Below are positions 1 through 64,000 of a stretch of 64,000 nucleotides of DNA, in pieces (the stretch's first letter is position 1; every line of letters begins with the position of its first letter). The DNA comes from Halobaculum sp. CBA1158 (lineage in GTDB: Archaea; Halobacteriota; Halobacteria; Halobacteriales; Haloferacaceae): NCBI RefSeq assembly GCF_021431925.1, contig NZ_CP090371.1, positions 2,356,001-2,420,000 of the forward strand. Direction: 5' to 3'. The position numbers were made by a program, and so were the translations under genes. The notes below the pieces were generated by a model, which did no database searches, was not told the origin of the DNA, and worked only from the letters and a program-made list of their open reading frames with translations.

Positions 1-1
1 A

Positions 2-10
2 ATATAAATA
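2..10 (+). promoter_or_regulatory. TATA-like box of the first gene
   Basis: An AT-only stretch (ATATAAATA) ends 22 bases before the in-frame ATG at 33. This spacing fits a leaderless haloarchaeal transcript starting at or next to that ATG, and favours the ATG at 33 over the one at 21. Confidence 0.5.
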
Positions 11-32
11 CTATCCCGCAATGAGGACTCAT

Positions 33-359
33 ATGGCCTCCTCGGACGAACCCTCGTGGGCTTTGCTCCTCCGAGCGTTGTATGAGGGGGAACGGTCGTC
101 ACTCAAGACATCTCCTGGGTCAGGTCAGACAATCAGCCGATCTGATGCAGTACACCAGAGAATAGAGTTGGACCCAGATGCAGTCGACGAAGCGGCGGAA
201 TATCTGATCGCGACAGGGCTGCTCAAGCAGGAATCCGACCGGGGACTGCCAGAGCAATACGAGTTGACGAGAAGAGGGTTCGATGTCGCACACCAGAGAG
301 CGATACAACGTTCGCAGCCGAGAGAGAAGACAGGAGGTCCAGCCGACAGACGGACATAA
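33..359 (+). CDS. Winged-helix domain protein, probably the N-terminal part of a frameshifted gene
   Basis: The product is about 108 residues. Its middle holds a winged-helix-like pattern: an acidic helix (DPDAVDEAAEYLIATGLL) followed by a basic wing ending in YELTRRGFDVAHQR, as in haloarchaeal DNA-binding wHTH domains. The C-terminus is short, basic and unstructured. Immediately downstream, in another frame, the DNA encodes two membrane helices. Related proteins, as far as I recall, carry a wHTH followed by membrane helices in one chain, so this ORF and the next may be one gene broken by a single-base change near 350. The region is AT-richer than the rest of the window. I recognise the fold but no specific function. 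ATG 33 was preferred because of the upstream TATA-like box. Confidence 0.5.
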   Translation: MASSDEPSWALLLRALYEGERSSLKTSPGSGQTISRSDAVHQRIELDPDAVDEAAEYLIATGLLKQESDRGLPEQYELTRRGFDVAHQRAIQRSQPREKTGGPADRRT

Positions 360-403
360 ATGCGATTGTTGCGCTCGTCACGTACGGGCTGCTGATTGTC
401 GGG

Positions 404-664
404 TTGTTTGAGTTACTGGTAACCGTCTACACGACGATTGGCGTTTCCGATTGGAAATTAGTGATGGCGTTCACTCTGGCCGCACTACTGGTCATCCGTA
501 TTATATTGGAGGTTCACCAGCAGGGAGATATATTTACGGATTTGATAATAAAAAATGGTATTGATATACCAATTTTAGACAGTTTCGAGAATGCTGATTA
601 CAATGAGCCCGATCGCGAACAAACCGACCAACAAGGGAAAGACATCGAGGAAGAGACGGAATAG
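404..664 (+). CDS. Small membrane protein, probable C-terminal part of the preceding gene
   Basis: The coordinates use the first usable start codon, a TTG. The open frame extends upstream without a stop, and codons from about 359 already encode a complete hydrophobic helix (AIVALVTYGLLIVGLFELL), so a TTG start would cut a membrane segment in half. No ATG or GTG exists in this frame in the stretch just upstream. A second hydrophobic helix follows (VMAFTLAALLVIRIILEV) and then a charged, acidic tail. The simplest reading is that this is the membrane part of the wHTH gene, shifted by one base. The alternative is an unrecognised start after the purine-rich AGGAGGT at 332-338. Its 3' end overlaps the opposing gene at 575-778 by 90 bases. 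Confidence 0.4.
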   Translation: MFELLVTVYTTIGVSDWKLVMAFTLAALLVIRIILEVHQQGDIFTDLIIKNGIDIPILDSFENADYNEPDREQTDQQGKDIEEETE

Positions 665-778
665 TCCTGAAGCAGGGATCGAGTTACCCAACGCCTGAAA
701 TACTGGAATCAGAGCCAGCGCAATAACTCCAATAATAAGCGCGCTCGTGAGTGACTGTACTTGCGACCCGACGCTCAT
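575..778 (-). CDS. Small two-helix membrane protein, function unknown
   Basis: The product has 67 residues and two hydrophobic helices separated by a short loop with a Gly-Asn-Ser turn; there is no charged tail. A TATA-like ATTATACC lies on the minus strand about 24 bases before the ATG, the spacing expected for a leaderless gene, which supports expression. It overlaps the 3' end of the opposing membrane ORF by 90 bases, so one of the two tails may be spurious. I do not recognise the family. Small hydrophobic proteins of this kind occur in haloarchaeal plasmids and integrated elements, and the local base composition would fit that, but no integrase or attachment site is visible. Confidence 0.45.
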   Translation of the reverse strand: MSVGSQVQSLTSALIIGVIALALIPVFQALGNSIPASGLFRLFLDVFPLLVGLFAIGLIVISILETV

Positions 779-801
779 GTTAGCGTGTTTTGTCGCGTTG
801 T

Positions 802-809
802 GGTATAAT
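802..809 (-). promoter_or_regulatory. TATA-like box for the small membrane gene
   Basis: The minus strand reads ATTATACC, with its 3' end 24 bases from the ATG at 778. This is the only clear promoter-like element between this gene and the copper chaperone gene. Confidence 0.45.
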
Positions 810-835
810 CTATCGGGTTGGTCGAAGCTTAGTCT

Positions 836-1033
836 CTAAGACGTGGACTCGACCTCGTACTGATCGGGCACGGCCGCGATGAGGTCGAGGGGGTCGGCGT
901 CGCCCTCGACGACCGCCTCGTTCGCCTCGTGGTCCGCTGACGCCTCGTCGACGCCGTCGACGCCCTCCAGCGCCTCCACGACGTTCGCCTCGCAACCGCC
1001 GCAGGTCATCCCGTCGATCTGCATCGTCGTCAT
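836..1033 (-). CDS. Heavy-metal-associated (HMA) domain protein, CopZ-like copper chaperone
   Basis: This 65-residue protein is a single HMA domain. The metal site GMTCGGC sits at residues 8-14, and the rest follows the usual beta-alpha-beta-beta-alpha-beta pattern with a very acidic surface. Proteins of this size bind Cu(I) through the two cysteines and pass it to copper ATPases. It lies next to and diverges from the CopA gene, whose two N-terminal domains are the same fold, so a chaperone-pump pair is the natural reading. No copper-responsive regulator gene is adjacent. The start is the ATG that gives a domain beginning MTTMQIDGMTC. Confidence 0.85.
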   Translation of the reverse strand: MTTMQIDGMTCGGCEANVVEALEGVDGVDEASADHEANEAVVEGDADPLDLIAAVPDQYEVESTS

Positions 1034-1208
1034 ACCTCACGATAGCGGACTCGACGACATGGGGATTTCGGTCGCGGACGACCGATCCCGCGAGGTTTTC
1101 TCATCGGTTTCAGATCCGATTTCGCTTTGGTTTGTTAGATTCGAGCGGGAGAGAGCCGAACGATCGAAGGCACAAACCGCATGAATACGGACCCCGTACG
1201 TACACCCA

Positions 1209-3809
<2,601 letters not shown>

Positions 3810-3873
3810 GGCCGGTCCAGTCGGGTCGGGGCGGGGCGGTCGTTCCCGCGTCGGCGCTCCCCGTCCCGCCACG

Positions 3874-4866
3874 CTACACCACCCCGAACAGGAACCCGAC
3901 TCCCAGCGCGACGAGCACTATCGCCGACACCGTCGGGAAGTGCTCGGCGTAGCGCTCCATCCGCTCCTCGAAGCGTTCGTACCCCGCGACCAGCGCGAGC
4001 GTCAGCGCCGTTATAACGACGACGACTGTGCCCGCGTACGCGAGCATCAGTTCGAGACAGTGGTCGGAGCCCGCGCAGATAGCGATGATCTCGAACTCCT
4101 CCTCGTGGGCGAATCCCAGTACGAACGCCGACACGGCGATCCCGTACAGGCCGTCGTCGGCCGAGAGCTCGTGATCGTGGGTGTGGCCGTCGCCGTGAGA
4201 GTGACCATGAGAGTGGGAGTGACCGTGGGAATGGCTACCCTCGCCGTCGGTGCCGACGAACGGGATCGCGTTCCGAATCCGCCCGACGACGCTCGATCCG
4301 TCGGCGTCGTCCGCGTCGTCCGCGTGACCGTGGCCGGGATCGGTCCCCCGCGCGTCGACCGTCGCCGTCACGTCCACGCCGGCGTCCAGCCGCCCGGGTC
4401 CGTCCGCGTCGCCGACGGCGTCTGCGTCCGCGTTGGAGTGCTCGTGGCCGTCGTCGTCGGCGTCCCGGTGGTCGTGATCGTGCCCGTGTTCGTCGCCGGG
4501 ATCGCTTCCATGCGAGTGCCCGTGTCCGTCGCCGCGGTACTCGCGGATCCCGAGCAGGATCAGGAGGACGCCGGCGACGACGCCGATGGGCGAGCCGATC
4601 GCGACGCCGGCGACGGTCATCGGCTCGGAGAGCCCGTCGATGGGAACCTGCGTCTTCAGGAGAAAGAACGCGCCGACGACCGCGAGACTGGAGATCAGGT
4701 GGCCGATGCCGATGACGAGGCCGGCCGCGAGGCCGGCCAGCCAGGCGTTCGCGCGGTCGAACGCGTAGGCGGCGGCGATCGGCCAGCCGTGGCCCGGCTC
4801 GGCCCCGTGGAGCGCCCCGAGAGCGAGCGATCCCGCGAGCAGGCCGGGAGCGACGTCGTGAAGCAC
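3874..4866 (-). CDS. NicO/RcnA-family nickel/cobalt transporter with long His-rich loop
   Basis: From the GTG at 4866 the product is 330 residues. The first membrane segment carries the family signature HGAEPGHG (compare HGxEPGHG of NicO/RcnA proteins), and about six hydrophobic helices can be drawn. A central cytosolic loop of over 100 residues is packed with His and Asp, including two dense clusters (GHSHG...EHGHDHDH and SHSHGHSHSHGHSHG), which would bind Ni, Co or Zn. Family members either import or export Ni/Co; direction cannot be told here. The GTG was chosen because upstream codons run into the intergenic region, with a CATAAC box further out. It diverges from nikR, and a perfect palindrome lies just upstream, so nickel-dependent repression by NikR is likely. 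Confidence 0.85.
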   Translation of the reverse strand: MLHDVAPGLLAGSLALGALHGAEPGHGWPIAAAYAFDRANAWLAGLAAGLVIGIGHLISSLAVVGAFFLLKTQVPIDGLSEPMTVAGVAIGSPIGVVAGVLLILLGIREYRGDGHGHSHGSDPGDEHGHDHDHRDADDDGHEHSNADADAVGDADGPGRLDAGVDVTATVDARGTDPGHGHADDADDADGSSVVGRIRNAIPFVGTDGEGSHSHGHSHSHGHSHGDGHTHDHELSADDGLYGIAVSAFVLGFAHEEEFEIIAICAGSDHCLELMLAYAGTVVVVITALTLALVAGYERFEERMERYAEHFPTVSAIVLVALGVGFLFGVV

Positions 4867-4872
4867 GACCGA

Positions 4873-4891
4873 CGGTCGGCGACGCCGACCG
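4873..4891. promoter_or_regulatory. Perfect 9-1-9 palindrome, candidate NikR operator
   Basis: CGGTCGGCG and its exact reverse complement flank one base. It sits 7 bases upstream of the NicO transporter start. A minus-strand TATA-like GTCATAAC (4901-4908) would place the transcription start inside the palindrome, so a bound repressor would block initiation. NikR of bacteria binds palindromes of another sequence and wider spacing; assignment to NikR is inference from position. Confidence 0.5.
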
Positions 4892-4966
4892 AAAACGCCT
4901 GTTATGACCCGATCGGGGCGGCCGTAATACCGAAACGCCGAACCGCCGGGGGCGACGACTTCGGGT

Positions 4967-5365
4967 ATGCGAACGAGCCTGAACGTCCCCGACGACGCCC
5001 TCGCCGAGTTCGACGCCGTCGCCGAGGCCGAGGGGTTCGACTCCCGGTCGCGGGCGCTCCGCGAGGCGATGGCCGAGTACGTCGAACGCCACACGCGCCT
5101 GGAGGACGCAACCGGCGAGGTCGCCGCCGTCGTCGCGTTCGACTACGTTCACGACGAGGTGATCCGCGCCCTCCACGGCGTGCAACACGACTACCAGGAC
5201 GTGATCACGACCACCTCCCACGTCCACCAGGGCGAGTGGTGTCTGGAGACGGTGTTCTGTCGCGGCGACGCCGGGCGCGTCCGGGAGTTGGTGTACCGCC
5301 TGCGGGACTTCGACGCCGTCCGCCGGGTCCGGGTGCTGTCGCTCGTCGGCGGCGGCGACCGCTGA
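4967..5365 (+). CDS. nikR: Nickel-responsive regulator NikR
   Basis: The 132-residue protein has an N-terminal ribbon-helix-helix (residues 1-45, RTSLNVPDDALAEFD start) and a C-terminal ACT-like nickel-sensing domain. The high-affinity nickel ligands of the family are present: His74, His85, His87 and Cys92 (E. coli His76, His87, His89, Cys95). The loop between the last His and the Cys is one residue shorter than in E. coli (HVHQGEWC). NikR with nickel binds DNA and represses nickel uptake genes. Here its neighbour is the divergent NicO-type transporter rather than a nik ABC operon. The ATG is preceded by a GTAATAC box at about 4922. Confidence 0.93.
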   Translation: MRTSLNVPDDALAEFDAVAEAEGFDSRSRALREAMAEYVERHTRLEDATGEVAAVVAFDYVHDEVIRALHGVQHDYQDVITTTSHVHQGEWCLETVFCRGDAGRVRELVYRLRDFDAVRRVRVLSLVGGGDR

Positions 5366-5375
5366 GCCGCCGTTC

Positions 5376-6917
5376 TTACAGCGTCCCGTCCTCGGCCATC
5401 TCCCGTATCTCCGCCGCGCGCTCCTCGATGGCCGCCCACTCCTCGTCGTCCTTGTCGTCGACGTGCGAGTACATCAGCCCCATCCGTCCGGTCCCCCTGA
5501 GGACCTCCTCGTTGCGCTTCAGGAAGTCCCAATAGAGGGCGTTGAACGGACACGAGCGCTCCCCGGTCGTCTTGGTGTGGTAGTACGGACAGCCCGAGCA
5601 GTAGTCGCTCATGCGGTTCACGTAGTTCGCGGAGGAGGCGTACGGCTTCGATGAGAGCGCGTCCGTCGCGAACGTCCCCATGCCGACGACGTTGGGCGTC
5701 GTCACCCAATGGAAGGCGTCGACGAAGCCGAGGTGGAACCAGCGGTTCAGCTCGTGGGGGTCCGCGCCGTAGATCAGCGCGAAGTTCGAGAGCACCATCA
5801 GCCGCTCGATGTGGTGGGCGTAGCCGCGCTCGCGGACGTGGCCGACGGCCTCCGAGAGGCAGACCATGTCGGTGTCGCCGCTCCAGTACGCCTCGGGGAG
5901 GTCGCGGTGCTGGCCCAACTGGTTCGCCTCGTCCATCGCCGGCATCGACTCGCGGTACACGTGCCGCATGAACTCCCGCCAGCCGATCACCTGGCGGACG
6001 AACCCCTCGACCGAGTTCAGCGGCAGGTCGGTGTCGCCGTCGCGGTAGGCGTCCACGACCGCCTCGACGACCTCCCGGGGACCCAACAGCCCGAGGTTGA
6101 TCGCCGGCGAGAGAAGCGAGTGGTCCAGCGCCCACTCGCCCTCGACCATCGCGTCCTGATACGGCCCGAACTCGGGGAGGCGGACCGCGACGAAGTGCTC
6201 CAGCGCGTGCAACGCCTGCTCGCGGGTCACCGGCCACGCGAAGTCGTCCAGGTCGGCGTTCCCCCAGGCGTCGTCGTAGCGCTCGGTCACGAAGGCGTGA
6301 ACGTCTCGGGTGACCTCGTCGGGGTCGAACTCGGGGACCGACGGGGGCGACCAGTCGTCCGGCGGCGTCTCGCGGTTCTCGTCGTCGTAGTTCCAGTCGC
6401 CCCCCACCGGGTCGCCGTCGTCCGTCATCAGGAGTCCCGTCTCGCGGCGGACGTGGCGGTACCAGTGTTCCTGTCGGTAGGTGTCGTCGCCTCCCGCCGG
6501 CGACCCGTCGTCGTTGCGAGATTCGACCCAGGCGTTCCAGTCGTCGGGCGTGGTGAGGAAGCCGTCGTTGGCGACGAGGACGCAGTCGCCGCCGCGCGCC
6601 TCGACCAGTTCCCGGAGTCGCTCGCCGGCCCCGTGGCTCGGCGGACGCTGGAGCACGAGCGAGTCGCCGGGGTTCGCCTCGAAGTAGCGATCCAGCCCCG
6701 CGGCGAACGACTCGGCCTCGACGTACGTCACGTCGTAGCCGTCGTCGCGGAGCGAGTCGCGGGCGTGACGCATCGCCGAGAACACGAGCACGAGCTTCTG
6801 GGGGTGGTACGACATGCGCTCGGCGAAGCCGTGCGCCTCGATCATGAGGACGTGGTCGTCGGACTGCAGCGGTGCGGCGTCGGGGTGAAGTTGATCGCCG
6901 AGGAGCCAGACGGTCAT
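5376..6917 (-). CDS. Fe-S cryptochrome/photolyase-like protein (PhrB-type (6-4) photolyase)
   Basis: The product is 513 residues from the ATG at 6917. It opens with MTVWLLGDQLHP, the Rossmann start of the deoxyribodipyrimidine photolyase-related family, and continues with the helical FAD-binding domain (YAHHIERLMVLSNFALI, WVTTPNVVGMGTF). Four cysteines at 353, 440, 443 and 456 match the spacing of the 4Fe-4S ligands in Agrobacterium PhrB (350, 438, 441, 454). This class repairs (6-4) UV photoproducts with light, using FAD and often a lumazine antenna. A ribH gene is in the same window but not linked. Longer upstream frames run through unrelated sequence, so the ATG that starts MTVWLL was taken. 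Confidence 0.88.
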   Translation of the reverse strand: MTVWLLGDQLHPDAAPLQSDDHVLMIEAHGFAERMSYHPQKLVLVFSAMRHARDSLRDDGYDVTYVEAESFAAGLDRYFEANPGDSLVLQRPPSHGAGERLRELVEARGGDCVLVANDGFLTTPDDWNAWVESRNDDGSPAGGDDTYRQEHWYRHVRRETGLLMTDDGDPVGGDWNYDDENRETPPDDWSPPSVPEFDPDEVTRDVHAFVTERYDDAWGNADLDDFAWPVTREQALHALEHFVAVRLPEFGPYQDAMVEGEWALDHSLLSPAINLGLLGPREVVEAVVDAYRDGDTDLPLNSVEGFVRQVIGWREFMRHVYRESMPAMDEANQLGQHRDLPEAYWSGDTDMVCLSEAVGHVRERGYAHHIERLMVLSNFALIYGADPHELNRWFHLGFVDAFHWVTTPNVVGMGTFATDALSSKPYASSANYVNRMSDYCSGCPYYHTKTTGERSCPFNALYWDFLKRNEEVLRGTGRMGLMYSHVDDKDDEEWAAIEERAAEIREMAEDGTL

Positions 6918-7073
6918 ACGGAGGCGATGGGACGGAACGGCGTCGGTCGGGCGTCGAATCGTGGTCCGGCCGAGTGGCCGAACGTGCGGTGTGGCTGGAT
7001 GGACACAGTCAGGGCCGCCGGGCAAAAGGACGTTACGGCGGGTCGATCTCGTGATCGACCTTCTGCGGCCGAC

Positions 7074-7241
7074 CTACGGCTCCTCGTCGGTGTCGCGGCG
7101 GGCGGCCCGTTCGGCCGACTCGCGGTCGGCGACGCGGTCCGCGTCGCGCTCGCGTTCGTCCCTGACGAGCGCGTACAGCACCAACGGCGCGATCACCGCC
7201 AGCGCGACGAACAGGACGAAGACGACGCCGACGCCGGCCAT
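7074..7241 (-). CDS. 55-residue membrane protein downstream of zinc-ribbon gene
   Basis: The ATG at 7241 directly follows the stop codon of the zinc-ribbon gene (7242-7244), so the two are surely cotranscribed. The product has one N-terminal hydrophobic helix of about 24 residues (GVGVVFVLFVALAVIAPL...) and a strongly charged tail of Arg, Glu and Asp (RDERERDADRVADRES). It looks like a single-pass membrane anchor with a cytosolic coiled-coil-like tail. Codon use and third-position GC match neighbours. I recognise no family. Confidence 0.6.
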   Translation of the reverse strand: MAGVGVVFVLFVALAVIAPLVLYALVRDERERDADRVADRESAERAARRDTDEEP

Positions 7242-7466
7242 CTACCCGAGGAACACGTCGACGAGGTCGCTGCCGGCGGAGCCGGTGTCGCGGTACAGCT
7301 CCGAGTAGCCGCAGTTCGTGCACGAGACGACCCGGAAGCTGTTCGTCTGGATGTCGAACATCTTCGAGAGGCCACCGCCCGTGGTGGATATTTTCCCGAC
7401 TTCGGCGTCGGTGTGACCGCACTTGGGACAGCCGTCGTCGCTGTCGGTGGAGGGCGCGGATGCCAT
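7242..7466 (-). CDS. Zinc-ribbon protein (Zinc_ribbon_13/DUF2082-like)
   Basis: The protein has 74 residues. Two cysteine pairs, CPKCGH at 13-18 and CTNCGY near residue 49-54, bracket the block EVGKISTTGGGLSKMFDIQ, a combination I associate with the small nucleic-acid-binding zinc-ribbon family found across bacteria and archaea. The role is unknown; zinc binding is the only safe statement. A minus-strand GACTTATT box lies 25 bases before the ATG. It heads a two-gene operon with the 55-residue membrane protein. Confidence 0.8.
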   Translation of the reverse strand: MASAPSTDSDDGCPKCGHTDAEVGKISTTGGGLSKMFDIQTNSFRVVSCTNCGYSELYRDTGSAGSDLVDVFLG

Positions 7467-7490
7467 ATGCCGGCGTTCTCCGGGATGCAG

Positions 7491-7498
7491 AATAAGTC
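7491..7498 (-). promoter_or_regulatory. TATA-like box for zinc-ribbon operon
   Basis: The minus strand reads GACTTATT, 25 bases before the ATG at 7466, consistent with a leaderless transcript. Confidence 0.5.
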
Positions 7499-7570
7499 TT
7501 GGGCGGAAGGGGTGCGGCGGGAGCGATGTTCCCGCAGCCCGTCAGCCGTCCCGCCGGCGTCGCTGCCGCG

Positions 7571-9223
7571 TTATTCGCCGAACTTCTCCTTCTCGCGCTC
7601 GCGCAGTTCGATCCGCCGCGTCTTGCCCGAGGAGGTCTTGGGGAGTTCCTCGACGTACTCGATCCGGCGGGGGTACTTGTACGGTGCCGTCTCCTCTTTC
7701 ATGTAGTTCTGGAGTTCGTCGGTCAGTTCCTCGCTCCCCTCGTGGCCGTCGGCGAGGACGATGTACGCCTTCACCACGTCGCCGCGCTCCTCGTGGGGCG
7801 AGCCGACCGCCGCCGCCTCCGCGACCGCCTCGTGGGAGACGAGCGCGTCCTCCACCTCGAACGGACCGATGCGGTAGCCCGCAGAGAGGATGATGTCGTC
7901 GGCGCGGCCCTCGAAGAAGAAGTAGCCGTCCTCGTCCTCGCGGGCCAGGTCGCCCGTGCGGTAGTACTCGCCCGAGAACGTCTTCTCGTCGAGGTCGGGC
8001 TTCTCGTAGTAGCTGTCGAAGGTGCCGGGGTTGCCGACCGGCACCGCGATCTCGCCGATCTCGCCCGGCTCGACCTCCTCCTCCTCGGTGGTGTCGATGA
8101 TGGTGGTACCGAGTCCGGGCGTCGGCTTCCCCATCGACCCCTCCTTCACGTCGATGCCGGGGTAGTTGGAGACGAGACACACCGTCTCGGTCTGCCCGTA
8201 TCCGTCGCGGGGCGTGATGCCGTAGGCGTCCTGGATCGCCTCGATCGGCTCGCGGTTGAGCGGCTCGCCCGCCGACAGCGCCTCCGTCAACTCCAGGTCG
8301 TACTGGCTCAGGTCCGTCTGGGTGAACATCCGGTACTGCGTCGGCACGGCACACAGTCGGGTGACGCCCTCCTCTTCCATCACCGAGAGGAACTCGTCGG
8401 CCTCGAAGTCCCCCTCGTACAGCAGTTGGCGCGCGCCTGTGGTGATCCCGACGCCGACGGGCGACCAGAACCACTTCGCCCAGCCGGTTCCCGTCGTCGC
8501 CCACAGCAGCTCCTCGTCGAGGTCCGGGTCGTCGTCGACGCCCGGCGCGTCCGTCCCCTCGGCGGTGACGCCCCACCAGTACGGCGCGTTCACCAGCTCG
8601 AAGGCGCGCATCCAGCGGTGGCGGTGGAGGACGGGCTTCGGCTGGCCCGTCGTCCCCGAGGTGTAGTTGATGCTCATCGGGTCCTGCGCGCCCACGTCGG
8701 GACCGTCGTGTTCGGTCCCCTCGCCGTCGATCAGGTCGTCGAAGGAGTGCCAGCCTTCGGGACTCCCGTCCAGACAGATCAGCGTCTCGATCGGCGTCTC
8801 GTCGACGATCGGCTCGACCATGTCCACGAGCGACTCGTGGGCGACGACGGTCGTCGCCTCGCAGTCGTTCGCGCGGAACGAGAGGTCCTTCGGCTTGAGC
8901 ATCGCCGAACACGGGACGACGAGCGCGCCGCGTTTGAGCGCCCCCAGTTGCACCGCGAACACGTCCGGGTGGCGCGGGAGCAAGTGCATCACGCGGTCGC
9001 CCTCGCCGACGCCCAACTCCTCCAGGGCGTTCGCGAAGCGGTTCATGTCGCCGTGAATGTCCGCGTACGTCCGCTCGGCGCGCGTTCCCTCGTCGTCCAG
9101 GAAGGTGACGGCGACGCGGTCGCCGAACGCCTCCGCGTGGCCTTCGATGACCGAAGGGAGCGTATAGTCCTCCGGGATGTCCCACTCGAAGTCGGTGACG
9201 GCGGTGTCGTAATCGACCGGCAT
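7571..9223 (-). CDS. AMP-forming acyl-CoA synthetase (medium-chain/acetyl type)
   Basis: The product is 550 residues of the ANL adenylating superfamily. Seen motifs are the phosphate loop YTSGTTGQPKP, the core DGYGQTETV, the hinge-side YRTGDLAR, and the C-terminal catalytic lysine region SGKTRRIELRE. The enzyme activates a carboxylic acid with ATP to acyl-AMP, then makes the CoA thioester. The overall sequence is closest to the medium-chain (MACS) group, but the acid cannot be named from sequence. The ATG at 9223 (MPVDYDT) is supported by a TATA-like box 24 bases upstream; the frame continues upstream only through an opposing gene. It diverges from the aldo/keto reductase. Confidence 0.88.
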   Translation of the reverse strand: MPVDYDTAVTDFEWDIPEDYTLPSVIEGHAEAFGDRVAVTFLDDEGTRAERTYADIHGDMNRFANALEELGVGEGDRVMHLLPRHPDVFAVQLGALKRGALVVPCSAMLKPKDLSFRANDCEATTVVAHESLVDMVEPIVDETPIETLICLDGSPEGWHSFDDLIDGEGTEHDGPDVGAQDPMSINYTSGTTGQPKPVLHRHRWMRAFELVNAPYWWGVTAEGTDAPGVDDDPDLDEELLWATTGTGWAKWFWSPVGVGITTGARQLLYEGDFEADEFLSVMEEEGVTRLCAVPTQYRMFTQTDLSQYDLELTEALSAGEPLNREPIEAIQDAYGITPRDGYGQTETVCLVSNYPGIDVKEGSMGKPTPGLGTTIIDTTEEEEVEPGEIGEIAVPVGNPGTFDSYYEKPDLDEKTFSGEYYRTGDLAREDEDGYFFFEGRADDIILSAGYRIGPFEVEDALVSHEAVAEAAAVGSPHEERGDVVKAYIVLADGHEGSEELTDELQNYMKEETAPYKYPRRIEYVEELPKTSSGKTRRIELREREKEKFGE

Positions 9224-9246
9224 ACGCGGACCGTGGACAGTATAGG

Positions 9247-9254
9247 GAATAATC
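9247..9254 (-). promoter_or_regulatory. TATA-like box of acyl-CoA synthetase gene
   Basis: The minus strand reads GATTATTC, 24 bases from the ATG at 9223, again a leaderless arrangement. Confidence 0.5.
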
Positions 9255-9380
9255 GTTTGGGTACCGTGGCCGGGTGTCTGGGAGTAGTGCGGGATCGGTG
9301 CGGGATCGGTGGACTCATGACGGCGTTTGCGGTCGGTCGGCGACGCCGGCAAAGCCGCGTGTGGCGCGCTCGCCACCCGG

Positions 9381-9389
9381 GTTTTTGTC
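9381..9389 (+). promoter_or_regulatory. T-rich promoter box of aldo/keto reductase gene
   Basis: GTTTTTGTC ends 23 bases before the ATG at 9412. It is the only AT-rich element in the surrounding GC-rich stretch. Confidence 0.4.
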
Positions 9390-9411
9390 GCCGCCCGACG
9401 ACCCAATCGAC

Positions 9412-10389
9412 ATGGAGTACACCACCCTCGGCGACACGGGGATGACCGTCTCGCGGATCTGTCTGGGCTGCATGAGCTTCGGCGACTCGGACTGGCGCGA
9501 CTGGGTGCTCGACGAGGAGGACGGAACCGAGCTCGTCGACCGCGCGATCGAGTTGGGAGTGAACTTCTTCGACACCGCCAACATGTACTCCGACGGCGCG
9601 TCCGAGCGGGTCCTCGGTGACGCGCTCGCGGAGTACGACCGCGACGAGTTCGTCGTCGCGACGAAGGGGTACTTCCGGATGCGCGAGGACGACCCGAACT
9701 CCGGCGGCCTCTCCCGGAAGGCGATCCAGCAGGAGTTGGACAACTCGCTGGGTCGGCTGGGAATGGACACGGTCGACCTGTACCAGACCCACCGCTGGGA
9801 CGACGACACCCCGATCGAACAGACCGTGCGAGCGCTCGACGAGGCCGTCCGCGACCGGAAGGCGCGCTACGTCGGTGCCTCCTCGATGTGGGCCCACCAG
9901 TTCGCGGAGGCGCTCCACGTCGCCGACGACCTCGGCCTGGAGCGGTACGCGACGATGCAGAACCACTACAACCTCCTGTACCGCGAGGAGGAGCGCGAGA
10001 TGCTCCCGCTGTGCGAGCGCGAGAACGTCGGCGTGATCCCGTGGTCGCCGCTGGCGCGCGGCTGGCTCGCCCGCCCCGTCGACGAACTCGACACCACCAC
10101 ACGCGGAGAAAGCGAGGAGCACGCCCGCCGGCACCCGTACCTGGAGGGCGGCGGCGAGGAGATCAACGCCCGCGTCGAGGAACTGGCCGAGGAGAAGGGC
10201 GTGAAGATGGCCCAAATCGCGCTGGCGTGGCTGTTCGAGCAGGACGCCGTGGACGCGCCCATCGTCGGCACCACGAGCGTCGAACACCTGGAGGACGCCG
10301 TGGAGGCGCTCGACCTCTCGCTGTCCGACTCGGACATGGAGTACCTCGAGGAGCCGTACGAGCCGGTGCGCGTCTCCGGTCACGAGTAG
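9412..10389 (+). CDS. Aldo/keto reductase
   Basis: The 325-residue protein is a TIM-barrel aldo/keto reductase. It begins EYTTLGDTGMTVSRICLGCMSFG, has the catalytic Asp-Tyr segment NFFDTANMYSDGASE, the strand VDLYQTHRWD with the conserved His, and the C-terminal NADP-binding region (IPWSPLARG, VGTTSVEHLEDAV). It should reduce an aldehyde or ketone with NADPH; the substrate is unknown. It resembles the large group of so-called auxin-induced-protein-like reductases. ATG 9412 was chosen over an upstream in-frame ATG because of the promoter box and because homologs start at this point. Confidence 0.92.
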   Translation: MEYTTLGDTGMTVSRICLGCMSFGDSDWRDWVLDEEDGTELVDRAIELGVNFFDTANMYSDGASERVLGDALAEYDRDEFVVATKGYFRMREDDPNSGGLSRKAIQQELDNSLGRLGMDTVDLYQTHRWDDDTPIEQTVRALDEAVRDRKARYVGASSMWAHQFAEALHVADDLGLERYATMQNHYNLLYREEEREMLPLCERENVGVIPWSPLARGWLARPVDELDTTTRGESEEHARRHPYLEGGGEEINARVEELAEEKGVKMAQIALAWLFEQDAVDAPIVGTTSVEHLEDAVEALDLSLSDSDMEYLEEPYEPVRVSGHE

Positions 10390-10526
10390 GCCGCCACGAT
10401 GACCGTCGCGTAGAGACGACACGTCTCGTGTATTCGTCCGTTCAGAGCCTATCGAAGTGGATACTCCCGTCCAGATTGTTTCGATCCGCGAATAAATCCT
10501 ATTTAACAGCTATATCGTTTATCAAT

Positions 10527-10535
10527 GTTTATATC
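10527..10535 (+). promoter_or_regulatory. TATA box of the subtilase gene
   Basis: GTTTATATC ends 22 bases before the ATG at 10558. Transcription would start at that ATG, so the two in-frame ATGs at 10525 and 10546 would not be in the transcript. This decides the start. Confidence 0.6.
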
Positions 10536-10557
10536 GAATGAATTCATGTGGTATGGT

Positions 10558-11904
10558 ATGTCCCAGCACGGAAGACGGACGTTCCTGAAGTTGAGCGGCG
10601 GTGTACTGGGCGGCATCTTCGCCGGAACGACCGTGACGGCGGCCGAGCGGACCGACCGGTTCATCGTGGAGACGAGGGGGAAGCGCCTGCCCTCGGACCT
10701 GACGGTCGTCCACGAGATGCCTGGCGTGAAGTTCGCCGTCGTCGAGGGAAGCGAGTCCGACGTGAAGCGATCGACTGCAGTAAAGGGGTATGCGGCCGAC
10801 ATCGAGGTCGAACTGGACGAACCCCCGGTGAACGACGAGGTGCCCGCGTTCGACGCCTCCGACTACGAGGGACAGCCCGGCGATTTCCTCCAGTGGGATA
10901 AAGAAATACTCAGCGTCCCCGAAGCCCACGAAGTGACCGAGGGCGAGGGCACGCGCGTGTCGATCATCGACTCCGGAGTGCTGGAGACTCACCCGGACCT
11001 CGCGGGCCCGCTCAACCTCGATCTGTCCCGGAACTTCACGGACGACGGCGGCGATCACAACCCCGTCGGCGGCGACGACCACGGGACGCACGTGGCGGGT
11101 ATCGTCGCCGCTGACAACGGCGGCGGAATCGGCGTCAACGGGACCGCGCCGAAGACTGACTTGGTCGACTGTCGGGTGTTCTCCTCTGGAGGAGGTGCCT
11201 CGTTCGCAGACATCCTCGCGGCAGTCGTCTACAGCGCCAACATCGACGCCGACGTGGCGAACCTCTCGCTGGGTGCCTACCCGGTTCCGCGGCAGGGACA
11301 GGGATCGTTCTACGGGAAGGTGCTCAACAGTACGATGACGTACGCGAACAACGCGGGCACCCTGCTCGTGATCGCCGCCGGCAACGATTCGGCGGACCTC
11401 CAGCACGACAAGAACGTCATCAGCCTCCCCAACGAGGGCGCGCAGGCGGTGTCCGTCTCGGCAACCGGCCCGATCGGCTACGGCTGGGACGCCGATGGGG
11501 ATGGCGCGGTGTCGGATCTCGCGTCGCCGCCCGAGAGCCCGGCGTTCTACACGAACTACGGAACGAACGCGATCACGCTCGGTGCCCCCGGCGGCGACGC
11601 CGACCTCGACGCCATCGGCACCGGCGTCCCGTATTATAACGACCTGGTGTTCAACGCGGTGTTCACCTACGAGGACATCGACGAGGATGGCGAACCCGAG
11701 CAGGTGCCCGGATACGGCTGGAAGGCCGGTACCTCGATGGCCGCGCCGAACGTCGCTGGCGCGGCCGCGCTGGTCAAGAGCGCCAACCCCGACTACAACG
11801 CGAACCAAGTCGAGAGCGCACTCAAGCGGGCCGCCGAGGTGCCCGACGGCTACGACAAGGCGTACTACGGCTCCGGCTTCTTGAACGTCGTCGACGCGCT
11901 GTAG
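10558..11904 (+). CDS. Secreted subtilisin-like serine protease (halolysin-type, Tat signal)
   Basis: The product is 448 residues. It starts with a twin-arginine signal (GRRTFLKLSGG, residues 5-15, then a hydrophobic stretch to about 28), so it is exported folded. A propeptide of about 75 residues with an inhibitor-I9-like pattern precedes the S8 catalytic domain. The triad is Asp138 (IIDSG), His175 (DHGTHVAG) and Ser393 (GTSMAAPNVAG), with the oxyanion Asn276 (AAGND). An acidic insert (DADGDGAVSD, DIDEDGEPEQ) lies between Asn276 and Ser393 and may bind calcium. There is no C-terminal PPC-like extension, unlike some halolysins. A strong TATA box lies upstream and a small hairpin (GAGACG-ACA-CGTCTC, 10412-10426) sits after the reductase gene. 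The role is extracellular protein breakdown. Confidence 0.93.
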   Translation: MSQHGRRTFLKLSGGVLGGIFAGTTVTAAERTDRFIVETRGKRLPSDLTVVHEMPGVKFAVVEGSESDVKRSTAVKGYAADIEVELDEPPVNDEVPAFDASDYEGQPGDFLQWDKEILSVPEAHEVTEGEGTRVSIIDSGVLETHPDLAGPLNLDLSRNFTDDGGDHNPVGGDDHGTHVAGIVAADNGGGIGVNGTAPKTDLVDCRVFSSGGGASFADILAAVVYSANIDADVANLSLGAYPVPRQGQGSFYGKVLNSTMTYANNAGTLLVIAAGNDSADLQHDKNVISLPNEGAQAVSVSATGPIGYGWDADGDGAVSDLASPPESPAFYTNYGTNAITLGAPGGDADLDAIGTGVPYYNDLVFNAVFTYEDIDEDGEPEQVPGYGWKAGTSMAAPNVAGAAALVKSANPDYNANQVESALKRAAEVPDGYDKAYYGSGFLNVVDAL

Positions 11905-12116
11905 GCCGAGTAGACCGGCGATATCGGTTCCCGGATCTCGACGTTTTACGACTGTCGTCCACCCCGGCCGACGCGTTCGGTCGACAGAGTCCCGCACTCT
12001 CTCCCGAAAACGCCGGACTGCGTCGGACGAGCATATCGTGAACGCACTCGGTTATCTCTCGAGTAACGTCTGACAGGCGGCATACAACTAAGTGAGATAC
12101 CACCGAAGCACGTGAC

Positions 12117-12281
12117 ATGGTGCCAGCGGAGACAGCGACGTTCGAGTGTGGCGAGTGCGGGGTGCGTGCGCCGTCGACCCAGATCGGGTACGACCGGCTG
12201 GGGTATGCAGTCTGTCCGGCGTGCTCGCAAAGCGAGAGTCCGCTCCGAGATCGCCTCGGGGCACGGAAACGGCTCGCGTAG
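12117..12281 (+). CDS. 54-residue zinc-finger protein
   Basis: The ATG at 12117 opens a short frame with two cysteine pairs, CGEC at 11-14 and CPAC at 33-36, in a typical rubredoxin-like or zinc-knuckle spacing, followed by a basic tail (RDRLGARKRLA). Tiny CPxC proteins are common in haloarchaea and some regulate metabolism or motility, but this one is not recognised. The upstream sequence CAACTAAGTG, about 25 bases before the ATG, could be a promoter. The upstream 212 bases after the protease gene hold nothing else that I can identify. Confidence 0.65.
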   Translation: MVPAETATFECGECGVRAPSTQIGYDRLGYAVCPACSQSESPLRDRLGARKRLA

Positions 12282-12362
12282 CGGCCGGGTCGACGCGGCG
12301 CGACCGGTCGGGTGTGGACCGCGAACCGCCGCGTTGAGGACGGCCCGTCCCCACCGACCGGT

Positions 12363-12608
12363 ATGGCCTGGACGCGCACGGAGACGCCCGAGGGGTACGA
12401 GGAGTGGGAACGCGACGACGGCGACGCGACGCTGCGGGTGCGCGAGCGCGTCGACGGGAGCTACGTGGTCAGGCTCGACCGACTCGAACAGGCGAGCGAC
12501 GGCCGCGACTACCGACGCGAGCGGGTCGCCGACCGCGGGGCCGCCGACGCGCTGCTCGCGGAGTGGAAACGGGAGTTCGACCGAGCGGACGGACGAGACG
12601 AGGAGTAA
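12363..12608 (+). CDS. Small acidic protein conserved in haloarchaea, function unknown
   Basis: This 81-residue protein starts MAWTRTETPEGYEEWERDDG and shows alternating charged and aromatic residues over about 45 residues (a likely small beta sheet), then a helix (AADALLAEWKREFDRAD). I have an impression of similar short haloarchaeal proteins, all unnamed. It follows the 54-residue zinc protein on the same strand with an 81-base gap. Nothing points to a function. Confidence 0.65.
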   Translation: MAWTRTETPEGYEEWERDDGDATLRVRERVDGSYVVRLDRLEQASDGRDYRRERVADRGAADALLAEWKREFDRADGRDEE

Positions 12609-12697
12609 CGCACGCTAAATAGCGGCACGGACACGGCGGCTCCGGCGGACGACCGCGAACGCGACGGGACCGCGTCGGCGACCGCGAACGCGGCGCG

Positions 12698-13528
12698 CTA
12701 CTCCTCGCTGAATCGCTGGGTCGTCTCGACCAGCGGGTGTCGGGTGTAGTCGATCACCTCGATGTCGGTGACGGATTCCAGACCCTCCTTGCGCGCGGTC
12801 TCCTCCATCCCGAGTGCGACGTGGTCGGCGATGGCGATGACGTACGCGTCCATCTCCTCGATGCCGAGGCGGCGGGCGGCCATCACCCGGTGGTGGCCGT
12901 CCGCGAGCACGAGCGTCCCGTCGTCCTCGAGTTCGCCGCTGGCGCTGGGGTTGTCGATGACGACGAGGGGTTCGGCCAGTCCGCGCTCGAGTTCGTAGCG
13001 CCGTCCCTCCAACTCGTCGGCGTACACGCGCGCCTGCGTCGGCGTGAGATCCGCCAACCGGACCGTCCGCCGCTCCTCGCTGGTGCTCACGCCGTGGATC
13101 TCCTCCAGCGTCCGCCGCAGTTTCCCCACCTTCTCGGGCGTCGCGCGCTCGATCTGCGAGCGGATCACGTCCGTGTTCGAGATGATCCCCACGAGGTTGT
13201 CGGCGTCGTCGACGACGGGCAGTTTCTGGATCCCCGACCGGAGGATCACTCTGGCGGCGTCGGTCACGTCCATCTCCGGGTGTGCGACGATGATGTCCTC
13301 GCTCATCACCGTGAACAGCGAGGCGTCCTCGTCGGCCAACAGGAGGTCGCGCGCGGAGACGAACCCGACGACCGTGCGCCCGTCGGTGACCGGAAAGCCG
13401 TTGTGGTCGCTCTCGAGGATCCGCCGGGCGACGTCCCCGACCGTGTCGTCGGGCGACACCGTCGACACGTCGCGGGTCATGTACGACTTGACCTTCGGCC
13501 GCAACGCGTCGCCGTGATCGTCGTTCAT
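12698..13528 (-). CDS. CBS-pair protein fused to a ParB/SerK-like domain
   Basis: The protein has 276 residues. Residues about 12-125 form two CBS domains (VKSYMTRDVSTVSPDDTVGD; VMSEDIIVAHPEMDVTDAAR; each ends with a GFVSARD or GIISNTD type strand), which bind adenosine nucleotides. Residues about 155-235 form a ParB/sulfiredoxin-like domain with the motif LVLADGHHRVMAARR (His212, His213). The same DGHHR box is present in the ADP-dependent serine kinase SerK of Thermococcus, which was once annotated as ParB. The position where SerK has its catalytic Glu appears to be Gln165 here, so kinase activity is uncertain. It sits alone next to the DHH phosphoesterase gene on the same strand. A GGTAAGGG element about 25 bases upstream may be its promoter. 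Confidence 0.8.
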   Translation of the reverse strand: MNDDHGDALRPKVKSYMTRDVSTVSPDDTVGDVARRILESDHNGFPVTDGRTVVGFVSARDLLLADEDASLFTVMSEDIIVAHPEMDVTDAARVILRSGIQKLPVVDDADNLVGIISNTDVIRSQIERATPEKVGKLRRTLEEIHGVSTSEERRTVRLADLTPTQARVYADELEGRRYELERGLAEPLVVIDNPSASGELEDDGTLVLADGHHRVMAARRLGIEEMDAYVIAIADHVALGMEETARKEGLESVTDIEVIDYTRHPLVETTQRFSEE

Positions 13529-13643
13529 TCGGGGTCAGTTCGAGCGGGCGCGAGGTAAGGGTTGCTCTCGGCGGAGCGACCGACGAGCGCCGGCCGCGTG
13601 CGCCGACTGCGACGCCGAGGCAGGCACTCCCGCGCCCGCGGGG

Positions 13644-15101
13644 TCAGTCCTCATCGGGGAACGTGACGCTCTGGTCCGTCGTGCCGACTGGCGCGGACGG
13701 CGCGTCCGCGAGGGTCTCGAAGAACCGTTCGGCGACCGTGTCCCGGACGATGTCGGTGAGCGACTCCGTCGAGTCGTCGCCGGCGGCACCGAGGATGCCC
13801 AGCGGGATCTGCGCGCCGGCCATGTCGGCGTGGCCGCCGGCCGAGCCGATCTGTCCGAGGGCGTCCCGCAACGTCTCGCCGAGGTCCACGTCGCCGCCGC
13901 GAGCGCGTCCCGAGACGTACACCACGCCGTCGCGGTAGCCGTACACCAGCGTCGTGTCGATCCCCTCTAAGGCGAGCAGTCGCTCGGCCGCCTGCGCCAG
14001 CGCGTCGCGGTCGCGGATCTCCCCGACGCAGGAGGCGACGGCCGTCCCGCGTCGCTGCCGGTTCTCGATCGCCGCCGCCAGCACCGACAACATCTCGGAG
14101 TTCACGCTCGGCGACTCCACCCGGTCGAGGACGCTCGCGTCCGCGTGCGCGAGGAGGTACGCCGCGGCGTCGAAGTCCGCTTCCGACACCTCCCGGGTGA
14201 AGTCCTTGGTGTCGATACGGATGCCGTACAACAGCGCGGTCGACACCTGCTCGTCGGGCGTCAGCCCGAACCGGTCCAGGTACTCCGCCAGCAGCGTCGA
14301 CGTGGAGCCGACGCCGTCTCGGAGGTCGACAAACCCCGCGTCGACGGGCTCTCGCGGCGGGTGGTGGTCGACGACGACCACGGGTTCGATGTCCGACGGG
14401 AGACTGTCGTTGACGCCGGGACGGGAGTGGTCGACCAGCGCGAAGGCGGCGAACTCCTCGCGGGGGTCGACCTCGGGATCGAGCGTTCGCATCTCGATGT
14501 CGAGGAGGTTGACGAGCGCGCGGTTCTCCTGGTGGGATATCTCGCCGTAGTAACACGCCTCCGCCGTCACGCCCGCGAACTCCGCCACGCGTACGAGCGC
14601 CACAGCCGACGCGATCGCGTCGGGGTCGGGGTTGTCGTGGGCGACCACGGCGAGCGTCCCGTCGACCGAGCGCAGCGCCCGGAGCATCTGCCGCAGGCGG
14701 TCGGCCGTCTCTCCGGTCGCGACGCCGAGCACGCGGGCGGCGGTGACGCCGATGGGGTCGATCACGCGATCGGCGATCTCCCGAAGCGCCTGGAGGTCCG
14801 CCTCCGTCGCGTCCTCGCCCGCGTACGCGACGATCACAGCGTCGGGGAAGCTGTCGCGGGCGCGGTCGGCGACCGTGAGGTTGGTCGTCGTCGACTCGCC
14901 CGCGACGACGACGAGGTCGGCGCTGTCGGGGTAGCCGGCGGAGTTGCGGGGGTCGGCCTCTGCGGCCGCGACGTTCTCGTCGCGAAGCGCGGTCGCGCGA
15001 CCGCTGTCGTCGGTTATCACGTGGAGAGTGCCGGGGCGGGCGGCGAGCTCGTCGACGATGGCGTTGCCGACGGTTCCGCAGCCGAGCACGAGCCGACGCA
15101 T
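13644..15101 (-). CDS. TrkA-N/DHH/DHHA1 phosphoesterase (RecJ/NrnA-like)
   Basis: The product is 485 residues from ATG 15101. Residues 1-125 are a Rossmann-type NAD-binding domain (MRRLVLGCGTVGNAIVDEL), residues about 150-320 a DHH domain with the metal motifs HDNPDPDAIAS and VVDHHPP, and the C-terminus a DHHA1 domain with GSAGGHADMAGA. DHH-DHHA1 proteins cleave short oligonucleotides, cyclic dinucleotides or pAp. Fusion to a TrkA-N domain is seen in haloarchaea and could couple the phosphoesterase to NAD(H) or nucleotide sensing. It lies 117 bases downstream of the end of the nuo cluster on the same strand, and itself ends 115 bases from the CBS-ParB start, so separate promoters are likely. 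Confidence 0.85.
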   Translation of the reverse strand: MRRLVLGCGTVGNAIVDELAARPGTLHVITDDSGRATALRDENVAAAEADPRNSAGYPDSADLVVVAGESTTTNLTVADRARDSFPDAVIVAYAGEDATEADLQALREIADRVIDPIGVTAARVLGVATGETADRLRQMLRALRSVDGTLAVVAHDNPDPDAIASAVALVRVAEFAGVTAEACYYGEISHQENRALVNLLDIEMRTLDPEVDPREEFAAFALVDHSRPGVNDSLPSDIEPVVVVDHHPPREPVDAGFVDLRDGVGSTSTLLAEYLDRFGLTPDEQVSTALLYGIRIDTKDFTREVSEADFDAAAYLLAHADASVLDRVESPSVNSEMLSVLAAAIENRQRRGTAVASCVGEIRDRDALAQAAERLLALEGIDTTLVYGYRDGVVYVSGRARGGDVDLGETLRDALGQIGSAGGHADMAGAQIPLGILGAAGDDSTESLTDIVRDTVAERFFETLADAPSAPVGTTDQSVTFPDED

Positions 15102-15218
15102 CACACACGCCGCTGGAGCCGTGTCCGGAAAACCCTGCCGTCCTTCGGCGATCGCGAGCGACCGGCGTTCCCACGGCGATCGCACCTCGGTCGAGGACCG
15201 GGCGGTGTGCGGTCCCGG

Positions 15219-16727
15219 TTACGGGAGCAGCGCCACCGCGGCCGACTGCGCCGTCTCGATGACCGGGGCGAATCCGGGCAACAGCAGCACCGTCGCGACG
15301 CCGGCGAACACGACCGCGGCGTACAGCGCCGTCGGCGTCGACCCGAGCTCGAACTCGGTGGTCGCGTCGTCGAGCCACAGCGCCTTCACGACGCGGCTGT
15401 AGTAGAACAGCGACAGCGCGCTGTTGACCGCGCCGACGGCCGCGAGCCACCAGAAGCCGGCCTCGACCGCGCCGGCGAACAGGAAGTACTTCGAGAAGAA
15501 CCCGCCGAAGGGCGGCAGCCCCGCCAGCGAGAACATGAACACGGTCATCGCGACCGAGGCCAGGGGTGCCCTGCTCGCCAGGCCGGCGTAGTCCTCGAAC
15601 GTCCGGCCGATCCCCCAGCGCTCCGCGAGCGCGACGAACAGGAACGCGCCGGTGTTCATGAAGCCGTACACCAGCAGGTGCGCCATCGACGCTCCGAGGA
15701 CGTTGCCGCCGTCGCCGGCGGTGAACGCCGCGAGACCGATGAGCGCGTAGCCCGCGTGGCCGATGGAGGAGTACGCCAGCATGCGCTTGACCTCCTCTTG
15801 GGTGGCGGCCGCGAAGTTGCCGAGCGTCATCGTCACGACCGCGAGCACCTGGAACAGGAGCACCCAGTCGACGGCCCCCTCCAGCGGGAAGCCGGTGACG
15901 AACACGCGGAACGCGAGCGCGAACCCGGCGGCCTTCGAGGCCGACGAGAGGAACCCGGAGACCGGCGCGGGCGCGCCCTCGTACGCCTCCGGGGCCCAGA
16001 AGTGGAACGGCACGGAGGCGGTCTTGAACGCGAAGCCGCCGGCGACCATCAGGATGCCGACGCCCGCGACGCCCGCGAGGCCCTCACCGCCCTCCGACAG
16101 CGCCGCGTACACGTCCGGAAGCAGGAGGCTCCCGGTCGCGGCGTACACGAGCGAGATGCCGAACGCGAACACCGCAGACGACAGCGCGCCGATGAGGAAG
16201 TACTTCATGCCGGCCTCGACGGAGCCGGCGTCGCGCTTCAGGTACGCGACCAACGCGTACGAGGGCAGCGACGCCAGTTCCAGGGCGATGAACGCCGTCG
16301 CCAGGGAGTTGGCCGCCGCCATCAACGCCATCCCGGTCGCCGCGAACAGCACCAGCGAGTAGAACTCCGCCTGGTACTCGCGGTCGTGGAGGTAGTCGTA
16401 GCTCGCGACCACGACGAGCGCCGTGACGGAGGCGAACAGCGCCTGGAAGAACAGCGCCATCCCGTCGACGATGAGCGCGTCGCCGAACAGGCTGATCGCG
16501 CCGTCGGTGCTCGGTTGGCCGGTGCCCGCCGAGAGGAACCAGCCCGCGAGCCCCAGCGAGGCCAGCGCGCCGACGGTTCCGATCCCGGCCAACAGCGCCG
16601 GGCGGCCGTCGTCGGGGTCGACGCTGTCGACGACTATCAAGAGCAGTCCCGTCACAGCCAGCGCCAGCGCCGGCGCGAGCGCGGTCCACTGGGGAAGCTG
16701 GTCGCCCTGCAGGAGCACCGGCTCCAT
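15219..16727 (-). CDS. nuoN: Complex I subunit N (antiporter-like)
   Basis: A 502-residue protein with about 14 hydrophobic helices and the proton-translocating antiporter motifs of the NuoN/L/M group: Glu in FIALELASLPSY, Lys in YLKRDAGSVEAGMKYFLIG, and Lys in EVKRMLAYSSIGHAGY. It is a membrane-arm pump subunit. Its ATG shares one base with the nuoM stop, so translation is coupled. It is the last gene of the nuo cluster; no gene for the NADH module follows. Confidence 0.95.
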   Translation of the reverse strand: MEPVLLQGDQLPQWTALAPALALAVTGLLLIVVDSVDPDDGRPALLAGIGTVGALASLGLAGWFLSAGTGQPSTDGAISLFGDALIVDGMALFFQALFASVTALVVVASYDYLHDREYQAEFYSLVLFAATGMALMAAANSLATAFIALELASLPSYALVAYLKRDAGSVEAGMKYFLIGALSSAVFAFGISLVYAATGSLLLPDVYAALSEGGEGLAGVAGVGILMVAGGFAFKTASVPFHFWAPEAYEGAPAPVSGFLSSASKAAGFALAFRVFVTGFPLEGAVDWVLLFQVLAVVTMTLGNFAAATQEEVKRMLAYSSIGHAGYALIGLAAFTAGDGGNVLGASMAHLLVYGFMNTGAFLFVALAERWGIGRTFEDYAGLASRAPLASVAMTVFMFSLAGLPPFGGFFSKYFLFAGAVEAGFWWLAAVGAVNSALSLFYYSRVVKALWLDDATTEFELGSTPTALYAAVVFAGVATVLLLPGFAPVIETAQSAAVALLP

Positions 16728-18265
16728 CAGGCACCACCCCCGACGACCGCGACCACCGGCTCGATCGCGTCAGTGATCATCTCGAAGAAGATGCTCGGCG
16801 CGACGCCGAGCGCGATGGTGCAAAGCAGCAGCACCGCCAGCGGTGCCACGTCGTGGAACGCCGCTCGGTGCACCTCGTAGTCGGTCTCCAGACGGAACTC
16901 GCCGAACAGCGTCCGCTGCATCGCGAACAGCAGGTAGCCCGCCACGATGACGATGCCGAACATCGACGCCGCGGTGAAAAGCGGTGCCGACGGGATCACC
17001 GTCGAGGCGAACGCCCCCTGGAAGATGAAGTACTCGGCGGCGAAGCCGGCCATGAGCGGGAGGCCCATGTAGCCGAACGCGCCGGCGACGAGGATGCCGA
17101 CCGTGATCGGCATCCGGTCGGCCATCCCGGACATGTCGCCCACCATGCGCGTGTGGGTGACGTTGTAGATGACGCCGACCGCCATGAACATCAGCCCCGA
17201 GATGAGCCCGTGAGCGACCATCTGGAACGTCGCGCCGCCGATGCCCAGGCCCGTGTAGGCGACGAGCCCGAGGATGACGTACCCCATCGAGGAGACCGAA
17301 GAGTACGCGACGATGCGCTTGAGGTCCTGCTGGGCCAGCGCGAGCATCGCGCCGTAGATGACCGATATCACCGCGATCGCGGCGATGACGGTCGCCACCA
17401 GCGGGCGCGTCGCCACGTCCGGCAGCATCGTGAAGTTGAATCGCAACAGCGCGTACGTCCCCATCTTCAGGAGGACGCCCGCCAGCATCACCGACACCGG
17501 CGTCGGAGCCTCGACGTGGGCGTCCGGCAGCCACGTGTGGAACGGAACCACGGGCACCTTCACCGCGAAGCCCGCGAACATGGCCGCGAACGCCGCGAGC
17601 TTCAGCGCGTCGGCGGACAGACCGAGGTAGTTCAGGTCGGCCAGCCCGCCGTTCTGCAGCGACTGTGTTATCTCCGGTAGCCCGAAGGAGCTGACGGGGA
17701 GGTTGAACACCAGCGCCATGAACCCGATGAACATGACGAGGCTGGCGATGTTCGTGTACACGAAGAACTTGATCGCGGCGTACTTCCGGCGCGGGCCGCC
17801 CCACACGCCGATGAGGAAGTACATCGGGACCAGCACGGCCTCCCAGAAGACGAACCACAGGAAGAAGTCGAGCGCGGTGAACACGCCCAGCAGGTTCGCC
17901 TCCATGAACAGCATGAGGCCGTAGAACTGCGACTGGCGCGTGTCGATGGGCGTCCACGCCGACACGATCGCCAGCGAGGACAGCACCGTCGACAGCACGA
18001 CCAACGGGAGGCTGATGCCGTCGACGCCGACGAACCACTGGAGCTCGTAGCCGGCGACGGTCAGCCAGTCGAGTTGCGTCTGGTAGGCGATGCTCCCGGC
18101 CATGAGCGCGTTCCCGCCGCCGTCGAAGCCGGCCCACATGTACAGGCTCCCGACGACCGGCAGGAGGCTCAGCGCGAACGCGAGCCTGCCGGCGTACTCG
18201 TCGGGCGCAAGCATGACGACCAGCGCCGCGAGGAACGTCACTCCGATGAGTGCTTCGATTATCAC
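16727..18265 (-). CDS. nuoM: Complex I subunit M (antiporter-like)
   Basis: From the GTG at 18265 the protein has 512 residues and about 14 membrane helices, with LDFFLWFVFWEAVLVPMYFL, KFFVYTNIASLVMFIG and LKRIVAYSSVSSMGY holding the conserved Glu and Lys residues of the proton channel. GTG 18265 overlaps the nuoL stop as GTGA, the usual coupling, so it is preferred; another GTG three codons upstream is possible. It is a proton-pumping membrane-arm subunit homologous to Mrp antiporters. Confidence 0.94.
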   Translation of the reverse strand: MIIEALIGVTFLAALVVMLAPDEYAGRLAFALSLLPVVGSLYMWAGFDGGGNALMAGSIAYQTQLDWLTVAGYELQWFVGVDGISLPLVVLSTVLSSLAIVSAWTPIDTRQSQFYGLMLFMEANLLGVFTALDFFLWFVFWEAVLVPMYFLIGVWGGPRRKYAAIKFFVYTNIASLVMFIGFMALVFNLPVSSFGLPEITQSLQNGGLADLNYLGLSADALKLAAFAAMFAGFAVKVPVVPFHTWLPDAHVEAPTPVSVMLAGVLLKMGTYALLRFNFTMLPDVATRPLVATVIAAIAVISVIYGAMLALAQQDLKRIVAYSSVSSMGYVILGLVAYTGLGIGGATFQMVAHGLISGLMFMAVGVIYNVTHTRMVGDMSGMADRMPITVGILVAGAFGYMGLPLMAGFAAEYFIFQGAFASTVIPSAPLFTAASMFGIVIVAGYLLFAMQRTLFGEFRLETDYEVHRAAFHDVAPLAVLLLCTIALGVAPSIFFEMITDAIEPVVAVVGGGA

Positions 18266-20313
18266 AGTAACCACCCCCCGAGGAGGCCGAAGACCACAAG
18301 CAGCACCGTCAGTCCCAGCGTCACCATCGCCGCGTAGTTACTCACGACGCCCGTCTGGATGCGCCGGATGCGCGACCCGGAGAACAGGCTCACGCTGGAG
18401 ACGGCGTTGACCGCGCCGTCGACGACGCCCTGGTCGAAGGTGTCGGCGGCGCGAGCGAGCGGGAGGGCGACCCGCTCGGCGATGTACACCTGGTACTCGT
18501 CCTGATAGTAGTTGTCGTACAGCAGGTCCTTGAGGGAGCCGAGCTTGTCGGTGTGTTCGACGGGCTCCGGAACCGCGTACAGGCGGTAGGCGAGCCCCAG
18601 GCCCGAGAGCGCCAGCCCGAGCGACACCGCCGCGCCCAGCAGGACCGTCGTCACCTCCCCGCCGATGTACGCCGAGGAGTACGGGTCGATGTCGGCGTAG
18701 TGGTGGACCGACAGGTCCGTGTACCCCATGTCGAGCCACGTGTGCAGGAAGTCCACGTGTGCGCCCGTGAGCGCGCGGACGGGGGCGAGGTTGACCACGC
18801 CCGCGCCGGCCGCGAGCACGCCGAGCACAGCCAGCGGCAGCTTCACGTTCCAGCGAACAGCCTCCGGCGACTCCGCCTGCTCGGTTCGGGCGTCGCCGTG
18901 GAAGGTGAGGAACACCATCCGGAACGTGTAGAACGCGGTGACCGGCACGGCGAGCAGGCCGAAGACGTAGCCGAGCAGCAGGAGCGGCTGACCGTCCAGT
19001 CCGTGGATCAGCGTCTCGTAGAGGATCTCGTCTTTCGACCAGAAGCCGGCGAACGGGAAGATGCCCGCCAGCGCCAGCGATCCCGCGAGGAACGAGTAGT
19101 AGGTGACGGGCATCTTGTCCTTCAGCCCGCCCATGTCCCACATGTTCTCGTTGTGGTGCATCGCGAGGATGACCGACCCGGCGCCGAGGAACAGCAGCGC
19201 CTTGAAGAACGCGTGGGTGAGCAGGTGGAACGTCGCGGCCACGTAGCCGCCCGCGCCCAGCGCGAGCATCATGTAGCCGTACTGCGAGATGGTGGAGTAC
19301 GCGAGCACCTGCTTCAGTTCGCGTTTCACGATGCCCATCGTGCCGGCGAACAGCGCCGTGAAGCCGCCGACCAGCGCGATGACGCCCAGCGCCGTCGGCG
19401 ACACCGCATAGAAGCCGTACATCCGCGCGACGAGGTAGACCCCGGCGGCGACCATCGTCGCGGCGTGGATGAGCGCCGAGACCGGCGTCGGACCCTCCAT
19501 CGCGTCGGGGAGCCACGTGTGTAGCGGGAACTGCGCGGACTTACCGATCACGCCGCCGAGCACGAGCAGGCCGACGACGGTGAACCACGCCTCGGTGCCG
19601 AGTCCGAGGAACGTGTTCGCGGCGAACTCACCCGCCAGCGCCTGTTCGGCCAGCACCGGGAAGCCGGGGGCGGCCTCGGTACCGACGAACTGCGCGGTGC
19701 CGAACGTCGCGAACACGGCGACGACGCCGATCAGGAAGAAGTAGTCGCCGAAGCGGGTGACGAGGAACGCCTTTTTCGCGGCCGACGGCGGGCCGGGCTC
19801 GCGGAAGTGGAAGCCGATGAGGAGATACGAGCACAGCCCCACCAGCTCGAAGAACATGAACGCCATGAGCAGGTTGTCGGCGACGACGAACCCGAGCATG
19901 GAGGCGGTGAACAGGCCGAGTCCGGCGTAGTACCGCGGGAGCCCCGTCTGCCCGTCGTCGTTCATGTATCCCAGCGAGAACACGTGCACCAGCAGCGCGA
20001 CGAGCGTCACGATGACGAGCATCATCGACGACAGCGGGTCGATGAGCACGCCGAACGTGAGTTCGAGCGCCCCGTCGTCGGGGACGGCCCCAACGGCCCA
20101 CGTGTAGATGGTCGCGTCGTACTCGTCTCCGCCCGCGACTGTGGCGGCCATCGCGATCGAGAGGACGAGCGACCCGGCGGTCGCCGCGATGCCGGGGATC
20201 GCCCCGCCCTTCGGCAGCAGGTCACGCCCGGAGATGGCCGTCCCGATCGCGATCAGGAACGAGAGGAACGGGAGCAGTACGATGGCCGGCGCGAAGTCGA
20301 AGATTCCTGCCAT
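18262..20313 (-). CDS. nuoL: Complex I subunit L (antiporter-like, distal)
   Basis: The protein is 683 residues, the length expected for NuoL with its long C-terminal lateral helix. It shows MFFELVGLCSYLLIGF, the discontinuous helix TPVSALIHAATMVAAGVYLV, the pump lysine in KRELKQVLAYSTISQYGYMM, and a final membrane anchor after an amphipathic stretch. It is the most distal pump subunit of the membrane arm. Four bases separate its ATG from the nuoK stop. Confidence 0.95.
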   Translation of the reverse strand: MAGIFDFAPAIVLLPFLSFLIAIGTAISGRDLLPKGGAIPGIAATAGSLVLSIAMAATVAGGDEYDATIYTWAVGAVPDDGALELTFGVLIDPLSSMMLVIVTLVALLVHVFSLGYMNDDGQTGLPRYYAGLGLFTASMLGFVVADNLLMAFMFFELVGLCSYLLIGFHFREPGPPSAAKKAFLVTRFGDYFFLIGVVAVFATFGTAQFVGTEAAPGFPVLAEQALAGEFAANTFLGLGTEAWFTVVGLLVLGGVIGKSAQFPLHTWLPDAMEGPTPVSALIHAATMVAAGVYLVARMYGFYAVSPTALGVIALVGGFTALFAGTMGIVKRELKQVLAYSTISQYGYMMLALGAGGYVAATFHLLTHAFFKALLFLGAGSVILAMHHNENMWDMGGLKDKMPVTYYSFLAGSLALAGIFPFAGFWSKDEILYETLIHGLDGQPLLLLGYVFGLLAVPVTAFYTFRMVFLTFHGDARTEQAESPEAVRWNVKLPLAVLGVLAAGAGVVNLAPVRALTGAHVDFLHTWLDMGYTDLSVHHYADIDPYSSAYIGGEVTTVLLGAAVSLGLALSGLGLAYRLYAVPEPVEHTDKLGSLKDLLYDNYYQDEYQVYIAERVALPLARAADTFDQGVVDGAVNAVSSVSLFSGSRIRRIQTGVVSNYAAMVTLGLTVLLVVFGLLGGWLL

Positions 20314-20316
20314 TTG

Positions 20317-20622
20317 TTACCACCTCATCGTCGTCGCTTCGGTCACGTCGATCTCCTTGAAGTTGCGGTACAGCACGAGGATGATCCCGATGCCGATTGC
20401 GACTTCCGCGGCCGCGAGCGCCATCGTGAACAGGCTGAACGTCTGCCCGGTCACGTTCCCCCAGTAGTAGGAGAACGCCACGAGGTTGATGTTCGCGGCG
20501 TTGAGCATCAGTTCGACCGACATCAGGAACAGCAGGGCGTTTCGGCGCGTCAGCAGGCCGAACACGCCGATACAGAAGACGGCTGCCGACAGGATCAGGT
20601 ACGCCTCCGGCGGTGCGAACAT
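20317..20622 (-). CDS. nuoK: Complex I subunit K
   Basis: A 101-residue protein with three membrane helices. The two conserved membrane glutamates of NuoK are visible in LMSVELMLNAANIN and LAAAEVAIGIGI. It takes part in the proton path between the quinone site and the antiporter-like subunits. The ATG overlaps the stop of the preceding nuoJ2 by one base. Confidence 0.95.
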   Translation of the reverse strand: MFAPPEAYLILSAAVFCIGVFGLLTRRNALLFLMSVELMLNAANINLVAFSYYWGNVTGQTFSLFTMALAAAEVAIGIGIILVLYRNFKEIDVTEATTMRW

Positions 20623-21002
20623 CAGTCGTCACCCCCGCGGAGGGTCTCCCTTATCTCCCGGCCGCCGTCGGTGAGTACGCCACCGATACCGTCTTCGCCC
20701 TCGCGCTTGGCGAGGAACACCGCGGCGTCGATCGCCACGTCGAGCGCGACCGCGATGAGCACGAACGCGACGACGAACCCCTCGGCGGAGACGAGCGTGG
20801 CGTCGATCGCCTCGATGTCGATGTTGAACATCGCGTAGCCGATGCTCGCGGTGATCGATGCGCCCTCGGGGAAGCCGGCCGCCTCCCCGAAGGAGGCACC
20901 GAGGAACACGACCGTCAGCACGGCGAACAGGGCGACGGCCGCGAGCCCCGGGACGAGATGTCCCCCGAGCTTCAGGCGCGGTCGCGATCCCGCGTCGCTC
21001 AC
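20622..21002 (-). CDS. Complex I subunit J, C-terminal half (NuoJ2)
   Basis: The product is 126 residues from a GTG that overlaps the nuoJ1 stop (GTGA). After a short basic head it has one helix (VPGLAAVALFAVLTVVFLG), an acidic periplasmic-side loop and a second helix (VVAFVLIAVALDVAIDAAVFL). Bacterial NuoJ is one chain with five helices; here the N-terminal three and C-terminal two are encoded by separate, translationally coupled genes. The short tail KREGEDGIGG is cytosolic. It belongs to the membrane arm. Confidence 0.85.
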   Translation of the reverse strand: MSDAGSRPRLKLGGHLVPGLAAVALFAVLTVVFLGASFGEAAGFPEGASITASIGYAMFNIDIEAIDATLVSAEGFVVAFVLIAVALDVAIDAAVFLAKREGEDGIGGVLTDGGREIRETLRGGDD

Positions 21003-21274
21003 GCGTCGCTCACCCCGAGTTGCTCCGGTTCTCCTTCCCTGCGCACCAGCATCACGGCGAACGTGATGAGTATCAGGACCCCGCCCACGTAGACGAGGAT
21101 CTGCATGGCGGCAAGCAGTTCCGCCTGCAACATCACGTAATGCACCGCGACGCTGAGGAGCGCGGCCCCGAGGAGGAGTGCGGAGTGCCACACGTCCTCG
21201 ACGAGCACCACGCCCAGACTGCTCCCCACCGTGACGATGGCGAACAGCGCGAACGCGATAGTCTCTACAACCAT
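20999..21274 (-). CDS. Complex I subunit J, N-terminal half (NuoJ1)
   Basis: A 91-residue protein with three hydrophobic helices: the first (IAFALFAIVTVGSSLGVVL), a second ending VHYVMLQAELLAAMQ, and a third with the pi-bulge-type sequence QILVYVGGVLILITFAVML seen in NuoJ/ND6. The ND6 helix with its glycines is thought to link quinone reduction to pumping. It lacks the last two helices, which are in the next gene. An unusual 274-base gap separates it from nuoI. Confidence 0.88.
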   Translation of the reverse strand: MVVETIAFALFAIVTVGSSLGVVLVEDVWHSALLLGAALLSVAVHYVMLQAELLAAMQILVYVGGVLILITFAVMLVRREGEPEQLGVSDA

Positions 21275-21548
21275 TACCCGACACTCCCGCCGGAGTCCGT
21301 TTGAAGCTTTCGAGAACGGTTTGCGCGTACGCGTGTGCGGGCGGTCGGAGCTCGCGGATCGGTAGCGACGCGACAGGTGCGAGATATCGGCGGAAGGACA
21401 CCGGTACCGCCCGAATCGACGGCTACTGGTCGCCGGATCTCCAGCGGGTCGTCGCCCGATCGGAGCGATCCGGCCGACGCGGTCGCTGTCGAGTCGTCGA
21501 ACGGGGTGGAGAACCCGAGCGCGTGGGACGGTCCCGACCGACCGGCGG
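21275..21548. other. 274-base noncoding spacer inside the nuo cluster
   Basis: All other nuo junctions overlap or have gaps of a few bases, but this gap separates nuoI from nuoJ1. I find no convincing ORF or RNA in it. It has CTTTCGAGAACGG-like AT pockets near 21300-21320, directly before nuoJ1, which could hold a second promoter for the downstream membrane genes. Confidence 0.4.
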
Positions 21549-22010
21549 TTACTGGTAGTCGATCTCGCCGTCCCCCTCGCCGATCCACGCGTCGCGGTCC
21601 GGCTCGCGGGAGTTGAGCGGGTCGATCCCCTTGTACCAGGGGACGTTCTTCAGCTGTTCTTTGTTGTAGACGAACTCGTCTTTGGTGTCGGCGGTGAACT
21701 CGAAGTTCTGCGTCAGCAGGATCGCGTCCACCGGACACACCTCCTCGCAGAGCCGGCAGTAGATGCACTGTCCGATGTGGAGGTTGTACTGTTCGCCGTT
21801 GCGCTGGTCGTCCTGGACGATCTGGATCGTGTCGTTCGGACAGACGTTCTCGCACTGGCGGCACCAGATGCACCGCTCCTGGGAGAACTTGTGGACCCCG
21901 CGGAACCGCGGGCTCACCTCGGGCGCGACGTCCGGGTACTCGACCGTGAACGTCTTGCCGTCCAGCGCGTGCTTCATCGTCGTCGCCATTCCTTTGAGTA
22001 GTCCGATCAT
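21549..22010 (-). CDS. nuoI: Complex I subunit I (two 4Fe-4S ferredoxin-like)
   Basis: The product is 153 residues from ATG 22010. Two CxxCxxCxxxCP motifs, CIWCRQCENVCP and CIYCRLCEEVCP, bind the clusters N6a and N6b that carry electrons to NuoB. The N-terminal helix (MIGLLKGMATTMKHAL) packs on the membrane arm. The C-terminal tail is longer and acidic. In complexes that lack NuoEFG, the clusters of this subunit are the likely entry point for electrons from ferredoxin or another donor. Confidence 0.95.
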   Translation of the reverse strand: MIGLLKGMATTMKHALDGKTFTVEYPDVAPEVSPRFRGVHKFSQERCIWCRQCENVCPNDTIQIVQDDQRNGEQYNLHIGQCIYCRLCEEVCPVDAILLTQNFEFTADTKDEFVYNKEQLKNVPWYKGIDPLNSREPDRDAWIGEGDGEIDYQ

Positions 22011-22012
22011 GG

Positions 22013-23083
22013 TTACGCGAGCACCCCCACGATGACCGCTGTGAGGATCAGGTTCGCAAACGCGAGCACGAGCATCCCCTTCCAGCCGATCTCGATGAAC
22101 TGGTCGACGCGCAGGCGCGGGACCGCCGAGCGCAGCCACTGGGTGAACAGGAAGAACGCCCAGATCTTCGCGGTGAACCAGACGATCCCCAGCACGGCCG
22201 GGCCGGGACCGGCCGGACCGCCGAGGAACAGCGTCGCCGCGATCGCGCCGCCCAGGAAGATGTGGATGAACTCGCCCAGGTAGATGAGCACGAAGTACAC
22301 GGAGGAGTACTCCGTCTGGTAGCCGGCGACGATCTCCGTCGGTGCCTCGGGGATGTCGAAGGGGTTGCGGCCGACCTCGGCGACGTTCGCCACCACGAAC
22401 AGCACGAACGCGAACGGGTTCACGAACGCGAACCACTGCGGGATCGTGACGCCCGCGACCGAGACCAGCGCCACCTGCTGTTGGGCGACGATCTCGCTCA
22501 TCTGGAGCGTCCCCGTGAATAACACGACCGAGACGCCGGTGACGATGAGCGGGATCTCGTAGGCGATGTTCGACGCGACCGCGCGAAGGCCGCCCAGCAG
22601 GCTGTACTTGTTGTTCGACGCGTACCCCATCATGATCAGCCCCAGCGAGGCGATCGAGGAGGCGGCGAAGGCGAACGCCAGCCCCGTTTCGGGGTCGGCC
22701 AACTGCAGGCCGCTGCCCATCGGGATGACCGCGAAGCCGAGCAGCGCCGAGAACGGAATGAGGAGCGGCCCCAGGTCCCACGCGGGGCGGTCGACGCCCT
22801 CGGGGACGATCAGCTCCTTCGAGAGGAGCCGAACCGCGTCCGCGACGATGACGAACAGGCCGAACGGTCCGACCCGGTTGACCGCGATGCGGTCGGTGAA
22901 CGCCGCCGTGATCTTCCGCTTGGCCCACGGGCCCGCGAAGGCCGTGTTGATGAGCAGGAAGTTGGCGATGAGGAACGCGCCGAGCAGCGCGCCGACCACG
23001 TCGGCCGCGAGGCCGCCGAACGGGAGGAGCCCGGCGATCGTGTCGGGGAGCATCCCCTGCTGGAGCGGGACCCCCCCGGTCAT
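22013..23083 (-). CDS. nuoH: Complex I subunit H (quinone-site membrane subunit)
   Basis: A 356-residue protein with eight or nine helices. It contains EVGRNPFDIPEAPTEIVAGY, the conserved loop at the quinone tunnel entrance, and the Glu-rich channel residues (EYSSVYFVLIYLGEF). Its start overlaps the nuoCD stop (ATGA), so it is translated together with it. The gap to nuoI is two bases. Confidence 0.95.
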   Translation of the reverse strand: MTGGVPLQQGMLPDTIAGLLPFGGLAADVVGALLGAFLIANFLLINTAFAGPWAKRKITAAFTDRIAVNRVGPFGLFVIVADAVRLLSKELIVPEGVDRPAWDLGPLLIPFSALLGFAVIPMGSGLQLADPETGLAFAFAASSIASLGLIMMGYASNNKYSLLGGLRAVASNIAYEIPLIVTGVSVVLFTGTLQMSEIVAQQQVALVSVAGVTIPQWFAFVNPFAFVLFVVANVAEVGRNPFDIPEAPTEIVAGYQTEYSSVYFVLIYLGEFIHIFLGGAIAATLFLGGPAGPGPAVLGIVWFTAKIWAFFLFTQWLRSAVPRLRVDQFIEIGWKGMLVLAFANLILTAVIVGVLA

Positions 23084-24750
23084 CTGTCCACCTCGCCGAG
23101 CACGATGTCCAGGCTACCGAGCGCGGCGACGAGGTCGGGCACGTACTCGCCCTCGGCCATCTCCGGCAGCGTCTGGAGGTTCGAGAAGCACGGCGACCGG
23201 ATCTTGAACCGCGCCGGCTTGTCCGTGCCGTCCGAGCGCATGTAGATGCCGAGTTCGCCCTTCGCGCCCTCGACCGCGCGGTAGATCTCGGTGTCGTCCT
23301 CGGGCTTCAGCGTCCGCGGGACGTTGGCCTGGATGGTCCGGTCCTCCTCGGGCCAGTCCTCGAGCAGGTCGATACACTGCTCGATGATCTTCGCGGACTC
23401 CTCGACCTCGCGAAGCCGCACGAGCAGGCGGCTGTAGTTGTCGCAGCCGTCCTCGGTCACCACGTCCCAGTCGAGTTCGTCGTAGTAGCCGTACGGGTCG
23501 TCGCGGCGCAGGTCGTAGTCGACGCCGGACCCGCGGGCGACCGGGCCGGTCGCGCCGTAGTTCTTGGCGACCTCCGGCGGCAGCACGCCGGTGTCGATGG
23601 TCCGCATCTGGAGGATCTCGTTGCCCGAGATGAGGTCGTGGTACTCCTCCAGCGCCTCCGGGAGGTCCTCGAGGAAGTCGCGGGTTTTCTCGAAGAACTC
23701 CTCGCGGGGCTCGGGCAGGTCCCAGACGACCCCGCCGAGGCGGAAGTAGTTGAACATGAGCCGCTGGCCCGTGAGGTCCTCGAGGATGTTCTGGGCCTTC
23801 TCGCGGTCCCGGATCGCGTACATGAAGATGGCGGTGAAGTCGCCGTACACGTCGAGCGCGAACGTGCCGACCGCGAGCATGTGCGCGGCGATGCGGCACA
23901 GTTCCGCGCCCATCGTCCGGATGACCTGCGCGTACTCTGGCACCTCGATGTCGGCCATGTCCTCGGCCGCGCGCGCGTACGCCCACTCGTTGAGCAGGCC
24001 CGCCGAGATGTAGTCCCAGCGGTCGGGGTACGGCATGATCTGGTGGCGGTAGGTGCCGTTCTGACAGATCTGCTCCTCGCACCGGTGGAGGTAGCCGATG
24101 TCGCTTTCCACGTCGGCGACCTGCTCGCCGTCGAGCGTCGTCTCCAGGTGGAGCACGCCGTGGGTCGCGGGGTGGTGGGGACCGATGTTGAGGAACATCG
24201 TGTCCGTGTCGTCCTCCCCGCGGTGGTCCTCCTCCAGCGGGTTCGCGTTCTCGCGCAGCGGAACGACCTGCGGGCGGTCCTGGTCGTAGTCCGTCGCCAG
24301 CGGGTGGCCCTGCCACGTCTCGGGCAGGAGGATGCGGCGCAGATCGGGGTGGTCGTCGTAGTCGATGCCGACGAGGTCGTACGCCTCGCGCTCGTGCCAG
24401 TCGGCCGTCCGGAACACCGGCTCGGCCGACTCGCTGACCGGGTTCTCGCGGTCGGCGGGGACGACGACGCTGACCTCCTGGGTCGGGTCGTCGAACTTCT
24501 TCAGGTGGTAGATGGACTCGTAGCGGTCCTCGTACTCCTGTGCGGTGACACACGAGAGGTGGTCGTACCCCGCCTCGTTCTTCAGCGTCGAGAGCACGTC
24601 CTGCACGGCGTCCGGGCGGATCACGTAGCCGGGCGCGTTCAGGTGCTCCTCGCGGCCGATGACGTGATCGCCCAGCAGCTCGGCGAGCTCGTCGGGGGAC
24701 TGTTCCTCGACCGGTGCCGGAACGTCCGGCTCGGGTTCTTCCAGACTCAT
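23080..24750 (-). CDS. nuoCD: Complex I fused subunit CD
   Basis: A 556-residue fusion. Residues about 30-170 are NuoC (30 kDa subunit: EREAYDLVGIDYDDHPDLRRILLPETW) and residues about 185-556 are NuoD (49 kDa: FLNIGPHHPATHGVLHL, the quinone-site His pair; YLHRCEEQICQNGTYRH, the region where hydrogenases have Cys but this has none of the Ni ligands). NuoC and NuoD are fused in several lineages, including E. coli. It forms the quinone-binding part of the peripheral arm. Two bases separate it from nuoB. Confidence 0.95.
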   Translation of the reverse strand: MSLEEPEPDVPAPVEEQSPDELAELLGDHVIGREEHLNAPGYVIRPDAVQDVLSTLKNEAGYDHLSCVTAQEYEDRYESIYHLKKFDDPTQEVSVVVPADRENPVSESAEPVFRTADWHEREAYDLVGIDYDDHPDLRRILLPETWQGHPLATDYDQDRPQVVPLRENANPLEEDHRGEDDTDTMFLNIGPHHPATHGVLHLETTLDGEQVADVESDIGYLHRCEEQICQNGTYRHQIMPYPDRWDYISAGLLNEWAYARAAEDMADIEVPEYAQVIRTMGAELCRIAAHMLAVGTFALDVYGDFTAIFMYAIRDREKAQNILEDLTGQRLMFNYFRLGGVVWDLPEPREEFFEKTRDFLEDLPEALEEYHDLISGNEILQMRTIDTGVLPPEVAKNYGATGPVARGSGVDYDLRRDDPYGYYDELDWDVVTEDGCDNYSRLLVRLREVEESAKIIEQCIDLLEDWPEEDRTIQANVPRTLKPEDDTEIYRAVEGAKGELGIYMRSDGTDKPARFKIRSPCFSNLQTLPEMAEGEYVPDLVAALGSLDIVLGEVDR

Positions 24751-24752
24751 GA

Positions 24753-25454
24753 TCAGGGGGAGTCCGCCCAGTTGTACCGCATGACGAGGTCCTCCTCGTC
24801 GATCTCCTGTGCGAGGTGATCGACGATCTCGTCGCGGTCGAGGTCACCGAACTGTTCGAGCTCGTAGGGCTTCACCGTCACCGGCGAGGACTCGCCGTTG
24901 GCGATGCGCTCCTGGAGCTTCGCGACGCCGTACACCAGCGCCTCGGGGCGGGGCGGGCAGCCGGGGACGTGGATGTCCACCGGGATGACCTCCTCGGCAC
25001 CCTTGATCACGTTGTACCCCTCCTGGAACGGGCCGCCGGAGATGGTGCACGAGCCCATGCCGATGACGAACTTCGGCTCGGGCATCTGGTCGTACACGCG
25101 CTTCATCCGCGGCGCGAACTTCGAGACGATCGTTCCGGGAACGATGATCACGTCCGCCTGTCGCGGCGACGCGCGGGGGACGCCCGCGGCGAAGCGGTCG
25201 AGGTCGTGTTTGACCGCGTACGTGTGCATCATCTCGATGCTGCAGCAGGCGATGCCGAACTGCAGCATGAACATCGAGGAGCCCCGCACCCAGTTCATGA
25301 ACTTGTCGAACTTGGTGAGGATGAACGGCGAGGAGCCGAACGCCTCGCGCAGCTTCGAGTTGAAGCGGTTGTCCTCGCCCGTCATCCGGGCGTCCCGGGT
25401 GTCGGTCAGTACCTGGCTGTCGTCCGTGACGAACGGTCTGTTGTCGCTACTCAT
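24753..25454 (-). CDS. nuoB: Complex I subunit B (cluster N2)
   Basis: The product is 233 residues. The N2 cluster ligands are seen as tandem cysteines in FGIACCSIEMMH, with further cysteines in GMGSCTISGGPF and VPGCPPRPEAL. This cluster hands electrons to quinone. The first 40 residues are a hydrophilic extension absent from short NuoB forms. The ATG overlaps the nuoA stop (ATGA). Confidence 0.95.
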   Translation of the reverse strand: MSSDNRPFVTDDSQVLTDTRDARMTGEDNRFNSKLREAFGSSPFILTKFDKFMNWVRGSSMFMLQFGIACCSIEMMHTYAVKHDLDRFAAGVPRASPRQADVIIVPGTIVSKFAPRMKRVYDQMPEPKFVIGMGSCTISGGPFQEGYNVIKGAEEVIPVDIHVPGCPPRPEALVYGVAKLQERIANGESSPVTVKPYELEQFGDLDRDEIVDHLAQEIDEEDLVMRYNWADSP

Positions 25455-25870
25455 TGTCGGGAACGCTCCGTCTTCTGTCTCGCCGCACGCGGGCTGGAGG
25501 CCCACTTCACGGCGCCCTGCCGCCACGCCCAGACGAGTCCCACGACGAGCACGCCGATGAAGATCAACATCGGGAGCAACACCGTCGTGAGGCCGACCCC
25601 CGCCTCGAGGGCGGGCTGATAGATCACGGCCCACGGGAAGATCAGGACGGTCTCGATGTCGAACACGACGAACAGCAGCGCAACCATGTAGTACTGGATG
25701 TTGAACTGGATGCCCGTCGCCGATCCCGTCGGAACCTCACCGGACTCGTAGGTGGCGCTTTTGCCTTGTTCCGGCACGCTCGGACGGAGGATCGCGGACA
25801 CCGCCATCATCCCGAGCGGGATGCCCACGCCCATCACCGCCAACGCGCCGATCGCTATCCATGGATTCAT
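25451..25870 (-). CDS. nuoA: Complex I subunit A
   Basis: A 139-residue protein with three helices and the conserved loop sequence TYESGEVPTGSATGIQFNIQYYMVALLFVVFDIE, of which the Cys-like position found in bacterial and mitochondrial NuoA is not conserved here. It is the first gene of the cluster and the ATG at 25870 (MNPWIAIG) is preferred to an upstream in-frame ATG. A minus-strand GCTTATGTG (about 25909-25917) is the probable TATA box of the whole operon. Confidence 0.94.
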   Translation of the reverse strand: MNPWIAIGALAVMGVGIPLGMMAVSAILRPSVPEQGKSATYESGEVPTGSATGIQFNIQYYMVALLFVVFDIETVLIFPWAVIYQPALEAGVGLTTVLLPMLIFIGVLVVGLVWAWRQGAVKWASSPRAARQKTERSRQ

Positions 25871-25967
25871 ACCGGGTTCTCCGTATCGTACGTCGGTTTG
25901 GAGCCCCCACACATAAGCGCTTCACTTGCACGTGCACGCGCGGAGCGGCCCGGAGGCCGCAGAGTGC

Positions 25968-26591
25968 TCACTCTCCGCCGTCGCGCGACGCGCGGAAGCC
26001 GGCGACGCCGAGGTCGTGGAGCTCGGCAGAGACGTCCGCGACGCCGCCCTTGAGGTCCTCGTGGTACTCGACGAGTCGTTCCTCGACGGCGTCGTGCTCC
26101 CTGGCGAGCACCTGCGCGGCCGACAGCGCCGCGTTGAACGACTTGCCGGCGTCAACGGCGACGATGGGCGCGCCCGTCGGCATCCCGATCACCGAGTCGA
26201 CCGACTTCTCCTGGACGGGGACGCCGACGACGGGGATCGGGTACGCGAGGCTCGCGGTCATGTTCGGCAGGTCCGCGGACTTGCCGCCCGCACCGGCGAC
26301 GATCACGTCGAGGCCGCGGTCGTCGGCGGTCTCGCCGTACGCGTACAGCAGCTCGGGCGTCCGGTGGGCGGAGACGACGTACGTCTCGTAGGTGAACCGC
26401 GCCTCCGGCGGGTCGCGGAAGTCGGTCTGCTCGGCGAACCCCAGTTCGTCGAGGGCGTCGAACGCGCCCTGCATGGTGTCGAGGTCCGAGTCCGACCCCA
26501 TGATGACGCCCACGTCGGGCGTCGCGTCGGGGTCGGCGTCGCTGTTCGCCTCCGATTCGAGTCGGTCGATGAGGTCCTGAACGGTTGTCAT
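25968..26591 (-). CDS. purE: PurE, N5-carboxyaminoimidazole ribonucleotide mutase
   Basis: A 207-residue protein. After an acidic head of about 25 residues the core starts VGVIMGSDSDLDTM and continues with VVSAHRTPE, VIVAGAGGKSADLPNM and the C-terminal helix AALSAAQVLA. It converts N5-CAIR to CAIR in purine synthesis. It follows purK with a 31-base gap on the same strand, so purK-purE form an operon. The family core is about 160 residues; the extra residues are an N-terminal extension and an acidic C-terminal tail. Confidence 0.94.
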   Translation of the reverse strand: MTTVQDLIDRLESEANSDADPDATPDVGVIMGSDSDLDTMQGAFDALDELGFAEQTDFRDPPEARFTYETYVVSAHRTPELLYAYGETADDRGLDVIVAGAGGKSADLPNMTASLAYPIPVVGVPVQEKSVDSVIGMPTGAPIVAVDAGKSFNAALSAAQVLAREHDAVEERLVEYHEDLKGGVADVSAELHDLGVAGFRASRDGGE

Positions 26592-26622
26592 GGTCCGTGA
26601 GTTCGGTCGGCTCGGTGGGCGA

Positions 26623-27777
26623 TCACTCGAAGGTGAGTCCGTCCCGCAGGTCGCGGGCGCGGACGAGCAGGTCGTCGCGGTCGGCGTCGGTCGCCGAGAG
26701 GGTTACGTGGCCCATCTTGCGCAGCGGGCGGGCCTCGCGTTTGCCGTACCAATGGAGGTGCGCGTCGCCGGCGGCGAGCACGTCGCCGACGCCCGACAGC
26801 GACGCGGGGACAGGTTCCGGAACGTCGCCGAGGACGTTCGCCATCACGGTCGGCGCGCGCGCCGCAGCCGACCCGAGGGGCCACCCGAGGACGGCGCGGA
26901 CGTGCTGTTCGAACTGCGAGGTCGTCGCCCCCTCGATGCTCCAGTGGCCGGAGTTGTGCGGGCGCGGGGCGACCTCGTTCACCAGCGTCTCGCCGTCCGC
27001 GGTCTCGAACAGCTCCACGGCGAACACGCCGCGACCGTCGAGCGGTTCGAGGGTGTCGAGAGCGACCTCTCGAGCGCGCTCGGCGACGGCCTCGGAGCAC
27101 CTGGCGGGCGCGACCGTCTCGCGGAGGATCTCCTCGCGGTGGACGTTCTCGACGACGGGGAACGCCCGACGGTCGCCGTCGCCGCGGGCGGCCACGATCG
27201 AGAGCTCCCGCTCGAAGTCGATCAGCTCCTCGGCCATCGCGCCGCCGTCGCCCGCGCCGACCTCCGCGAGTTTCGCCTCGTAGTCGTCGCCCGGCTCGAC
27301 CGGGAGGTTGCCGCGGCCGTCGTAGCCGCCGGTACGGGCCTTCAGCATACAGCCGTCGAAGCGCTCGACCGCGTCGGCGAGGTCGTCGGTGTCGTCGACG
27401 GCGACGAACTCCGGGACGGGGATCCCGGCGTCCGCGAACGCCCGCTTTTGCACGAGCTTGTCCCGGATCGTCCGCAGCGCGTCCGGCGAGGGGTGAACCG
27501 GCACGTCGTACTCCTCGCCGACCGTCTCCAGCACGTCGGGGTCGGCGAGTTCGATCTCCAGCGTCAGCGCGTCGGATCGGTCGGCCAGTTCACGGACCGC
27601 GTCGGGGTCGTCGAACGATCCCTCGATCTGCTCGGCGACCCGTGAGGCGGGGCAGTCGGGCGTCGGGTCGAGCACGACCACGTCGACGCCCAGGGGCGAG
27701 GCGGCCTCCGCGAGCATGCGGCCGAGTTGTCCGCCGCCGACGACGCCGAGCGTCGGTCCGGGACAGGTCGGTGTCAC
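26623..27777 (-). CDS. purK: PurK, 5-(carboxyamino)imidazole ribonucleotide synthase
   Basis: The product is 384 residues from GTG 27777. It has the ATP-grasp layout: N-terminal TLGVVGGGQLGRMLA, a central ATP-binding region (MLKARTGGYDGRGN), and FAVELFETADGETLVNEVAPRPHNSGHW. It carboxylates AIR with bicarbonate and ATP to make N5-CAIR for PurE. The GTG start is supported by a TATTTA-type box exactly 24 bases upstream, and the frame further upstream crosses unrelated sequence. Confidence 0.95.
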   Translation of the reverse strand: MTPTCPGPTLGVVGGGQLGRMLAEAASPLGVDVVVLDPTPDCPASRVAEQIEGSFDDPDAVRELADRSDALTLEIELADPDVLETVGEEYDVPVHPSPDALRTIRDKLVQKRAFADAGIPVPEFVAVDDTDDLADAVERFDGCMLKARTGGYDGRGNLPVEPGDDYEAKLAEVGAGDGGAMAEELIDFERELSIVAARGDGDRRAFPVVENVHREEILRETVAPARCSEAVAERAREVALDTLEPLDGRGVFAVELFETADGETLVNEVAPRPHNSGHWSIEGATTSQFEQHVRAVLGWPLGSAAARAPTVMANVLGDVPEPVPASLSGVGDVLAAGDAHLHWYGKREARPLRKMGHVTLSATDADRDDLLVRARDLRDGLTFE

Positions 27778-27800
27778 GGCCGGCGGTTCGGCAGGTCCGC

Positions 27801-27809
27801 GAATAAATC
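27801..27809 (-). promoter_or_regulatory. TATA box of purKE
   Basis: The minus strand reads GATTTATTC, 24 bases before the GTG of purK. This spacing supports a leaderless purKE transcript and the GTG as start. Confidence 0.6.
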
Positions 27810-27871
27810 TTGCCTCATGCGTGAAGAGTGATCCACGTATGTGAAGTTCCGAGAGGAAGAGTGGAGCGCGG

Positions 27872-30007
27872 TCAGGGGTCCGATTCGGCCTCAAGTTCGT
27901 ACGCCCGTTCGAGTTCCTCCTCGTCGATGAACACGACGATCCGCTCGGTCCACAGCCGGAAGGCGTACTCCCGCGACTCGTAGCCGTCGAGGCGTTGCTC
28001 CAGCTCGTCGGCGTCGTCGGGTTTGGCGAACACGACCGGCGGCATCTCCTCCGGGAGGCCGTCGAACCGAGCGCTGGGCGGGGTCGAAGTCTGCTCGGCG
28101 TCGGCCAGCTCGAGGTACCACGGCGTCGGCAGCCGCGAGTGCCAACTCGGCCCGCCGGGCGGCATCCGCTCGACGCTCGACTCGTCCTCGACGTACAGCC
28201 GGGTCCCGCGCGGCGTGTCGGTCCCCACCCACAGCACGTCGGTGCCCTCGTGGTTGCGGGCGATCACCTGGGCGTCGCGGAGGGCGTCCTTGTAGTCGTT
28301 CTCGGGCTGTGCCCACTGGAGCACCTGCTTGTCCTCCTCGGCCGCCGAGTTCCAGTAGTCCGCCGTGGGGGCTGCGACGCCCGCGACCGCGGCGAACACG
28401 ATCAGCCCCGCGATGATGACCGTCTCGACGTCCTCGCGGGCGATCGCCGTCCGGAGCGAGTCGCCGACGTGTGCGACGCCGACGGCCGCCGGGATCGACA
28501 GCGGGAGGACGATGTGGATCGCCGCCCACGGGGCCTGGATGTCCGTCGCGACGGGGTAGCCGACGAGCGACGCGAGCCCCCAGTAGGCCGCGTACGCGAC
28601 CAGCGGTCGGGTGCCGCGCTCGGAGCCGTAGCCGTCGGCGACGAAGCCGACGGCCGCGAACACGGCGAGCACGGCCGACCCGTACGCGAGCGTCTCACCG
28701 ATGTCAAAGAGGTACGGCACGTACGGGTGGCCCGAGTGACTCCCCGCGGCCCACGTCCCCCAGAACTTCTCGCCAGACCCCCACGTCGCCTCCGTCAGCA
28801 CCGACCCGAGCGTCGCCGCCGAGCCGCCGGACCCGCCGGCCTGCGAGGCGACGCCGAGCGCCTGCCACAGCTCCGGCCGCGGGGCGTAAAAGAACGACGT
28901 GACCCCGAGGAACGTCGCGACGACGCCGACCGCGACGACGGGCACCCAGACCGCGAGGTGGCCGACCAATCCGGCCTCCGGGGCGTACGGCGCGGGAGTG
29001 CCGGCGGCCCCGCGGTCGGCGTTCCCGCGGTCGGCGTCGCCGGCGTCGGTCTCGGTTCCGGTAGCCGCGTCGCCGTCGCCGACGCGGTCGCGGACGCGAC
29101 GCTCGATCCACCGCCGGGTGCGGGCTCCCTCGGTCCAGCCGTCGAGGAACCTCGCGAGCGCGACGGCCTCTCCGACGACCGCATCGAGCGGTGAGCCGGT
29201 CCGAGAGGCCGTTCGGACGAGCCGGTGATCGAGCAGGAGCACAGCCGCGCCGAGGAAGCACGCGAGGTACACCAGCGCGTTCTCCTTGGCGGTGAACCCC
29301 AGCGCCAGCAGCGCGGCCGAGCCGAACAGCGGGAGCGTCCGCCGGGTGTCGATCGCGTACACGACGAGCGCGAACGCGGCGACGCAGAAGGAGCCGACGA
29401 GCACGTCGCCGCGCATGAACCGGCCGTAGTAGACGAGCAGGGGGTCGGCCGCGAGCACGAGCGCGAGCGCGACCACCTCGCGGTCGCGCAGGCGGTGTCG
29501 CAACAGCAACGCCGCGAGTGGAAGCAGCCCCCCGACGACCGCGACCGGAAGTCTGGCGGCGAAGTCGGACGCGCCGATCAGGTCGAAGAGGACGTTGTTG
29601 ACGACCGGGAGGAACGGCCCGTGGATGATCGGCCGGTAGAAGAACTCACCCGTCGCGTCGAACCGGAGGATCCAGTAGGCGACCCGGCCTTCGTCCCAAT
29701 GGAAGACCCGGCTCCCGAGTTGGACCGTCCGGAGGAGCAGCGAGCCGACGACGATCAGGAGGACGGCAGCGACCGCGGGGTCGCCGACGCGGTCGCGGAG
29801 ACGATCGAGCGCGCCGTCGTCGGCGGCGGCCGGATCGGGGAGGGCGTCGGCCTCGTCGGCGGGTTCGTCGTCGTCCGAGCCGCCGGCTTCGGCGGGGTCG
29901 TCGTCGGTCGCGTCGTCGTCCGCGCGCCGGTCACCCCCGCCGCTCGCGACCCGATCGTCCGGGGACGCGTCCTCCACGGGGTCGTCCCCGTCGGCGGGAC
30001 CACTCAT
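27872..30007 (-). CDS. Agl23-like/TIGR03663 multi-pass membrane protein (PMT-type)
   Basis: The product is 711 residues from ATG 30007. After an acidic disordered head of about 75 residues come some 11-13 hydrophobic helices, the first followed by the Glu-containing loop WDEGRVAYWILRFDATGEFFYRP typical of GT-C glycosyltransferases (PMT/ArnT family). The soluble C-terminal part of about 150 residues contains VLWVGTDTPRGTRLYV and WSRLPTPWYLEL-like segments. Proteins of this type are annotated in haloarchaea as flippase activity-associated Agl23, linked to N-glycosylation, and this identification rests on my recall of the family. A low-complexity Gly/Asp/Ala loop lies between two helices near residues 300-330. 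It diverges from ribH. Confidence 0.75.
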   Translation of the reverse strand: MSGPADGDDPVEDASPDDRVASGGGDRRADDDATDDDPAEAGGSDDDEPADEADALPDPAAADDGALDRLRDRVGDPAVAAVLLIVVGSLLLRTVQLGSRVFHWDEGRVAYWILRFDATGEFFYRPIIHGPFLPVVNNVLFDLIGASDFAARLPVAVVGGLLPLAALLLRHRLRDREVVALALVLAADPLLVYYGRFMRGDVLVGSFCVAAFALVVYAIDTRRTLPLFGSAALLALGFTAKENALVYLACFLGAAVLLLDHRLVRTASRTGSPLDAVVGEAVALARFLDGWTEGARTRRWIERRVRDRVGDGDAATGTETDAGDADRGNADRGAAGTPAPYAPEAGLVGHLAVWVPVVAVGVVATFLGVTSFFYAPRPELWQALGVASQAGGSGGSAATLGSVLTEATWGSGEKFWGTWAAGSHSGHPYVPYLFDIGETLAYGSAVLAVFAAVGFVADGYGSERGTRPLVAYAAYWGLASLVGYPVATDIQAPWAAIHIVLPLSIPAAVGVAHVGDSLRTAIAREDVETVIIAGLIVFAAVAGVAAPTADYWNSAAEEDKQVLQWAQPENDYKDALRDAQVIARNHEGTDVLWVGTDTPRGTRLYVEDESSVERMPPGGPSWHSRLPTPWYLELADAEQTSTPPSARFDGLPEEMPPVVFAKPDDADELEQRLDGYESREYAFRLWTERIVVFIDEEELERAYELEAESDP

Positions 30008-30150
30008 TGGCGGCCGGTCGCACGCCGCCGGTAACAACTCTTGTGATCCGCGCGACACGGCGGGACCGCGTCTGCGACGCGGACTACGGAGGGCGGACAC
30101 ATCGGCCACGAGCGGTATGCCTTTGACCGGGCCGACCCTTCGCCTGTACA

Positions 30151-30579
30151 ATGACCGAGACCGCACTCGGGCTGGTGGTCGCACGCTACTACGCGTCCAT
30201 CGCCGAGGCAATGGAGGAGTCCGCCCGCGAGGCAGTCGCCGACCGCGGCGCGACCGTCGCCGAGACAGTCGACGTGCCCGGCGCGTACGACACGCCGCTG
30301 GCGGCCGACCGACTGGCCCGCCGCGACGACATCGACGCCGTCGCCGTCGTCGGGACCATCGTCTCCGGCGACACCGACCACGACCAGGTGATCGGCCAGG
30401 CCGTCGCGACGAAGCTCGCCGACGTGAGCCTCGACCGCGACACGCCCGTCACCTTCGGCGTGTCGGGGCCGGGACAGTCGGGGGCGGAGGCACGGGAACG
30501 CGCACAGAAGGGCGCGGAGGCCGCGAGCGCCGCCGTCGACCTCGCGGAGGGGCTCCCCGCCCCGGAGGTGGCCGCATGA
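30151..30579 (+). CDS. ribH: 6,7-dimethyl-8-ribityllumazine synthase RibH
   Basis: A 142-residue protein with the family landmarks: VVARYYASI at the start, DVPGAYDTPLAADRLARR, and VVGTIVSGDTDHDQVI with the catalytic His of the lumazine synthase (GxTxHxxxV type). It joins 3,4-dihydroxybutanone phosphate with the ribitylaminouracil to form lumazine, the penultimate step of riboflavin synthesis. The stop overlaps the ATG of the aminotransferase (ATGA), so they share a transcript although the aminotransferase has no known riboflavin role. Confidence 0.93.
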   Translation: MTETALGLVVARYYASIAEAMEESAREAVADRGATVAETVDVPGAYDTPLAADRLARRDDIDAVAVVGTIVSGDTDHDQVIGQAVATKLADVSLDRDTPVTFGVSGPGQSGAEARERAQKGAEAASAAVDLAEGLPAPEVAA

Positions 30580-31760
30580 GCGGACGGGAGGCCGCAGGGG
30601 AGTTCGCCTACGACTTCGCCGAGCGCGTCGGCCGCGTCGAGCCGTCGGCGACGCTGGCGATCTCGAACGCCGCGAACGAACTGGAGGCCGAGGGCCACGA
30701 CGTGGTCGACCTCTCCGTGGGCGCGCCAGACTTCCCCACGCCCGAGACCGTCGTCGAGGCGGGCAAGGACGCGCTGGATGCGGGGCACACGGGCTACACC
30801 TCCTCCAACGGCGTCCCCGAGCTGAAGGAGGCCATCGCGGAGAAGCTCCGCGCCGACGACATCGACGCCGACGCCGACGACGTGATCGTCACGCCCGGCG
30901 CGAAGCAGGCGCTGTACGAGACGGTCCAGACGCTCGTGGACGACGGAGATGAAGTGGTCCTGCTGGACCCGGCGTGGGTGTCCTACGAGGCGATGGTGAA
31001 ACTCGCCGGCGGCGACCTCGCCCGCGTCGACCTGGCCCCGCACAACTTCTCGCTGGCCGACGGGCTCGACGACCTCGCGGCGACGGTCTCCGACGACACT
31101 GAGCTCTTGATCGTCAACTCACCCAGCAATCCGACGGGCGCGGTCTACGCCGACGAGGGGCTGGAGGGCGTGCGCGACCTCGCGGTCGAGCACGACGTCG
31201 CGGTCATCTCCGACGAGATCTACGACGAGATCGTCTACGGCGTCGAGCAGACCAGCCTGGCGAGCCTCGACGGGATGGCCGACCGCACGGTGACGATCAA
31301 CGGCTTCTCGAAGGCGTACTCGATGACCGGCTGGCGGCTGGGCTACCTCCACGCCACGGGCGACCTGATCCCGCAGGCGGGGAAGCTCCACAGCCACTCC
31401 GTCTCGTGTGCGACGAACTTCGTCCAGCGCGCGGGCATCGAGGCCCTGCGCAACACCGACGAGTCCGTCGAGGAGATGCGCGCGGCCTTCGAGTCGCGCC
31501 GCGACATGCTCGTCGACCTGTTCGACGACCACGGCGTCGACGTGACGGTGCCCGACGGCGCGTTCTACATGATGCTGCCCGTCGACGAGGACGACTCCGC
31601 GTGGGCCGAGGAGGCGATCCAGGAGGCGCACGTCGCGACCGTCCCCGGCTCCGCCTTCGGCGCGCCCGGCTACGCCCGCATCAGCTACGCCGCCAGCGAG
31701 GATCGCCTGAAGGAGGGCATGCAGCGCCTCTTCGACGCCGGACTCCTCGGCGACGAGTAG
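30576..31760 (+). CDS. PLP-dependent aminotransferase (AspC type)
   Basis: A 394-residue class I aminotransferase. It has LSVGAPDFPTPE, the cofactor stacking residue in SSNGVPELKEAI, NSPSNPTG, SDEIYDEIVYG and the Schiff-base lysine in TINGFSKAYSMTGWRLGY. The C-terminal Arg in GYARISYAAS contacts the substrate carboxylate. Best guess is aspartate or aromatic amino acid:2-oxoglutarate transamination; specificity cannot be read. Start coupled to ribH as above. Confidence 0.93.
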   Translation: MSGREAAGEFAYDFAERVGRVEPSATLAISNAANELEAEGHDVVDLSVGAPDFPTPETVVEAGKDALDAGHTGYTSSNGVPELKEAIAEKLRADDIDADADDVIVTPGAKQALYETVQTLVDDGDEVVLLDPAWVSYEAMVKLAGGDLARVDLAPHNFSLADGLDDLAATVSDDTELLIVNSPSNPTGAVYADEGLEGVRDLAVEHDVAVISDEIYDEIVYGVEQTSLASLDGMADRTVTINGFSKAYSMTGWRLGYLHATGDLIPQAGKLHSHSVSCATNFVQRAGIEALRNTDESVEEMRAAFESRRDMLVDLFDDHGVDVTVPDGAFYMMLPVDEDDSAWAEEAIQEAHVATVPGSAFGAPGYARISYAASEDRLKEGMQRLFDAGLLGDE

Positions 31761-32107
31761 CGGAACCATCGCACAACAGTTCTGACTCCCCGGCGCGGTT
31801 TCTCGCGGGAGTCCGGGTTCGACGACTGCCCGTCCGACCGCCGAGCGACGACGCCCGTCCGACCGCCGAGCGACGACGCCCGTCCGAGCCACGGGTGGGA
31901 CTGAAAGGGGCCGCGGCTGTGCGCGAAGGCGCGGACCGACAAGCACCGCAAGGCGAGCGAAGCGAGCCGAGGAGCGCAGCGGCCGCACCGAGCGCACAGC
32001 CGCGGGGGCTTTCGCGGTCGTCACCACGGTATCGCGGGCGGCGTCCCGAACCAGATCCATGCTACCGCGTGGCGAGATTTTATCAGCCGCGCCGGAATCA
32101 ACCGTGT
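31761..32107. repeat. Intergenic repeat region: 25-base tandem repeat plus inverted-repeat element
   Basis: No gene is visible. Two exact tandem copies of a 25-base unit (31831-31855 and 31856-31880, starting CGTCCGACCGCC) are followed by a partial third copy. Next comes GGGACTGAAAGGGGC (about 31898-31912), a short element I recall as frequent in haloarchaeal genomes, and a roughly 95-base segment bounded by a perfect inverted repeat (CCGCGGCTGTGCGC at 31911-31924 and its complement at 31992-32005). Between the arms lies a GCGAGCGAAGCGAGC-like sequence, also common in haloarchaeal intergenic repeats. The element could form a long stem-loop downstream of the aminotransferase gene. Confidence 0.55.
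32076..32084 (+). promoter_or_regulatory. TATA box of nitrile hydratase beta gene
   Basis: GATTTTATC ends 23 bases before the ATG at 32108, matching the leaderless pattern seen elsewhere in the window. Confidence 0.55.
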
Positions 32108-32812
32108 ATGGACGGGATCCACGACCTCGGCGGGATGGATTCGTACCACGACCTCCCGCCGGACCAGCCCGACGACGCCAGCCCGTTCCACCACGAGTGG
32201 GAGGGCGTCGTCCAGTCGCTGTACATCGCCGGCCTCGGCTCGGACACGTTCGAGCTCGACCGCTTCCGGTACACGCTGGAGGGGGACGACCCCGAGCGCT
32301 ACCTGACGGTTCCCTACTACGAGCGCTGGCTGGGTGCCATCGAGACGCTGTTCGTCGAGGCGGGCGTCGTCGACGCCGACGAGCTGCGCGAGCGCGCGGA
32401 GGCGTTCGCCGCCGGCGACGCGGAGGTGCCCGACGAGACGGACCCCGACCGGCTCCCCGCGCTGCTCGAGGGCACCCGCGAGAAGTACCTGAGCCGCCGC
32501 GGCGACGGCGACCCGAGCTTCGCCGTCGGCGACCGCGTCCGGGTGCGAAAGCGGCATCCGACCGGCCACACGCGCTGCCCGCGGTACGTCCGCGGCGCGG
32601 TCGGCGAGGTCGTCGCCGACCGCGGCGCGCACGTGTATCCGGACGAGAACGCCCGGAGCCGACGGGAGAGAGGGACCGACGGCGAGCGCGCCGAACAGCT
32701 GTACAACGTCCGCTTCGACGCCGCCGAGCTGTGGGGCGAGGACTGCACGGACGCCGACGGCCTCCACATCGAGCTCTGGGAGCCGTACCTCGTCGCGCCC
32801 GAGGACCGATAG
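32108..32812 (+). CDS. nthB: Nitrile hydratase beta subunit
   Basis: The protein has 234 residues. It starts MDGIHDLGGMD, the hallmark of the beta subunit, and has the alpha-contact residues in FHHEWEGVVQSLY. The C-terminal SH3-like barrel shows FAVGDRVRVRKRHPTGHTRCPRYVRG, including the conserved GHTRxPRY arginine that hydrogen-bonds the oxidised cysteine ligands of the alpha subunit, and LWEPYL at the end. The enzyme hydrates nitriles to amides. In this locus the beta gene precedes the alpha gene, as in cobalt-type systems. An insert of about 20 residues (SRRERGTDGERAE) separates two strands of the barrel. Confidence 0.92.
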   Translation: MDGIHDLGGMDSYHDLPPDQPDDASPFHHEWEGVVQSLYIAGLGSDTFELDRFRYTLEGDDPERYLTVPYYERWLGAIETLFVEAGVVDADELRERAEAFAAGDAEVPDETDPDRLPALLEGTREKYLSRRGDGDPSFAVGDRVRVRKRHPTGHTRCPRYVRGAVGEVVADRGAHVYPDENARSRRERGTDGERAEQLYNVRFDAAELWGEDCTDADGLHIELWEPYLVAPEDR

Positions 32813-32893
32813 GCCGACGCGGCCGAGGCCCCGAACCGGTCGGTTTCGGGGGCGGGGCGAACGCATAAGCCCCCAGACGCGCCACTACATCAC

Positions 32894-34066
32894 ATGACCG
32901 GCGACCGCGGCGATCACGACGGACGCGACCACGACGACCCGCCGTCTCATCCCGACCCGGAACTCCGCGACGAGATCGGCCCGCAGGCGAGGGCGCGCGC
33001 GCTCCAGTCGCTGCTGACCGAGAAGGGCGTCCTCAGCACCGACGCCGTCGACGAGGTGATCGCCACCTACGAGGGCGACGTGGGGCCGATGAACGGCGCA
33101 CGGGTCGTCGCGCGGGCGTGGACGGACCCCGAGTACCGCGAGTGGCTGCTGGAGGACGGCATCGAGGCCGTCACGGAACTGGACATCTCGGTGAACGACG
33201 AGGTGATGGAGCTTCGGGTGGTCGAGAACACCGACGACACCCACAACGTCGTCGTCTGCACGCTCTGCTCGTGTTACCCGTGGGCCGTGCTGGGGCTGCC
33301 GCCGACGTGGTACAAGTCGCCCGCCTACCGCTCGCGCGTCGTCGACGAGCCGCGCGCGCTGCTGCGGGAGGAGTTCGACACGGATCTCGCGGACGGCGTG
33401 GACGTGGAGGTGTGGGACTCCAACTCCGAGGTGCGATACATGGTGCTCCCGCAGCGGCCCGACGGAGCCGAGGACATGAGCGAAGCCGAGCTGGCGGAGC
33501 TCGTCTCACGCAACGCGATGATCGGCGTCGAACGGCTCGGCGACGGGGGCTCGATCGCCTCCGACGGCGGCGCGCGGACGGCCGGCAGCGACGCGAACGC
33601 GACGGCCGGCAGCGACGCGACCGTCGATTCGACCGCTGAGGTCGACACAGCGGCCAAGCAGGTCCCGCGGACCGACGCCGACGGCCCGACGTTCGCGGAG
33701 CCGTGGATGGCGCGGTCGTTCGCGCTGGCGGTCGCGCTCACTAACGAAAACGACCCCGGGCACACGTGGGACGACTTCCAGTCGGAACTGGTCGCCGAAC
33801 TCGACGCGAACCCGGGCGCGGAGGACGGGAGCGACGCCGACTACTACGGCGCGTGGCTGGCCGCCCTCGAGCGCTTCCTGACCGAGCGCGACCTCGTCGA
33901 CGGGTCGGACTTCTCGGCCCGCGCGACCGCCTTCGCCGACGGCGACCGCAACGCCCACGAGTTCGTCGAGGGCGACCCCCACGCCCACGCCGACCAGTTG
34001 CCCGAGGGACACGCCGACGGCGCACATCACCACCGCGGTCACGACGACGACCACAGCCACCACTAA
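32894..34066 (+). CDS. nthA: Nitrile hydratase alpha subunit fused to accessory (activator) domain with His-rich tail
   Basis: A 390-residue protein. Residues about 20-215 are the alpha subunit with the metal claw VCTLCSCY (Cys122, Cys125, Ser126, Cys127); the Thr after the first Cys marks the cobalt type. Residues about 216-260 are a low-complexity linker (AGSDANATAGSDATV). Residues about 262-350 match nitrile hydratase accessory proteins (FAEPWMARSFALAVALT, WDDFQSELVAEL, YYGAWLAALERFL), which in bacteria are a separate gene needed for cobalt insertion. The last 35 residues hold about 13 His (HAHADQLPEGHADGAHHH, HDDDHSHH) and probably bind cobalt. Natural alpha subunits are about 200 residues, so this is a fusion. 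A GCATAAGC box lies 24 bases before the ATG, so it can be made separately from the beta gene. Confidence 0.88.
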   Translation: MTGDRGDHDGRDHDDPPSHPDPELRDEIGPQARARALQSLLTEKGVLSTDAVDEVIATYEGDVGPMNGARVVARAWTDPEYREWLLEDGIEAVTELDISVNDEVMELRVVENTDDTHNVVVCTLCSCYPWAVLGLPPTWYKSPAYRSRVVDEPRALLREEFDTDLADGVDVEVWDSNSEVRYMVLPQRPDGAEDMSEAELAELVSRNAMIGVERLGDGGSIASDGGARTAGSDANATAGSDATVDSTAEVDTAAKQVPRTDADGPTFAEPWMARSFALAVALTNENDPGHTWDDFQSELVAELDANPGAEDGSDADYYGAWLAALERFLTERDLVDGSDFSARATAFADGDRNAHEFVEGDPHAHADQLPEGHADGAHHHRGHDDDHSHH

Positions 34067-34104
34067 CCGTCACGGCCGCGGGCGAGTCGGTCGGCGCACG
34101 GAGG

Positions 34105-34111
34105 TTTATAT
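34105..34111 (+). promoter_or_regulatory. TATA box of Hel308-like helicase gene
   Basis: TTTATAT ends 27 bases before the ATG at 34139. It is the best TATA match in this part of the window and fits a leaderless transcript. Confidence 0.6.
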
Positions 34112-34138
34112 CCGAGAGGGACCCAGGGCCGGCATCGA

Positions 34139-36112
34139 ATGCGCGTCGCCGACCTCCCGCTGGCCCCCGAGTACGTCGACCACTTCGCGGGCGAGGGGAT
34201 CGAGGAGCTGTACCCCCCGCAGGTCGCAGCCGTGGAGGCCGGCGTCTGCGACGGCGACAACGTCGTCGCCGCCGTGCCGACCGCCTCGGGCAAGACGTTC
34301 GTCGCCGAGCTCGCCCTCCTGACGGCCGACGGCCCGGGGCTGTACGTCTGTCCGCTCCGGGCGCTCGCCCGCGAGAAGTACGAGGAGTTCGACGCGCTCC
34401 CGGGCGTCGAAGCGGGCATCTCCACCGGCGACTACGACTCGGCCGCGAGCGACCTCGCCGGCAACGACGTGATCGTCGCCACCAGCGAGAAGGTCGACTC
34501 CGCCATCCGAAACGGTGCCGAGTGGGTCGACGACCTCGCGTGCGTCGTCGTCGACGAGGTCCACCTGCTCGGCTCGCCCCGGCGGGGGCCGACGCTGGAG
34601 GTGACGCTCGCGACCCTCCGCCGCCGGACGCCAGACGTACAGATCGTCGCGCTGTCGGCGACCGTCGACAACCCCGCCGACATCGCCGACTGGCTCGACG
34701 CCGAACTCGTGGAGTCGACGTGGCGGCCGGTCGACCTCCGGGTCGGCGTCCACGCCGAGGGGACCGTCCGGTTCGACGACGGCACCGATCGCTCGCTCCC
34801 CGTCGACGGCGACGGTCCCACCGCCGATCACGCCGCCAATCCTGCCGACGACGCCGACACCGAGGCGACGGCGGCGCTCGTCGCCGGCGCGGTCGACGAC
34901 GGGGGACAGGCGCTTGCGTTCGTCGCCTCTCGACGGGAGGCCGAGGCGCTCGCCGACCGGCTGGCGGAGGAACGGTTCGGCGGCGGTGGCGACGCCGCCG
35001 ACGACGCGAGCGACGCGGACGGCGTCGCCGCGGACCTGCGCGACGCCGGCGGCACCGAGACGGGCGAGCGCCTGGCCGAGGCCGCCGAGCGCGGCGTCGC
35101 GTTCCACCACGCGGGGCTCTCCTCGGACCACCGGGCGACCGTCGAGCGGGCGTTCCGCGAGCGGAGGCTGGCGGTCATCTGCGCGACGCCGACGCTCGCG
35201 GCCGGCGTGAACGTCCCCGCGCGCCGCGTCGTCGTTCGCGATCAGCGGCGCTACACCGGCGAAGGCACGGAGTGGCTTCCCGTGCTGGAGGTCCATCAGA
35301 TGTGCGGGCGTGCGGGGCGACCGCACCTCGATCCGTACGGCGAGGCGGTGCTCGTCGCCGACGACGCCGACGAGCGCGAGGAGCTGTGGGACCGGTACGT
35401 CACGGCCGACCCCGAGCGCGTGGAGTCGAAGCTCCGGGATCCCGCCGCGCTGCGCACGCACACGCTCGCGCTCGTCGCCACCGGCATCGCCGGGTCGCAG
35501 GCGGGGGTGCTCGACGCGCTCGGCGGGACGTTCTACGCCTCGCGCACGTCGAACCCGAACCTGGGGGGCGTCGTCGGCGACGCGATCGCGAGCCTCATCG
35601 ACGACGGCCTGCTCGCGCCCGCACCCGACGGCGGCATCGAGGCGACGCCGGTCGGCTCGCAGGTGTCCCGACAGTACGTCACCCCCGACACCGGGGTCCG
35701 GATCGTCGACGGACTGCGGACGGTCGCCGGGATGGATCCCGACGACGTGACCGAGTTGACCGCCTTCGAGATCGTCTGCGACACCCCGGACATGGACGAC
35801 ACCTACCTCGGCAACGCCGAGCGCGCCGACATCTACCAGTTCGCCCGCTCGCGCTCGGCGGAGCTGACGACCGGCATGACGGACGCCGAGGACTTCGAAG
35901 GCTGGCTGGAGTCCGTGAAGACCGCCCGGGTTCTGACGGAGTGGGTCGACGGCGCGAGCGTCGAGGAGCTGGTCGAGACGTACCGCATCGGTCCCGGCGA
36001 CCTGGAGTCGCGGATCGAGCGCGCCGAGTGGCTGCTGGGCGCGGCCGACGCGCTCGCAGAGGAGATCGGCGTCGAGCTGCCGGCGATCGGGTCGGCTCGG
36101 TCGAGGCTCTGA
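34139..36112 (+). CDS. Hel308/Ski2-like superfamily 2 DNA helicase
   Basis: A 657-residue helicase. Motifs in order are Q-like YPPQ, Walker A PTASGKT (about residue 43-49), Ia CPLRALAREK, II DEVHLLGS, III LSAT, IV-V region (FHHAGLSSDHR, CATPTLAAGVNVPARRVVV) and VI HQMCGRAGRP. The C-terminal ratchet domain (ELVETYRIGPGDLESRIERAEWLL) is present, as in Hel308, but the protein stops where the last helix-hairpin-helix (GVGRVRAR-like) domain would follow. An acidic Ala/Asp insert (DDASDADGVAADLRD) lies in RecA domain 2. Hel308 unwinds lagging strands at stalled forks. Another, full-length Hel308 elsewhere in the genome is likely. Ends 6 bases from the opposing old-yellow-enzyme gene. Confidence 0.85.
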   Translation: MRVADLPLAPEYVDHFAGEGIEELYPPQVAAVEAGVCDGDNVVAAVPTASGKTFVAELALLTADGPGLYVCPLRALAREKYEEFDALPGVEAGISTGDYDSAASDLAGNDVIVATSEKVDSAIRNGAEWVDDLACVVVDEVHLLGSPRRGPTLEVTLATLRRRTPDVQIVALSATVDNPADIADWLDAELVESTWRPVDLRVGVHAEGTVRFDDGTDRSLPVDGDGPTADHAANPADDADTEATAALVAGAVDDGGQALAFVASRREAEALADRLAEERFGGGGDAADDASDADGVAADLRDAGGTETGERLAEAAERGVAFHHAGLSSDHRATVERAFRERRLAVICATPTLAAGVNVPARRVVVRDQRRYTGEGTEWLPVLEVHQMCGRAGRPHLDPYGEAVLVADDADEREELWDRYVTADPERVESKLRDPAALRTHTLALVATGIAGSQAGVLDALGGTFYASRTSNPNLGGVVGDAIASLIDDGLLAPAPDGGIEATPVGSQVSRQYVTPDTGVRIVDGLRTVAGMDPDDVTELTAFEIVCDTPDMDDTYLGNAERADIYQFARSRSAELTTGMTDAEDFEGWLESVKTARVLTEWVDGASVEELVETYRIGPGDLESRIERAEWLLGAADALAEEIGVELPAIGSARSRL

Positions 36113-36118
36113 CCGGGT

Positions 36119-37492
36119 TCAGCTCCCCTCGCGGTCGTACGCTCCCGCCATCCGGTGCTCCCCTGCCTCCCGGAGTACCGACGGAGTCCGACAGACGCCC
36201 TGCTCGCCGGCCGCCTGGGGGACGACGCAGTTGTTGCAGTCCTCGCAGGCGACCGCGACCCCGCGCTCGGGGGCGTCCTCCCGGAGCAGTCTGGCCGGCA
36301 ACTCGGGTTCGGCGTAGAACGGCCGTGCCATCCCCACGGCGTCGGCGGATCGAACGGCGTCAGCGGATCGGACGCCGTCTGCGGACCGGCTGTCGTCAGC
36401 GGATCGGCCGCCGTCGCCGAGCAGCCCGTCGATCGTCGCCCGGTCCCTGACGCCGCCCTCACAGAGGACGGGCACGTCGACGCGCTCGCGCACCCGCCGG
36501 CAGAGGTCCGCGTTCCACGCCGGCTCCCGGGAGTAGACGAGCGACTCGACCCAGTTCGCGGCGGCGACGAGCGCCGCCCGCGGTCGCGAGCCGAAGGCGT
36601 CGACGTACTCCTCGCGGAAGCGCTCGTCGCGCCACGAGCGGCCGGGAAAGGCCCCTCGGATCACGCTCATGTCCCAGAAGACGGAGCCGTTGACCGGGAC
36701 CAGCGCGTCGTAGCCCGCGTCCGCGAGGCGCTCGCAGAGCCGGACGCAGTCGGCGGCCGACAGCGTGGGCCCGATCCCCGGCGGTGCCTCGGTCTCGGCG
36801 GGGACCTTCGTCAGGACGGGCACGTCGCCGGCGCGGTCGCGGATCTCGGCGAGCACGACCTCGAAGAAGCGCGCGGGGTCGCCGAACTCGTCGTCGCGGC
36901 GGTTGTAGAACGGCGACGCGAACTGGTGGAGGATCCCCATGTTCGCGCCCGCGAGGTGTATCAGGTCGTAGTCGGCGTCGACCGCGGCGGCGGCCGCGCG
37001 ACCGAAGTCCGCGGCCAGTTCGCGACACTCCTCGGTCGCGAGGACGTGCGCGTCGTAGTCGAGAACCCCGAGACGGTCGAGCAGACGGAGGGGTCGCGGG
37101 GGAGGCGACACCGCGAGCTGTTCGAGATCCGGGTTGCGGGCGCGGAAGCCGCGGTGCCACGTCTCCATCGAGCGCAGGCCGCCGTGTTCGAGTTGGATCG
37201 CGATCCGGCCGCCGTGATCGTGGATCGCCCCGGTGAGTCGGGAGAGCCCGGCGACGAAGTCGGGGTCGTGGACGCGGGTCATTCCGGGCGCGGCGCAGCC
37301 GCCCTCCTCGCGAACGATCGTCGCGCCCTGACAGACGAGCCCCGCGCCGGCCGCGGCCGCCGGCTCCAGCTCCGCGATCAGCGTGTCCACCGCGTCGGGA
37401 CCGTTGCCCGCGTGCTCGAGCAGCGGCGCGCGGTAGAGCCGGTTCGGGAGCGTGACCCCCCCGATCCGGAGGGGATCGGTGATCGACGGCAC
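36119..37492 (-). CDS. Old yellow enzyme-family NADH:flavin oxidoreductase with repeat insert
   Basis: The product is 457 residues from GTG 37492 (MPSITDPLRIGGVTLPNRLYRAP). It has the OYE barrel: IQLEHGGLRS, FGRAAAAAVDADYDLIHLAGANMGILHQFASPFYNRRDDEFG and VLCEGGVRDRA. A C-terminal Cys cluster (CEDCNNCVVPQ...GVCR) is like the Fe-S or zinc site of the 2,4-dienoyl-CoA reductase branch. Before VGMARPFYAEP the gene holds four in-frame copies of an 18-base unit coding RSAD-containing hexapeptides, a recent-looking expansion. Reaction is reduction of an activated C=C bond with NAD(P)H and FMN; substrate unknown. No upstream ATG is better placed than the GTG. Confidence 0.85.
   Translation of the reverse strand: MPSITDPLRIGGVTLPNRLYRAPLLEHAGNGPDAVDTLIAELEPAAAAGAGLVCQGATIVREEGGCAAPGMTRVHDPDFVAGLSRLTGAIHDHGGRIAIQLEHGGLRSMETWHRGFRARNPDLEQLAVSPPPRPLRLLDRLGVLDYDAHVLATEECRELAADFGRAAAAAVDADYDLIHLAGANMGILHQFASPFYNRRDDEFGDPARFFEVVLAEIRDRAGDVPVLTKVPAETEAPPGIGPTLSAADCVRLCERLADAGYDALVPVNGSVFWDMSVIRGAFPGRSWRDERFREEYVDAFGSRPRAALVAAANWVESLVYSREPAWNADLCRRVRERVDVPVLCEGGVRDRATIDGLLGDGGRSADDSRSADGVRSADAVRSADAVGMARPFYAEPELPARLLREDAPERGVAVACEDCNNCVVPQAAGEQGVCRTPSVLREAGEHRMAGAYDREGS
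36346..36417. repeat. Four tandem 18-base repeats inside the OYE gene
   Basis: Units start at 36346, 36364, 36382 and 36400, each beginning GCGGA; they differ at 3-6 positions. Because 18 is a multiple of three, expansion keeps the frame and adds or removes six residues each time. Confidence 0.8.
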
Positions 37493-37662
37493 GGAGATCT
37501 GATCGGGCTCGTCGGGCTTGAACGCTCGGCCGGAAGGTCGGGACCGTCGGGAAGGCACATCGCCGTAAGCGACACGACGGCGATCCGGCGTCCTGGCGGT
37601 GATCCGGCTACCACGTGGCGACCCGGCGGCGACTCGGCGGCGACCCGGCGACGGTCCCGATT

Positions 37663-38313
37663 TCAGACCCGTCGCTCGCTGATCTCCTCGGCGACGCGCT
37701 CGCCCGGCCGCCGAAGCTCGCCGGACTCGACCTCGTACACGTAGCCGGAGACGGTCACGTCCTCCGGAATCAGCTCGTGTTCCTCGAGGTAGCGGACCTG
37801 CGCGGCGCAGGCCTCGTCGATATTGTCGGTCATGCGGACCCACTCCTCGACGGCGGCGTCGCCGATGTCGAGTTCGGGCAGCGCCGGATCGAGATCCACG
37901 TCGTCGAGGTCGACGCCCGCGGCCTCCGCCCGCGCCTCCAGGCCGGCGGCCACGTCGTCGTCGCTCGCGGACATCATCCCGCAGTCGGTGTGGTTCACGA
38001 CGACGATCTCGTCGGTGTCGAAGAAGTTCGTCGTCAGCGCCGCCGAGCGGATCACGTCGTCGGTGACCTTCCCGCCGGCGTTTCGGTAGATCTGCGCGTC
38101 GCCGAGGTCGAGGTCGAGGGCGTCCTCGACGGGGATGCGCTCGTCCATGCAGGCGACGACGAGGAGGTTCTCGTCGGTCGGGATCCCCTTGCGTCGGCGT
38201 CGCGCCCAGTCGTCGCGGGCGTCGACCGCCTCGTCGACCCGCTCGTGGACGTGGTCGTGTTCGTGCCCGTGCTCGTCGGTGCCGGTGTCGGTGTCGGCGT
38301 CGGTGTCGGACAT
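37663..38313 (-). CDS. Beta-class carbonic anhydrase with His-rich head
   Basis: A 216-residue protein. Zinc ligands are Cys55 (ACMDERI), His108 and Cys111 (NHTDCGM), with the Asp57/Arg59 dyad of beta-carbonic anhydrases and the loop NAGG. The first 30 residues are acidic and His-rich (DEHGHEHDHVHERVDE), unusual for this small archaeal subclass and possibly a metal reservoir. It interconverts CO2 and bicarbonate. The protein also has an insert of 35 acidic residues after the second Cys. ATG 38313 was chosen since the longer frame upstream has no such composition. Convergent or divergent partners give no further clue. Confidence 0.9.
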   Translation of the reverse strand: MSDTDADTDTGTDEHGHEHDHVHERVDEAVDARDDWARRRRKGIPTDENLLVVACMDERIPVEDALDLDLGDAQIYRNAGGKVTDDVIRSAALTTNFFDTDEIVVVNHTDCGMMSASDDDVAAGLEARAEAAGVDLDDVDLDPALPELDIGDAAVEEWVRMTDNIDEACAAQVRYLEEHELIPEDVTVSGYVYEVESGELRRPGERVAEEISERRV

Positions 38314-38443
38314 CGACGGATCACAGGGCCCGCAACGACGGGGTCGTTTCGCCGTCCGTAATCCCGACCGGTGATCGCAGAAAGGGGCGATTTGATCCGG
38401 TAGGGTCCGGAGTAACGCGGCGACCCGGGTTTGACGCGGGCGA

Positions 38444-38656
38444 CTACCCCTCGCCGGCGTCAACCTGCTCGTGAGTGTGGTGGTAGAACTCGACGAGGGC
38501 CTCGCCCCCGTCGCCGGCGACGGGTTCGAAACACACCCGACGGTAGCGCTCGTTGTCGAGGAGGTTCACCGCGAGTCCGGCGTCGTGCACCGAGACGGAG
38601 TCGTAGGCGACCCCGCAGGTCGGACACGACTCCGGCGGGTCGCTCGGGCGGTCCAC
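38444..38656 (-). CDS. 70-residue hypothetical protein with single Cys pair
   Basis: Starts MDRPSDPPESCPTCGVAYDSVSVHD; one CPTCG pair and a Cys near residue 42 (RRVCFEPV) suggest a partial zinc site. The rest has short beta-like strands (SVSVHDAGLAVNLL) and the tail EFYHHTHEQVDAGEG. Similar small haloarchaeal proteins exist but I cannot name the family. It stands alone between the carbonic anhydrase and macro-domain genes on the same strand, with gaps of 130 and 162 bases that show no other gene. Confidence 0.55.
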   Translation of the reverse strand: MDRPSDPPESCPTCGVAYDSVSVHDAGLAVNLLDNERYRRVCFEPVAGDGGEALVEFYHHTHEQVDAGEG

Positions 38657-38818
38657 GTGAGCGAAACGGTCGCCGGCGGCAAACCTGTGTCGACGGGACC
38701 GTGGCGGATGTGCGGACCGCCGCGGGCGACGACGGGTCCGGCGTGGACGACGCGAACCCGCGGGGCCGGCGCGTACCGGTGCGGATCCGCGTGAACCGAC
38801 GCGACCGCCGCCGCCGAC

Positions 38819-39316
38819 TCACTCGCCGACGGCCTCGCGGACCGTCTCGTACTCCGAGTCGGAGTAGGCGATGAAGCGCACGTCCCGCAGCGAGTCGGGG
38901 TCGAACGCGCGGATCTCCTCGGAGATGAGGCGCGCGCCCTCCGCGAGGTCGAACCCCGCGACGCCACAGCCGAGCGCCGGGATCACCAGCGACTCACAGC
39001 CGCGCTCGTCGGCCGCGGCGAGGGCGTTGCGCGCGGCGTCGCGAATGCTCTCGGCGGTCGCCTGTCCGTCCCCGTAGTGGGGCATCGCGGCCGCGTGGAT
39101 CACGTACTCGGCGTCGAGGCCGAACGCGTCCGTGACCGCCACCGCACCCAGGTCGACCGGGCCCTTCGCCATCGCCGCCTCGTTCAGGCCGACGCCCGCG
39201 GCGCGCCGGAGCGCGCCGGCGACCCCGCTGCCCATCTTGAGGCTCGTCCCCGCCGCGTTCACCAGCGCGTCCGCGGACTGGTCGGCGATGTCGCCACGGA
39301 TCACCTCGAACTCCAT
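38819..39316 (-). CDS. Macro-domain protein (ADP-ribose/O-acetyl-ADP-ribose hydrolase type)
   Basis: 165 residues with the macro fold signatures: MEFEVIRGDIADQSADALVNAAGTSLKMGSGVAGALRRAAG, the ADP-ribose phosphate loop, then AVAVTDAFGLDAEYVIHAAAMPHYG, and the second loop PALGCGVAGFDLAEGARL. Members bind or hydrolyse ADP-ribose derivatives such as O-acetyl-ADP-ribose or ADP-ribosylated proteins. No ADP-ribosyltransferase or sirtuin gene is nearby. The ATG start matches the domain start exactly. Confidence 0.93.
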   Translation of the reverse strand: MEFEVIRGDIADQSADALVNAAGTSLKMGSGVAGALRRAAGVGLNEAAMAKGPVDLGAVAVTDAFGLDAEYVIHAAAMPHYGDGQATAESIRDAARNALAAADERGCESLVIPALGCGVAGFDLAEGARLISEEIRAFDPDSLRDVRFIAYSDSEYETVREAVGE

Positions 39317-39381
39317 GTCGGGGGATCCGCGTCGATCGGCAAAGGCGTTGTCCGGTGGGCGTCGATGAATGGGAGCGTCAA

Positions 39382-39413
39382 CGAGCGAGAGCGTCGGCGA
39401 GCGAGAGCGTCGG
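39382..39413. repeat. Two exact 16-base tandem units
   Basis: CGAGCGAGAGCGTCGG occurs twice in a row in the short gap between the macro-domain gene and the peptidase gene, followed by a partial third copy. Confidence 0.7.
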
Positions 39414-39443
39414 CGAGGAGCGCGACGGCGACGCGTCCCGGGA

Positions 39444-41618
39444 CTACTGCGGCTCCTCGTCCGCGCGGTCGTGCGGGTCCGCCGCGTCGGGGTCGTCGAC
39501 GGCGGGGTCGTGTCGGGCGTACCACGCGGTGACCTCCTCCAGTCGGTGGATCGCGCGGTCGGGCGTGCCGATGTTGTGGTGCTCGTTCTCGTAGAGGACG
39601 AGCCGCGCGTCGACGCCCTGTTTCTTGGCGGCGACGTACAGCTGCTCGCTCTGGCTCGGGGGACACCGCCAGTCCTCCTGGCCGGCGGTCACCAGTAGCG
39701 GCGTCTCGATGTTCCCCGCGTCCGTGATCGACGACGACGCGTCGATCCCCTCGGGGTTCTCCCACGGGAGGCCGTACTCGTTCTCCATCCAGACGTGGGA
39801 GTCGTCGGTGCCGTACGCCGACCGCAGGTCGTAGATGCCGTGTTCGGGCGCGGCGGCGGTGAACAGATCCGGCTCCTGGGTGACGAGGAACCCCTGCGCG
39901 ATGCCGCCGTAGGAGAAGCCGTAGCCGAACACGCGGTCGTCGTCGACCCAGCCGCGCTCGACCACGTCGTCGACGCCGTTGGCGATGTCGGTCACCTCGT
40001 GGGTGCCCCACTGCCCCTTCAGCGCCTCGGCGAACTCGCGGCCGTAGGAGGAGCCGCCGCGGTAGTTGGGCCGGAGGACGACGTAGCCCCTGCTCGTCAG
40101 GGCGGCGTGGGCGAAGCTGAACACGGGCTCGTCGTAGCTGATCGGCCCGCCGTGGATGGCGACGACGAGCGGGTGATCGCCGTCGGAGAGGTCCACGTCA
40201 GGGTCGTGATACACGATCCCCGAGACGTGCTCGCCGTCCGACTCCCACTCGATCCGGCGGGCCTCCGGCATCGCGTACTCGTCGGTGAGGTCGGCGTTCA
40301 CGGCGGAGAGCCGCGCCAGCGACTCGGCGTCCGTCTCCTCGGCGGCGTCGAGGTCCGCGGCGTCGACGGCGTAGACGTCCTGGCCGTCGCTCGGGTGCGA
40401 GAAGGCGAACCCGGCGCGCCCGCCGTCGGCCGAGAGGTCGAACGCGCCCATCGCCCGGTCGTCGCCCTGCGCCTCGAAGACGCGCTCGGCGGCCGGGGGC
40501 GCGCCGTCGGCGTCCGCGGTCTCGGCGGCCGTCGCGGGACCGCCGGCGACCGCGGCGTCGGGGTCGGCCGCGACCCGCACCAGTCGCGTCCGAGCCTCGT
40601 CGGCGACCAGGCAGTACAGCGTGTCGTCGTCGGCCCACGCCGGCGCGCCGCCGCGGGCGACCGTCCGGTCGAGGTCCGCCGTCAGCGACCCGTACTCGCC
40701 GTCCGCATAGAGGTACACCTGCGTCGGAACGCACCAGTTCACGGGATCGCCGGCGCAGAAGGCGAGTCGGTCGCCGTCCGGCGACCAGGTCGGCGCGTTC
40801 GCCGAGAGGTCGCCGTCGGTGAGCCGGCGGAGTCCGGTGCCGTCCGGATGGATCGTGAACACGTCGCGGACGAGGGTGTCGTCGGGATTCTCCTCGCGAC
40901 AGGAGGTGAACGCGATCCGGTCGTTCGCGCCCCAGTCGGGCTCCATTCCGGAGAGTCCCTGATACGCCCCGCCGCCGTGGGCGTCGTCGAGACGCTCGGC
41001 GTCGCCCGTCTCCGCGTCGACGACGTGGAGGTACGTCGTCACGGTGTCGGTGTAGCCGACCCCGTCGAGCTTGTGCTGGAGGCGCTCGGTCTCGACCGGC
41101 TCGCCCTCCTCGCGGCCGTCGAGGTACGCCCGCTCGGCGTCGGTCGGGTCGCGCGCGGCGACGACGAGGCGCTCGCCGTCGGGGCCCCAGTCGAACTCCT
41201 CCGCGCCCTCCTCGAAGTCGGTCACCTGCCGGGCGTCGCCGCCGAGCGCGAGGTCGAAGGCCCACACCTGCGGCGTCGGCTCCTCGTCGCCGCCGGCACC
41301 GGCGTCGGCGGCGTCCGCGTCGCCGTCGTCCTCGTCGTCCCGCCCGACGCGGCGGTCGGCGTCCTCGTCGCGGGCGGCGACGAACGCGAGGCGGTCACCG
41401 GCGGGTGACCACGCCGGCGAGGAGGCACCCGAGACGCGGGTGAGGCGGTGCGGATCGCGCGAGCCGTCGGCGGGCGCGACGAACAGCGACGCGACCGGTT
41501 CGTCGGCGTCGGGGTCGTACTCGGTGGTCGTGAAGGCGACCCGGTCCCCCGTCGGCGAGACGGCCACCTCGCCGACCTGGGTCAGGTCGTAGAACGCGTC
41601 GAGCGGGAGCGTCGACAT
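39444..41618 (-). CDS. S9-family prolyl oligopeptidase-type serine peptidase
   Basis: A 724-residue protein from ATG 41618. The N-terminal part of about 400 residues is a beta-propeller of TolB-type repeats (SPAWSPAGDRLAFVA; APTWSPDGDRLAFCA). The C-terminal alpha/beta-hydrolase domain has Ser569 in GFSYGG, the acid in TAGQEDWRCPPSQSEQLY and the His in ENEHHNIG, completing the triad of acylaminoacyl peptidase/dipeptidyl peptidase families. No signal peptide, so it acts inside the cell on short peptides. Two acidic inserts lie between propeller blades (DEDADRRVGRDDEDDGDADAADA and a 40-residue Ala-rich stretch). Confidence 0.92.
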   Translation of the reverse strand: MSTLPLDAFYDLTQVGEVAVSPTGDRVAFTTTEYDPDADEPVASLFVAPADGSRDPHRLTRVSGASSPAWSPAGDRLAFVAARDEDADRRVGRDDEDDGDADAADAGAGGDEEPTPQVWAFDLALGGDARQVTDFEEGAEEFDWGPDGERLVVAARDPTDAERAYLDGREEGEPVETERLQHKLDGVGYTDTVTTYLHVVDAETGDAERLDDAHGGGAYQGLSGMEPDWGANDRIAFTSCREENPDDTLVRDVFTIHPDGTGLRRLTDGDLSANAPTWSPDGDRLAFCAGDPVNWCVPTQVYLYADGEYGSLTADLDRTVARGGAPAWADDDTLYCLVADEARTRLVRVAADPDAAVAGGPATAAETADADGAPPAAERVFEAQGDDRAMGAFDLSADGGRAGFAFSHPSDGQDVYAVDAADLDAAEETDAESLARLSAVNADLTDEYAMPEARRIEWESDGEHVSGIVYHDPDVDLSDGDHPLVVAIHGGPISYDEPVFSFAHAALTSRGYVVLRPNYRGGSSYGREFAEALKGQWGTHEVTDIANGVDDVVERGWVDDDRVFGYGFSYGGIAQGFLVTQEPDLFTAAAPEHGIYDLRSAYGTDDSHVWMENEYGLPWENPEGIDASSSITDAGNIETPLLVTAGQEDWRCPPSQSEQLYVAAKKQGVDARLVLYENEHHNIGTPDRAIHRLEEVTAWYARHDPAVDDPDAADPHDRADEEPQ

Positions 41619-41820
41619 GCTCTGACGTGCCGGCGCGCGCGGCAAATACCTTCGTCATGCGGTCGCGTCGGCCGCATCCCTCCGGCCGTCGGACTCAGCG
41701 GATTCGGCGGGCTCGGCGGGCTCGGCGGGACCCCGTGACCGCTCCCGCCGCGGCGACGCGGTCGCCCCGTCGGCTCCTCGAACCGACGCGCTGAACCCGA
41801 CCGCACGCACACCACCGGAT

Positions 41821-42636
41821 ATGACAGATGACGCCGACCGGGACGCGCCGCCCCCGGAGTCGCTGGCGGCGACCGCGGAGGCCGCGGTGCGAGCGGCCGG
41901 GGCGTACCTCGCCGACCGCTTTCGCGACGGCGACACCGTCGGGGCGTTCGAGACGGACGACGTGAAAGCGGCGGCCGACGAGGCGGCCGAGCGGCTGGCG
42001 TTCGACCGGATCCACGCGGACTTTCCGAACCACTCGCTCCACGGTGAGGAGTCGGGCCGCGCCGGCGAGGGTCCCGTCGAGTGGATCGTCGACCCGCTCG
42101 ACGGCACGAACAACTACGCGATCGACTACCCCTCGATCGCCTCGGCCGTCGCCGCCCGAGTCGACGGCGAGGCGGTCGCGGCCGCGATCCACGAGCCGCT
42201 GGTCGACGACTGCTACGTCGCGGTCCGCGACGGCGGCGCGAGACTGAACGGCGAGCCGCTCCCGCCCGCGCCCCGCGACCGGCCGCTCGAGCGCTCGACG
42301 GTGTCGCTCGTGGTCGGCCTCCCCGCCGTCCGCGACGAGTCGCTGTCGGCGGAGGTCGCGTCGGTCCGGTCGGCGCTTCGCGGCCGGTGCAAGCGGGTGC
42401 TGGAGACGTGGTCGCCGTGCGTCGACTGGGGGCTGCTCGCGCGCGGCTCGATCGCGGGCGTCGTCTGCGCGTATCCGGACGTGTTCGAGCAGGAGGCCGG
42501 CGAACTCCTCGCGAGCGAGGCCGGCGTCGTCTCCGCGTCGGCCGACGGCTACTACGTCGGCGCGCTCGACGAGGCGACCCGAACGGAGTTGGCAGAGGCG
42601 CTTCCGGTCGCCGTCGGCGACGGGGACGAGAAGTGA
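41821..42636 (+). CDS. Inositol monophosphatase-family phosphatase
   Basis: 271 residues. Metal-site motifs are HGEESG, WIVDPLDGTNNY (the family signature) and, in the third position, VFEQEAGELLASEAG where most family members have WDxAAG. The Asp that normally binds a metal there is replaced by Glu, and the Trp by Phe. Archaeal members often act on fructose-1,6-bisphosphate or inositol phosphates; the substrate here is unclear, and the third-motif change may alter it. The gene starts at an ATG 184 bases after the peptidase start on the opposite strand. Confidence 0.88.
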   Translation: MTDDADRDAPPPESLAATAEAAVRAAGAYLADRFRDGDTVGAFETDDVKAAADEAAERLAFDRIHADFPNHSLHGEESGRAGEGPVEWIVDPLDGTNNYAIDYPSIASAVAARVDGEAVAAAIHEPLVDDCYVAVRDGGARLNGEPLPPAPRDRPLERSTVSLVVGLPAVRDESLSAEVASVRSALRGRCKRVLETWSPCVDWGLLARGSIAGVVCAYPDVFEQEAGELLASEAGVVSASADGYYVGALDEATRTELAEALPVAVGDGDEK

Positions 42637-42658
42637 GCGAACGGCGAGTCCCCGACGG

Positions 42659-43555
42659 TCACGGACCGCGTCGTCGATTCCGGAGGTACCGGACGCCGAG
42701 CGCGACCCCCGCGAGGGGCACGCTCGCGACGAGGAGGAACGGCAGCGCGTAGGCCGTCAACACGACGAGACTCCGGCCGAGCACGATCACGCCGTCGACC
42801 GACTGGAGGAACGCCTCCGTGACCGGCGTGTCGTACCAGCTCGTTCGCTCGACCGGCTCGGGGTCCGGGGCGGGCTCGCGAAGCTCGACGGTGATCGTCG
42901 CGTACGCCACGCGGTCCTCCAGGCTCCGCAGTCGCGCCTCCGTGCGCTCGATCTCGGTTTGCACGTCCGAGAGCTCGCGCTGGACCGCCAGCACCTCCTC
43001 GGTGTCGTTGGCGTCCTCGTACAGCTCGCGGAGCCGGTCGCGCTCGGCCCGGAGACTCTCCAGGCGCGCCTCGAGGTCGACCACCTGGTCGGTCACGTCC
43101 CGCACCGACTGCTCGGAGGAGCGGACCTCGCCGCGCTCCTCGACGGCCGACAGCGCCCCCGAGTAGTTGCCCGTCGGCACCCGAAGGACGATCCGCCCGG
43201 CCGTCCACGTGCGGTTCCCCTCGCCGTTGACCTGCCGCGAGGAGTCGCCGACGTAGCCGCCGCGCTCGCGGGCCGTCTCGGCGATGTCCGCGCGGGCGGC
43301 GTCGAAGTCGTCGACCCTGAGTCGCACGGTCGCCTCGTAGATCAGATCGCGTTCCGCCGCCTGCGCGCGCACGCCGCCGTCGCTTCCGCCGTCCTCGCCC
43401 GACTCGGCGTCGGCGGCGGCGGTCGCCTCGGCGGTCACGTCCACCGATCCGCCGGTCTGCGCGGCGTCGCCGCCGGCGGAGTTTCCGGCTCCGGAACACC
43501 CCGCGAGGACCAGCAGGAGAGCACAACACACGGCCAGTATCGGGCCTCGTCGCAT
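42659..43555 (-). CDS. DUF4349-domain lipoprotein
   Basis: 298 residues from ATG 43555. A lipoprotein signal (MRRGPILAVCCALLLVLAGCSG; lipobox Cys at about residue 20) attaches it to the outside of the membrane. A DUF4349 domain follows (IYEATVRLRVDDFDAARADI, RIVLRVPTGNYSGALSAVEERGEV), then a long coiled coil with heptads (residues about 160-215: LEARLESLRAERDRLRELY), and a C-terminal membrane helix (SLVVLTAYALPFLLVASVPLAGVALG). Function is unknown. A palindrome lies upstream in the gap shared with the divergent DUF2071 gene. Confidence 0.85.
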   Translation of the reverse strand: MRRGPILAVCCALLLVLAGCSGAGNSAGGDAAQTGGSVDVTAEATAAADAESGEDGGSDGGVRAQAAERDLIYEATVRLRVDDFDAARADIAETARERGGYVGDSSRQVNGEGNRTWTAGRIVLRVPTGNYSGALSAVEERGEVRSSEQSVRDVTDQVVDLEARLESLRAERDRLRELYEDANDTEEVLAVQRELSDVQTEIERTEARLRSLEDRVAYATITVELREPAPDPEPVERTSWYDTPVTEAFLQSVDGVIVLGRSLVVLTAYALPFLLVASVPLAGVALGVRYLRNRRRGP

Positions 43556-43600
43556 GCCCGGCGCTACCACGCCGGGTTCCCTAACCGTTCGGTACGGTGA

Positions 43601-43618
43601 AAGGGTCGTTTGACCCTT
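43601..43618. promoter_or_regulatory. 7-4-7 palindrome in divergent promoter region
   Basis: AAGGGTC and GACCCTT flank GTTT exactly, 5 bases before the DUF2071 GTG and 46 bases from the start of the DUF4349 gene. The position between two divergent genes suggests an operator shared by both. The protein that would bind it is not known. Confidence 0.4.
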
Positions 43619-43622
43619 CCGT

Positions 43623-44399
43623 GTGCGGCCCGTCGGGTCGATCGTGTCCCGACGGCTGCTCTCGATGCGGTGGCGCGACGCGCTGTTCGCCCACTGGCGG
43701 GTCGACCCCGCGACGGTCGCCGCCCGCCTGCCCGACCCGCTGTCGGTCGCGACGCACGACGGCGACGCGTACCTCGGGGTCGTCCCGTTCGAGATGACCG
43801 ACATCCGGCCGCGGGGGTCCCCGATCGGCCTGTCGTTCCCGGAGCTCAACCTCCGGACGTACGTCACCCACGGCGACACGAAGGGGGTGTACTTCTTCAG
43901 TCTCGACGCGGAGGACGCCCTCGGCGTCGGCGTCGCCCGGACGCTGTTCCGGCTCCCGTACTACCGCGCGTCGATGGACGTGACCAGGGACGACGGCGAC
44001 GTGACCGTGCGGAGCCGCCGGGCTCACCCCGGCGCGCCGCCCGCGCCGTTCGACGCGACCTACGGTCCGTGTGGGGAGACGAGCCCGCCCGAGCCCGGGA
44101 GTCTCGAGGCGTTCCTCGTCGAAAACTACCGCTTCTACACCCAGGGCCGCGACCGGATCTACTACGGCGACATCGACCACGAGCCGTGGCCGCTCGCGCC
44201 GGCCGACTGCGAGATCCGCGAGAACGGCCTGTTCGCAGCGAACGGCTTCGACGAGCCGGAGGGTGACCCGATCCTCCACTACTCGCCCGGGATAGACGTG
44301 ACCGCGGATCGGATCCGGCGACTGGACGCGAACGGGCGCGGCGACGGAACCGTCGCCGGCGACGCCGCGAGCGTGTCGATCCCCGTCGACGACGACTGA
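43623..44399 (+). CDS. DUF2071 (YqjF-like) protein
   Basis: 258 residues. The family markers are FAHWRVDPATVAARLP, LGVVPFEMTDIRPRG, PELNLRTYVTHGDTKGVYFFSLDAEDALGV and FRLPYYRASM. GTG 43623 gives the full chain; an ATG at 43665 (MRWRDALFAHW) also matches where family members often begin, so the start is uncertain by 14 residues. The role of DUF2071 proteins is unknown; some sit near stress genes in bacteria. The C-terminus of about 25 residues is low-complexity. Confidence 0.85.
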   Translation: MRPVGSIVSRRLLSMRWRDALFAHWRVDPATVAARLPDPLSVATHDGDAYLGVVPFEMTDIRPRGSPIGLSFPELNLRTYVTHGDTKGVYFFSLDAEDALGVGVARTLFRLPYYRASMDVTRDDGDVTVRSRRAHPGAPPAPFDATYGPCGETSPPEPGSLEAFLVENYRFYTQGRDRIYYGDIDHEPWPLAPADCEIRENGLFAANGFDEPEGDPILHYSPGIDVTADRIRRLDANGRGDGTVAGDAASVSIPVDDD

Positions 44400-44412
44400 C
44401 GGGACCCGAGTC

Positions 44413-44775
44413 TCACTCCGGCAGGTCGTGGAGGAACGTCTGGAACTCGACGGTCCGGCCGTCCGGATCGGCCGCGAAGAACTGGTAGATGTCGTACCGG
44501 TCGTTCACGTGCGGCTCCTCGCGGGCGGCGTCGCCGACGCGGTCGTGGAGGCGGTCGACGCCGGCGCGGTCCGGGTAGACGAACGTGAGTATCCCCTCGG
44601 TCTCGGTGTCGCCCTCGTCCGCGTCACAGAGGCCGAACCGGAAGCCCTCCCGCGAGAGGATCGTACAGCCGGGCTGTTCGAGCCAGACCTCACAGCCGAC
44701 GACCTCGCGGTACCAGTCGACGGCGCGGTCGCGGTTCGCGGTCCGGAAGAAGACGAGGCCGCCGGGGTGCGACAT
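44413..44775 (-). CDS. VOC-superfamily (glyoxalase/bleomycin resistance-like) protein
   Basis: 120 residues, one vicinal-oxygen-chelate unit (two beta-alpha-beta-beta-beta modules): GLVFFRTANRDRAVDWYREVVGCEVWLEQPGC, then GILTFVYPDRAGVDRLHDRVGD and YQFFAADPDGRTVEFQTFL. The Glu in VEFQTF and a His or Glu in module one are the usual metal ligands. The substrate is unknown. It stands alone, opposite the DUF2071 gene, with a GAATAGG box 26 bases upstream. Confidence 0.88.
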   Translation of the reverse strand: MSHPGGLVFFRTANRDRAVDWYREVVGCEVWLEQPGCTILSREGFRFGLCDADEGDTETEGILTFVYPDRAGVDRLHDRVGDAAREEPHVNDRYDIYQFFAADPDGRTVEFQTFLHDLPE

Positions 44776-44899
44776 GGGAACCGGATCGCCCGCCGGCGAC
44801 GAATAGGCTTCGGCCGAGGGTGTCGTAGAACTCTTCTCAGGGCGATCGGTTTCGGTGTAGAATCCGCCGAACGGGCTGGTGAGTGGGATTGCGGAGTGA

Positions 44900-45187
44900 C
44901 TACTCGATCTCTAACTGACCACTTCTGCTCTCTTCCCCACCGTCGTTCTCGTCCCATTCGAGTTCGAACTCGATGCTGCGTTCGGTCATGTTGCCAGCGG
45001 GACCTTCGCGTTCAGCTTTGACCTCGAAGGTCGGCCGGGCAGGGGGGTTCAGCGTTACGGACTCGGAGCCCGCTTTCAGCTTGATGGGGTCTCCGCTCTC
45101 GAGATTGTCCGCGACTTTCCGGAGGTACGATGCAATCGCTTCTCGACTCTGGTCGCTCTCTGATTTGAACAGGACTTCTTCGGGCAT
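44900..45187 (-). CDS. amphi-Trp domain protein
   Basis: 95 residues, the single amphi-Trp domain: EEVLFKSESDQSREAIASYLRKVADNLESGDPIKL, then EVKAEREGPAGNMTERSIEFELEW. The name comes from a conserved pattern at an amphipathic strand; the role is unknown. The final 15 residues are acidic. A CATTTATC box lies about 27 bases before the ATG. Confidence 0.85.
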   Translation of the reverse strand: MPEEVLFKSESDQSREAIASYLRKVADNLESGDPIKLKAGSESVTLNPPARPTFEVKAEREGPAGNMTERSIEFELEWDENDGGEESRSGQLEIE

Positions 45188-45213
45188 ACACCGGAACGTA
45201 CACAGCCTGCACC

Positions 45214-45221
45214 GATAAATG
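45214..45221 (-). promoter_or_regulatory. TATA box of amphi-Trp gene
   Basis: The minus strand reads CATTTATC, 27 bases before the ATG at 45187. Confidence 0.5.
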
Positions 45222-45295
45222 CGCCCGCTGTTCGTAGCGGATCACAGGACTCTCGATGCGGGTGTGAACTGTACGACACCACCCGATTGACCTCG

Positions 45296-45940
45296 CTACT
45301 CGCGTGCGGCCTCGATGACCTCGCGGAACGCCTCCGCGCGGTCGGTGATCGCCTCGAAGTCGCCGGCGGCGACGAGGTCGCGGTCGACGAGCGCCGACCC
45401 GGCACCGACGCAGACCGCGCCGGCGTCGATGTACTCGCCGGCGTTGTCGGGGGAGACGCCGCCGGTGGGCATGATCTCCAACTGGCCGAGCGGTCCCTTC
45501 AGCGCCGCGACGTGGTCGGGTCCGACGGTCTTCGCCGGGAACACCTTCACCATGTCCGCGCCGGCCTCGTAGGCCCGTTGTGCCTCCGTCGGCGTCATCA
45601 CGCCCGGGGCGCACAACACGCCGTAGCGGTTGCACGTCTCGACGACGCCCGCCTCGAACGTGGGGCAGACGACGAACTCCGCGCCGGCGGCGATCGCCGC
45701 GCGGGCGGTCGCGGCGTCGAGGACGGTGCCCGCGCCGACGAGCACGTCCTCGCCCAGCGCCGCCGAGAGGGTCGCGATCATGTCGGTCGCGCCGTCGGTG
45801 TCGGCGGTGACCTCCAGCGCCGTGACGCCGCCGGCGACGAGCGCCTCGGCGGTGTCGACGACGGTCTCGGGCTCGGCCCCCCGCATGACGGCGACGACGC
45901 CCGACTCGCGCATCGCCGCGAACGCCTCGGTGGTACTCAT
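45296..45940 (-). CDS. KDPG/KDPGal-type aldolase (Eda family)
   Basis: 214 residues, class I aldolase fold. It starts MSTTEAFAAMRESGVVAVMRGAEPE, has VTALEVTADTDGA (catalytic Glu), VGAGTVLDAATARAAIAAGAEFVVCPTF, the Schiff-base lysine in DMVKVFPAKTVGP and the phosphate-binding PTGGVSPDN and GAGSALV. It cleaves 2-keto-3-deoxy-6-phosphogluconate or the galactonate form to pyruvate and glyceraldehyde 3-phosphate in the semi-phosphorylative Entner-Doudoroff route of haloarchaea. A CTTTTATTC box lies 24 bases before the ATG. Confidence 0.9.
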   Translation of the reverse strand: MSTTEAFAAMRESGVVAVMRGAEPETVVDTAEALVAGGVTALEVTADTDGATDMIATLSAALGEDVLVGAGTVLDAATARAAIAAGAEFVVCPTFEAGVVETCNRYGVLCAPGVMTPTEAQRAYEAGADMVKVFPAKTVGPDHVAALKGPLGQLEIMPTGGVSPDNAGEYIDAGAVCVGAGSALVDRDLVAAGDFEAITDRAEAFREVIEAARE

Positions 45941-46317
45941 ACGCGAGTGAACTTCCCGGCAGCGAATAAAAGCGACGGGTGCGAGACGTGCGAGACCGAG
46001 CGAACGACCGGAGGGAGTGAGCGAGGTCTCGGCGGACGGCGGCGAGCTTGTGGGTGAGCCGCCCACAGAACATGCGAGACGTGCGAGGCGCGAGGGAGCG
46101 ACGCGACCGAGCGCCTCGTACTCACGGCGGCGAGGTCTTCGGGCCGAGCCGCCCACGGAGCTGCTGACTGAACAGGGGAGCGACGCGAGCGAGCGCCTCG
46201 GGGAACGGCGGCGAGCTTGTGGGCGAGCCGCCCACGGAGCTGCCGGCTGAACAAGGGAGCGACGCGACCGAGCGCCTCGACCCACGGCGGCGAGAGTCGA
46301 CCACCGCCGCCGGCGAC
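45941..46317. repeat. Intergenic region with three imperfect ~75-85-base tandem repeats
   Basis: Between the aldolase and the ABC-transporter permease. Units begin near 46037, 46126 and 46206 and share CGGCGGCGAG, GCCGCCCAC(A/G)GA and GGGAGCGACGCGA(C/G)CGAGCGCCTCG; a truncated fourth copy starts near 46285. The upstream part contains GAGCGAACGACCGGAGGGAGTGAGCGAG-type sequence that I recall as a haloarchaeal dispersed repeat. Stop-free frames through it encode only Arg/Ser/Pro-rich peptides, so I see no gene. A similar style of repeat lies at 31761-32107. Confidence 0.7.
45964..45972 (-). promoter_or_regulatory. TATA box of the KDPG-aldolase gene
   Basis: The minus strand reads CTTTTATTC, 24 bases from the ATG at 45940. 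The almost identical spacing and sequence (GATTTATTC) before purK supports both as promoters. Confidence 0.6.
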
Positions 46318-47097
46318 TCACTCCCCGCGCGGCACGGCGACCGCGCCGGCGACGAACGCGACGACCGACAGCGCCGCCAGGATCGCGAGGTTCTCCGCCG
46401 CGCCCACCCCCGCCAGCCCGCCGGCGTCGGGAGCCTCGAACGTGAGCGCGCGCACCCCCCGCGAGAAGTAGGTGAGCGGCGAGAGGTTCACGGCGGGGAG
46501 GAACCACCCCGGGAGGAGGTCGGGCGAGACGAACGTGTCCGAGAGGAACAGCAGGGGAAGCGCCACCGAGTTCGAGGCGGCGATGACGCCGTCCTGGGTG
46601 TCGGCGACCCGCCCCAGCACCGCGCCGACGCCGCAAAAGAGGACGACCCCGACGACGACGAACGGGACGAGCAGGAGGAGGTCCGCCGACAGCGGGATGC
46701 TCGCGCCGGTGACGAGAGTGACGAGCGCGAACACCGCGATCGAGGCGACGCCGATGACGCCGACGTTGACGAGCGTGTGCGCCAGCAGCCACTCCCCGCG
46801 CGTCAGCGGCGTGGTCGCCAGCTTCTCGAAGCGGTGGCCGTCGCGGTGACGGGCGATCTCCGAGCCGACTCGGGAGAGGGGCGTAAAGAGGACGACCGTC
46901 GCGAGGTAGCCCGGGAGGTAGTACGCGTCCGGCCGGGAGAACAGCCCCCCGCCGCCCGGCTGTGTCCGCACGAGCACGCCGAAGATCAGGACGAGCAGCA
47001 GCGGGAAGAAGAAGGTGAAGAACACCGCCGTCCGGCGGCGGAGGAACGACCGCGTCGCCGCCAGCGTCTCCGCGCGGACCCGACCGAGGCGGCTCAC
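46318..47097 (-). CDS. ABC-2 type transporter permease
   Basis: 259 residues, six hydrophobic helices (ATRSFLRRRTAVFFTFFFPLLLVLIFGVLV first; AVAVPRGE end) and the ABC-2 signature region VSPDLLPGWFLPAVNLSPLTYFSRGVRAL. It pairs with the ATPase gene by a GTGA overlap (GTG 47097). The substrate is unknown; this family exports drugs, lipids or polysaccharide units. Confidence 0.9.
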   Translation of the reverse strand: MSRLGRVRAETLAATRSFLRRRTAVFFTFFFPLLLVLIFGVLVRTQPGGGGLFSRPDAYYLPGYLATVVLFTPLSRVGSEIARHRDGHRFEKLATTPLTRGEWLLAHTLVNVGVIGVASIAVFALVTLVTGASIPLSADLLLLVPFVVVGVVLFCGVGAVLGRVADTQDGVIAASNSVALPLLFLSDTFVSPDLLPGWFLPAVNLSPLTYFSRGVRALTFEAPDAGGLAGVGAAENLAILAALSVVAFVAGAVAVPRGE

Positions 47098-48200
47098 CGT
47101 TCCACCCCCGAGGGGGCGTCGCCGGCGCGGTCGCCGGGGGTAGCGTCGCCGGCGCGGTCGGCGGGGGAAGCGTCGCCGACGGCGTCGCCGTCAGCGGTCG
47201 AGTCGTCGCCGGCTGCGGCGTCGCCGTCAGCGGTCGAGTCGTCGCCGGCTGCGGCGTCGCCCGCGACCGCGCTCGCGCCGGGAGTGAACGCGCCCTCGAA
47301 CGTCTCGCCGGTCAGTCGGAGGTACACGTCCTCGAGCGTCGGCTCGGTCCACGTGAGCGACTCGTAGTCGACGCCGGCGTCGGCGAGCGCGGTCACCGCC
47401 TGCCCCAGGTCCTCGGGACTCACGTCGCCGAGGACGACCTCGTCGGCCCCGACCTCGACGGCGAAGCCCGCCTCCCGAAGCGGGGCAGCCCCGGCCTCCG
47501 CGTCCGGTCCGGCGACGACGAGGCGGGCGGGCCCGCCGTGCTCCGCGACCAGTTCCGCGGGCGTGCCCGTCGCGACGAGGCGGCCGTCGCGCAGGAGGCC
47601 GACGCGGTCGGCGAGGCGCTCGACCTCGTCCATCGAGTGGCTGGTGAGGAGGACCGTGACGCCGCCGTCGGCGAGCGACTCCAGCAGTTCCCACAGCGCG
47701 CGCCGGCCCGCGGGGTCGATGCCGGTCGTCGGCTCGTCGAGCACGAGCACGTCGGGGTCGTTCACGAGCGCGGCGGCGACGCAGGCGCGGCGCTTCTGCC
47801 CGCCCGAGAGGTTCTCGTACCAGGTGTCGGCGTCCGCGTCGTCGGCGAGTCCCACGTCCGCGAGCACCGCCTCGACCGGTCGGGCGTCGTCGTACAGGCC
47901 GGCGTAGTAGGCGACGAGTTCGCGGGCGGTCAGGCGCTCGGCCGGGCTGAACTCCTGGGGGAGCAGGCCGAGTCGCGAGCGGTCGGAGTCGCGGGCGGGG
48001 TCGCCGAACAGCTCGAGGGTTCCCTCGGCGTCGACGGTGCCGGTGAGCGCGCGCACCAGCGTCGTCTTGCCCGCGCCGTTCGGGCCGATCAGCCCGAAGA
48101 CCTCCCCCTCACGCACGTCGAGCGAGACGCCGTCGAGCGCGACCGTCCCGTCGTAGGACTTGCGCGCGCCGACGGCGCGCACGACCGGCTCGTCGTTCAT
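47094..48200 (-). CDS. ABC transporter ATP-binding protein with repetitive C-terminal tail
   Basis: 368 residues. The ATPase core is complete: Walker A GPNGAGKTT, signature NLSGGQKRR, Walker B DVLVLDEPTTGIDP, H-loop TSHSMDE. The core ends near residue 300. A tail of 55 residues is low-complexity (AAAGDDSTADGDAAAGDDSTADGD), encoded by two exact 36-base copies followed by degenerate copies. The pump partner is the adjacent permease. ATG 48200 begins MNDEPVVRAVGARKSYDG, the usual start of the ATPase core. Confidence 0.9.
   Translation of the reverse strand: MNDEPVVRAVGARKSYDGTVALDGVSLDVREGEVFGLIGPNGAGKTTLVRALTGTVDAEGTLELFGDPARDSDRSRLGLLPQEFSPAERLTARELVAYYAGLYDDARPVEAVLADVGLADDADADTWYENLSGGQKRRACVAAALVNDPDVLVLDEPTTGIDPAGRRALWELLESLADGGVTVLLTSHSMDEVERLADRVGLLRDGRLVATGTPAELVAEHGGPARLVVAGPDAEAGAAPLREAGFAVEVGADEVVLGDVSPEDLGQAVTALADAGVDYESLTWTEPTLEDVYLRLTGETFEGAFTPGASAVAGDAAAGDDSTADGDAAAGDDSTADGDAVGDASPADRAGDATPGDRAGDAPSGVER
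47182..47253. repeat. Exact 36-base tandem duplication in the ABC ATPase gene
   Basis: 47182-47217 and 47218-47253 are identical. Being a multiple of three, it repeats 12 residues in the acidic tail. Degenerate relatives of it lie just downstream toward 47110. Confidence 0.85.
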
Positions 48201-48277
48201 GCCCACGGCTCCGGGCGTGGCGGAAGTAAGGGTGCCGAAGCGGGTCGCCGACGCGAGCGACGAGATCCGGCGGCGGC

Positions 48278-48538
48278 TCACCACTCGACCGCCCGCGTCG
48301 CGAACAGCGACACGCCGACGGCCCAGCGCGCGACCGCGCAGGCGACGACGACCGCGGCCGCGCCGGCGGGGTCGAGTCCCGTCCCGACGAGCCACTCGTG
48401 GGACGCCCAGAGCAACTCTGCCGGCGAGAGCGTCGCGCCGAGCGCGAGGAAGCCGCCGAGTTCGCCCGCGAGCGCACCGCGAACGGCGTCTATCGAGGAG
48501 AGCTCGGACGGCCACGGCTCGATCGGACCCCCCGACAT
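48278..48538 (-). CDS. 86-residue hypothetical membrane protein
   Basis: From ATG 48538 (MSGGPIEPWPSELSS) the product has 86 residues and one or two hydrophobic segments (LGGFLALGATLSPAELLW; GAAAVVVACAVARWAVGVSLF). It lies 77 bases from the ABC ATPase start on the same strand, so it may precede it in one transcript. No family recognised. The 209-base divergent gap to the methyltransferase gene contains no other gene. Confidence 0.45.
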   Translation of the reverse strand: MSGGPIEPWPSELSSIDAVRGALAGELGGFLALGATLSPAELLWASHEWLVGTGLDPAGAAAVVVACAVARWAVGVSLFATRAVEW

Positions 48539-48747
48539 ACCCGACCGATCGGACCGCCCCGACGGATAATTCCACCGCCACGGGTATCGAACGTGAGTTC
48601 CGGGGCGGCCGTCGTCGCCGTCGTCGCCGCCGTCGAGCGCGGCCGTCGGACCGTCGCCGCACCGCGCCGGCGACGACGACGGAAACCGTGTGATACCGCG
48701 GACCACGGACGGGAAACGCTCTTGTGCACGTCATCGAAGTTGCGGAC

Positions 48748-49407
48748 GTGAGCGACGACCCCGATCCGCCCGTGGATCCGCACACCCAGCGCGCGACCGT
48801 CCGCGACGGCTACGACGGCATGGCGGCCGCGTACGACCGCGAGCGAGAGGCGTCGGACGCGCCCTTCGTCGAGCCGTTCCTGGAGGGACTCTCGCCGGGA
48901 GACCGGGTCCTCGACGCCGGGTGCGGGCAGGGAACGCCGGTGTTGAACCGCGTTCCCGACGGTGTCAGCGTCGTCGGCGTCGACCTGTCGGCGTCGATGC
49001 TCGACCTGGCGCGCGACCGGACCGACGCCCCCCTCGTCCGCGGCGACCTGACCCGACTGCCGGTGGCGTCCGACGGCGTCGACGCCGTCACCGCCCTCCA
49101 CTCGGTGATCCACGTGCCGATCGCCGAACATCCGACGGTGTTCCGAGAGTTCGCGCGGGCGCTCCGTCCGGGCGGCCGCCTGTACCTCACCGCCGCGACC
49201 GACGGGGAGGGGTGGGCCGGAGCCAACGACGACTGGCTCGGGGGCGGCGAAACGATGGCGTGGTCGTTCCCCGGTCTCGACGAGACTCGTACACAGCTTC
49301 GCGAGGCCGGGTTTCGTGTGACCGACGAACGCGTCCTCGACGACGCCGTCGCCGAGGACGACGGCGGCGCGTGGACCCACCTGTTCGCTCGACTCCGCGA
49401 GAACTGA
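48748..49407 (+). CDS. Class I SAM-dependent methyltransferase
   Basis: 219 residues from GTG 48748. The Rossmann core is VLDAGCGQGTPVLNRV (motif I), VVGVDLSASMLDLAR (II), LVRGDLTRLPVASDGVDAVTALHSVIHVP and LRPGGRLYLTAA. This is the Methyltransf_11/25 type, substrate unknown. An upstream GTG at 48724 is possible (eight residues more). Confidence 0.87.
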   Translation: MSDDPDPPVDPHTQRATVRDGYDGMAAAYDREREASDAPFVEPFLEGLSPGDRVLDAGCGQGTPVLNRVPDGVSVVGVDLSASMLDLARDRTDAPLVRGDLTRLPVASDGVDAVTALHSVIHVPIAEHPTVFREFARALRPGGRLYLTAATDGEGWAGANDDWLGGGETMAWSFPGLDETRTQLREAGFRVTDERVLDDAVAEDDGGAWTHLFARLREN

Positions 49408-49455
49408 GACGGGAATCCGAGTCGCCTCGCGGCGGCCCTCCCGGTGATCCCTCTC

Positions 49456-49698
49456 TCAGGCCGCCGCGCCGACGCGGCCTCCGACCGCGTCGACGATCGC
49501 GTCCACGTCGAACTCGTCGGACTCCTCGTCGAAGATGACCTCGTCGTCTGCGCGGACCTCGAAGACGCCGCCGTCGCCGGCGACCAGCGACACGGAATCG
49601 ACCTCCGTCCCGTACCCCTCGAGGATCGCCGCTTGGACGTCCTGTGCACGGTCCAGCATCCCGCAGGGGACGCAGTACTCGATCTCGACGTGTGTCAC
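49456..49698 (-). CDS. SelW/Rdx-family redox protein
   Basis: 80 residues, the Rdx fold with CxxC as Cys9-Val-Pro-Cys12, replacing selenocysteine. It has the expected start (MTHVEIEYCVPCG) and the conserved YGTEVDSVSLVAGDGGVFEV-like strand; GTG 49698 is the only start close to this. Rdx proteins have thioredoxin-like folds and an unclear role. It lies opposite the methyltransferase, next to the restriction system. Confidence 0.85.
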   Translation of the reverse strand: MTHVEIEYCVPCGMLDRAQDVQAAILEGYGTEVDSVSLVAGDGGVFEVRADDEVIFDEESDEFDVDAIVDAVGGRVGAAA

Positions 49699-49797
49699 CG
49701 TCCGCGTGTACGGACGCCCCGCGAGTGCCGAGGCCGACCCGTTCCCGACTACGTCGTTCACGCCCGCGTCGAACGGAGCTCCCGTACAAGGAACACC

Positions 49798-49805
49798 CTT
49801 AATGC
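49798..49805 (+). promoter_or_regulatory. Promoter box of restriction-modification operon
   Basis: CTTAATGC ends 22 bases before the ATG at 49828. As elsewhere in this window, the spacing predicts a leaderless mRNA beginning near the start codon. Confidence 0.45.
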
Positions 49806-49827
49806 GGTGAGTCGGAAGCCTACCCCA

Positions 49828-52800
49828 ATGGTCGAACTCGAGGATATCACTACTCTCCCCGGATTCGGTCCCTCCAAAGTGGATAACTTCCGGGACGCAG
49901 GCTACCGATCTCTCGAGGATCTGCGCGGAATCACGTGGGACGAACTGGGCGAGATCAACGGGATCAAATCCGCCGCGAAGCGGCGCGCCCTCCTCAACTT
50001 CTTGGAGGAACACGACCTCAGAGAGACCCCCGAGACCGAGGAGAACTACGAACGGTTCCGATCGCTCCTCGAGGAGCTGTTTCAGTTCGAGAGCGCCGAC
50101 CTCGACTTCGGCGTGTACCGGATACTGAACGCGAGGCGGGATCGGATCGAGGAGTTCCTCGACGAGGAACTTGAACGGACGGTGAAAGCGGAACTCGACG
50201 CGTTTCGAGCGGCCGAACGGGGACCGGCACGGGAGCGACTCGATGCAGTCGTGGACCGAATCGCGGAGGACTTTCCGCAGTGGTTGGACGAGAACGGGAC
50301 CGTCGACGAGACCGCACTCCCCGAGGACCCACAGGGGATCGCCGAAGAGCGGATGAACGCCTATCTGGAGGCGAAAGCCGAGGCGGAACGGGCCGAGATC
50401 GGCGAGCGGACGGAGGCCGCGATCTATCAGGACCTCTATCGGTTCTTCAATCGCTACTACGAGGACGGCGACTTCGTCCCCCAGCGTCGCGCCGCGAACC
50501 AGGAGAAGTACGCCATCCCCTACAACGGCGAGGAGGTCAAACTCCATTGGGCCAACAGGGATCAGTACCTCGTCAAGACGGGCGAACGGTTCAGCGACTA
50601 CAGGTTCCGGGAGGACTCCTACGAGGTCGAGTTCTCGCTGCACGACGCGTCCGTCGAACCGAGCAACAGGAAGGGCGACGAGCGGTACTTCGTCCTCCGG
50701 GCCGAGACGCCGGTCGAACAGGACGGCCGTCGGCTCACGGTCCACTTCGAGTACCGACCGCTCCGGGACGACGACTACGACGACTACGACCTCTCGGAGG
50801 GGTCCCGCACGAAGGCGCGAGATCTCCAAGCGAGGATCGAGACCCGGATCCTCTCGGGAGTTAGCTCCCAACTCGAGGGCGTCCTCGATCGAGAAACCGA
50901 CGACGCGTACAGCGACAGCACCGTCCTCCAGAAACACCTGCGAAACTACCGGACGAGAAACGAGGAGGACTACTTCATCCACAAGGACCTCCGGGGGTTC
51001 CTCGAGCGGGAACTCGACTTCTACCTGAAAAACGAGGTATTCTCCTGGAGGGAACTGACCGACGACACGGGCGAGATACCTGCCCACGTCCGCGCGAGGA
51101 TCGAGGCGATCGAGAACATCGCCGGCGAGATACTCGAGTTCGTCTCCGAGATAGAGGAGTTCCAGAAACGGCTGTACGAGAAGAAGAAGTTCGTCGTCGA
51201 CACCGAATACTGTGTCACGCTGGACAACGTTCCCGAGGAACTCTACCCCGAGATCCTCGAGAACGAGGGACAACTGAACGAGTGGGAGTCCCTCTTCGGA
51301 GTCGAACGGGAGGATGGGATGACCGAGGACGACCTACGGGAACGGCACGGACTGGTCCTCGATACGAAACACTTCGACGAGGAGTTCCGATACGCCGTTC
51401 TGTCGAGCTTCGACGACATCGCCGAGCGAACGGACGGAATCGCGGTCAACGGCGAGAACTTCCAGGCGCTACGGCTGCTCGAGGCGACGTTCGAGGACCA
51501 GGTAGACTCCGTCTACATCGACCCGCCCTACAACACGGGCGAGGACGATTTCGTGTTCAAGGACGACTTCGCCGACTCCAGCTGGTTGTCCATGATGAAC
51601 GATAGGCTCGACCTCGGGTTCGATCTGATGAAGCCCTCGGGAACGCTCCTTTGCCACATCGACGAACACGAGCTGTCCGAGCTCCATCGACTCCTCACGG
51701 AGAACTACGGGGAGGAGAACAACCTCGGAGAGATCGTCTGGAACAAGCGAAACCCGAAGGGGGACGCCGGAGGGGTGGCCACGCAGCACGAGTACGTCTT
51801 CTCGTGGACGAACAGCATCGAGGAGTTCAAATCCGCGAACGGTTTCGTCCGCCTGAAGGAGAACGCCGAGGCGATGCGGAACAAGGCGGACTCGCTGTTC
51901 GACGCCGTACAGCGGTCGGAGATCACGCTCGAGGAGGCGAACTCGAGGTACCAAGACTGGATACGGAACAACGAGAGCCTCAGCGGGGGAGAACGAGCGT
52001 ACAAGTACATCGACGAGGAGGGGCGTATCTACCGGCCCACCTCGATGGCGTGGCCGAACAAGAACGATCCCCCCGACGACTACAGGTCCGACCTCGTTCA
52101 TCCGAAGACCGGAGAACCCTGTAAGAAACCGAAGAGAGGCTGGCGATTCCCGTCCGACTCGTTAGCGGAGATGCAGGAGGGGACGCTGCGAGAGCGGGCG
52201 GATCACCTGATCAAAGGCGAGATCGTCTTCGGCCACGACCACACCACGATACCGAACAGGAAAACGCTCCTGGAAGGGAACGTCGTGGAGAACCTCCCCT
52301 CTGTGCTCTCGTACGGAGGAAGCGCGGACGCGCTCTTTACCGGGTTGGGACTGACGTTCGACGACAATCCGAAGCCGTTGGAGATAAGCAAGCGACTCCT
52401 GGAGCCCGCGCTGCTGTTATCGGACCCGGACCACACCGTCGAGAACCCCCTCGTGTTGGACTTCTTCGCGGGGTCCGGGACGACCGGCGACACCGCGATA
52501 ACCCTCGAACGGGAGTTCGACACGGACATCGATTACATCCTGGTGGAGATGGGCGACCACTTCGATGAGGTCCTCCTGCCGAGGATCAAAAAGCGGGTGT
52601 TCTCCTCGACCTGGACGGACGGCGTCCCGCAGACCGAGGACTCGATCGGACACGTCGTTCGCTATCACCGGCTGGAGAGCTACGACGACACGCTCGATAA
52701 CTTGGACGTGGACGAGGGACAAGCCAGCATCGACTCGTTCACGCCGAACACCCTGGAGTACCTGCTCAGGTTCGGCGTCGACGGTCCGTCCCTCCTCGAC

Positions 52801-53169
52801 CTTGCCGGACTCAAAGACCCGTTCGACTACGAGATAGACGTCCGGAACGGTGACGAGTCCAGGACCGAACGGATCGACCTAGTCGAGACGTTCAACTACT
52901 TGCTCGGATTGCGGGTCGAAACGGTCCGGACCTTCGAGGAACACGGCCGGAAATACAGAGTGGTGAACGGGCAGACGGACGGCAAATCGGCCGTGATCGT
53001 CTGGCGACCCGTGAGCGAGGACGACGGGGCGGACTTCTTCGAGGCCGAGCGAGCGTTCCTGAACGCGACCGTCCTCGACGACGAGGACCTCGTGTACGTC
53101 AACTACGACTGTGCGGTAGCGGACGCCAAGTCCATCGAGAACGCGTTCCAGAACAGGATGTGGGACTGA
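49828..53169 (+). CDS. Type III-like site-specific DNA methyltransferase (Mod) with HhH head
   Basis: 1113 residues. Residues 1-60 form a helix-hairpin-helix domain (LPGFGPSKVDNFRDAGY; ...EINGIKSAAKRR), a DNA-backbone-binding unit not standard in Mod proteins. The methylase core is in the order DPPYNTG (565-571), a target-recognition stretch of about 300 residues, then FFAGSGTTG (879-887), so it is beta-class, as in N6-adenine Mod subunits of type III systems. A long helical segment (residues 70-560) lies before it. Codons use AGG and AGA more often than neighbouring genes, and the GC is lower, pointing to lateral transfer. It abuts the helicase-nuclease gene with no gap (53169/53170). Confidence 0.85.
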   Translation: MVELEDITTLPGFGPSKVDNFRDAGYRSLEDLRGITWDELGEINGIKSAAKRRALLNFLEEHDLRETPETEENYERFRSLLEELFQFESADLDFGVYRILNARRDRIEEFLDEELERTVKAELDAFRAAERGPARERLDAVVDRIAEDFPQWLDENGTVDETALPEDPQGIAEERMNAYLEAKAEAERAEIGERTEAAIYQDLYRFFNRYYEDGDFVPQRRAANQEKYAIPYNGEEVKLHWANRDQYLVKTGERFSDYRFREDSYEVEFSLHDASVEPSNRKGDERYFVLRAETPVEQDGRRLTVHFEYRPLRDDDYDDYDLSEGSRTKARDLQARIETRILSGVSSQLEGVLDRETDDAYSDSTVLQKHLRNYRTRNEEDYFIHKDLRGFLERELDFYLKNEVFSWRELTDDTGEIPAHVRARIEAIENIAGEILEFVSEIEEFQKRLYEKKKFVVDTEYCVTLDNVPEELYPEILENEGQLNEWESLFGVEREDGMTEDDLRERHGLVLDTKHFDEEFRYAVLSSFDDIAERTDGIAVNGENFQALRLLEATFEDQVDSVYIDPPYNTGEDDFVFKDDFADSSWLSMMNDRLDLGFDLMKPSGTLLCHIDEHELSELHRLLTENYGEENNLGEIVWNKRNPKGDAGGVATQHEYVFSWTNSIEEFKSANGFVRLKENAEAMRNKADSLFDAVQRSEITLEEANSRYQDWIRNNESLSGGERAYKYIDEEGRIYRPTSMAWPNKNDPPDDYRSDLVHPKTGEPCKKPKRGWRFPSDSLAEMQEGTLRERADHLIKGEIVFGHDHTTIPNRKTLLEGNVVENLPSVLSYGGSADALFTGLGLTFDDNPKPLEISKRLLEPALLLSDPDHTVENPLVLDFFAGSGTTGDTAITLEREFDTDIDYILVEMGDHFDEVLLPRIKKRVFSSTWTDGVPQTEDSIGHVVRYHRLESYDDTLDNLDVDEGQASIDSFTPNTLEYLLRFGVDGPSLLDLAGLKDPFDYEIDVRNGDESRTERIDLVETFNYLLGLRVETVRTFEEHGRKYRVVNGQTDGKSAVIVWRPVSEDDGADFFEAERAFLNATVLDDEDLVYVNYDCAVADAKSIENAFQNRMWD

Positions 53170-56100
53170 ATGGAGGACTTCGAGGAGAAACTCGTCGTCG
53201 TCGAGTACCTCCACGACACGTTCGGCGCGGACAGCTTCGAGGACTTCCGCGACGCCCTGAACGAGGTCGAAGAGGGGTTCAAAGCCGACAATCGAAGCCG
53301 GTTCAAGGAGCGCCTGATCTCGGAGCTGGATCCGACTGACTGGCTCCGGGAGCGGATGGACGAGTACGACCAAAACGTCGGCGAGTACGAACGCAGACTG
53401 AACGAGAACAGGGACGACGCCATCCAGTTGAAGTACTACCAGTACCTCTCGCTGCTCTTCGCCGAGATATACCTCGACCTCTACTACAACTACCGAGAGA
53501 AGCTCGAGCGGGAGCTCGGAGGAGTGATCGAGGACAAGCGAACCGAATTGGATGCCGAGGACCTCTATCCGCTCGACGAGGGAAACCTCGGCAGGATCGC
53601 CTACTGGATGGCGACCGGTTCGGGGAAGACACTGATAATGCATGCCAACCTCTGGCAGTTCCACCGCTACGCCGATCAGGAACCGGAGAACGTCCTCCTC
53701 ATCACGCCCAACAGCGGACTCACCGAGCAACACCTGACCGAGTTCGAGGAGAGCGGTATCGACGCCGAGGCGTTCGGGACCGACGGCGTTCATACCGAGG
53801 ACCTCGGATACGCCGGCGATTCGTCCTCGGTACCCACGGTCGGGGTCCTGGACATCCACAAACTGCGGGAGGAGGGGGGTGAGAAGACGTTCCCAGTAGA
53901 TCTGTTCGAGGGAGACAATCTGGTGTTCGTCGACGAGGGGCACAAGGGCGCACAGGGAGACACGCACATCGACTACCGGGAACGGGTCATCGGGGATGAC
54001 GGCTTCTCCTTCGAGTACAGCGCGACCTTCGGGCAGGCGCTCAGCTCCATCGACAACGAACAGCTACAGAACCGATACGTGAAGTCGATCCTGTTCGATT
54101 ACTCCTTCCGGAACTTCCACGTCGACGGGTTCGGCAAGGAGTACGACATTTTGAACCTGGCGGACGACGACCGAACGCGTCGGGACAAATACCTCACGGC
54201 GAATCTGCTCTCCTTCTACGAGCAGAAGAAGTACTTCACGGAGAACACGGCGAGGCTCGAGGAGTTCAACCTGGAGGACCCGCTCTGGATCTTCGTCGGC
54301 CAGACGGTGAACGCGGTTCGCGGCCGTGAACTGACCCGGGAGGACAAGGTATCGGACGTCGAGGAGGTCGTCAGATTCCTCGACCGGGTTCTCGGTGAGC
54401 CCGAGGCCGTCATCGGCGAGATAGACGACATCCTCTCCGGGTCGGAGTTCCTCGACGAGAACGGAACGCCGCTGTTCGAGGACAGATTCGGGTATCTCAA
54501 ATCGGCGGCTGTCACGCCCGAGGAGATGTATCGGGAGATGATGGATCTCGTCTTCAACGCCGCCGCCGACGCCGAACTGAACGTCGTCCGCCTGAACGAC
54601 GCCGACGGCGAGATAGGACTCCGCGTCGGCCGAACCGAGCACTACTTCGGACTCATCAACATCGGGAAGGGGACGACGAGACGGTTCGTCGATCGCATCG
54701 AGGAGAACACGGACATCGCCGTCGAGAAACAGGAGTTCAGGGGATCGGTCTTCTCGGAACTGAACGAGGGGGACTCCGACATCAACGTCCTGATCGGCGC
54801 AAAGCGGTTTACCGAAGGCTGGGACAGCTATCGGGTCGCCAGCATGGGGCTCCTGGGCGTCGGCCGTACCGAGGGCGCGGAGATCATCCAGATATTCGGG
54901 AGAGGAATCAGACTCCGCGGGAAGGACCACTCGCTCAAGCGGACGTCCTACCTCGGTCTCCCGGAGTCCGAAGTCCCCGACGGGATCGAGATCCTCGAAC
55001 GGCTCAACGTGTTCGGCATCAAGGCGGACTACATCAAGGAGTTCGAGGAGCAACTCGAGAAGGAGAACATCCCCGCCGGCTTCGTCACCAAGTCGCTCCG
55101 GACCGATGTCGACGCGGACCTCCTCGATGGAGACCTGAAGGTCCCCCGGAAAACGGACGAGGCAACGTACGCGGAGGAGACGGTTACCTCGCTACGCGTC
55201 TCGGAAGCCCACGGACCGATCGTCGATCTCTATCCCGAAGTTCAGACGCTCCGGAGCGACTCCTCGATCGGCCTCTCCGAGGAGAAAAACAGGGTGACGA
55301 GCGCGGAGTTGCACACCGAGGTCGTAGACTGGGACCGGATGCTCGTCGACATGGTCGAGTACAAGCGGCGCAAGGGGTACTCCAACCTGATCGTGAACGA
55401 GTCCGCCCTCCGATCGGTCGTCCTGAACGACGAGTTCGGTCTGTACTGCCCGGAACGGCGACTGAATTCGGATACCCCCGTCGAACGAAAAGAGCAGACC
55501 GAGGAGATCGTCAGGATCGTTCTCCGCAGCTACATCGACAACCTCTACGCCGCAGAGAAGTCCGACTGGGAGGACCGACGCCGGGAGTATCAGCGCCTGG
55601 CTGCCGACGACCCCGAGTTGAACTTCGATCTGAACTTCCGGGTCCCCGACGACGATGACCTCGTCGCGGAGGTGACCGAACTGATCGACGACGCGACGGC
55701 TACTGACAACGAGTATACGCTCGGCTTCGATCGGAGCCTCTATCGACCCCTCTTGATCAAGGAGCGAATCGAGGACAGGGACCCCGAGACCCGTCTCCGA
55801 GCGCCGGCGGAATCTCTCAACGAGGACGAACGGCGACTCGTCGAACGGTTGGAGGCCCTCTGCAGGCGGGGGACGATTTCCGAGGACACGGTCTATCTCT
55901 TGAGAAATCCCAGCGGTCGAGGGATCGGATTCGAACAGGGCGGCTACCCCGACTTCCTCCTCTGGGTCAAGACCGGGACCGAACAGAAACTGATCTTCCT
56001 CGATCCGCACGGGATGATATGGGAACCCGCCGCCGTCGAGAACGCGGACAAAGTGAAACTCAGCGAGCGCATCGACGGCCTGGAAGAGCGCCTCGACGAC

Positions 56101-56280
56101 CCGACCGTCGAGATGCACTCGTACGTCATCTCGGTCACCGACGAGGAGACGCTCGCCGAGCGGTTCGAGGACTTCAGCGTGGAACACTACGAACGGAACA
56201 ACGTCTACCTGCAGAACACGAAAGGAGGGCGGGGCTACGTGGAGCGAATCCTCCTCGACGCCGGTGTGACGCTCGAATAG
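53170..56280 (+). CDS. Type III-like restriction helicase-nuclease (Res)
   Basis: 1036 residues. SF2 helicase motifs: ATGSGKT (Walker A, 148-154), motif II as DEGH (255-258), motif III SATF, motif VI region QIFGRGIRLRG. A C-terminal nuclease-like site has P927-D928 (GYPDFLLW) and D945-P-H-G (IFLDPHG), a PD-(D/E)xK-like pattern in which the usual Lys is replaced by His947. Such DPHG variants occur in helicase-nucleases of restriction systems; activity must be tested. It partners the Mod gene and should cut unmethylated invading DNA after translocation. The stop of Mod and the ATG are adjacent. Confidence 0.83.
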   Translation: MEDFEEKLVVVEYLHDTFGADSFEDFRDALNEVEEGFKADNRSRFKERLISELDPTDWLRERMDEYDQNVGEYERRLNENRDDAIQLKYYQYLSLLFAEIYLDLYYNYREKLERELGGVIEDKRTELDAEDLYPLDEGNLGRIAYWMATGSGKTLIMHANLWQFHRYADQEPENVLLITPNSGLTEQHLTEFEESGIDAEAFGTDGVHTEDLGYAGDSSSVPTVGVLDIHKLREEGGEKTFPVDLFEGDNLVFVDEGHKGAQGDTHIDYRERVIGDDGFSFEYSATFGQALSSIDNEQLQNRYVKSILFDYSFRNFHVDGFGKEYDILNLADDDRTRRDKYLTANLLSFYEQKKYFTENTARLEEFNLEDPLWIFVGQTVNAVRGRELTREDKVSDVEEVVRFLDRVLGEPEAVIGEIDDILSGSEFLDENGTPLFEDRFGYLKSAAVTPEEMYREMMDLVFNAAADAELNVVRLNDADGEIGLRVGRTEHYFGLINIGKGTTRRFVDRIEENTDIAVEKQEFRGSVFSELNEGDSDINVLIGAKRFTEGWDSYRVASMGLLGVGRTEGAEIIQIFGRGIRLRGKDHSLKRTSYLGLPESEVPDGIEILERLNVFGIKADYIKEFEEQLEKENIPAGFVTKSLRTDVDADLLDGDLKVPRKTDEATYAEETVTSLRVSEAHGPIVDLYPEVQTLRSDSSIGLSEEKNRVTSAELHTEVVDWDRMLVDMVEYKRRKGYSNLIVNESALRSVVLNDEFGLYCPERRLNSDTPVERKEQTEEIVRIVLRSYIDNLYAAEKSDWEDRRREYQRLAADDPELNFDLNFRVPDDDDLVAEVTELIDDATATDNEYTLGFDRSLYRPLLIKERIEDRDPETRLRAPAESLNEDERRLVERLEALCRRGTISEDTVYLLRNPSGRGIGFEQGGYPDFLLWVKTGTEQKLIFLDPHGMIWEPAAVENADKVKLSERIDGLEERLDDPTVEMHSYVISVTDEETLAERFEDFSVEHYERNNVYLQNTKGGRGYVERILLDAGVTLE

Positions 56281-56399
56281 GCGAGGGTTCGATACCTCCG
56301 TTGGGGTCCGTCCCGGTCGACCCCGCACCGCACCGTGCTCGCGACCGGCACGTCGCCGGCGACACTACGACTAAGTCCGTCGATCGTCAAGCGGACACG

Positions 56400-57542
56400 A
56401 TGGCCACGGAGTCCCGGGACGCGGAACAGTACTTCGCTGACCTCTATCGGCTCGCGATCGCCGACGACCTGACGCTCGAGGAGAAGATCGACCGCGCGAT
56501 CGCGGTCGGCTGTGAGCGCCTCGGCGTCGAGAACGGCGTGCTCTCGTACACGGGCGACGGCGACTACGAGGTCGTCGAGTCGACGATCGGGGAGGGCGTC
56601 TACGCTCCGGGCGGTCGAAGCGACCTCGACACCACGTGGTGTCGTCACGTGACGGAGTCGCGCGAGTCGCTCGGGTTCGCGGACGTGTCGGAGTCGGCGT
56701 ACGCCGACGACGTGGCGCGGGAGGCGACCGGCCTCGCATGCTACATCGGCGCGCCGGTCGTCGTCGACAACGAGACGTACGGCACGCTGTGTTTCTCCGG
56801 CGACGACCCGCGGGAGACGGCGTTCACCGAGACCGAACGGCGATTCGTCCGCCTGCTCGCGCGGTGGGTGTCGTACGAGCTCGAACGCGACAGACACCAC
56901 CGCGAGCTGCGCGAGCAGAACGAGCGCCTCGACGAGTTCGTCGGCATCGTCGCTCACGACCTCCGCAACCCCATCTCGACGGTCCGGGGGTACGCCGACC
57001 TCGCGCTGGAGTCGGCCGAGGGCGAGCAGGCCGAACACCTCGAGCGCATCCGGCGGGCGGCCGAGCGGATGGAGGGGTTGGTCACCGACCTCCTCGCGCT
57101 CGCGCGCGACGGGGGCGGCGTGGGCGAGCGCGAGCCCGTCGAACTGACGGCGGTCGCCCGCGACGCGTGGGCGTTCTTCGAGAGCGACGACGCCGAGTTG
57201 CGCCTCGAGACGGACGCGACGGTGTACGCGAACCGCTCACGGCTCCAGCAACTGTTCGAGAACGCCTTCCGGAACGCCGTCGAACACGGCGGTCCCTCAG
57301 TCACCGTCACCGTGCGCGACGTCGACGGCGGCTTCGCCATCGAGGACGACGGACCCGGGCTCCCGGCGGAGATCGCGCGGACGCTGTTCACCTCCGGGTC
57401 CGAGCGCACCGAGAGGATCGGCCTCGGCCTGTCGATCATCGAGCGCGTCGTCGGCGGTCACGAGTGGGACGCGACCGTCCGAAGCGACGACGGCGGAACC
57501 GTCCTCGAGTTCGTCGGCGTCGAACGCGTCCCCGCCGGGTAG
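56400..57542 (+). CDS. GAF-domain sensor histidine kinase
   Basis: 380 residues. Residues about 10-165 are a GAF domain with cysteines (Cys38, Cys81, Cys114, Cys131), residues about 175-240 the HisKA dimerisation helix with His186 in VAHDLRNP, and the rest an HATPase domain (FENAFRNAVEHGG, EDDGPGLPAEI, IGLGLSI). It autophosphorylates on His186 in response to a signal in GAF. No membrane helix; no response regulator nearby. A CTAAGTC box lies 24 bases before the ATG. The 119-base gap after the Res gene has a few Cs and no gene. Confidence 0.92.
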   Translation: MATESRDAEQYFADLYRLAIADDLTLEEKIDRAIAVGCERLGVENGVLSYTGDGDYEVVESTIGEGVYAPGGRSDLDTTWCRHVTESRESLGFADVSESAYADDVAREATGLACYIGAPVVVDNETYGTLCFSGDDPRETAFTETERRFVRLLARWVSYELERDRHHRELREQNERLDEFVGIVAHDLRNPISTVRGYADLALESAEGEQAEHLERIRRAAERMEGLVTDLLALARDGGGVGEREPVELTAVARDAWAFFESDDAELRLETDATVYANRSRLQQLFENAFRNAVEHGGPSVTVTVRDVDGGFAIEDDGPGLPAEIARTLFTSGSERTERIGLGLSIIERVVGGHEWDATVRSDDGGTVLEFVGVERVPAG

Positions 57543-57699
57543 GCGACCCTTCGTGCGACGGGCGGTGTGACGGGACCGCGTCCCGTCCTCCCGGCGCGTC
57601 CGCTCGCCGGCCGAGTCGCGAAAGAACCGATCGTTCGCTTCGCCGCTGATCCGACGGCGGGTCCCTGTTCCGCTCGTCGCGGCCGTCGCCGTCAGTCGG

Positions 57700-58827
57700 T
57701 CACACGTCCCCGGTCTCCGTCTCGGTGGACGTTTCGGTCTCGTTGGCCGCGGGCGTCTCCGTGGCGGTCGGCGGCGGCGACTCGGTCCCGTCGTCCGGCG
57801 TCTCCGTGGCGTCGTCCGACGGGGACTCCGTCCCGTTGTCCATGGGCGTCTCGGTCTCGTTGTCCATCGGCGTCTCAGTCTCGTTATCGTCCGCCGGCTC
57901 CCGCTCACTCGGGAGCGTCACGTCGGTCGTCGCATCGGCGACCAGCGAGACCTGGAAGGGCTCCCCGTCGGGCGCGGTGTCGTCCGCGCTCGGCGTCTCG
58001 GTCTCGTTGTCCATGGGTGTCTCAGTCTGGTTGTCGTCGGCGGGCGGCGTCTCAGTCTCGTTGTCCATCGGCGTCTCGGTCTCGTTGCCGACGGAGTCGT
58101 TCTCGTCAGCGTCCGCACCGAAGTAGCCGATCGCGTACGCGGTGTACGCCGAGCCCTCGTCGAGCGACACGTCGACGGTGTCGACGACCTCGCCGTCGTT
58201 ATCGGCGGTGGCCGCGCGGATCTCGAGGGTGTAGTCGCCCGCGGGCACGGTCACGTAGTCGGTGACGGTGCCGTAGGTGACGTTCTCGGCGATGACGGTG
58301 CCTCCCTCGGTGACGATGTCGACCTCGGGGGCGTCCGGCGAGAGGTGCGCGACCGCGACGGCGGCGTCGCCCTCGGCGGGCGTGAGCGCGTCGTCACGGA
58401 CGAACAGCGGCGAGAACGGAACGGTCGCGTTCTCGCCCACCTCGCCGCTGGCGGCGACGGTCGTCACCGCCCGCGACTCTACGGTGATGTTCGCCTCGTA
58501 GACGACCTCGTCGGTCCCGGCCGCCGAGATGGTCAGCCGGTAGTCGCCGCTCTCGATCTGGAGGTACTCGGAGTCGTTGCCGAAGCCGAGGTCGCTCACG
58601 ACCGTCTCGTTGTCGAGCGACACGTTGACCGCCGGCGCGTCCGGCGAAGCGTGGACGACTCGGAGGTACGCCGTCTCCTGCGTCACCGGCTCGGCCGGCT
58701 CGTCGTCCGCCTGCGCGGTGGTCTGTGCGGGCCCAGCGACGCCGCCGAGGGTCGCCCCGCTCGCGAGGACGCTCCCCACGAGTATCAACGCGAGCGCTAC
58801 TGCGAGTGTTCCTGTTGGATATCGCAT
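57700..58827 (-). CDS. DUF4397 surface protein with NETETPMD repeats
   Basis: 375 residues from ATG 58827. An N-terminal signal-like helix (MRYPTGTLAVALALILVGSVLASGA) is followed by two DUF4397 modules (VVHASPDAPAVNVSLDN... ; VAHLSPDAPEVDIV...) and a long tail rich in N-E-T-E-T-P repeats, split by an unrelated strand near residue 285. The tail should be extracellular and glycosylated at NxT sites. Function is unknown. The GTG three bases before the ATG is also possible. It shares its promoter element with the gene at 59093-60226. Confidence 0.82.
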   Translation of the reverse strand: MRYPTGTLAVALALILVGSVLASGATLGGVAGPAQTTAQADDEPAEPVTQETAYLRVVHASPDAPAVNVSLDNETVVSDLGFGNDSEYLQIESGDYRLTISAAGTDEVVYEANITVESRAVTTVAASGEVGENATVPFSPLFVRDDALTPAEGDAAVAVAHLSPDAPEVDIVTEGGTVIAENVTYGTVTDYVTVPAGDYTLEIRAATADNDGEVVDTVDVSLDEGSAYTAYAIGYFGADADENDSVGNETETPMDNETETPPADDNQTETPMDNETETPSADDTAPDGEPFQVSLVADATTDVTLPSEREPADDNETETPMDNETETPMDNGTESPSDDATETPDDGTESPPPTATETPAANETETSTETETGDV

Positions 58828-58856
58828 CACGCCAGTAGGCCACGTGAGCGATGAGG

Positions 58857-58866
58857 TTTGTTATGC
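58857..58866 (-). promoter_or_regulatory. GCATAACAAA promoter element
   Basis: Minus-strand GCATAACAAA, 30 bases from the ATG at 58827. The identical decamer occurs 29 bases before the next DUF4397 gene (60255-60264), so both are likely transcribed under the same factor. Confidence 0.6.
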
Positions 58867-59092
58867 ACCGACGGGCGGTTTCGGGCGCTGTCGCCGGCGT
58901 TTCGGCACGCTCGTAACGCTGTCGTACCCGGCCGTCCCGTGGGGCCGTCAGTCGACCCCCGATCCCGGTGCAGTCTGCGAGTAAGGAGTCAACCGGCGTC
59001 GAAACGACGAACTTCGAACGAGTAGTCCGTCGATTCGGGAGTCGAACTCCCCGGCACCTCCCGGCCGTAGGCGAGTCGTTCCCGCCGACTGA

Positions 59093-60226
59093 TCAGGCCG
59101 TTTCCGTCTCGGTGGCGGTCTCGGTACCGGCTTCCGTCTCGGTACCGGACCCGGTGCCGTCGGCGGTTTCGGTACCGGTCTCGGTGCCGTCGGCGGTTTC
59201 GGTCCCCTCGACCGTTCCGCCGGCGTCGACCGTAGTGAGCAGCTCGAACGGTTCCTCGACGGGCGCGGCGGCGGTGTCGAGGTAGCCGACGGCGAACACC
59301 GACGACACCGTTCCCCCCTCGAGTGAGACCTCCGCGGCGGCGACGACCTCTCCCGTCTCGCCCGTGCCGTCCCCGGTTCCGGTCTCAGTTCCCGTCTCAG
59401 TTCCAGTTTCAGTTCCCGTCTCAGTTCCAGTTTCAGTTCCCGTCTCCGTCCCAGAGTCGTCCGTCTCAGTTCCGGTCTCGGTGTCGCTCGGCGTCCCGGT
59501 CGGCGTCCCCGCCGCCTCGTCGGCGGCGCTGACCGCCAGCGAGTAGTCGCCGGGGGCGACCTCGACGTACTCGCTCGCCTCGCCGAAGCCGACTCCCTCG
59601 AACAGCGGGTCGCCGCCCTCGACGGAGACGTCGACGGCCGGCGCGTCCGGCGCGGCGTGAACCAACCGCACGGCCGCCGACTCCTCGTCCGGCGGCTCGA
59701 CCTCGTCCTCGAACGTCTCGATCCCGAGCGACTGGTTCGTCCCCGCGACCTCGCCGAGGGCGGCGACGGTGAACGCGCCGGTGGCGAACTCGGCGTCCTC
59801 CTCGAACACCGTCTCCTCCTCGCCGGTGGCCGTCACCACCACCGTGTACGTGCCCGGCTCCAACACGTAGTAGTCGCTCACGGTGCCGTAGGCAACGTCG
59901 CTCAGGATCTCCGCGTCGTCGACGGTCACGTCGACGTTCGGCGCGTCCGGCGACAGGTGCGCGATCCGAACGACCGCGTTCCCCTCGGCGACCGCCTCGG
60001 CGGGGTCGTCTGTCGCCTCGGGATCGGCCGCCGGTTCGTCCTCCGTCTCGGTCTCTGGTTCGGTCTCCTGGGGTGTCCCGTCGGTCTCCTCGTCGACCGT
60101 TCCGACCGTCTCGTCGGTCGCGTTCGTGCTGTTGTTCACGCCGCCGCCGCATCCCGCGAGGCCGACGCCGATACCGACCCCGAGCGCCGTCGCGAACCGT
60201 CGCCGTGACACGTCTCGTTGAGTCAT
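59093..60226 (-). CDS. Tat lipoprotein with two DUF4397 modules and TETGTETG repeats
   Basis: 377 residues from ATG 60226. The head SRRRFATALGVGIGVGLAGCGGG is a Tat signal ending in a lipobox Cys, so the protein is lipid-anchored outside. Two DUF4397 modules (IAHLSPDAPNVDVTVDD; LVHAAPDAPAVDVSVEGG) follow, with an acidic linker of Glu/Thr before them. A Gly/Thr/Glu repeat (ETGTETGT) lies at residues 240-275 and a second such repeat is at the end. It is a paralogue of the previous DUF4397 gene, with tail sequence diverged. Confidence 0.83.
   Translation of the reverse strand: MTQRDVSRRRFATALGVGIGVGLAGCGGGVNNSTNATDETVGTVDEETDGTPQETEPETETEDEPAADPEATDDPAEAVAEGNAVVRIAHLSPDAPNVDVTVDDAEILSDVAYGTVSDYYVLEPGTYTVVVTATGEEETVFEEDAEFATGAFTVAALGEVAGTNQSLGIETFEDEVEPPDEESAAVRLVHAAPDAPAVDVSVEGGDPLFEGVGFGEASEYVEVAPGDYSLAVSAADEAAGTPTGTPSDTETGTETDDSGTETGTETGTETGTETGTETGTETGTGDGTGETGEVVAAAEVSLEGGTVSSVFAVGYLDTAAAPVEEPFELLTTVDAGGTVEGTETADGTETGTETADGTGSGTETEAGTETATETETA
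59387..59434. repeat. Two exact 24-base tandem units in DUF4397 lipoprotein gene
   Basis: 59387-59410 and 59411-59434 are identical (starting AGTTCCCGTCTCAG) and a third partial copy follows. In frame they encode ETGTETGT. Confidence 0.8.
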
Positions 60227-60578
60227 GCAGGCCGTTCCGTCCCCCCGTGCGGCCTTTGTTATGCGTCGGACCGGTCTGGAAACGATCGGATTACGTCCCT
60301 CCGCGTGCCGTAGCCTCCCCGTGCTCCGGCGGCACCGCGAGTGCGACGTGGCCGTCGCTCCCGTTCCGTGGCGGTCAGTATGCGGACCCAACGCCGCGGT
60401 GGGTCCGAGTAATCGCGTCGTACGAACCGTGACGGTCCACGGCTGACCGCCGAAGACCGCCGAGGACCGTCGTCGGTCGTCGCGGGTCGAGGAGGGCCGT
60501 CGTGAGCCGCGGGGGAGTTGTCGCGAGTCGAGGCGAAGCCGTCGCGGGTCGAGGCGGATCCCCGTCGGAACCCGCCGC
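60227..60578. other. 352-base intergenic region, mostly without features
   Basis: After the promoter element the rest, up to the end of the YchF gene, holds no gene. A segment at about 60479-60567 has three imperfect copies of a GTCGCG(G/A)GTCGAGG motif. There is no convincing ORF or RNA. Confidence 0.5.
60255..60264 (-). promoter_or_regulatory. GCATAACAAA promoter element (second copy)
   Basis: The same decamer as at 58857-58866, 29 bases from the ATG at 60226. Confidence 0.6.
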
Positions 60579-61778
60579 CTACCCGGTCGTGACGACTTCG
60601 ACCACGTCGCGGTGAGCCAGCACGGTGTCTGCACCGACCTGGCGACCGCTCCGGCAGTCGATCCCGTGGAGGAAGCCGTCGCCGATGTCCGAGTGCAGCG
60701 TGTACGCGAAGTCCTCGGCGGTCGCGTGGCCCGGGAGCACGAAGCAGTCGCGGAACGGTCCCTTGCTCCAACTGCCGCTCGCGCTCCCGGGGAACACCGC
60801 CTTCGCGTCGAGCTCGTCGAACAGCGCCGCCTCGATCACCGACTGGACGCCCGTGCCGCCGTACTCGGTGACGAACTCGCGGATCACCTCGAGCCCCTGC
60901 GCCTGCTCGTCGCTCACGTCGCCGACGACCTCGAAGTCCTCGTCCCCGGGCGTGTAGTCGACGACGCCGGCCTCGTCGGCCGTCTTCAGCGACCCCTCGG
61001 CGTGGGCGCTCGCGGGGACGATAGTGAGGTGCTCGTACTCGGGATCGCTCGTGATCGCCTCGTAGTTCTCGCGGGCGGCGGGCGCGTCCATCTTGTTCGC
61101 CGCGATCACCATCGGCTTCGTCCGTTTGCGGATCTCGCGGGCCAACTCGAAGCGGTCCTCGTCGTCCCAGGCGTCCGGCTCCAGAGACAGATCCAGCGAG
61201 AGGACGACCTGCTTGATCTCGTCTTTGTTCGTCCGGAACGCGCTCATCTGCTCGGCGAGCACCTCCTCGACGCCGACCTCGTCGCCGGGGTTGGGACCCC
61301 GGTACATCGATTCGAACTTCTCGATCCCCTTCTCCAGGATGTCGAGGTACCACTGGTCGAGTTCCCCCTCCAGGAAGTCGATGTCCTCGCGGGGGTCGTG
61401 TCCCTCGGTGGGTTCGCCCTCGATGTCCGTCGTGCCGGAGAAGTCGACGACGTGGACGAGCACGTCCGCCTCGTTGAGGTCCGAGAGGAACTGGTTGCCC
61501 AGCCCCTTGCCCTCGTGTGCGCCGGGGATGAGCCCCGCCACGTCGACCAGTTTCACGGGGACGAACCGCGTGTCGTCGCGGCAGAAGCCGTGGTTCGGCT
61601 CGCACGTCTCCTCGAACTCGGGGGCCGGGCAGTCGACGCCGACGTACGCCTCGCCGACGCTGGGGTCGATTGTCGTGAACGGGTACGCCCCCTCGGGCAC
61701 GTCGTTCATCGTCGCGGCGTTGAAGAAGCTCGATTTCCCGACGGACGGCTTTCCGACGAGACCGATCGTGTAGCTCAT
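60579..61778 (-). CDS. ychF: YchF/Obg-family GTPase-like ATPase
   Basis: 399 residues from ATG 61778. G motifs: GKPSVGKSSFFNA (G1), DVAGLIPGAHEGKGLGNQFL (G3, switch) and NKMD (G4). The C-terminal TGS domain is at about residues 320-399 (LPGHATAEDFAYTLHSDIGDGFLHGIDCRSG). YchF-like proteins hydrolyse ATP rather than GTP and bind ribosomes; the archaeal group is closer to DRG-like proteins. It diverges from aIF2-beta and is the sole gene before it. Identity is clear; substrate preference is not. Confidence 0.9.
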   Translation of the reverse strand: MSYTIGLVGKPSVGKSSFFNAATMNDVPEGAYPFTTIDPSVGEAYVGVDCPAPEFEETCEPNHGFCRDDTRFVPVKLVDVAGLIPGAHEGKGLGNQFLSDLNEADVLVHVVDFSGTTDIEGEPTEGHDPREDIDFLEGELDQWYLDILEKGIEKFESMYRGPNPGDEVGVEEVLAEQMSAFRTNKDEIKQVVLSLDLSLEPDAWDDEDRFELAREIRKRTKPMVIAANKMDAPAARENYEAITSDPEYEHLTIVPASAHAEGSLKTADEAGVVDYTPGDEDFEVVGDVSDEQAQGLEVIREFVTEYGGTGVQSVIEAALFDELDAKAVFPGSASGSWSKGPFRDCFVLPGHATAEDFAYTLHSDIGDGFLHGIDCRSGRQVGADTVLAHRDVVEVVTTG

Positions 61779-61850
61779 TACGCTCGCTGGGCCGTCGCGC
61801 CTGAAACGGCTTTCTACCTCACCGCGGCCCTGTCGGGCGTTCACACGGGA

Positions 61851-61930
61851 TCCGGACGGGATCGCTCGGATCCGCTCTGAAGCGCTCGGGTCCGGACGGG
61901 AGCGCTCGGATCCGGACGGGAGCGCTTCGG
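61851..61930. repeat. Four tandem 20-base repeats between ychF and aIF2-beta
   Basis: Units at 61851, 61871, 61891 and 61911, each starting TCC(G/G)...; consensus TCCGGACGGGAGCGCTCGGA, with differences in the second unit. The surrounding gap 61779-62100 (322 bases) holds no gene; aIF2-beta's TATA box is at its end. Confidence 0.75.
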
Positions 61931-62070
61931 GTGGAACCGCTGGCGTCGCCGAGTGACTGATGCGTCGCTCGGGGGGTGAGTCGGGGGCGGCGGGATGACG
62001 GTCGGATCGGTCGCCGAACGGCCGTCGTCTCCCGATCGTCTCGGAACCACGGTATCGACTCTCTCGGAAG

Positions 62071-62079
62071 CCATATACG
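62071..62079 (+). promoter_or_regulatory. TATA box of aIF2-beta
   Basis: CCATATACG ends 21 bases before the ATG at 62101, so the transcript would be leaderless. Confidence 0.55.
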
Positions 62080-62100
62080 TCGAAGCGTCCTCCTTCGCTT

Positions 62101-62715
62101 ATGAACTACGCCGACGCACTCGACAGAGCCTACGACGAGTTGCCCGACACGCCCGCCGACGCCGGCGACCGCCTGCAGGTCCCGGACCCGGAGGGCCAGA
62201 CCGACGGGGCGTTCACCCGCCTGACGAACCTCTCGGACATCGCGGACGCGCTCTCTCGGGACGCCGAACACCTCCACAGCGCCATCCAGCGACAGCTCGG
62301 AACGAACGGCCAGTACGAGAACGGCGTCGCCCGCTACAACGGGTCCTTCTCGATCGCCGACTTCGACGGGGCCATCGACGAGTACGTCGCCGAGTTCGTC
62401 ACCTGCTCGGAGTGCGGCCTCCCGGACACCGTGCTCAAGACCGAAGACGGCGTCCGAATGCTGCGCTGTCAGGCCTGCGGTGCGTTCCGCCCGGTCCAGA
62501 AGCGCTCCTCGGCGGCGGCCTCCCAGTCGCAGGGTCCCGACATCGAGGAGGGGAAGACGTACGAACTGGAGATCACCGGCACCGGCCGCAAGGGCGACGG
62601 CGTCGCCGAGAAAGGGAAGTTCACCGTGTTCGTCTCCGGCGCACAGGAGGGCCAGACCGTCCAGGCGTACGTCCACAACGTCTCCGGCAACCTCGCGTTC
62701 GCCCGGCTGACGTAA
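62101..62715 (+). CDS. Translation initiation factor aIF2 beta with TRAM domain
   Basis: 204 residues. The N-terminal helix and core (TRLTNLSDIADALSRDAEHLHSAI; the strand FSIADFDGAIDEYVAEFVTC) are followed by a zinc ribbon (CSECGLPD... LRCQACGAFRP) and, from residue 140, a TRAM domain (YELEITGTGRKGDGVAEKGKFTVFV; AYVHNVSGNLAFARL). The factor helps bring Met-tRNAi to the ribosome. The TRAM tail is found in haloarchaeal versions. Confidence 0.93.
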   Translation: MNYADALDRAYDELPDTPADAGDRLQVPDPEGQTDGAFTRLTNLSDIADALSRDAEHLHSAIQRQLGTNGQYENGVARYNGSFSIADFDGAIDEYVAEFVTCSECGLPDTVLKTEDGVRMLRCQACGAFRPVQKRSSAAASQSQGPDIEEGKTYELEITGTGRKGDGVAEKGKFTVFVSGAQEGQTVQAYVHNVSGNLAFARLT

Positions 62716-62873
62716 GCGGGCCGGACCGCGACGGCGACACGGCACCGCCGGACTCGACCTCGACCCGGACCGCGACGGCGACCCGTCGCTCGCAGTTCTC
62801 TCGGTTCGCCTCCCGCTTTCAGTCGTGACAGTCGGGACCGAAGCTACTTGTTCGCCAGCGCCCGCGACCGGGT

Positions 62874-63119
62874 ATGGCACGGCTCGACCTCTCGGACGGC
62901 TTCGACGTCCACGAGTACCGCAGCAAGCTGAAGCTCCAGCGACAGGACGCCGGGTCGATGACGCTGTCGAACCGCGACGGACTGGGCTGTCCCGCCTGCG
63001 GCGACCCGTTCGAGCGCCTGTTCGTCAGCGACGACGAGACGGTCACGTTCGCGTCCGCGCCGGACGGACCGATCTGTCTCGCCAGGACGGACGAGCGCCT
63101 CCTCGTGTTGACTCACTAA
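62874..63119 (+). CDS. Small zinc-ribbon-like protein conserved in haloarchaea
   Basis: 81 residues: MARLDLSDGFDVHEYRSKLKLQRQDAGS, a CPAC pair with GDPFERLFVSDDETVTF, and a final RTDERLLVLTH. One CxxC pair plus a Cys in DGPICLARTD could coordinate zinc. I recall similar proteins annotated as 'flagella cluster protein', but no archaellum gene is near, so I leave the function open. Confidence 0.65.
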   Translation: MARLDLSDGFDVHEYRSKLKLQRQDAGSMTLSNRDGLGCPACGDPFERLFVSDDETVTFASAPDGPICLARTDERLLVLTH

Positions 63120-63131
63120 TTGTCGTCCCCC

Positions 63132-64000
63132 TCACGTCACGCGGTTTCTCAGTCTCTCCTCGCCGTCCCTGGCGAGCCGGCGGTAGTTCTCCGCGATGAT
63201 CTCCGTCCAGCGCTCGGCCTTGTGCGGCGTGCTCCCGGCCATGTGCGGCGTGACGACGGCGTTCGAGAGCTCCCACAGCGGCGAGTCCGACGGCAGCGGC
63301 TCCTCCTCGAACACGTCCAGGGCGGCCCCGCGGATCAGGTGCGAGCGCAGCGCCCCGACGAGCGCGTCCTGGTCGCAGACCTCGCCGCGGGCGACGTTGA
63401 CGAGCACGCCGTCCCCGCCCAGCAGGCGGAGTTCGTCGCCGCCGATCAGCCCCGCCGTCTCGTCGGTGAGCGGGCACGCGAGCACGAGGTAGTCGGCGGC
63501 CAGACACACCTCGTGGAGGTCCTCGGGCGACCGGGGCTCGTCGACGGCGTCGGGCATCGAATCGAGGTCGCGCTTCACGCCCCACACGTCCGTCCCGAAG
63601 GCGCTGGCGAGTTCGGCGACCCGCGTGCCGATCGCGCCGACGCCGACGATACCGACAGTCTTCCCGCGCAGTTCGCCGCCCTCGCGTCGCTCCCAGCGCG
63701 ACTCGGCCTGTTGGCGCGCCAGCGCGTGGAGGTCGCGCTCGAAGCTCAGCATGTAGCCGAGCACCTGCTCGCCGATCGGCTCGGCGTGGACGCCCGCCGA
63801 GTTCGTGACTGTCACTCCGCCGTCGGCGAGCTCCGCCGTCGGGAGGTAGTCGGTTCCGGAGGAGAGCGTCTGCACCCACCGCAGCGAGTCGGCCCGCTCG
63901 AGCAGGCCGTCGGGGAGTCGACCGATCACCACCCCGCGGGCGTCGGCGGCGTGGGCGTCGGTCTCGGCGGGCGTCTCCGCGGCGACGACGCGGTCGGCGG
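63132..64000 (-). CDS. D-2-hydroxyacid dehydrogenase (partial, 5' end outside window)
   Basis: About 290 codons are visible; the reading frame continues past position 64000, so the first part of the chain is missing. The Rossmann motif is GVGAIGTRVAEL and the NAD-specific Asp or basic residue follows in VKRDLD. Catalytic residues: Arg in VNVARGEVCDQ, Glu in FEEEPLP and His in VVTPHMAGST. It reduces a 2-oxoacid to a D-2-hydroxyacid (glyoxylate/phosphoglycerate dehydrogenase group); the substrate is unclear. Confidence 0.9.
   Translation of the reverse strand, partial: ADRVVAAETPAETDAHAADARGVVIGRLPDGLLERADSLRWVQTLSSGTDYLPTAELADGGVTVTNSAGVHAEPIGEQVLGYMLSFERDLHALARQQAESRWERREGGELRGKTVGIVGVGAIGTRVAELASAFGTDVWGVKRDLDSMPDAVDEPRSPEDLHEVCLAADYLVLACPLTDETAGLIGGDELRLLGGDGVLVNVARGEVCDQDALVGALRSHLIRGAALDVFEEEPLPSDSPLWELSNAVVTPHMAGSTPHKAERWTEIIAENYRRLARDGEERLRNRVT

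Follow-up and report, generated by a model that had tools for sequence, protein, structure and literature searches.

How does a nitrile hydratase of the cobalt type (Co-type) acquire its metal when the activator protein is part of the alpha subunit itself? The question is raised by one open reading frame in a 64,000-nucleotide stretch of the Halobaculum sp. CBA1158 genome (contig NZ_CP090371.1, positions 2,356,001 to 2,420,000; hereafter the window). A first-pass annotation of this DNA read the frame as an alpha subunit fused to its own activator and ending in a His-rich tail. Here the domains of the fusion, its distribution and its possible mode of action are examined.

Domains and integrity of the fusion gene

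All the parts proposed for the single chain (alpha claw, linker, accessory domain and His-rich tail) are present in one open frame (Table 1), and Pfam and NCBIfam models recognise the alpha and accessory domains. Pfam NHase_alpha (PF02979) covers residues 31-212 (E 2.8e-80, 268.5 bits) and the curated alpha model TIGR01323 is passed with 270.7 bits (cut-off 249.85). Among solved chains, the alpha part is nearest to Co-type enzymes. In the claw C-T-L-C-S-C threonine is the mark of the Co-type, serine that of the Fe-type. The accessory domain was likewise correctly named as a nitrile hydratase activator: the NCBIfam model TIGR03889 (nitrile_acc) matches residues 267-339 with 64.8 bits (cut-off 46). 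Pfam NHase_beta_N covers residues 262-353, but the beta model gives the frame 30.5 bits, far under its threshold of 152.2. The pattern F..PW.AR.F and YY..WL.ALE, found throughout the family, is retained in the activator core. Judged by its sequence, the alpha domain is a Co-type nitrile hydratase alpha subunit, fused to a genuine Co-type activator domain.

Table 1. Features of the nitrile hydratase locus, in window positions.
Feature	Position	Strand	Evidence or remark
TATA-like box TTTTATC of the beta gene	32078..32084	+	~27 bases before ATG; conserved in Halobaculum-type loci
Nitrile hydratase beta subunit, separate gene, 234 aa	32108..32812	+	PF21006 and PF02211 over cut-off
TATA-like box GCATAAG of the alpha-activator gene	32863..32869	+	~27 bases before ATG
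Alpha-activator fusion gene	32894..34066	+	390 aa plus stop, ATG start, one open frame
Nitrile hydratase alpha domain, residues 31-212	32984..33529	+	PF02979 and TIGR01323 over cut-off
Metal claw VCTLCSCY, Co-type, residues 121-128	33254..33277	+	identical to solved Co-type chains
Linker, ~50 residues (217-265), Gly/Ser/Asp/Ala-rich	33542..33688	+	pLDDT <50, dN/dS 0.6
Activator (P14K/NhlE-type) domain, residues 266-358, homologous to beta N-terminal region	33689..33967	+	TIGR03889, fold, profile
His/Asp-rich C-terminal tail, 10 His	33968..34063	+	sequence

The activator is not a separate polypeptide at this locus, as it shares its open frame with alpha. In the sequence 32894-34066 in-frame ATG, GTG and TTG codons are all absent from the linker, so there is no obvious route to a free activator. 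A search of the whole genome (3.32 Mb, four contigs) found no second alpha gene and no second activator gene; its only matches resembling the beta N-terminal region are the beta gene and the fused domain. With one alpha/activator place in the genome and a linker free of start codons, the activator would exist only inside the fused chain, unless a later cut released it.

A joined frame of this kind can arise by error, since in several relatives the alpha and activator genes overlap by a few bases and a single indel would join them. However, an activator match is present in 8 of the 11 Halobaculum genomes, always within an uninterrupted frame of 413-455 aa, and two further MAGs have the same open frame, which makes ten Halobaculum-type loci in all. 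Halobaculum saliterrae and H. gomorrense are among the named relatives. The frame, linker included, is conserved and under selection. Among the ten copies dN/dS is lowest in alpha (~0.14), followed by the tail (~0.19) and the activator (~0.25), and highest in the linker (~0.60); on these sequence comparisons alpha, activator and tail are under purifying selection and the linker is relaxed. The same frame in independent genomes and the purifying selection on both domains rule out a frameshift or sequencing artefact, and the chance that an assembly or sequencing error joined two frames, which the first-pass annotation had named as a danger, is negligible.

In the AlphaFold2 model of the full chain two folded parts are predicted, and residues 217-266 (linker) and 352-390 (tail) are disordered. 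No docking of the activator domain on alpha is seen in this model, whose confidence is modest (mean pLDDT 65.7). Fold comparison places its alpha part with nitrile hydratase alpha chains (Z ~20); for residues 260-360 the match is to a Co-type beta chain, in its N-terminal region (Z 4.3). Predicted alone, the activator domain has a pLDDT of 76.8. Every one of its 25 best structural matches is a chain of nitrile hydratase or thiocyanate hydrolase, and with few exceptions they are N-terminal regions of nitrile hydratase beta, aligned over 75-90 residues at Z 5.8-7.7 and rmsd 3.5-4.7; the best unrelated fold reaches Z 4.0. A single-sequence search of the PDB with the domain gave no match and a profile was required, which matches Co-type beta at 1.5e-7. 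Since the domain is predicted to fold like the beta N-terminal region, it probably engages alpha at the beta-binding face, as was argued for P14K (PMC4709657).

The beta subunit itself is encoded by its own gene, which ends 81 bases upstream of the alpha ATG and matches the Pseudomonas putida Co-type beta chain at 4.8e-42. Its active-site arginines are in place: those of eldrfRyt and ghtRcpRy align with FRH and GHTRMPR of P. putida. The separate TATA-like box reported for each gene holds up, as both boxes are conserved among Halobaculum relatives and lie ~25-30 bases before the respective ATG. The alpha box (GCGAACGCCTAAGCC-type) is conserved in the ten Halobaculum-type loci and has a variant form in the unfused sister genus (L009 and L011), and the beta box (GAGATTTTATCA) stands before most Halobaculum beta genes. 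The order beta then alpha, by contrast, is not the oddity it was taken for: all haloarchaeal loci examined have it, and so does Rhodococcus rhodochrous J1 (PMC3323583). The neighbours of the locus are unrelated genes (lumazine synthase, aminotransferase, helicase). The genome encodes amidases and a CbtA-type cobalt importer; CbiM was not found in it, and its single NicO match is below the cut-off (window protein 3877-5094).

Distribution and origin of the fusion

In a class-wide haloarchaeal sample of 391 genomes, alpha was detected in 31 (32 places). The gene is fused in 16 of the 32 places and in the other 16 is followed directly by a separate activator, whose start mostly overlaps the alpha stop (ATGA or GTGA). 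The first-pass annotation had allowed that every haloarchaeal enzyme might be fused and that the fusion might already be described. Half of those in the sample are unfused, and no description of a natural alpha-activator fusion was found in the open-access literature.

A tree was built from the alpha and activator columns of 34 haloarchaeal rows (18 fused, two MAG rows added) and 8 bacterial rows. The fusions sit in three clades: Halobaculum, a clade that spans several families (L004, L007, L010, L012, L015, L019, L021), and L030 alone. Supported branches force three changes of fusion state in haloarchaea. Placing the two large fusion clades in one clade was rejected (p-AU 4.5e-7), as was a clade of Halobaculum and L030 (p-AU 0.0068). 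The bacterial outgroups and the closest relatives of each fused clade are unfused; the change counts alone cannot separate gain from loss. The fusion probably came about when the alpha stop codon, which in unfused relatives overlaps the start of the activator, was lost. In the multi-family clade beta and alpha overlap (gap -4 or -8) instead of having a promoter each, and the two-promoter layout is therefore a trait of the Halobaculum lineage and not of the fusion. At the third fusion, L030 (L118, G130:C1:266000-271500), the beta gene is divided between two frames; it may be broken, or the sequence may contain an error.

Among bacteria, 398 genomes from the phylum of a Roseibium and 396 from the phylum of an Acidimicrobiales genome were surveyed. 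An activator over the TIGR03889 cut-off occurs in 50 of the 398 and in 15 of the 396. With the long-frame TIGR03889 matches inspected, no alpha-activator fusion was found in these ~800 genomes of two phyla: in all long-frame candidates activator and alpha lie in different frames. A one-piece plasmid match in Aminobacter was also rejected as a fusion, alpha and beta being separate genes there. In two Acidimicrobiales loci (L060, 1300-2271; L061, 928-1854) a frame of 309-324 aa begins with an activator-like domain. This frame is on the opposite strand and convergent with alpha, and represents a different type of extended activator. In L104-L110 (phylum of G392) beta is present as two short genes, for its N- and C-terminal halves, upstream of alpha. 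No activator was found near alpha in these loci, and the arrangement resembles the three-subunit enzyme of Streptomyces canus.

The His-rich tail and other His-rich arms

The last 35 residues of the fusion protein contain 10 His (P ~1e-10 against the 1.5% His background of seven neighbouring proteins). The tail reported in the first-pass annotation is thus real and enriched, although its count of about 13 His was too high. Its link to the fusion did not survive comparison with relatives. The same PHAHADxLPxGHADG tail, together with a His-rich run, closes the separate activators of L026 and of two loci of the unfused sister genus (L009, L011), so the tail is older than the fusion in the Halobaculum lineage and is rejected as a novelty of it. 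The fused multi-family clade, in turn, lacks the tail, and most of its alpha N-termini are His-rich instead.

A His-rich arm was scored in 83 archaeal and bacterial cassettes: it is found only at the alpha N-terminus in 39, only as an activator tail in 31, at both sites in 7 and at neither in 6. This either/or pattern is strong as a count (Fisher p 4e-10), but few independent changes lie behind it. On the tree there are 5 independent pairs on supported branches, with the tail opposite in about one, and correlated evolution is not established. As a lead, a His arm at either site of the same alpha-activator complex would fit one shared cobalt-collecting arm.

The tail could instead be a general metal buffer or solubility tail unrelated to the cobalt of the enzyme, which would be compatible with any role of the fusion. 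Other His-rich stretches do occur in the window (37666-38463 and 3877-5094). However, a His-rich arm on alpha or activator is present in nearly every Co-type cassette examined, in bacteria too, and the other two His-rich proteins of the window are metal proteins as well. A general role for the tail is rather doubtful. The protein at 37666-38463 (minus strand) is a beta-carbonic anhydrase (Pro_CA) with an Asp/His-rich N-terminal extension (TDEHGHEHDHVHERVDE), a nearby metal enzyme with a His-rich arm. The one at 3877-5094 (minus strand) is a membrane protein with long His-rich loops that matches NicO (Ni/Co transport) below the cut-off, and it adjoins a P-type ATPase with heavy-metal-binding motifs (1209-3809).

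His-rich tails are also a feature of metallochaperones of the UreE/HypB type, which are maturation proteins. The resemblance is limited to the tail, as the domain is not homologous, and a UreE-type identity was rejected (UreE model 10.5 bits, cut-off 221).

Known maturation systems and the tethered activator

Free activators form a complex with alpha and load it with cobalt, and the loaded alpha then swaps into the apo-enzyme; in fusions of alpha to beta, cobalt is also transferred directly (PMC4709657, PMC7193024). The alpha, beta and activator of Halobaculum belong to the same families as those of R. rhodochrous J1 (NhlBAE) and P. putida (P14K). In both of these bacteria the activator has its own gene, whereas in Halobaculum it forms the C-terminal part of the alpha chain and bears a His-rich tail. 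The J1 intermediate contains two activators per alpha (alpha-e2) and the Halobaculum fusion is 1:1, so the J1 mechanism cannot be copied unchanged.

The closest man-made counterpart is the single beta-alpha-P14K chain NHase-(BAP14K) of Xia et al. 2016, which is active with a kcat above wild type (PMC4709657). Its P14K is at the C-terminal end of the alpha part, as in Halobaculum, but it has beta within the chain, while Halobaculum has a separate beta, a ~50-residue linker and the His-rich tail. Eukaryotic nitrile hydratases, for example that of Monosiga brevicollis, likewise combine a natural fusion with a His-rich stretch (PMC3323583). There beta is joined to alpha with the His between them and no activator domain is described, whereas in Halobaculum alpha is joined to the activator and beta is not part of the chain. 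In the AnhD/AnhE/AnhA enzyme of S. canus a beta-N-like subunit is the swapping and metal chaperone (PMC7329996); it is part of a split beta and not fused to alpha, unlike the chaperone domain of Halobaculum. Searches of the open-access literature for a haloarchaeal nitrile hydratase or a natural alpha-activator fusion found no description of either; the available text of one article notes nitrile hydratases in halophilic archaea without domain detail (PMC10098168). The natural fusions found in the open-access text are the beta-alpha ones of eukaryotes, and within that literature the alpha-activator fusion appears new, although its parts come from known families.

These comparisons make it fairly likely that the protein is a Co-type alpha subunit with a self-subunit-swapping chaperone (P14K/NhlE-type) tethered at its C-terminus, which would load cobalt before beta displaces the tether. 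Once the chain is made, its activator domain, which resembles the beta N-terminal region in build, would occupy the beta-binding face of alpha, acting on its own alpha in cis or between two chains. The His-rich tail would gather cobalt and hand it to the CTLCSC claw, whose cysteines would be oxidised following the transfer. The separate beta would then displace the activator domain, which may stay tethered or equally be cut off. The 1:1 ratio could be accommodated if two chains pair or if one activator is enough. The CbtA-type importer would support such a route with a means of cobalt import. To this extent we infer that the enzyme could be self-maturing and its tail cobalt-supplying, as the first-pass annotation suggested.

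The main rival to action in cis is that the fusion is only the form in which the protein is synthesised: a protease would cut the linker, the activator would work in trans, and the fusion would serve to fix a 1:1 dosage. The linker is indeed long, disordered and fast-evolving, in the unfused relatives the activator start at the alpha stop already points to coupled dosage, and known maturation employs a free activator (PMC7193024). However, the aligned linkers show no conserved cleavage motif and vary from 25 to 52 residues among the three fusion clades, and an engineered fusion is active (PMC4709657). Cleavage is unlikely, though it deserves more weight than a second idea, that the domain is vestigial as a chaperone and merely stabilises alpha, for instance in high salt. 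Engineered fusions are more thermostable (PMC4709657), which agrees with stabilisation, but the activator core is under purifying selection with its family-wide pattern retained, and the genome has no other activator gene that could replace it. A purely stabilising extension is very improbable.

A wider reading extends the tethered activator to the whole group. Haloarchaea may repeatedly have evolved an alpha with a permanent swapping chaperone, in which cobalt is loaded in cis and swapping between separate complexes has ceased to be necessary; in addition, Co-type cassettes would keep one His arm, on either partner, for shared cobalt collection. This remains a tentative proposal, a little short of an even chance.

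Co-type nitrile hydratase is an industrial catalyst, and whether it obtains its cobalt by subunit swapping or by direct transfer of the metal is a matter of dispute. The fused chain and the unfused sister enzymes with the same domains and tail form a natural pair for testing the need for swapping. A two-gene enzyme from a salt-loving organism, with no separate activator, may be of practical use. That fusions stand in three separate clades suggests either that tethering in cis works well or that it is readily reached where the genes overlap.
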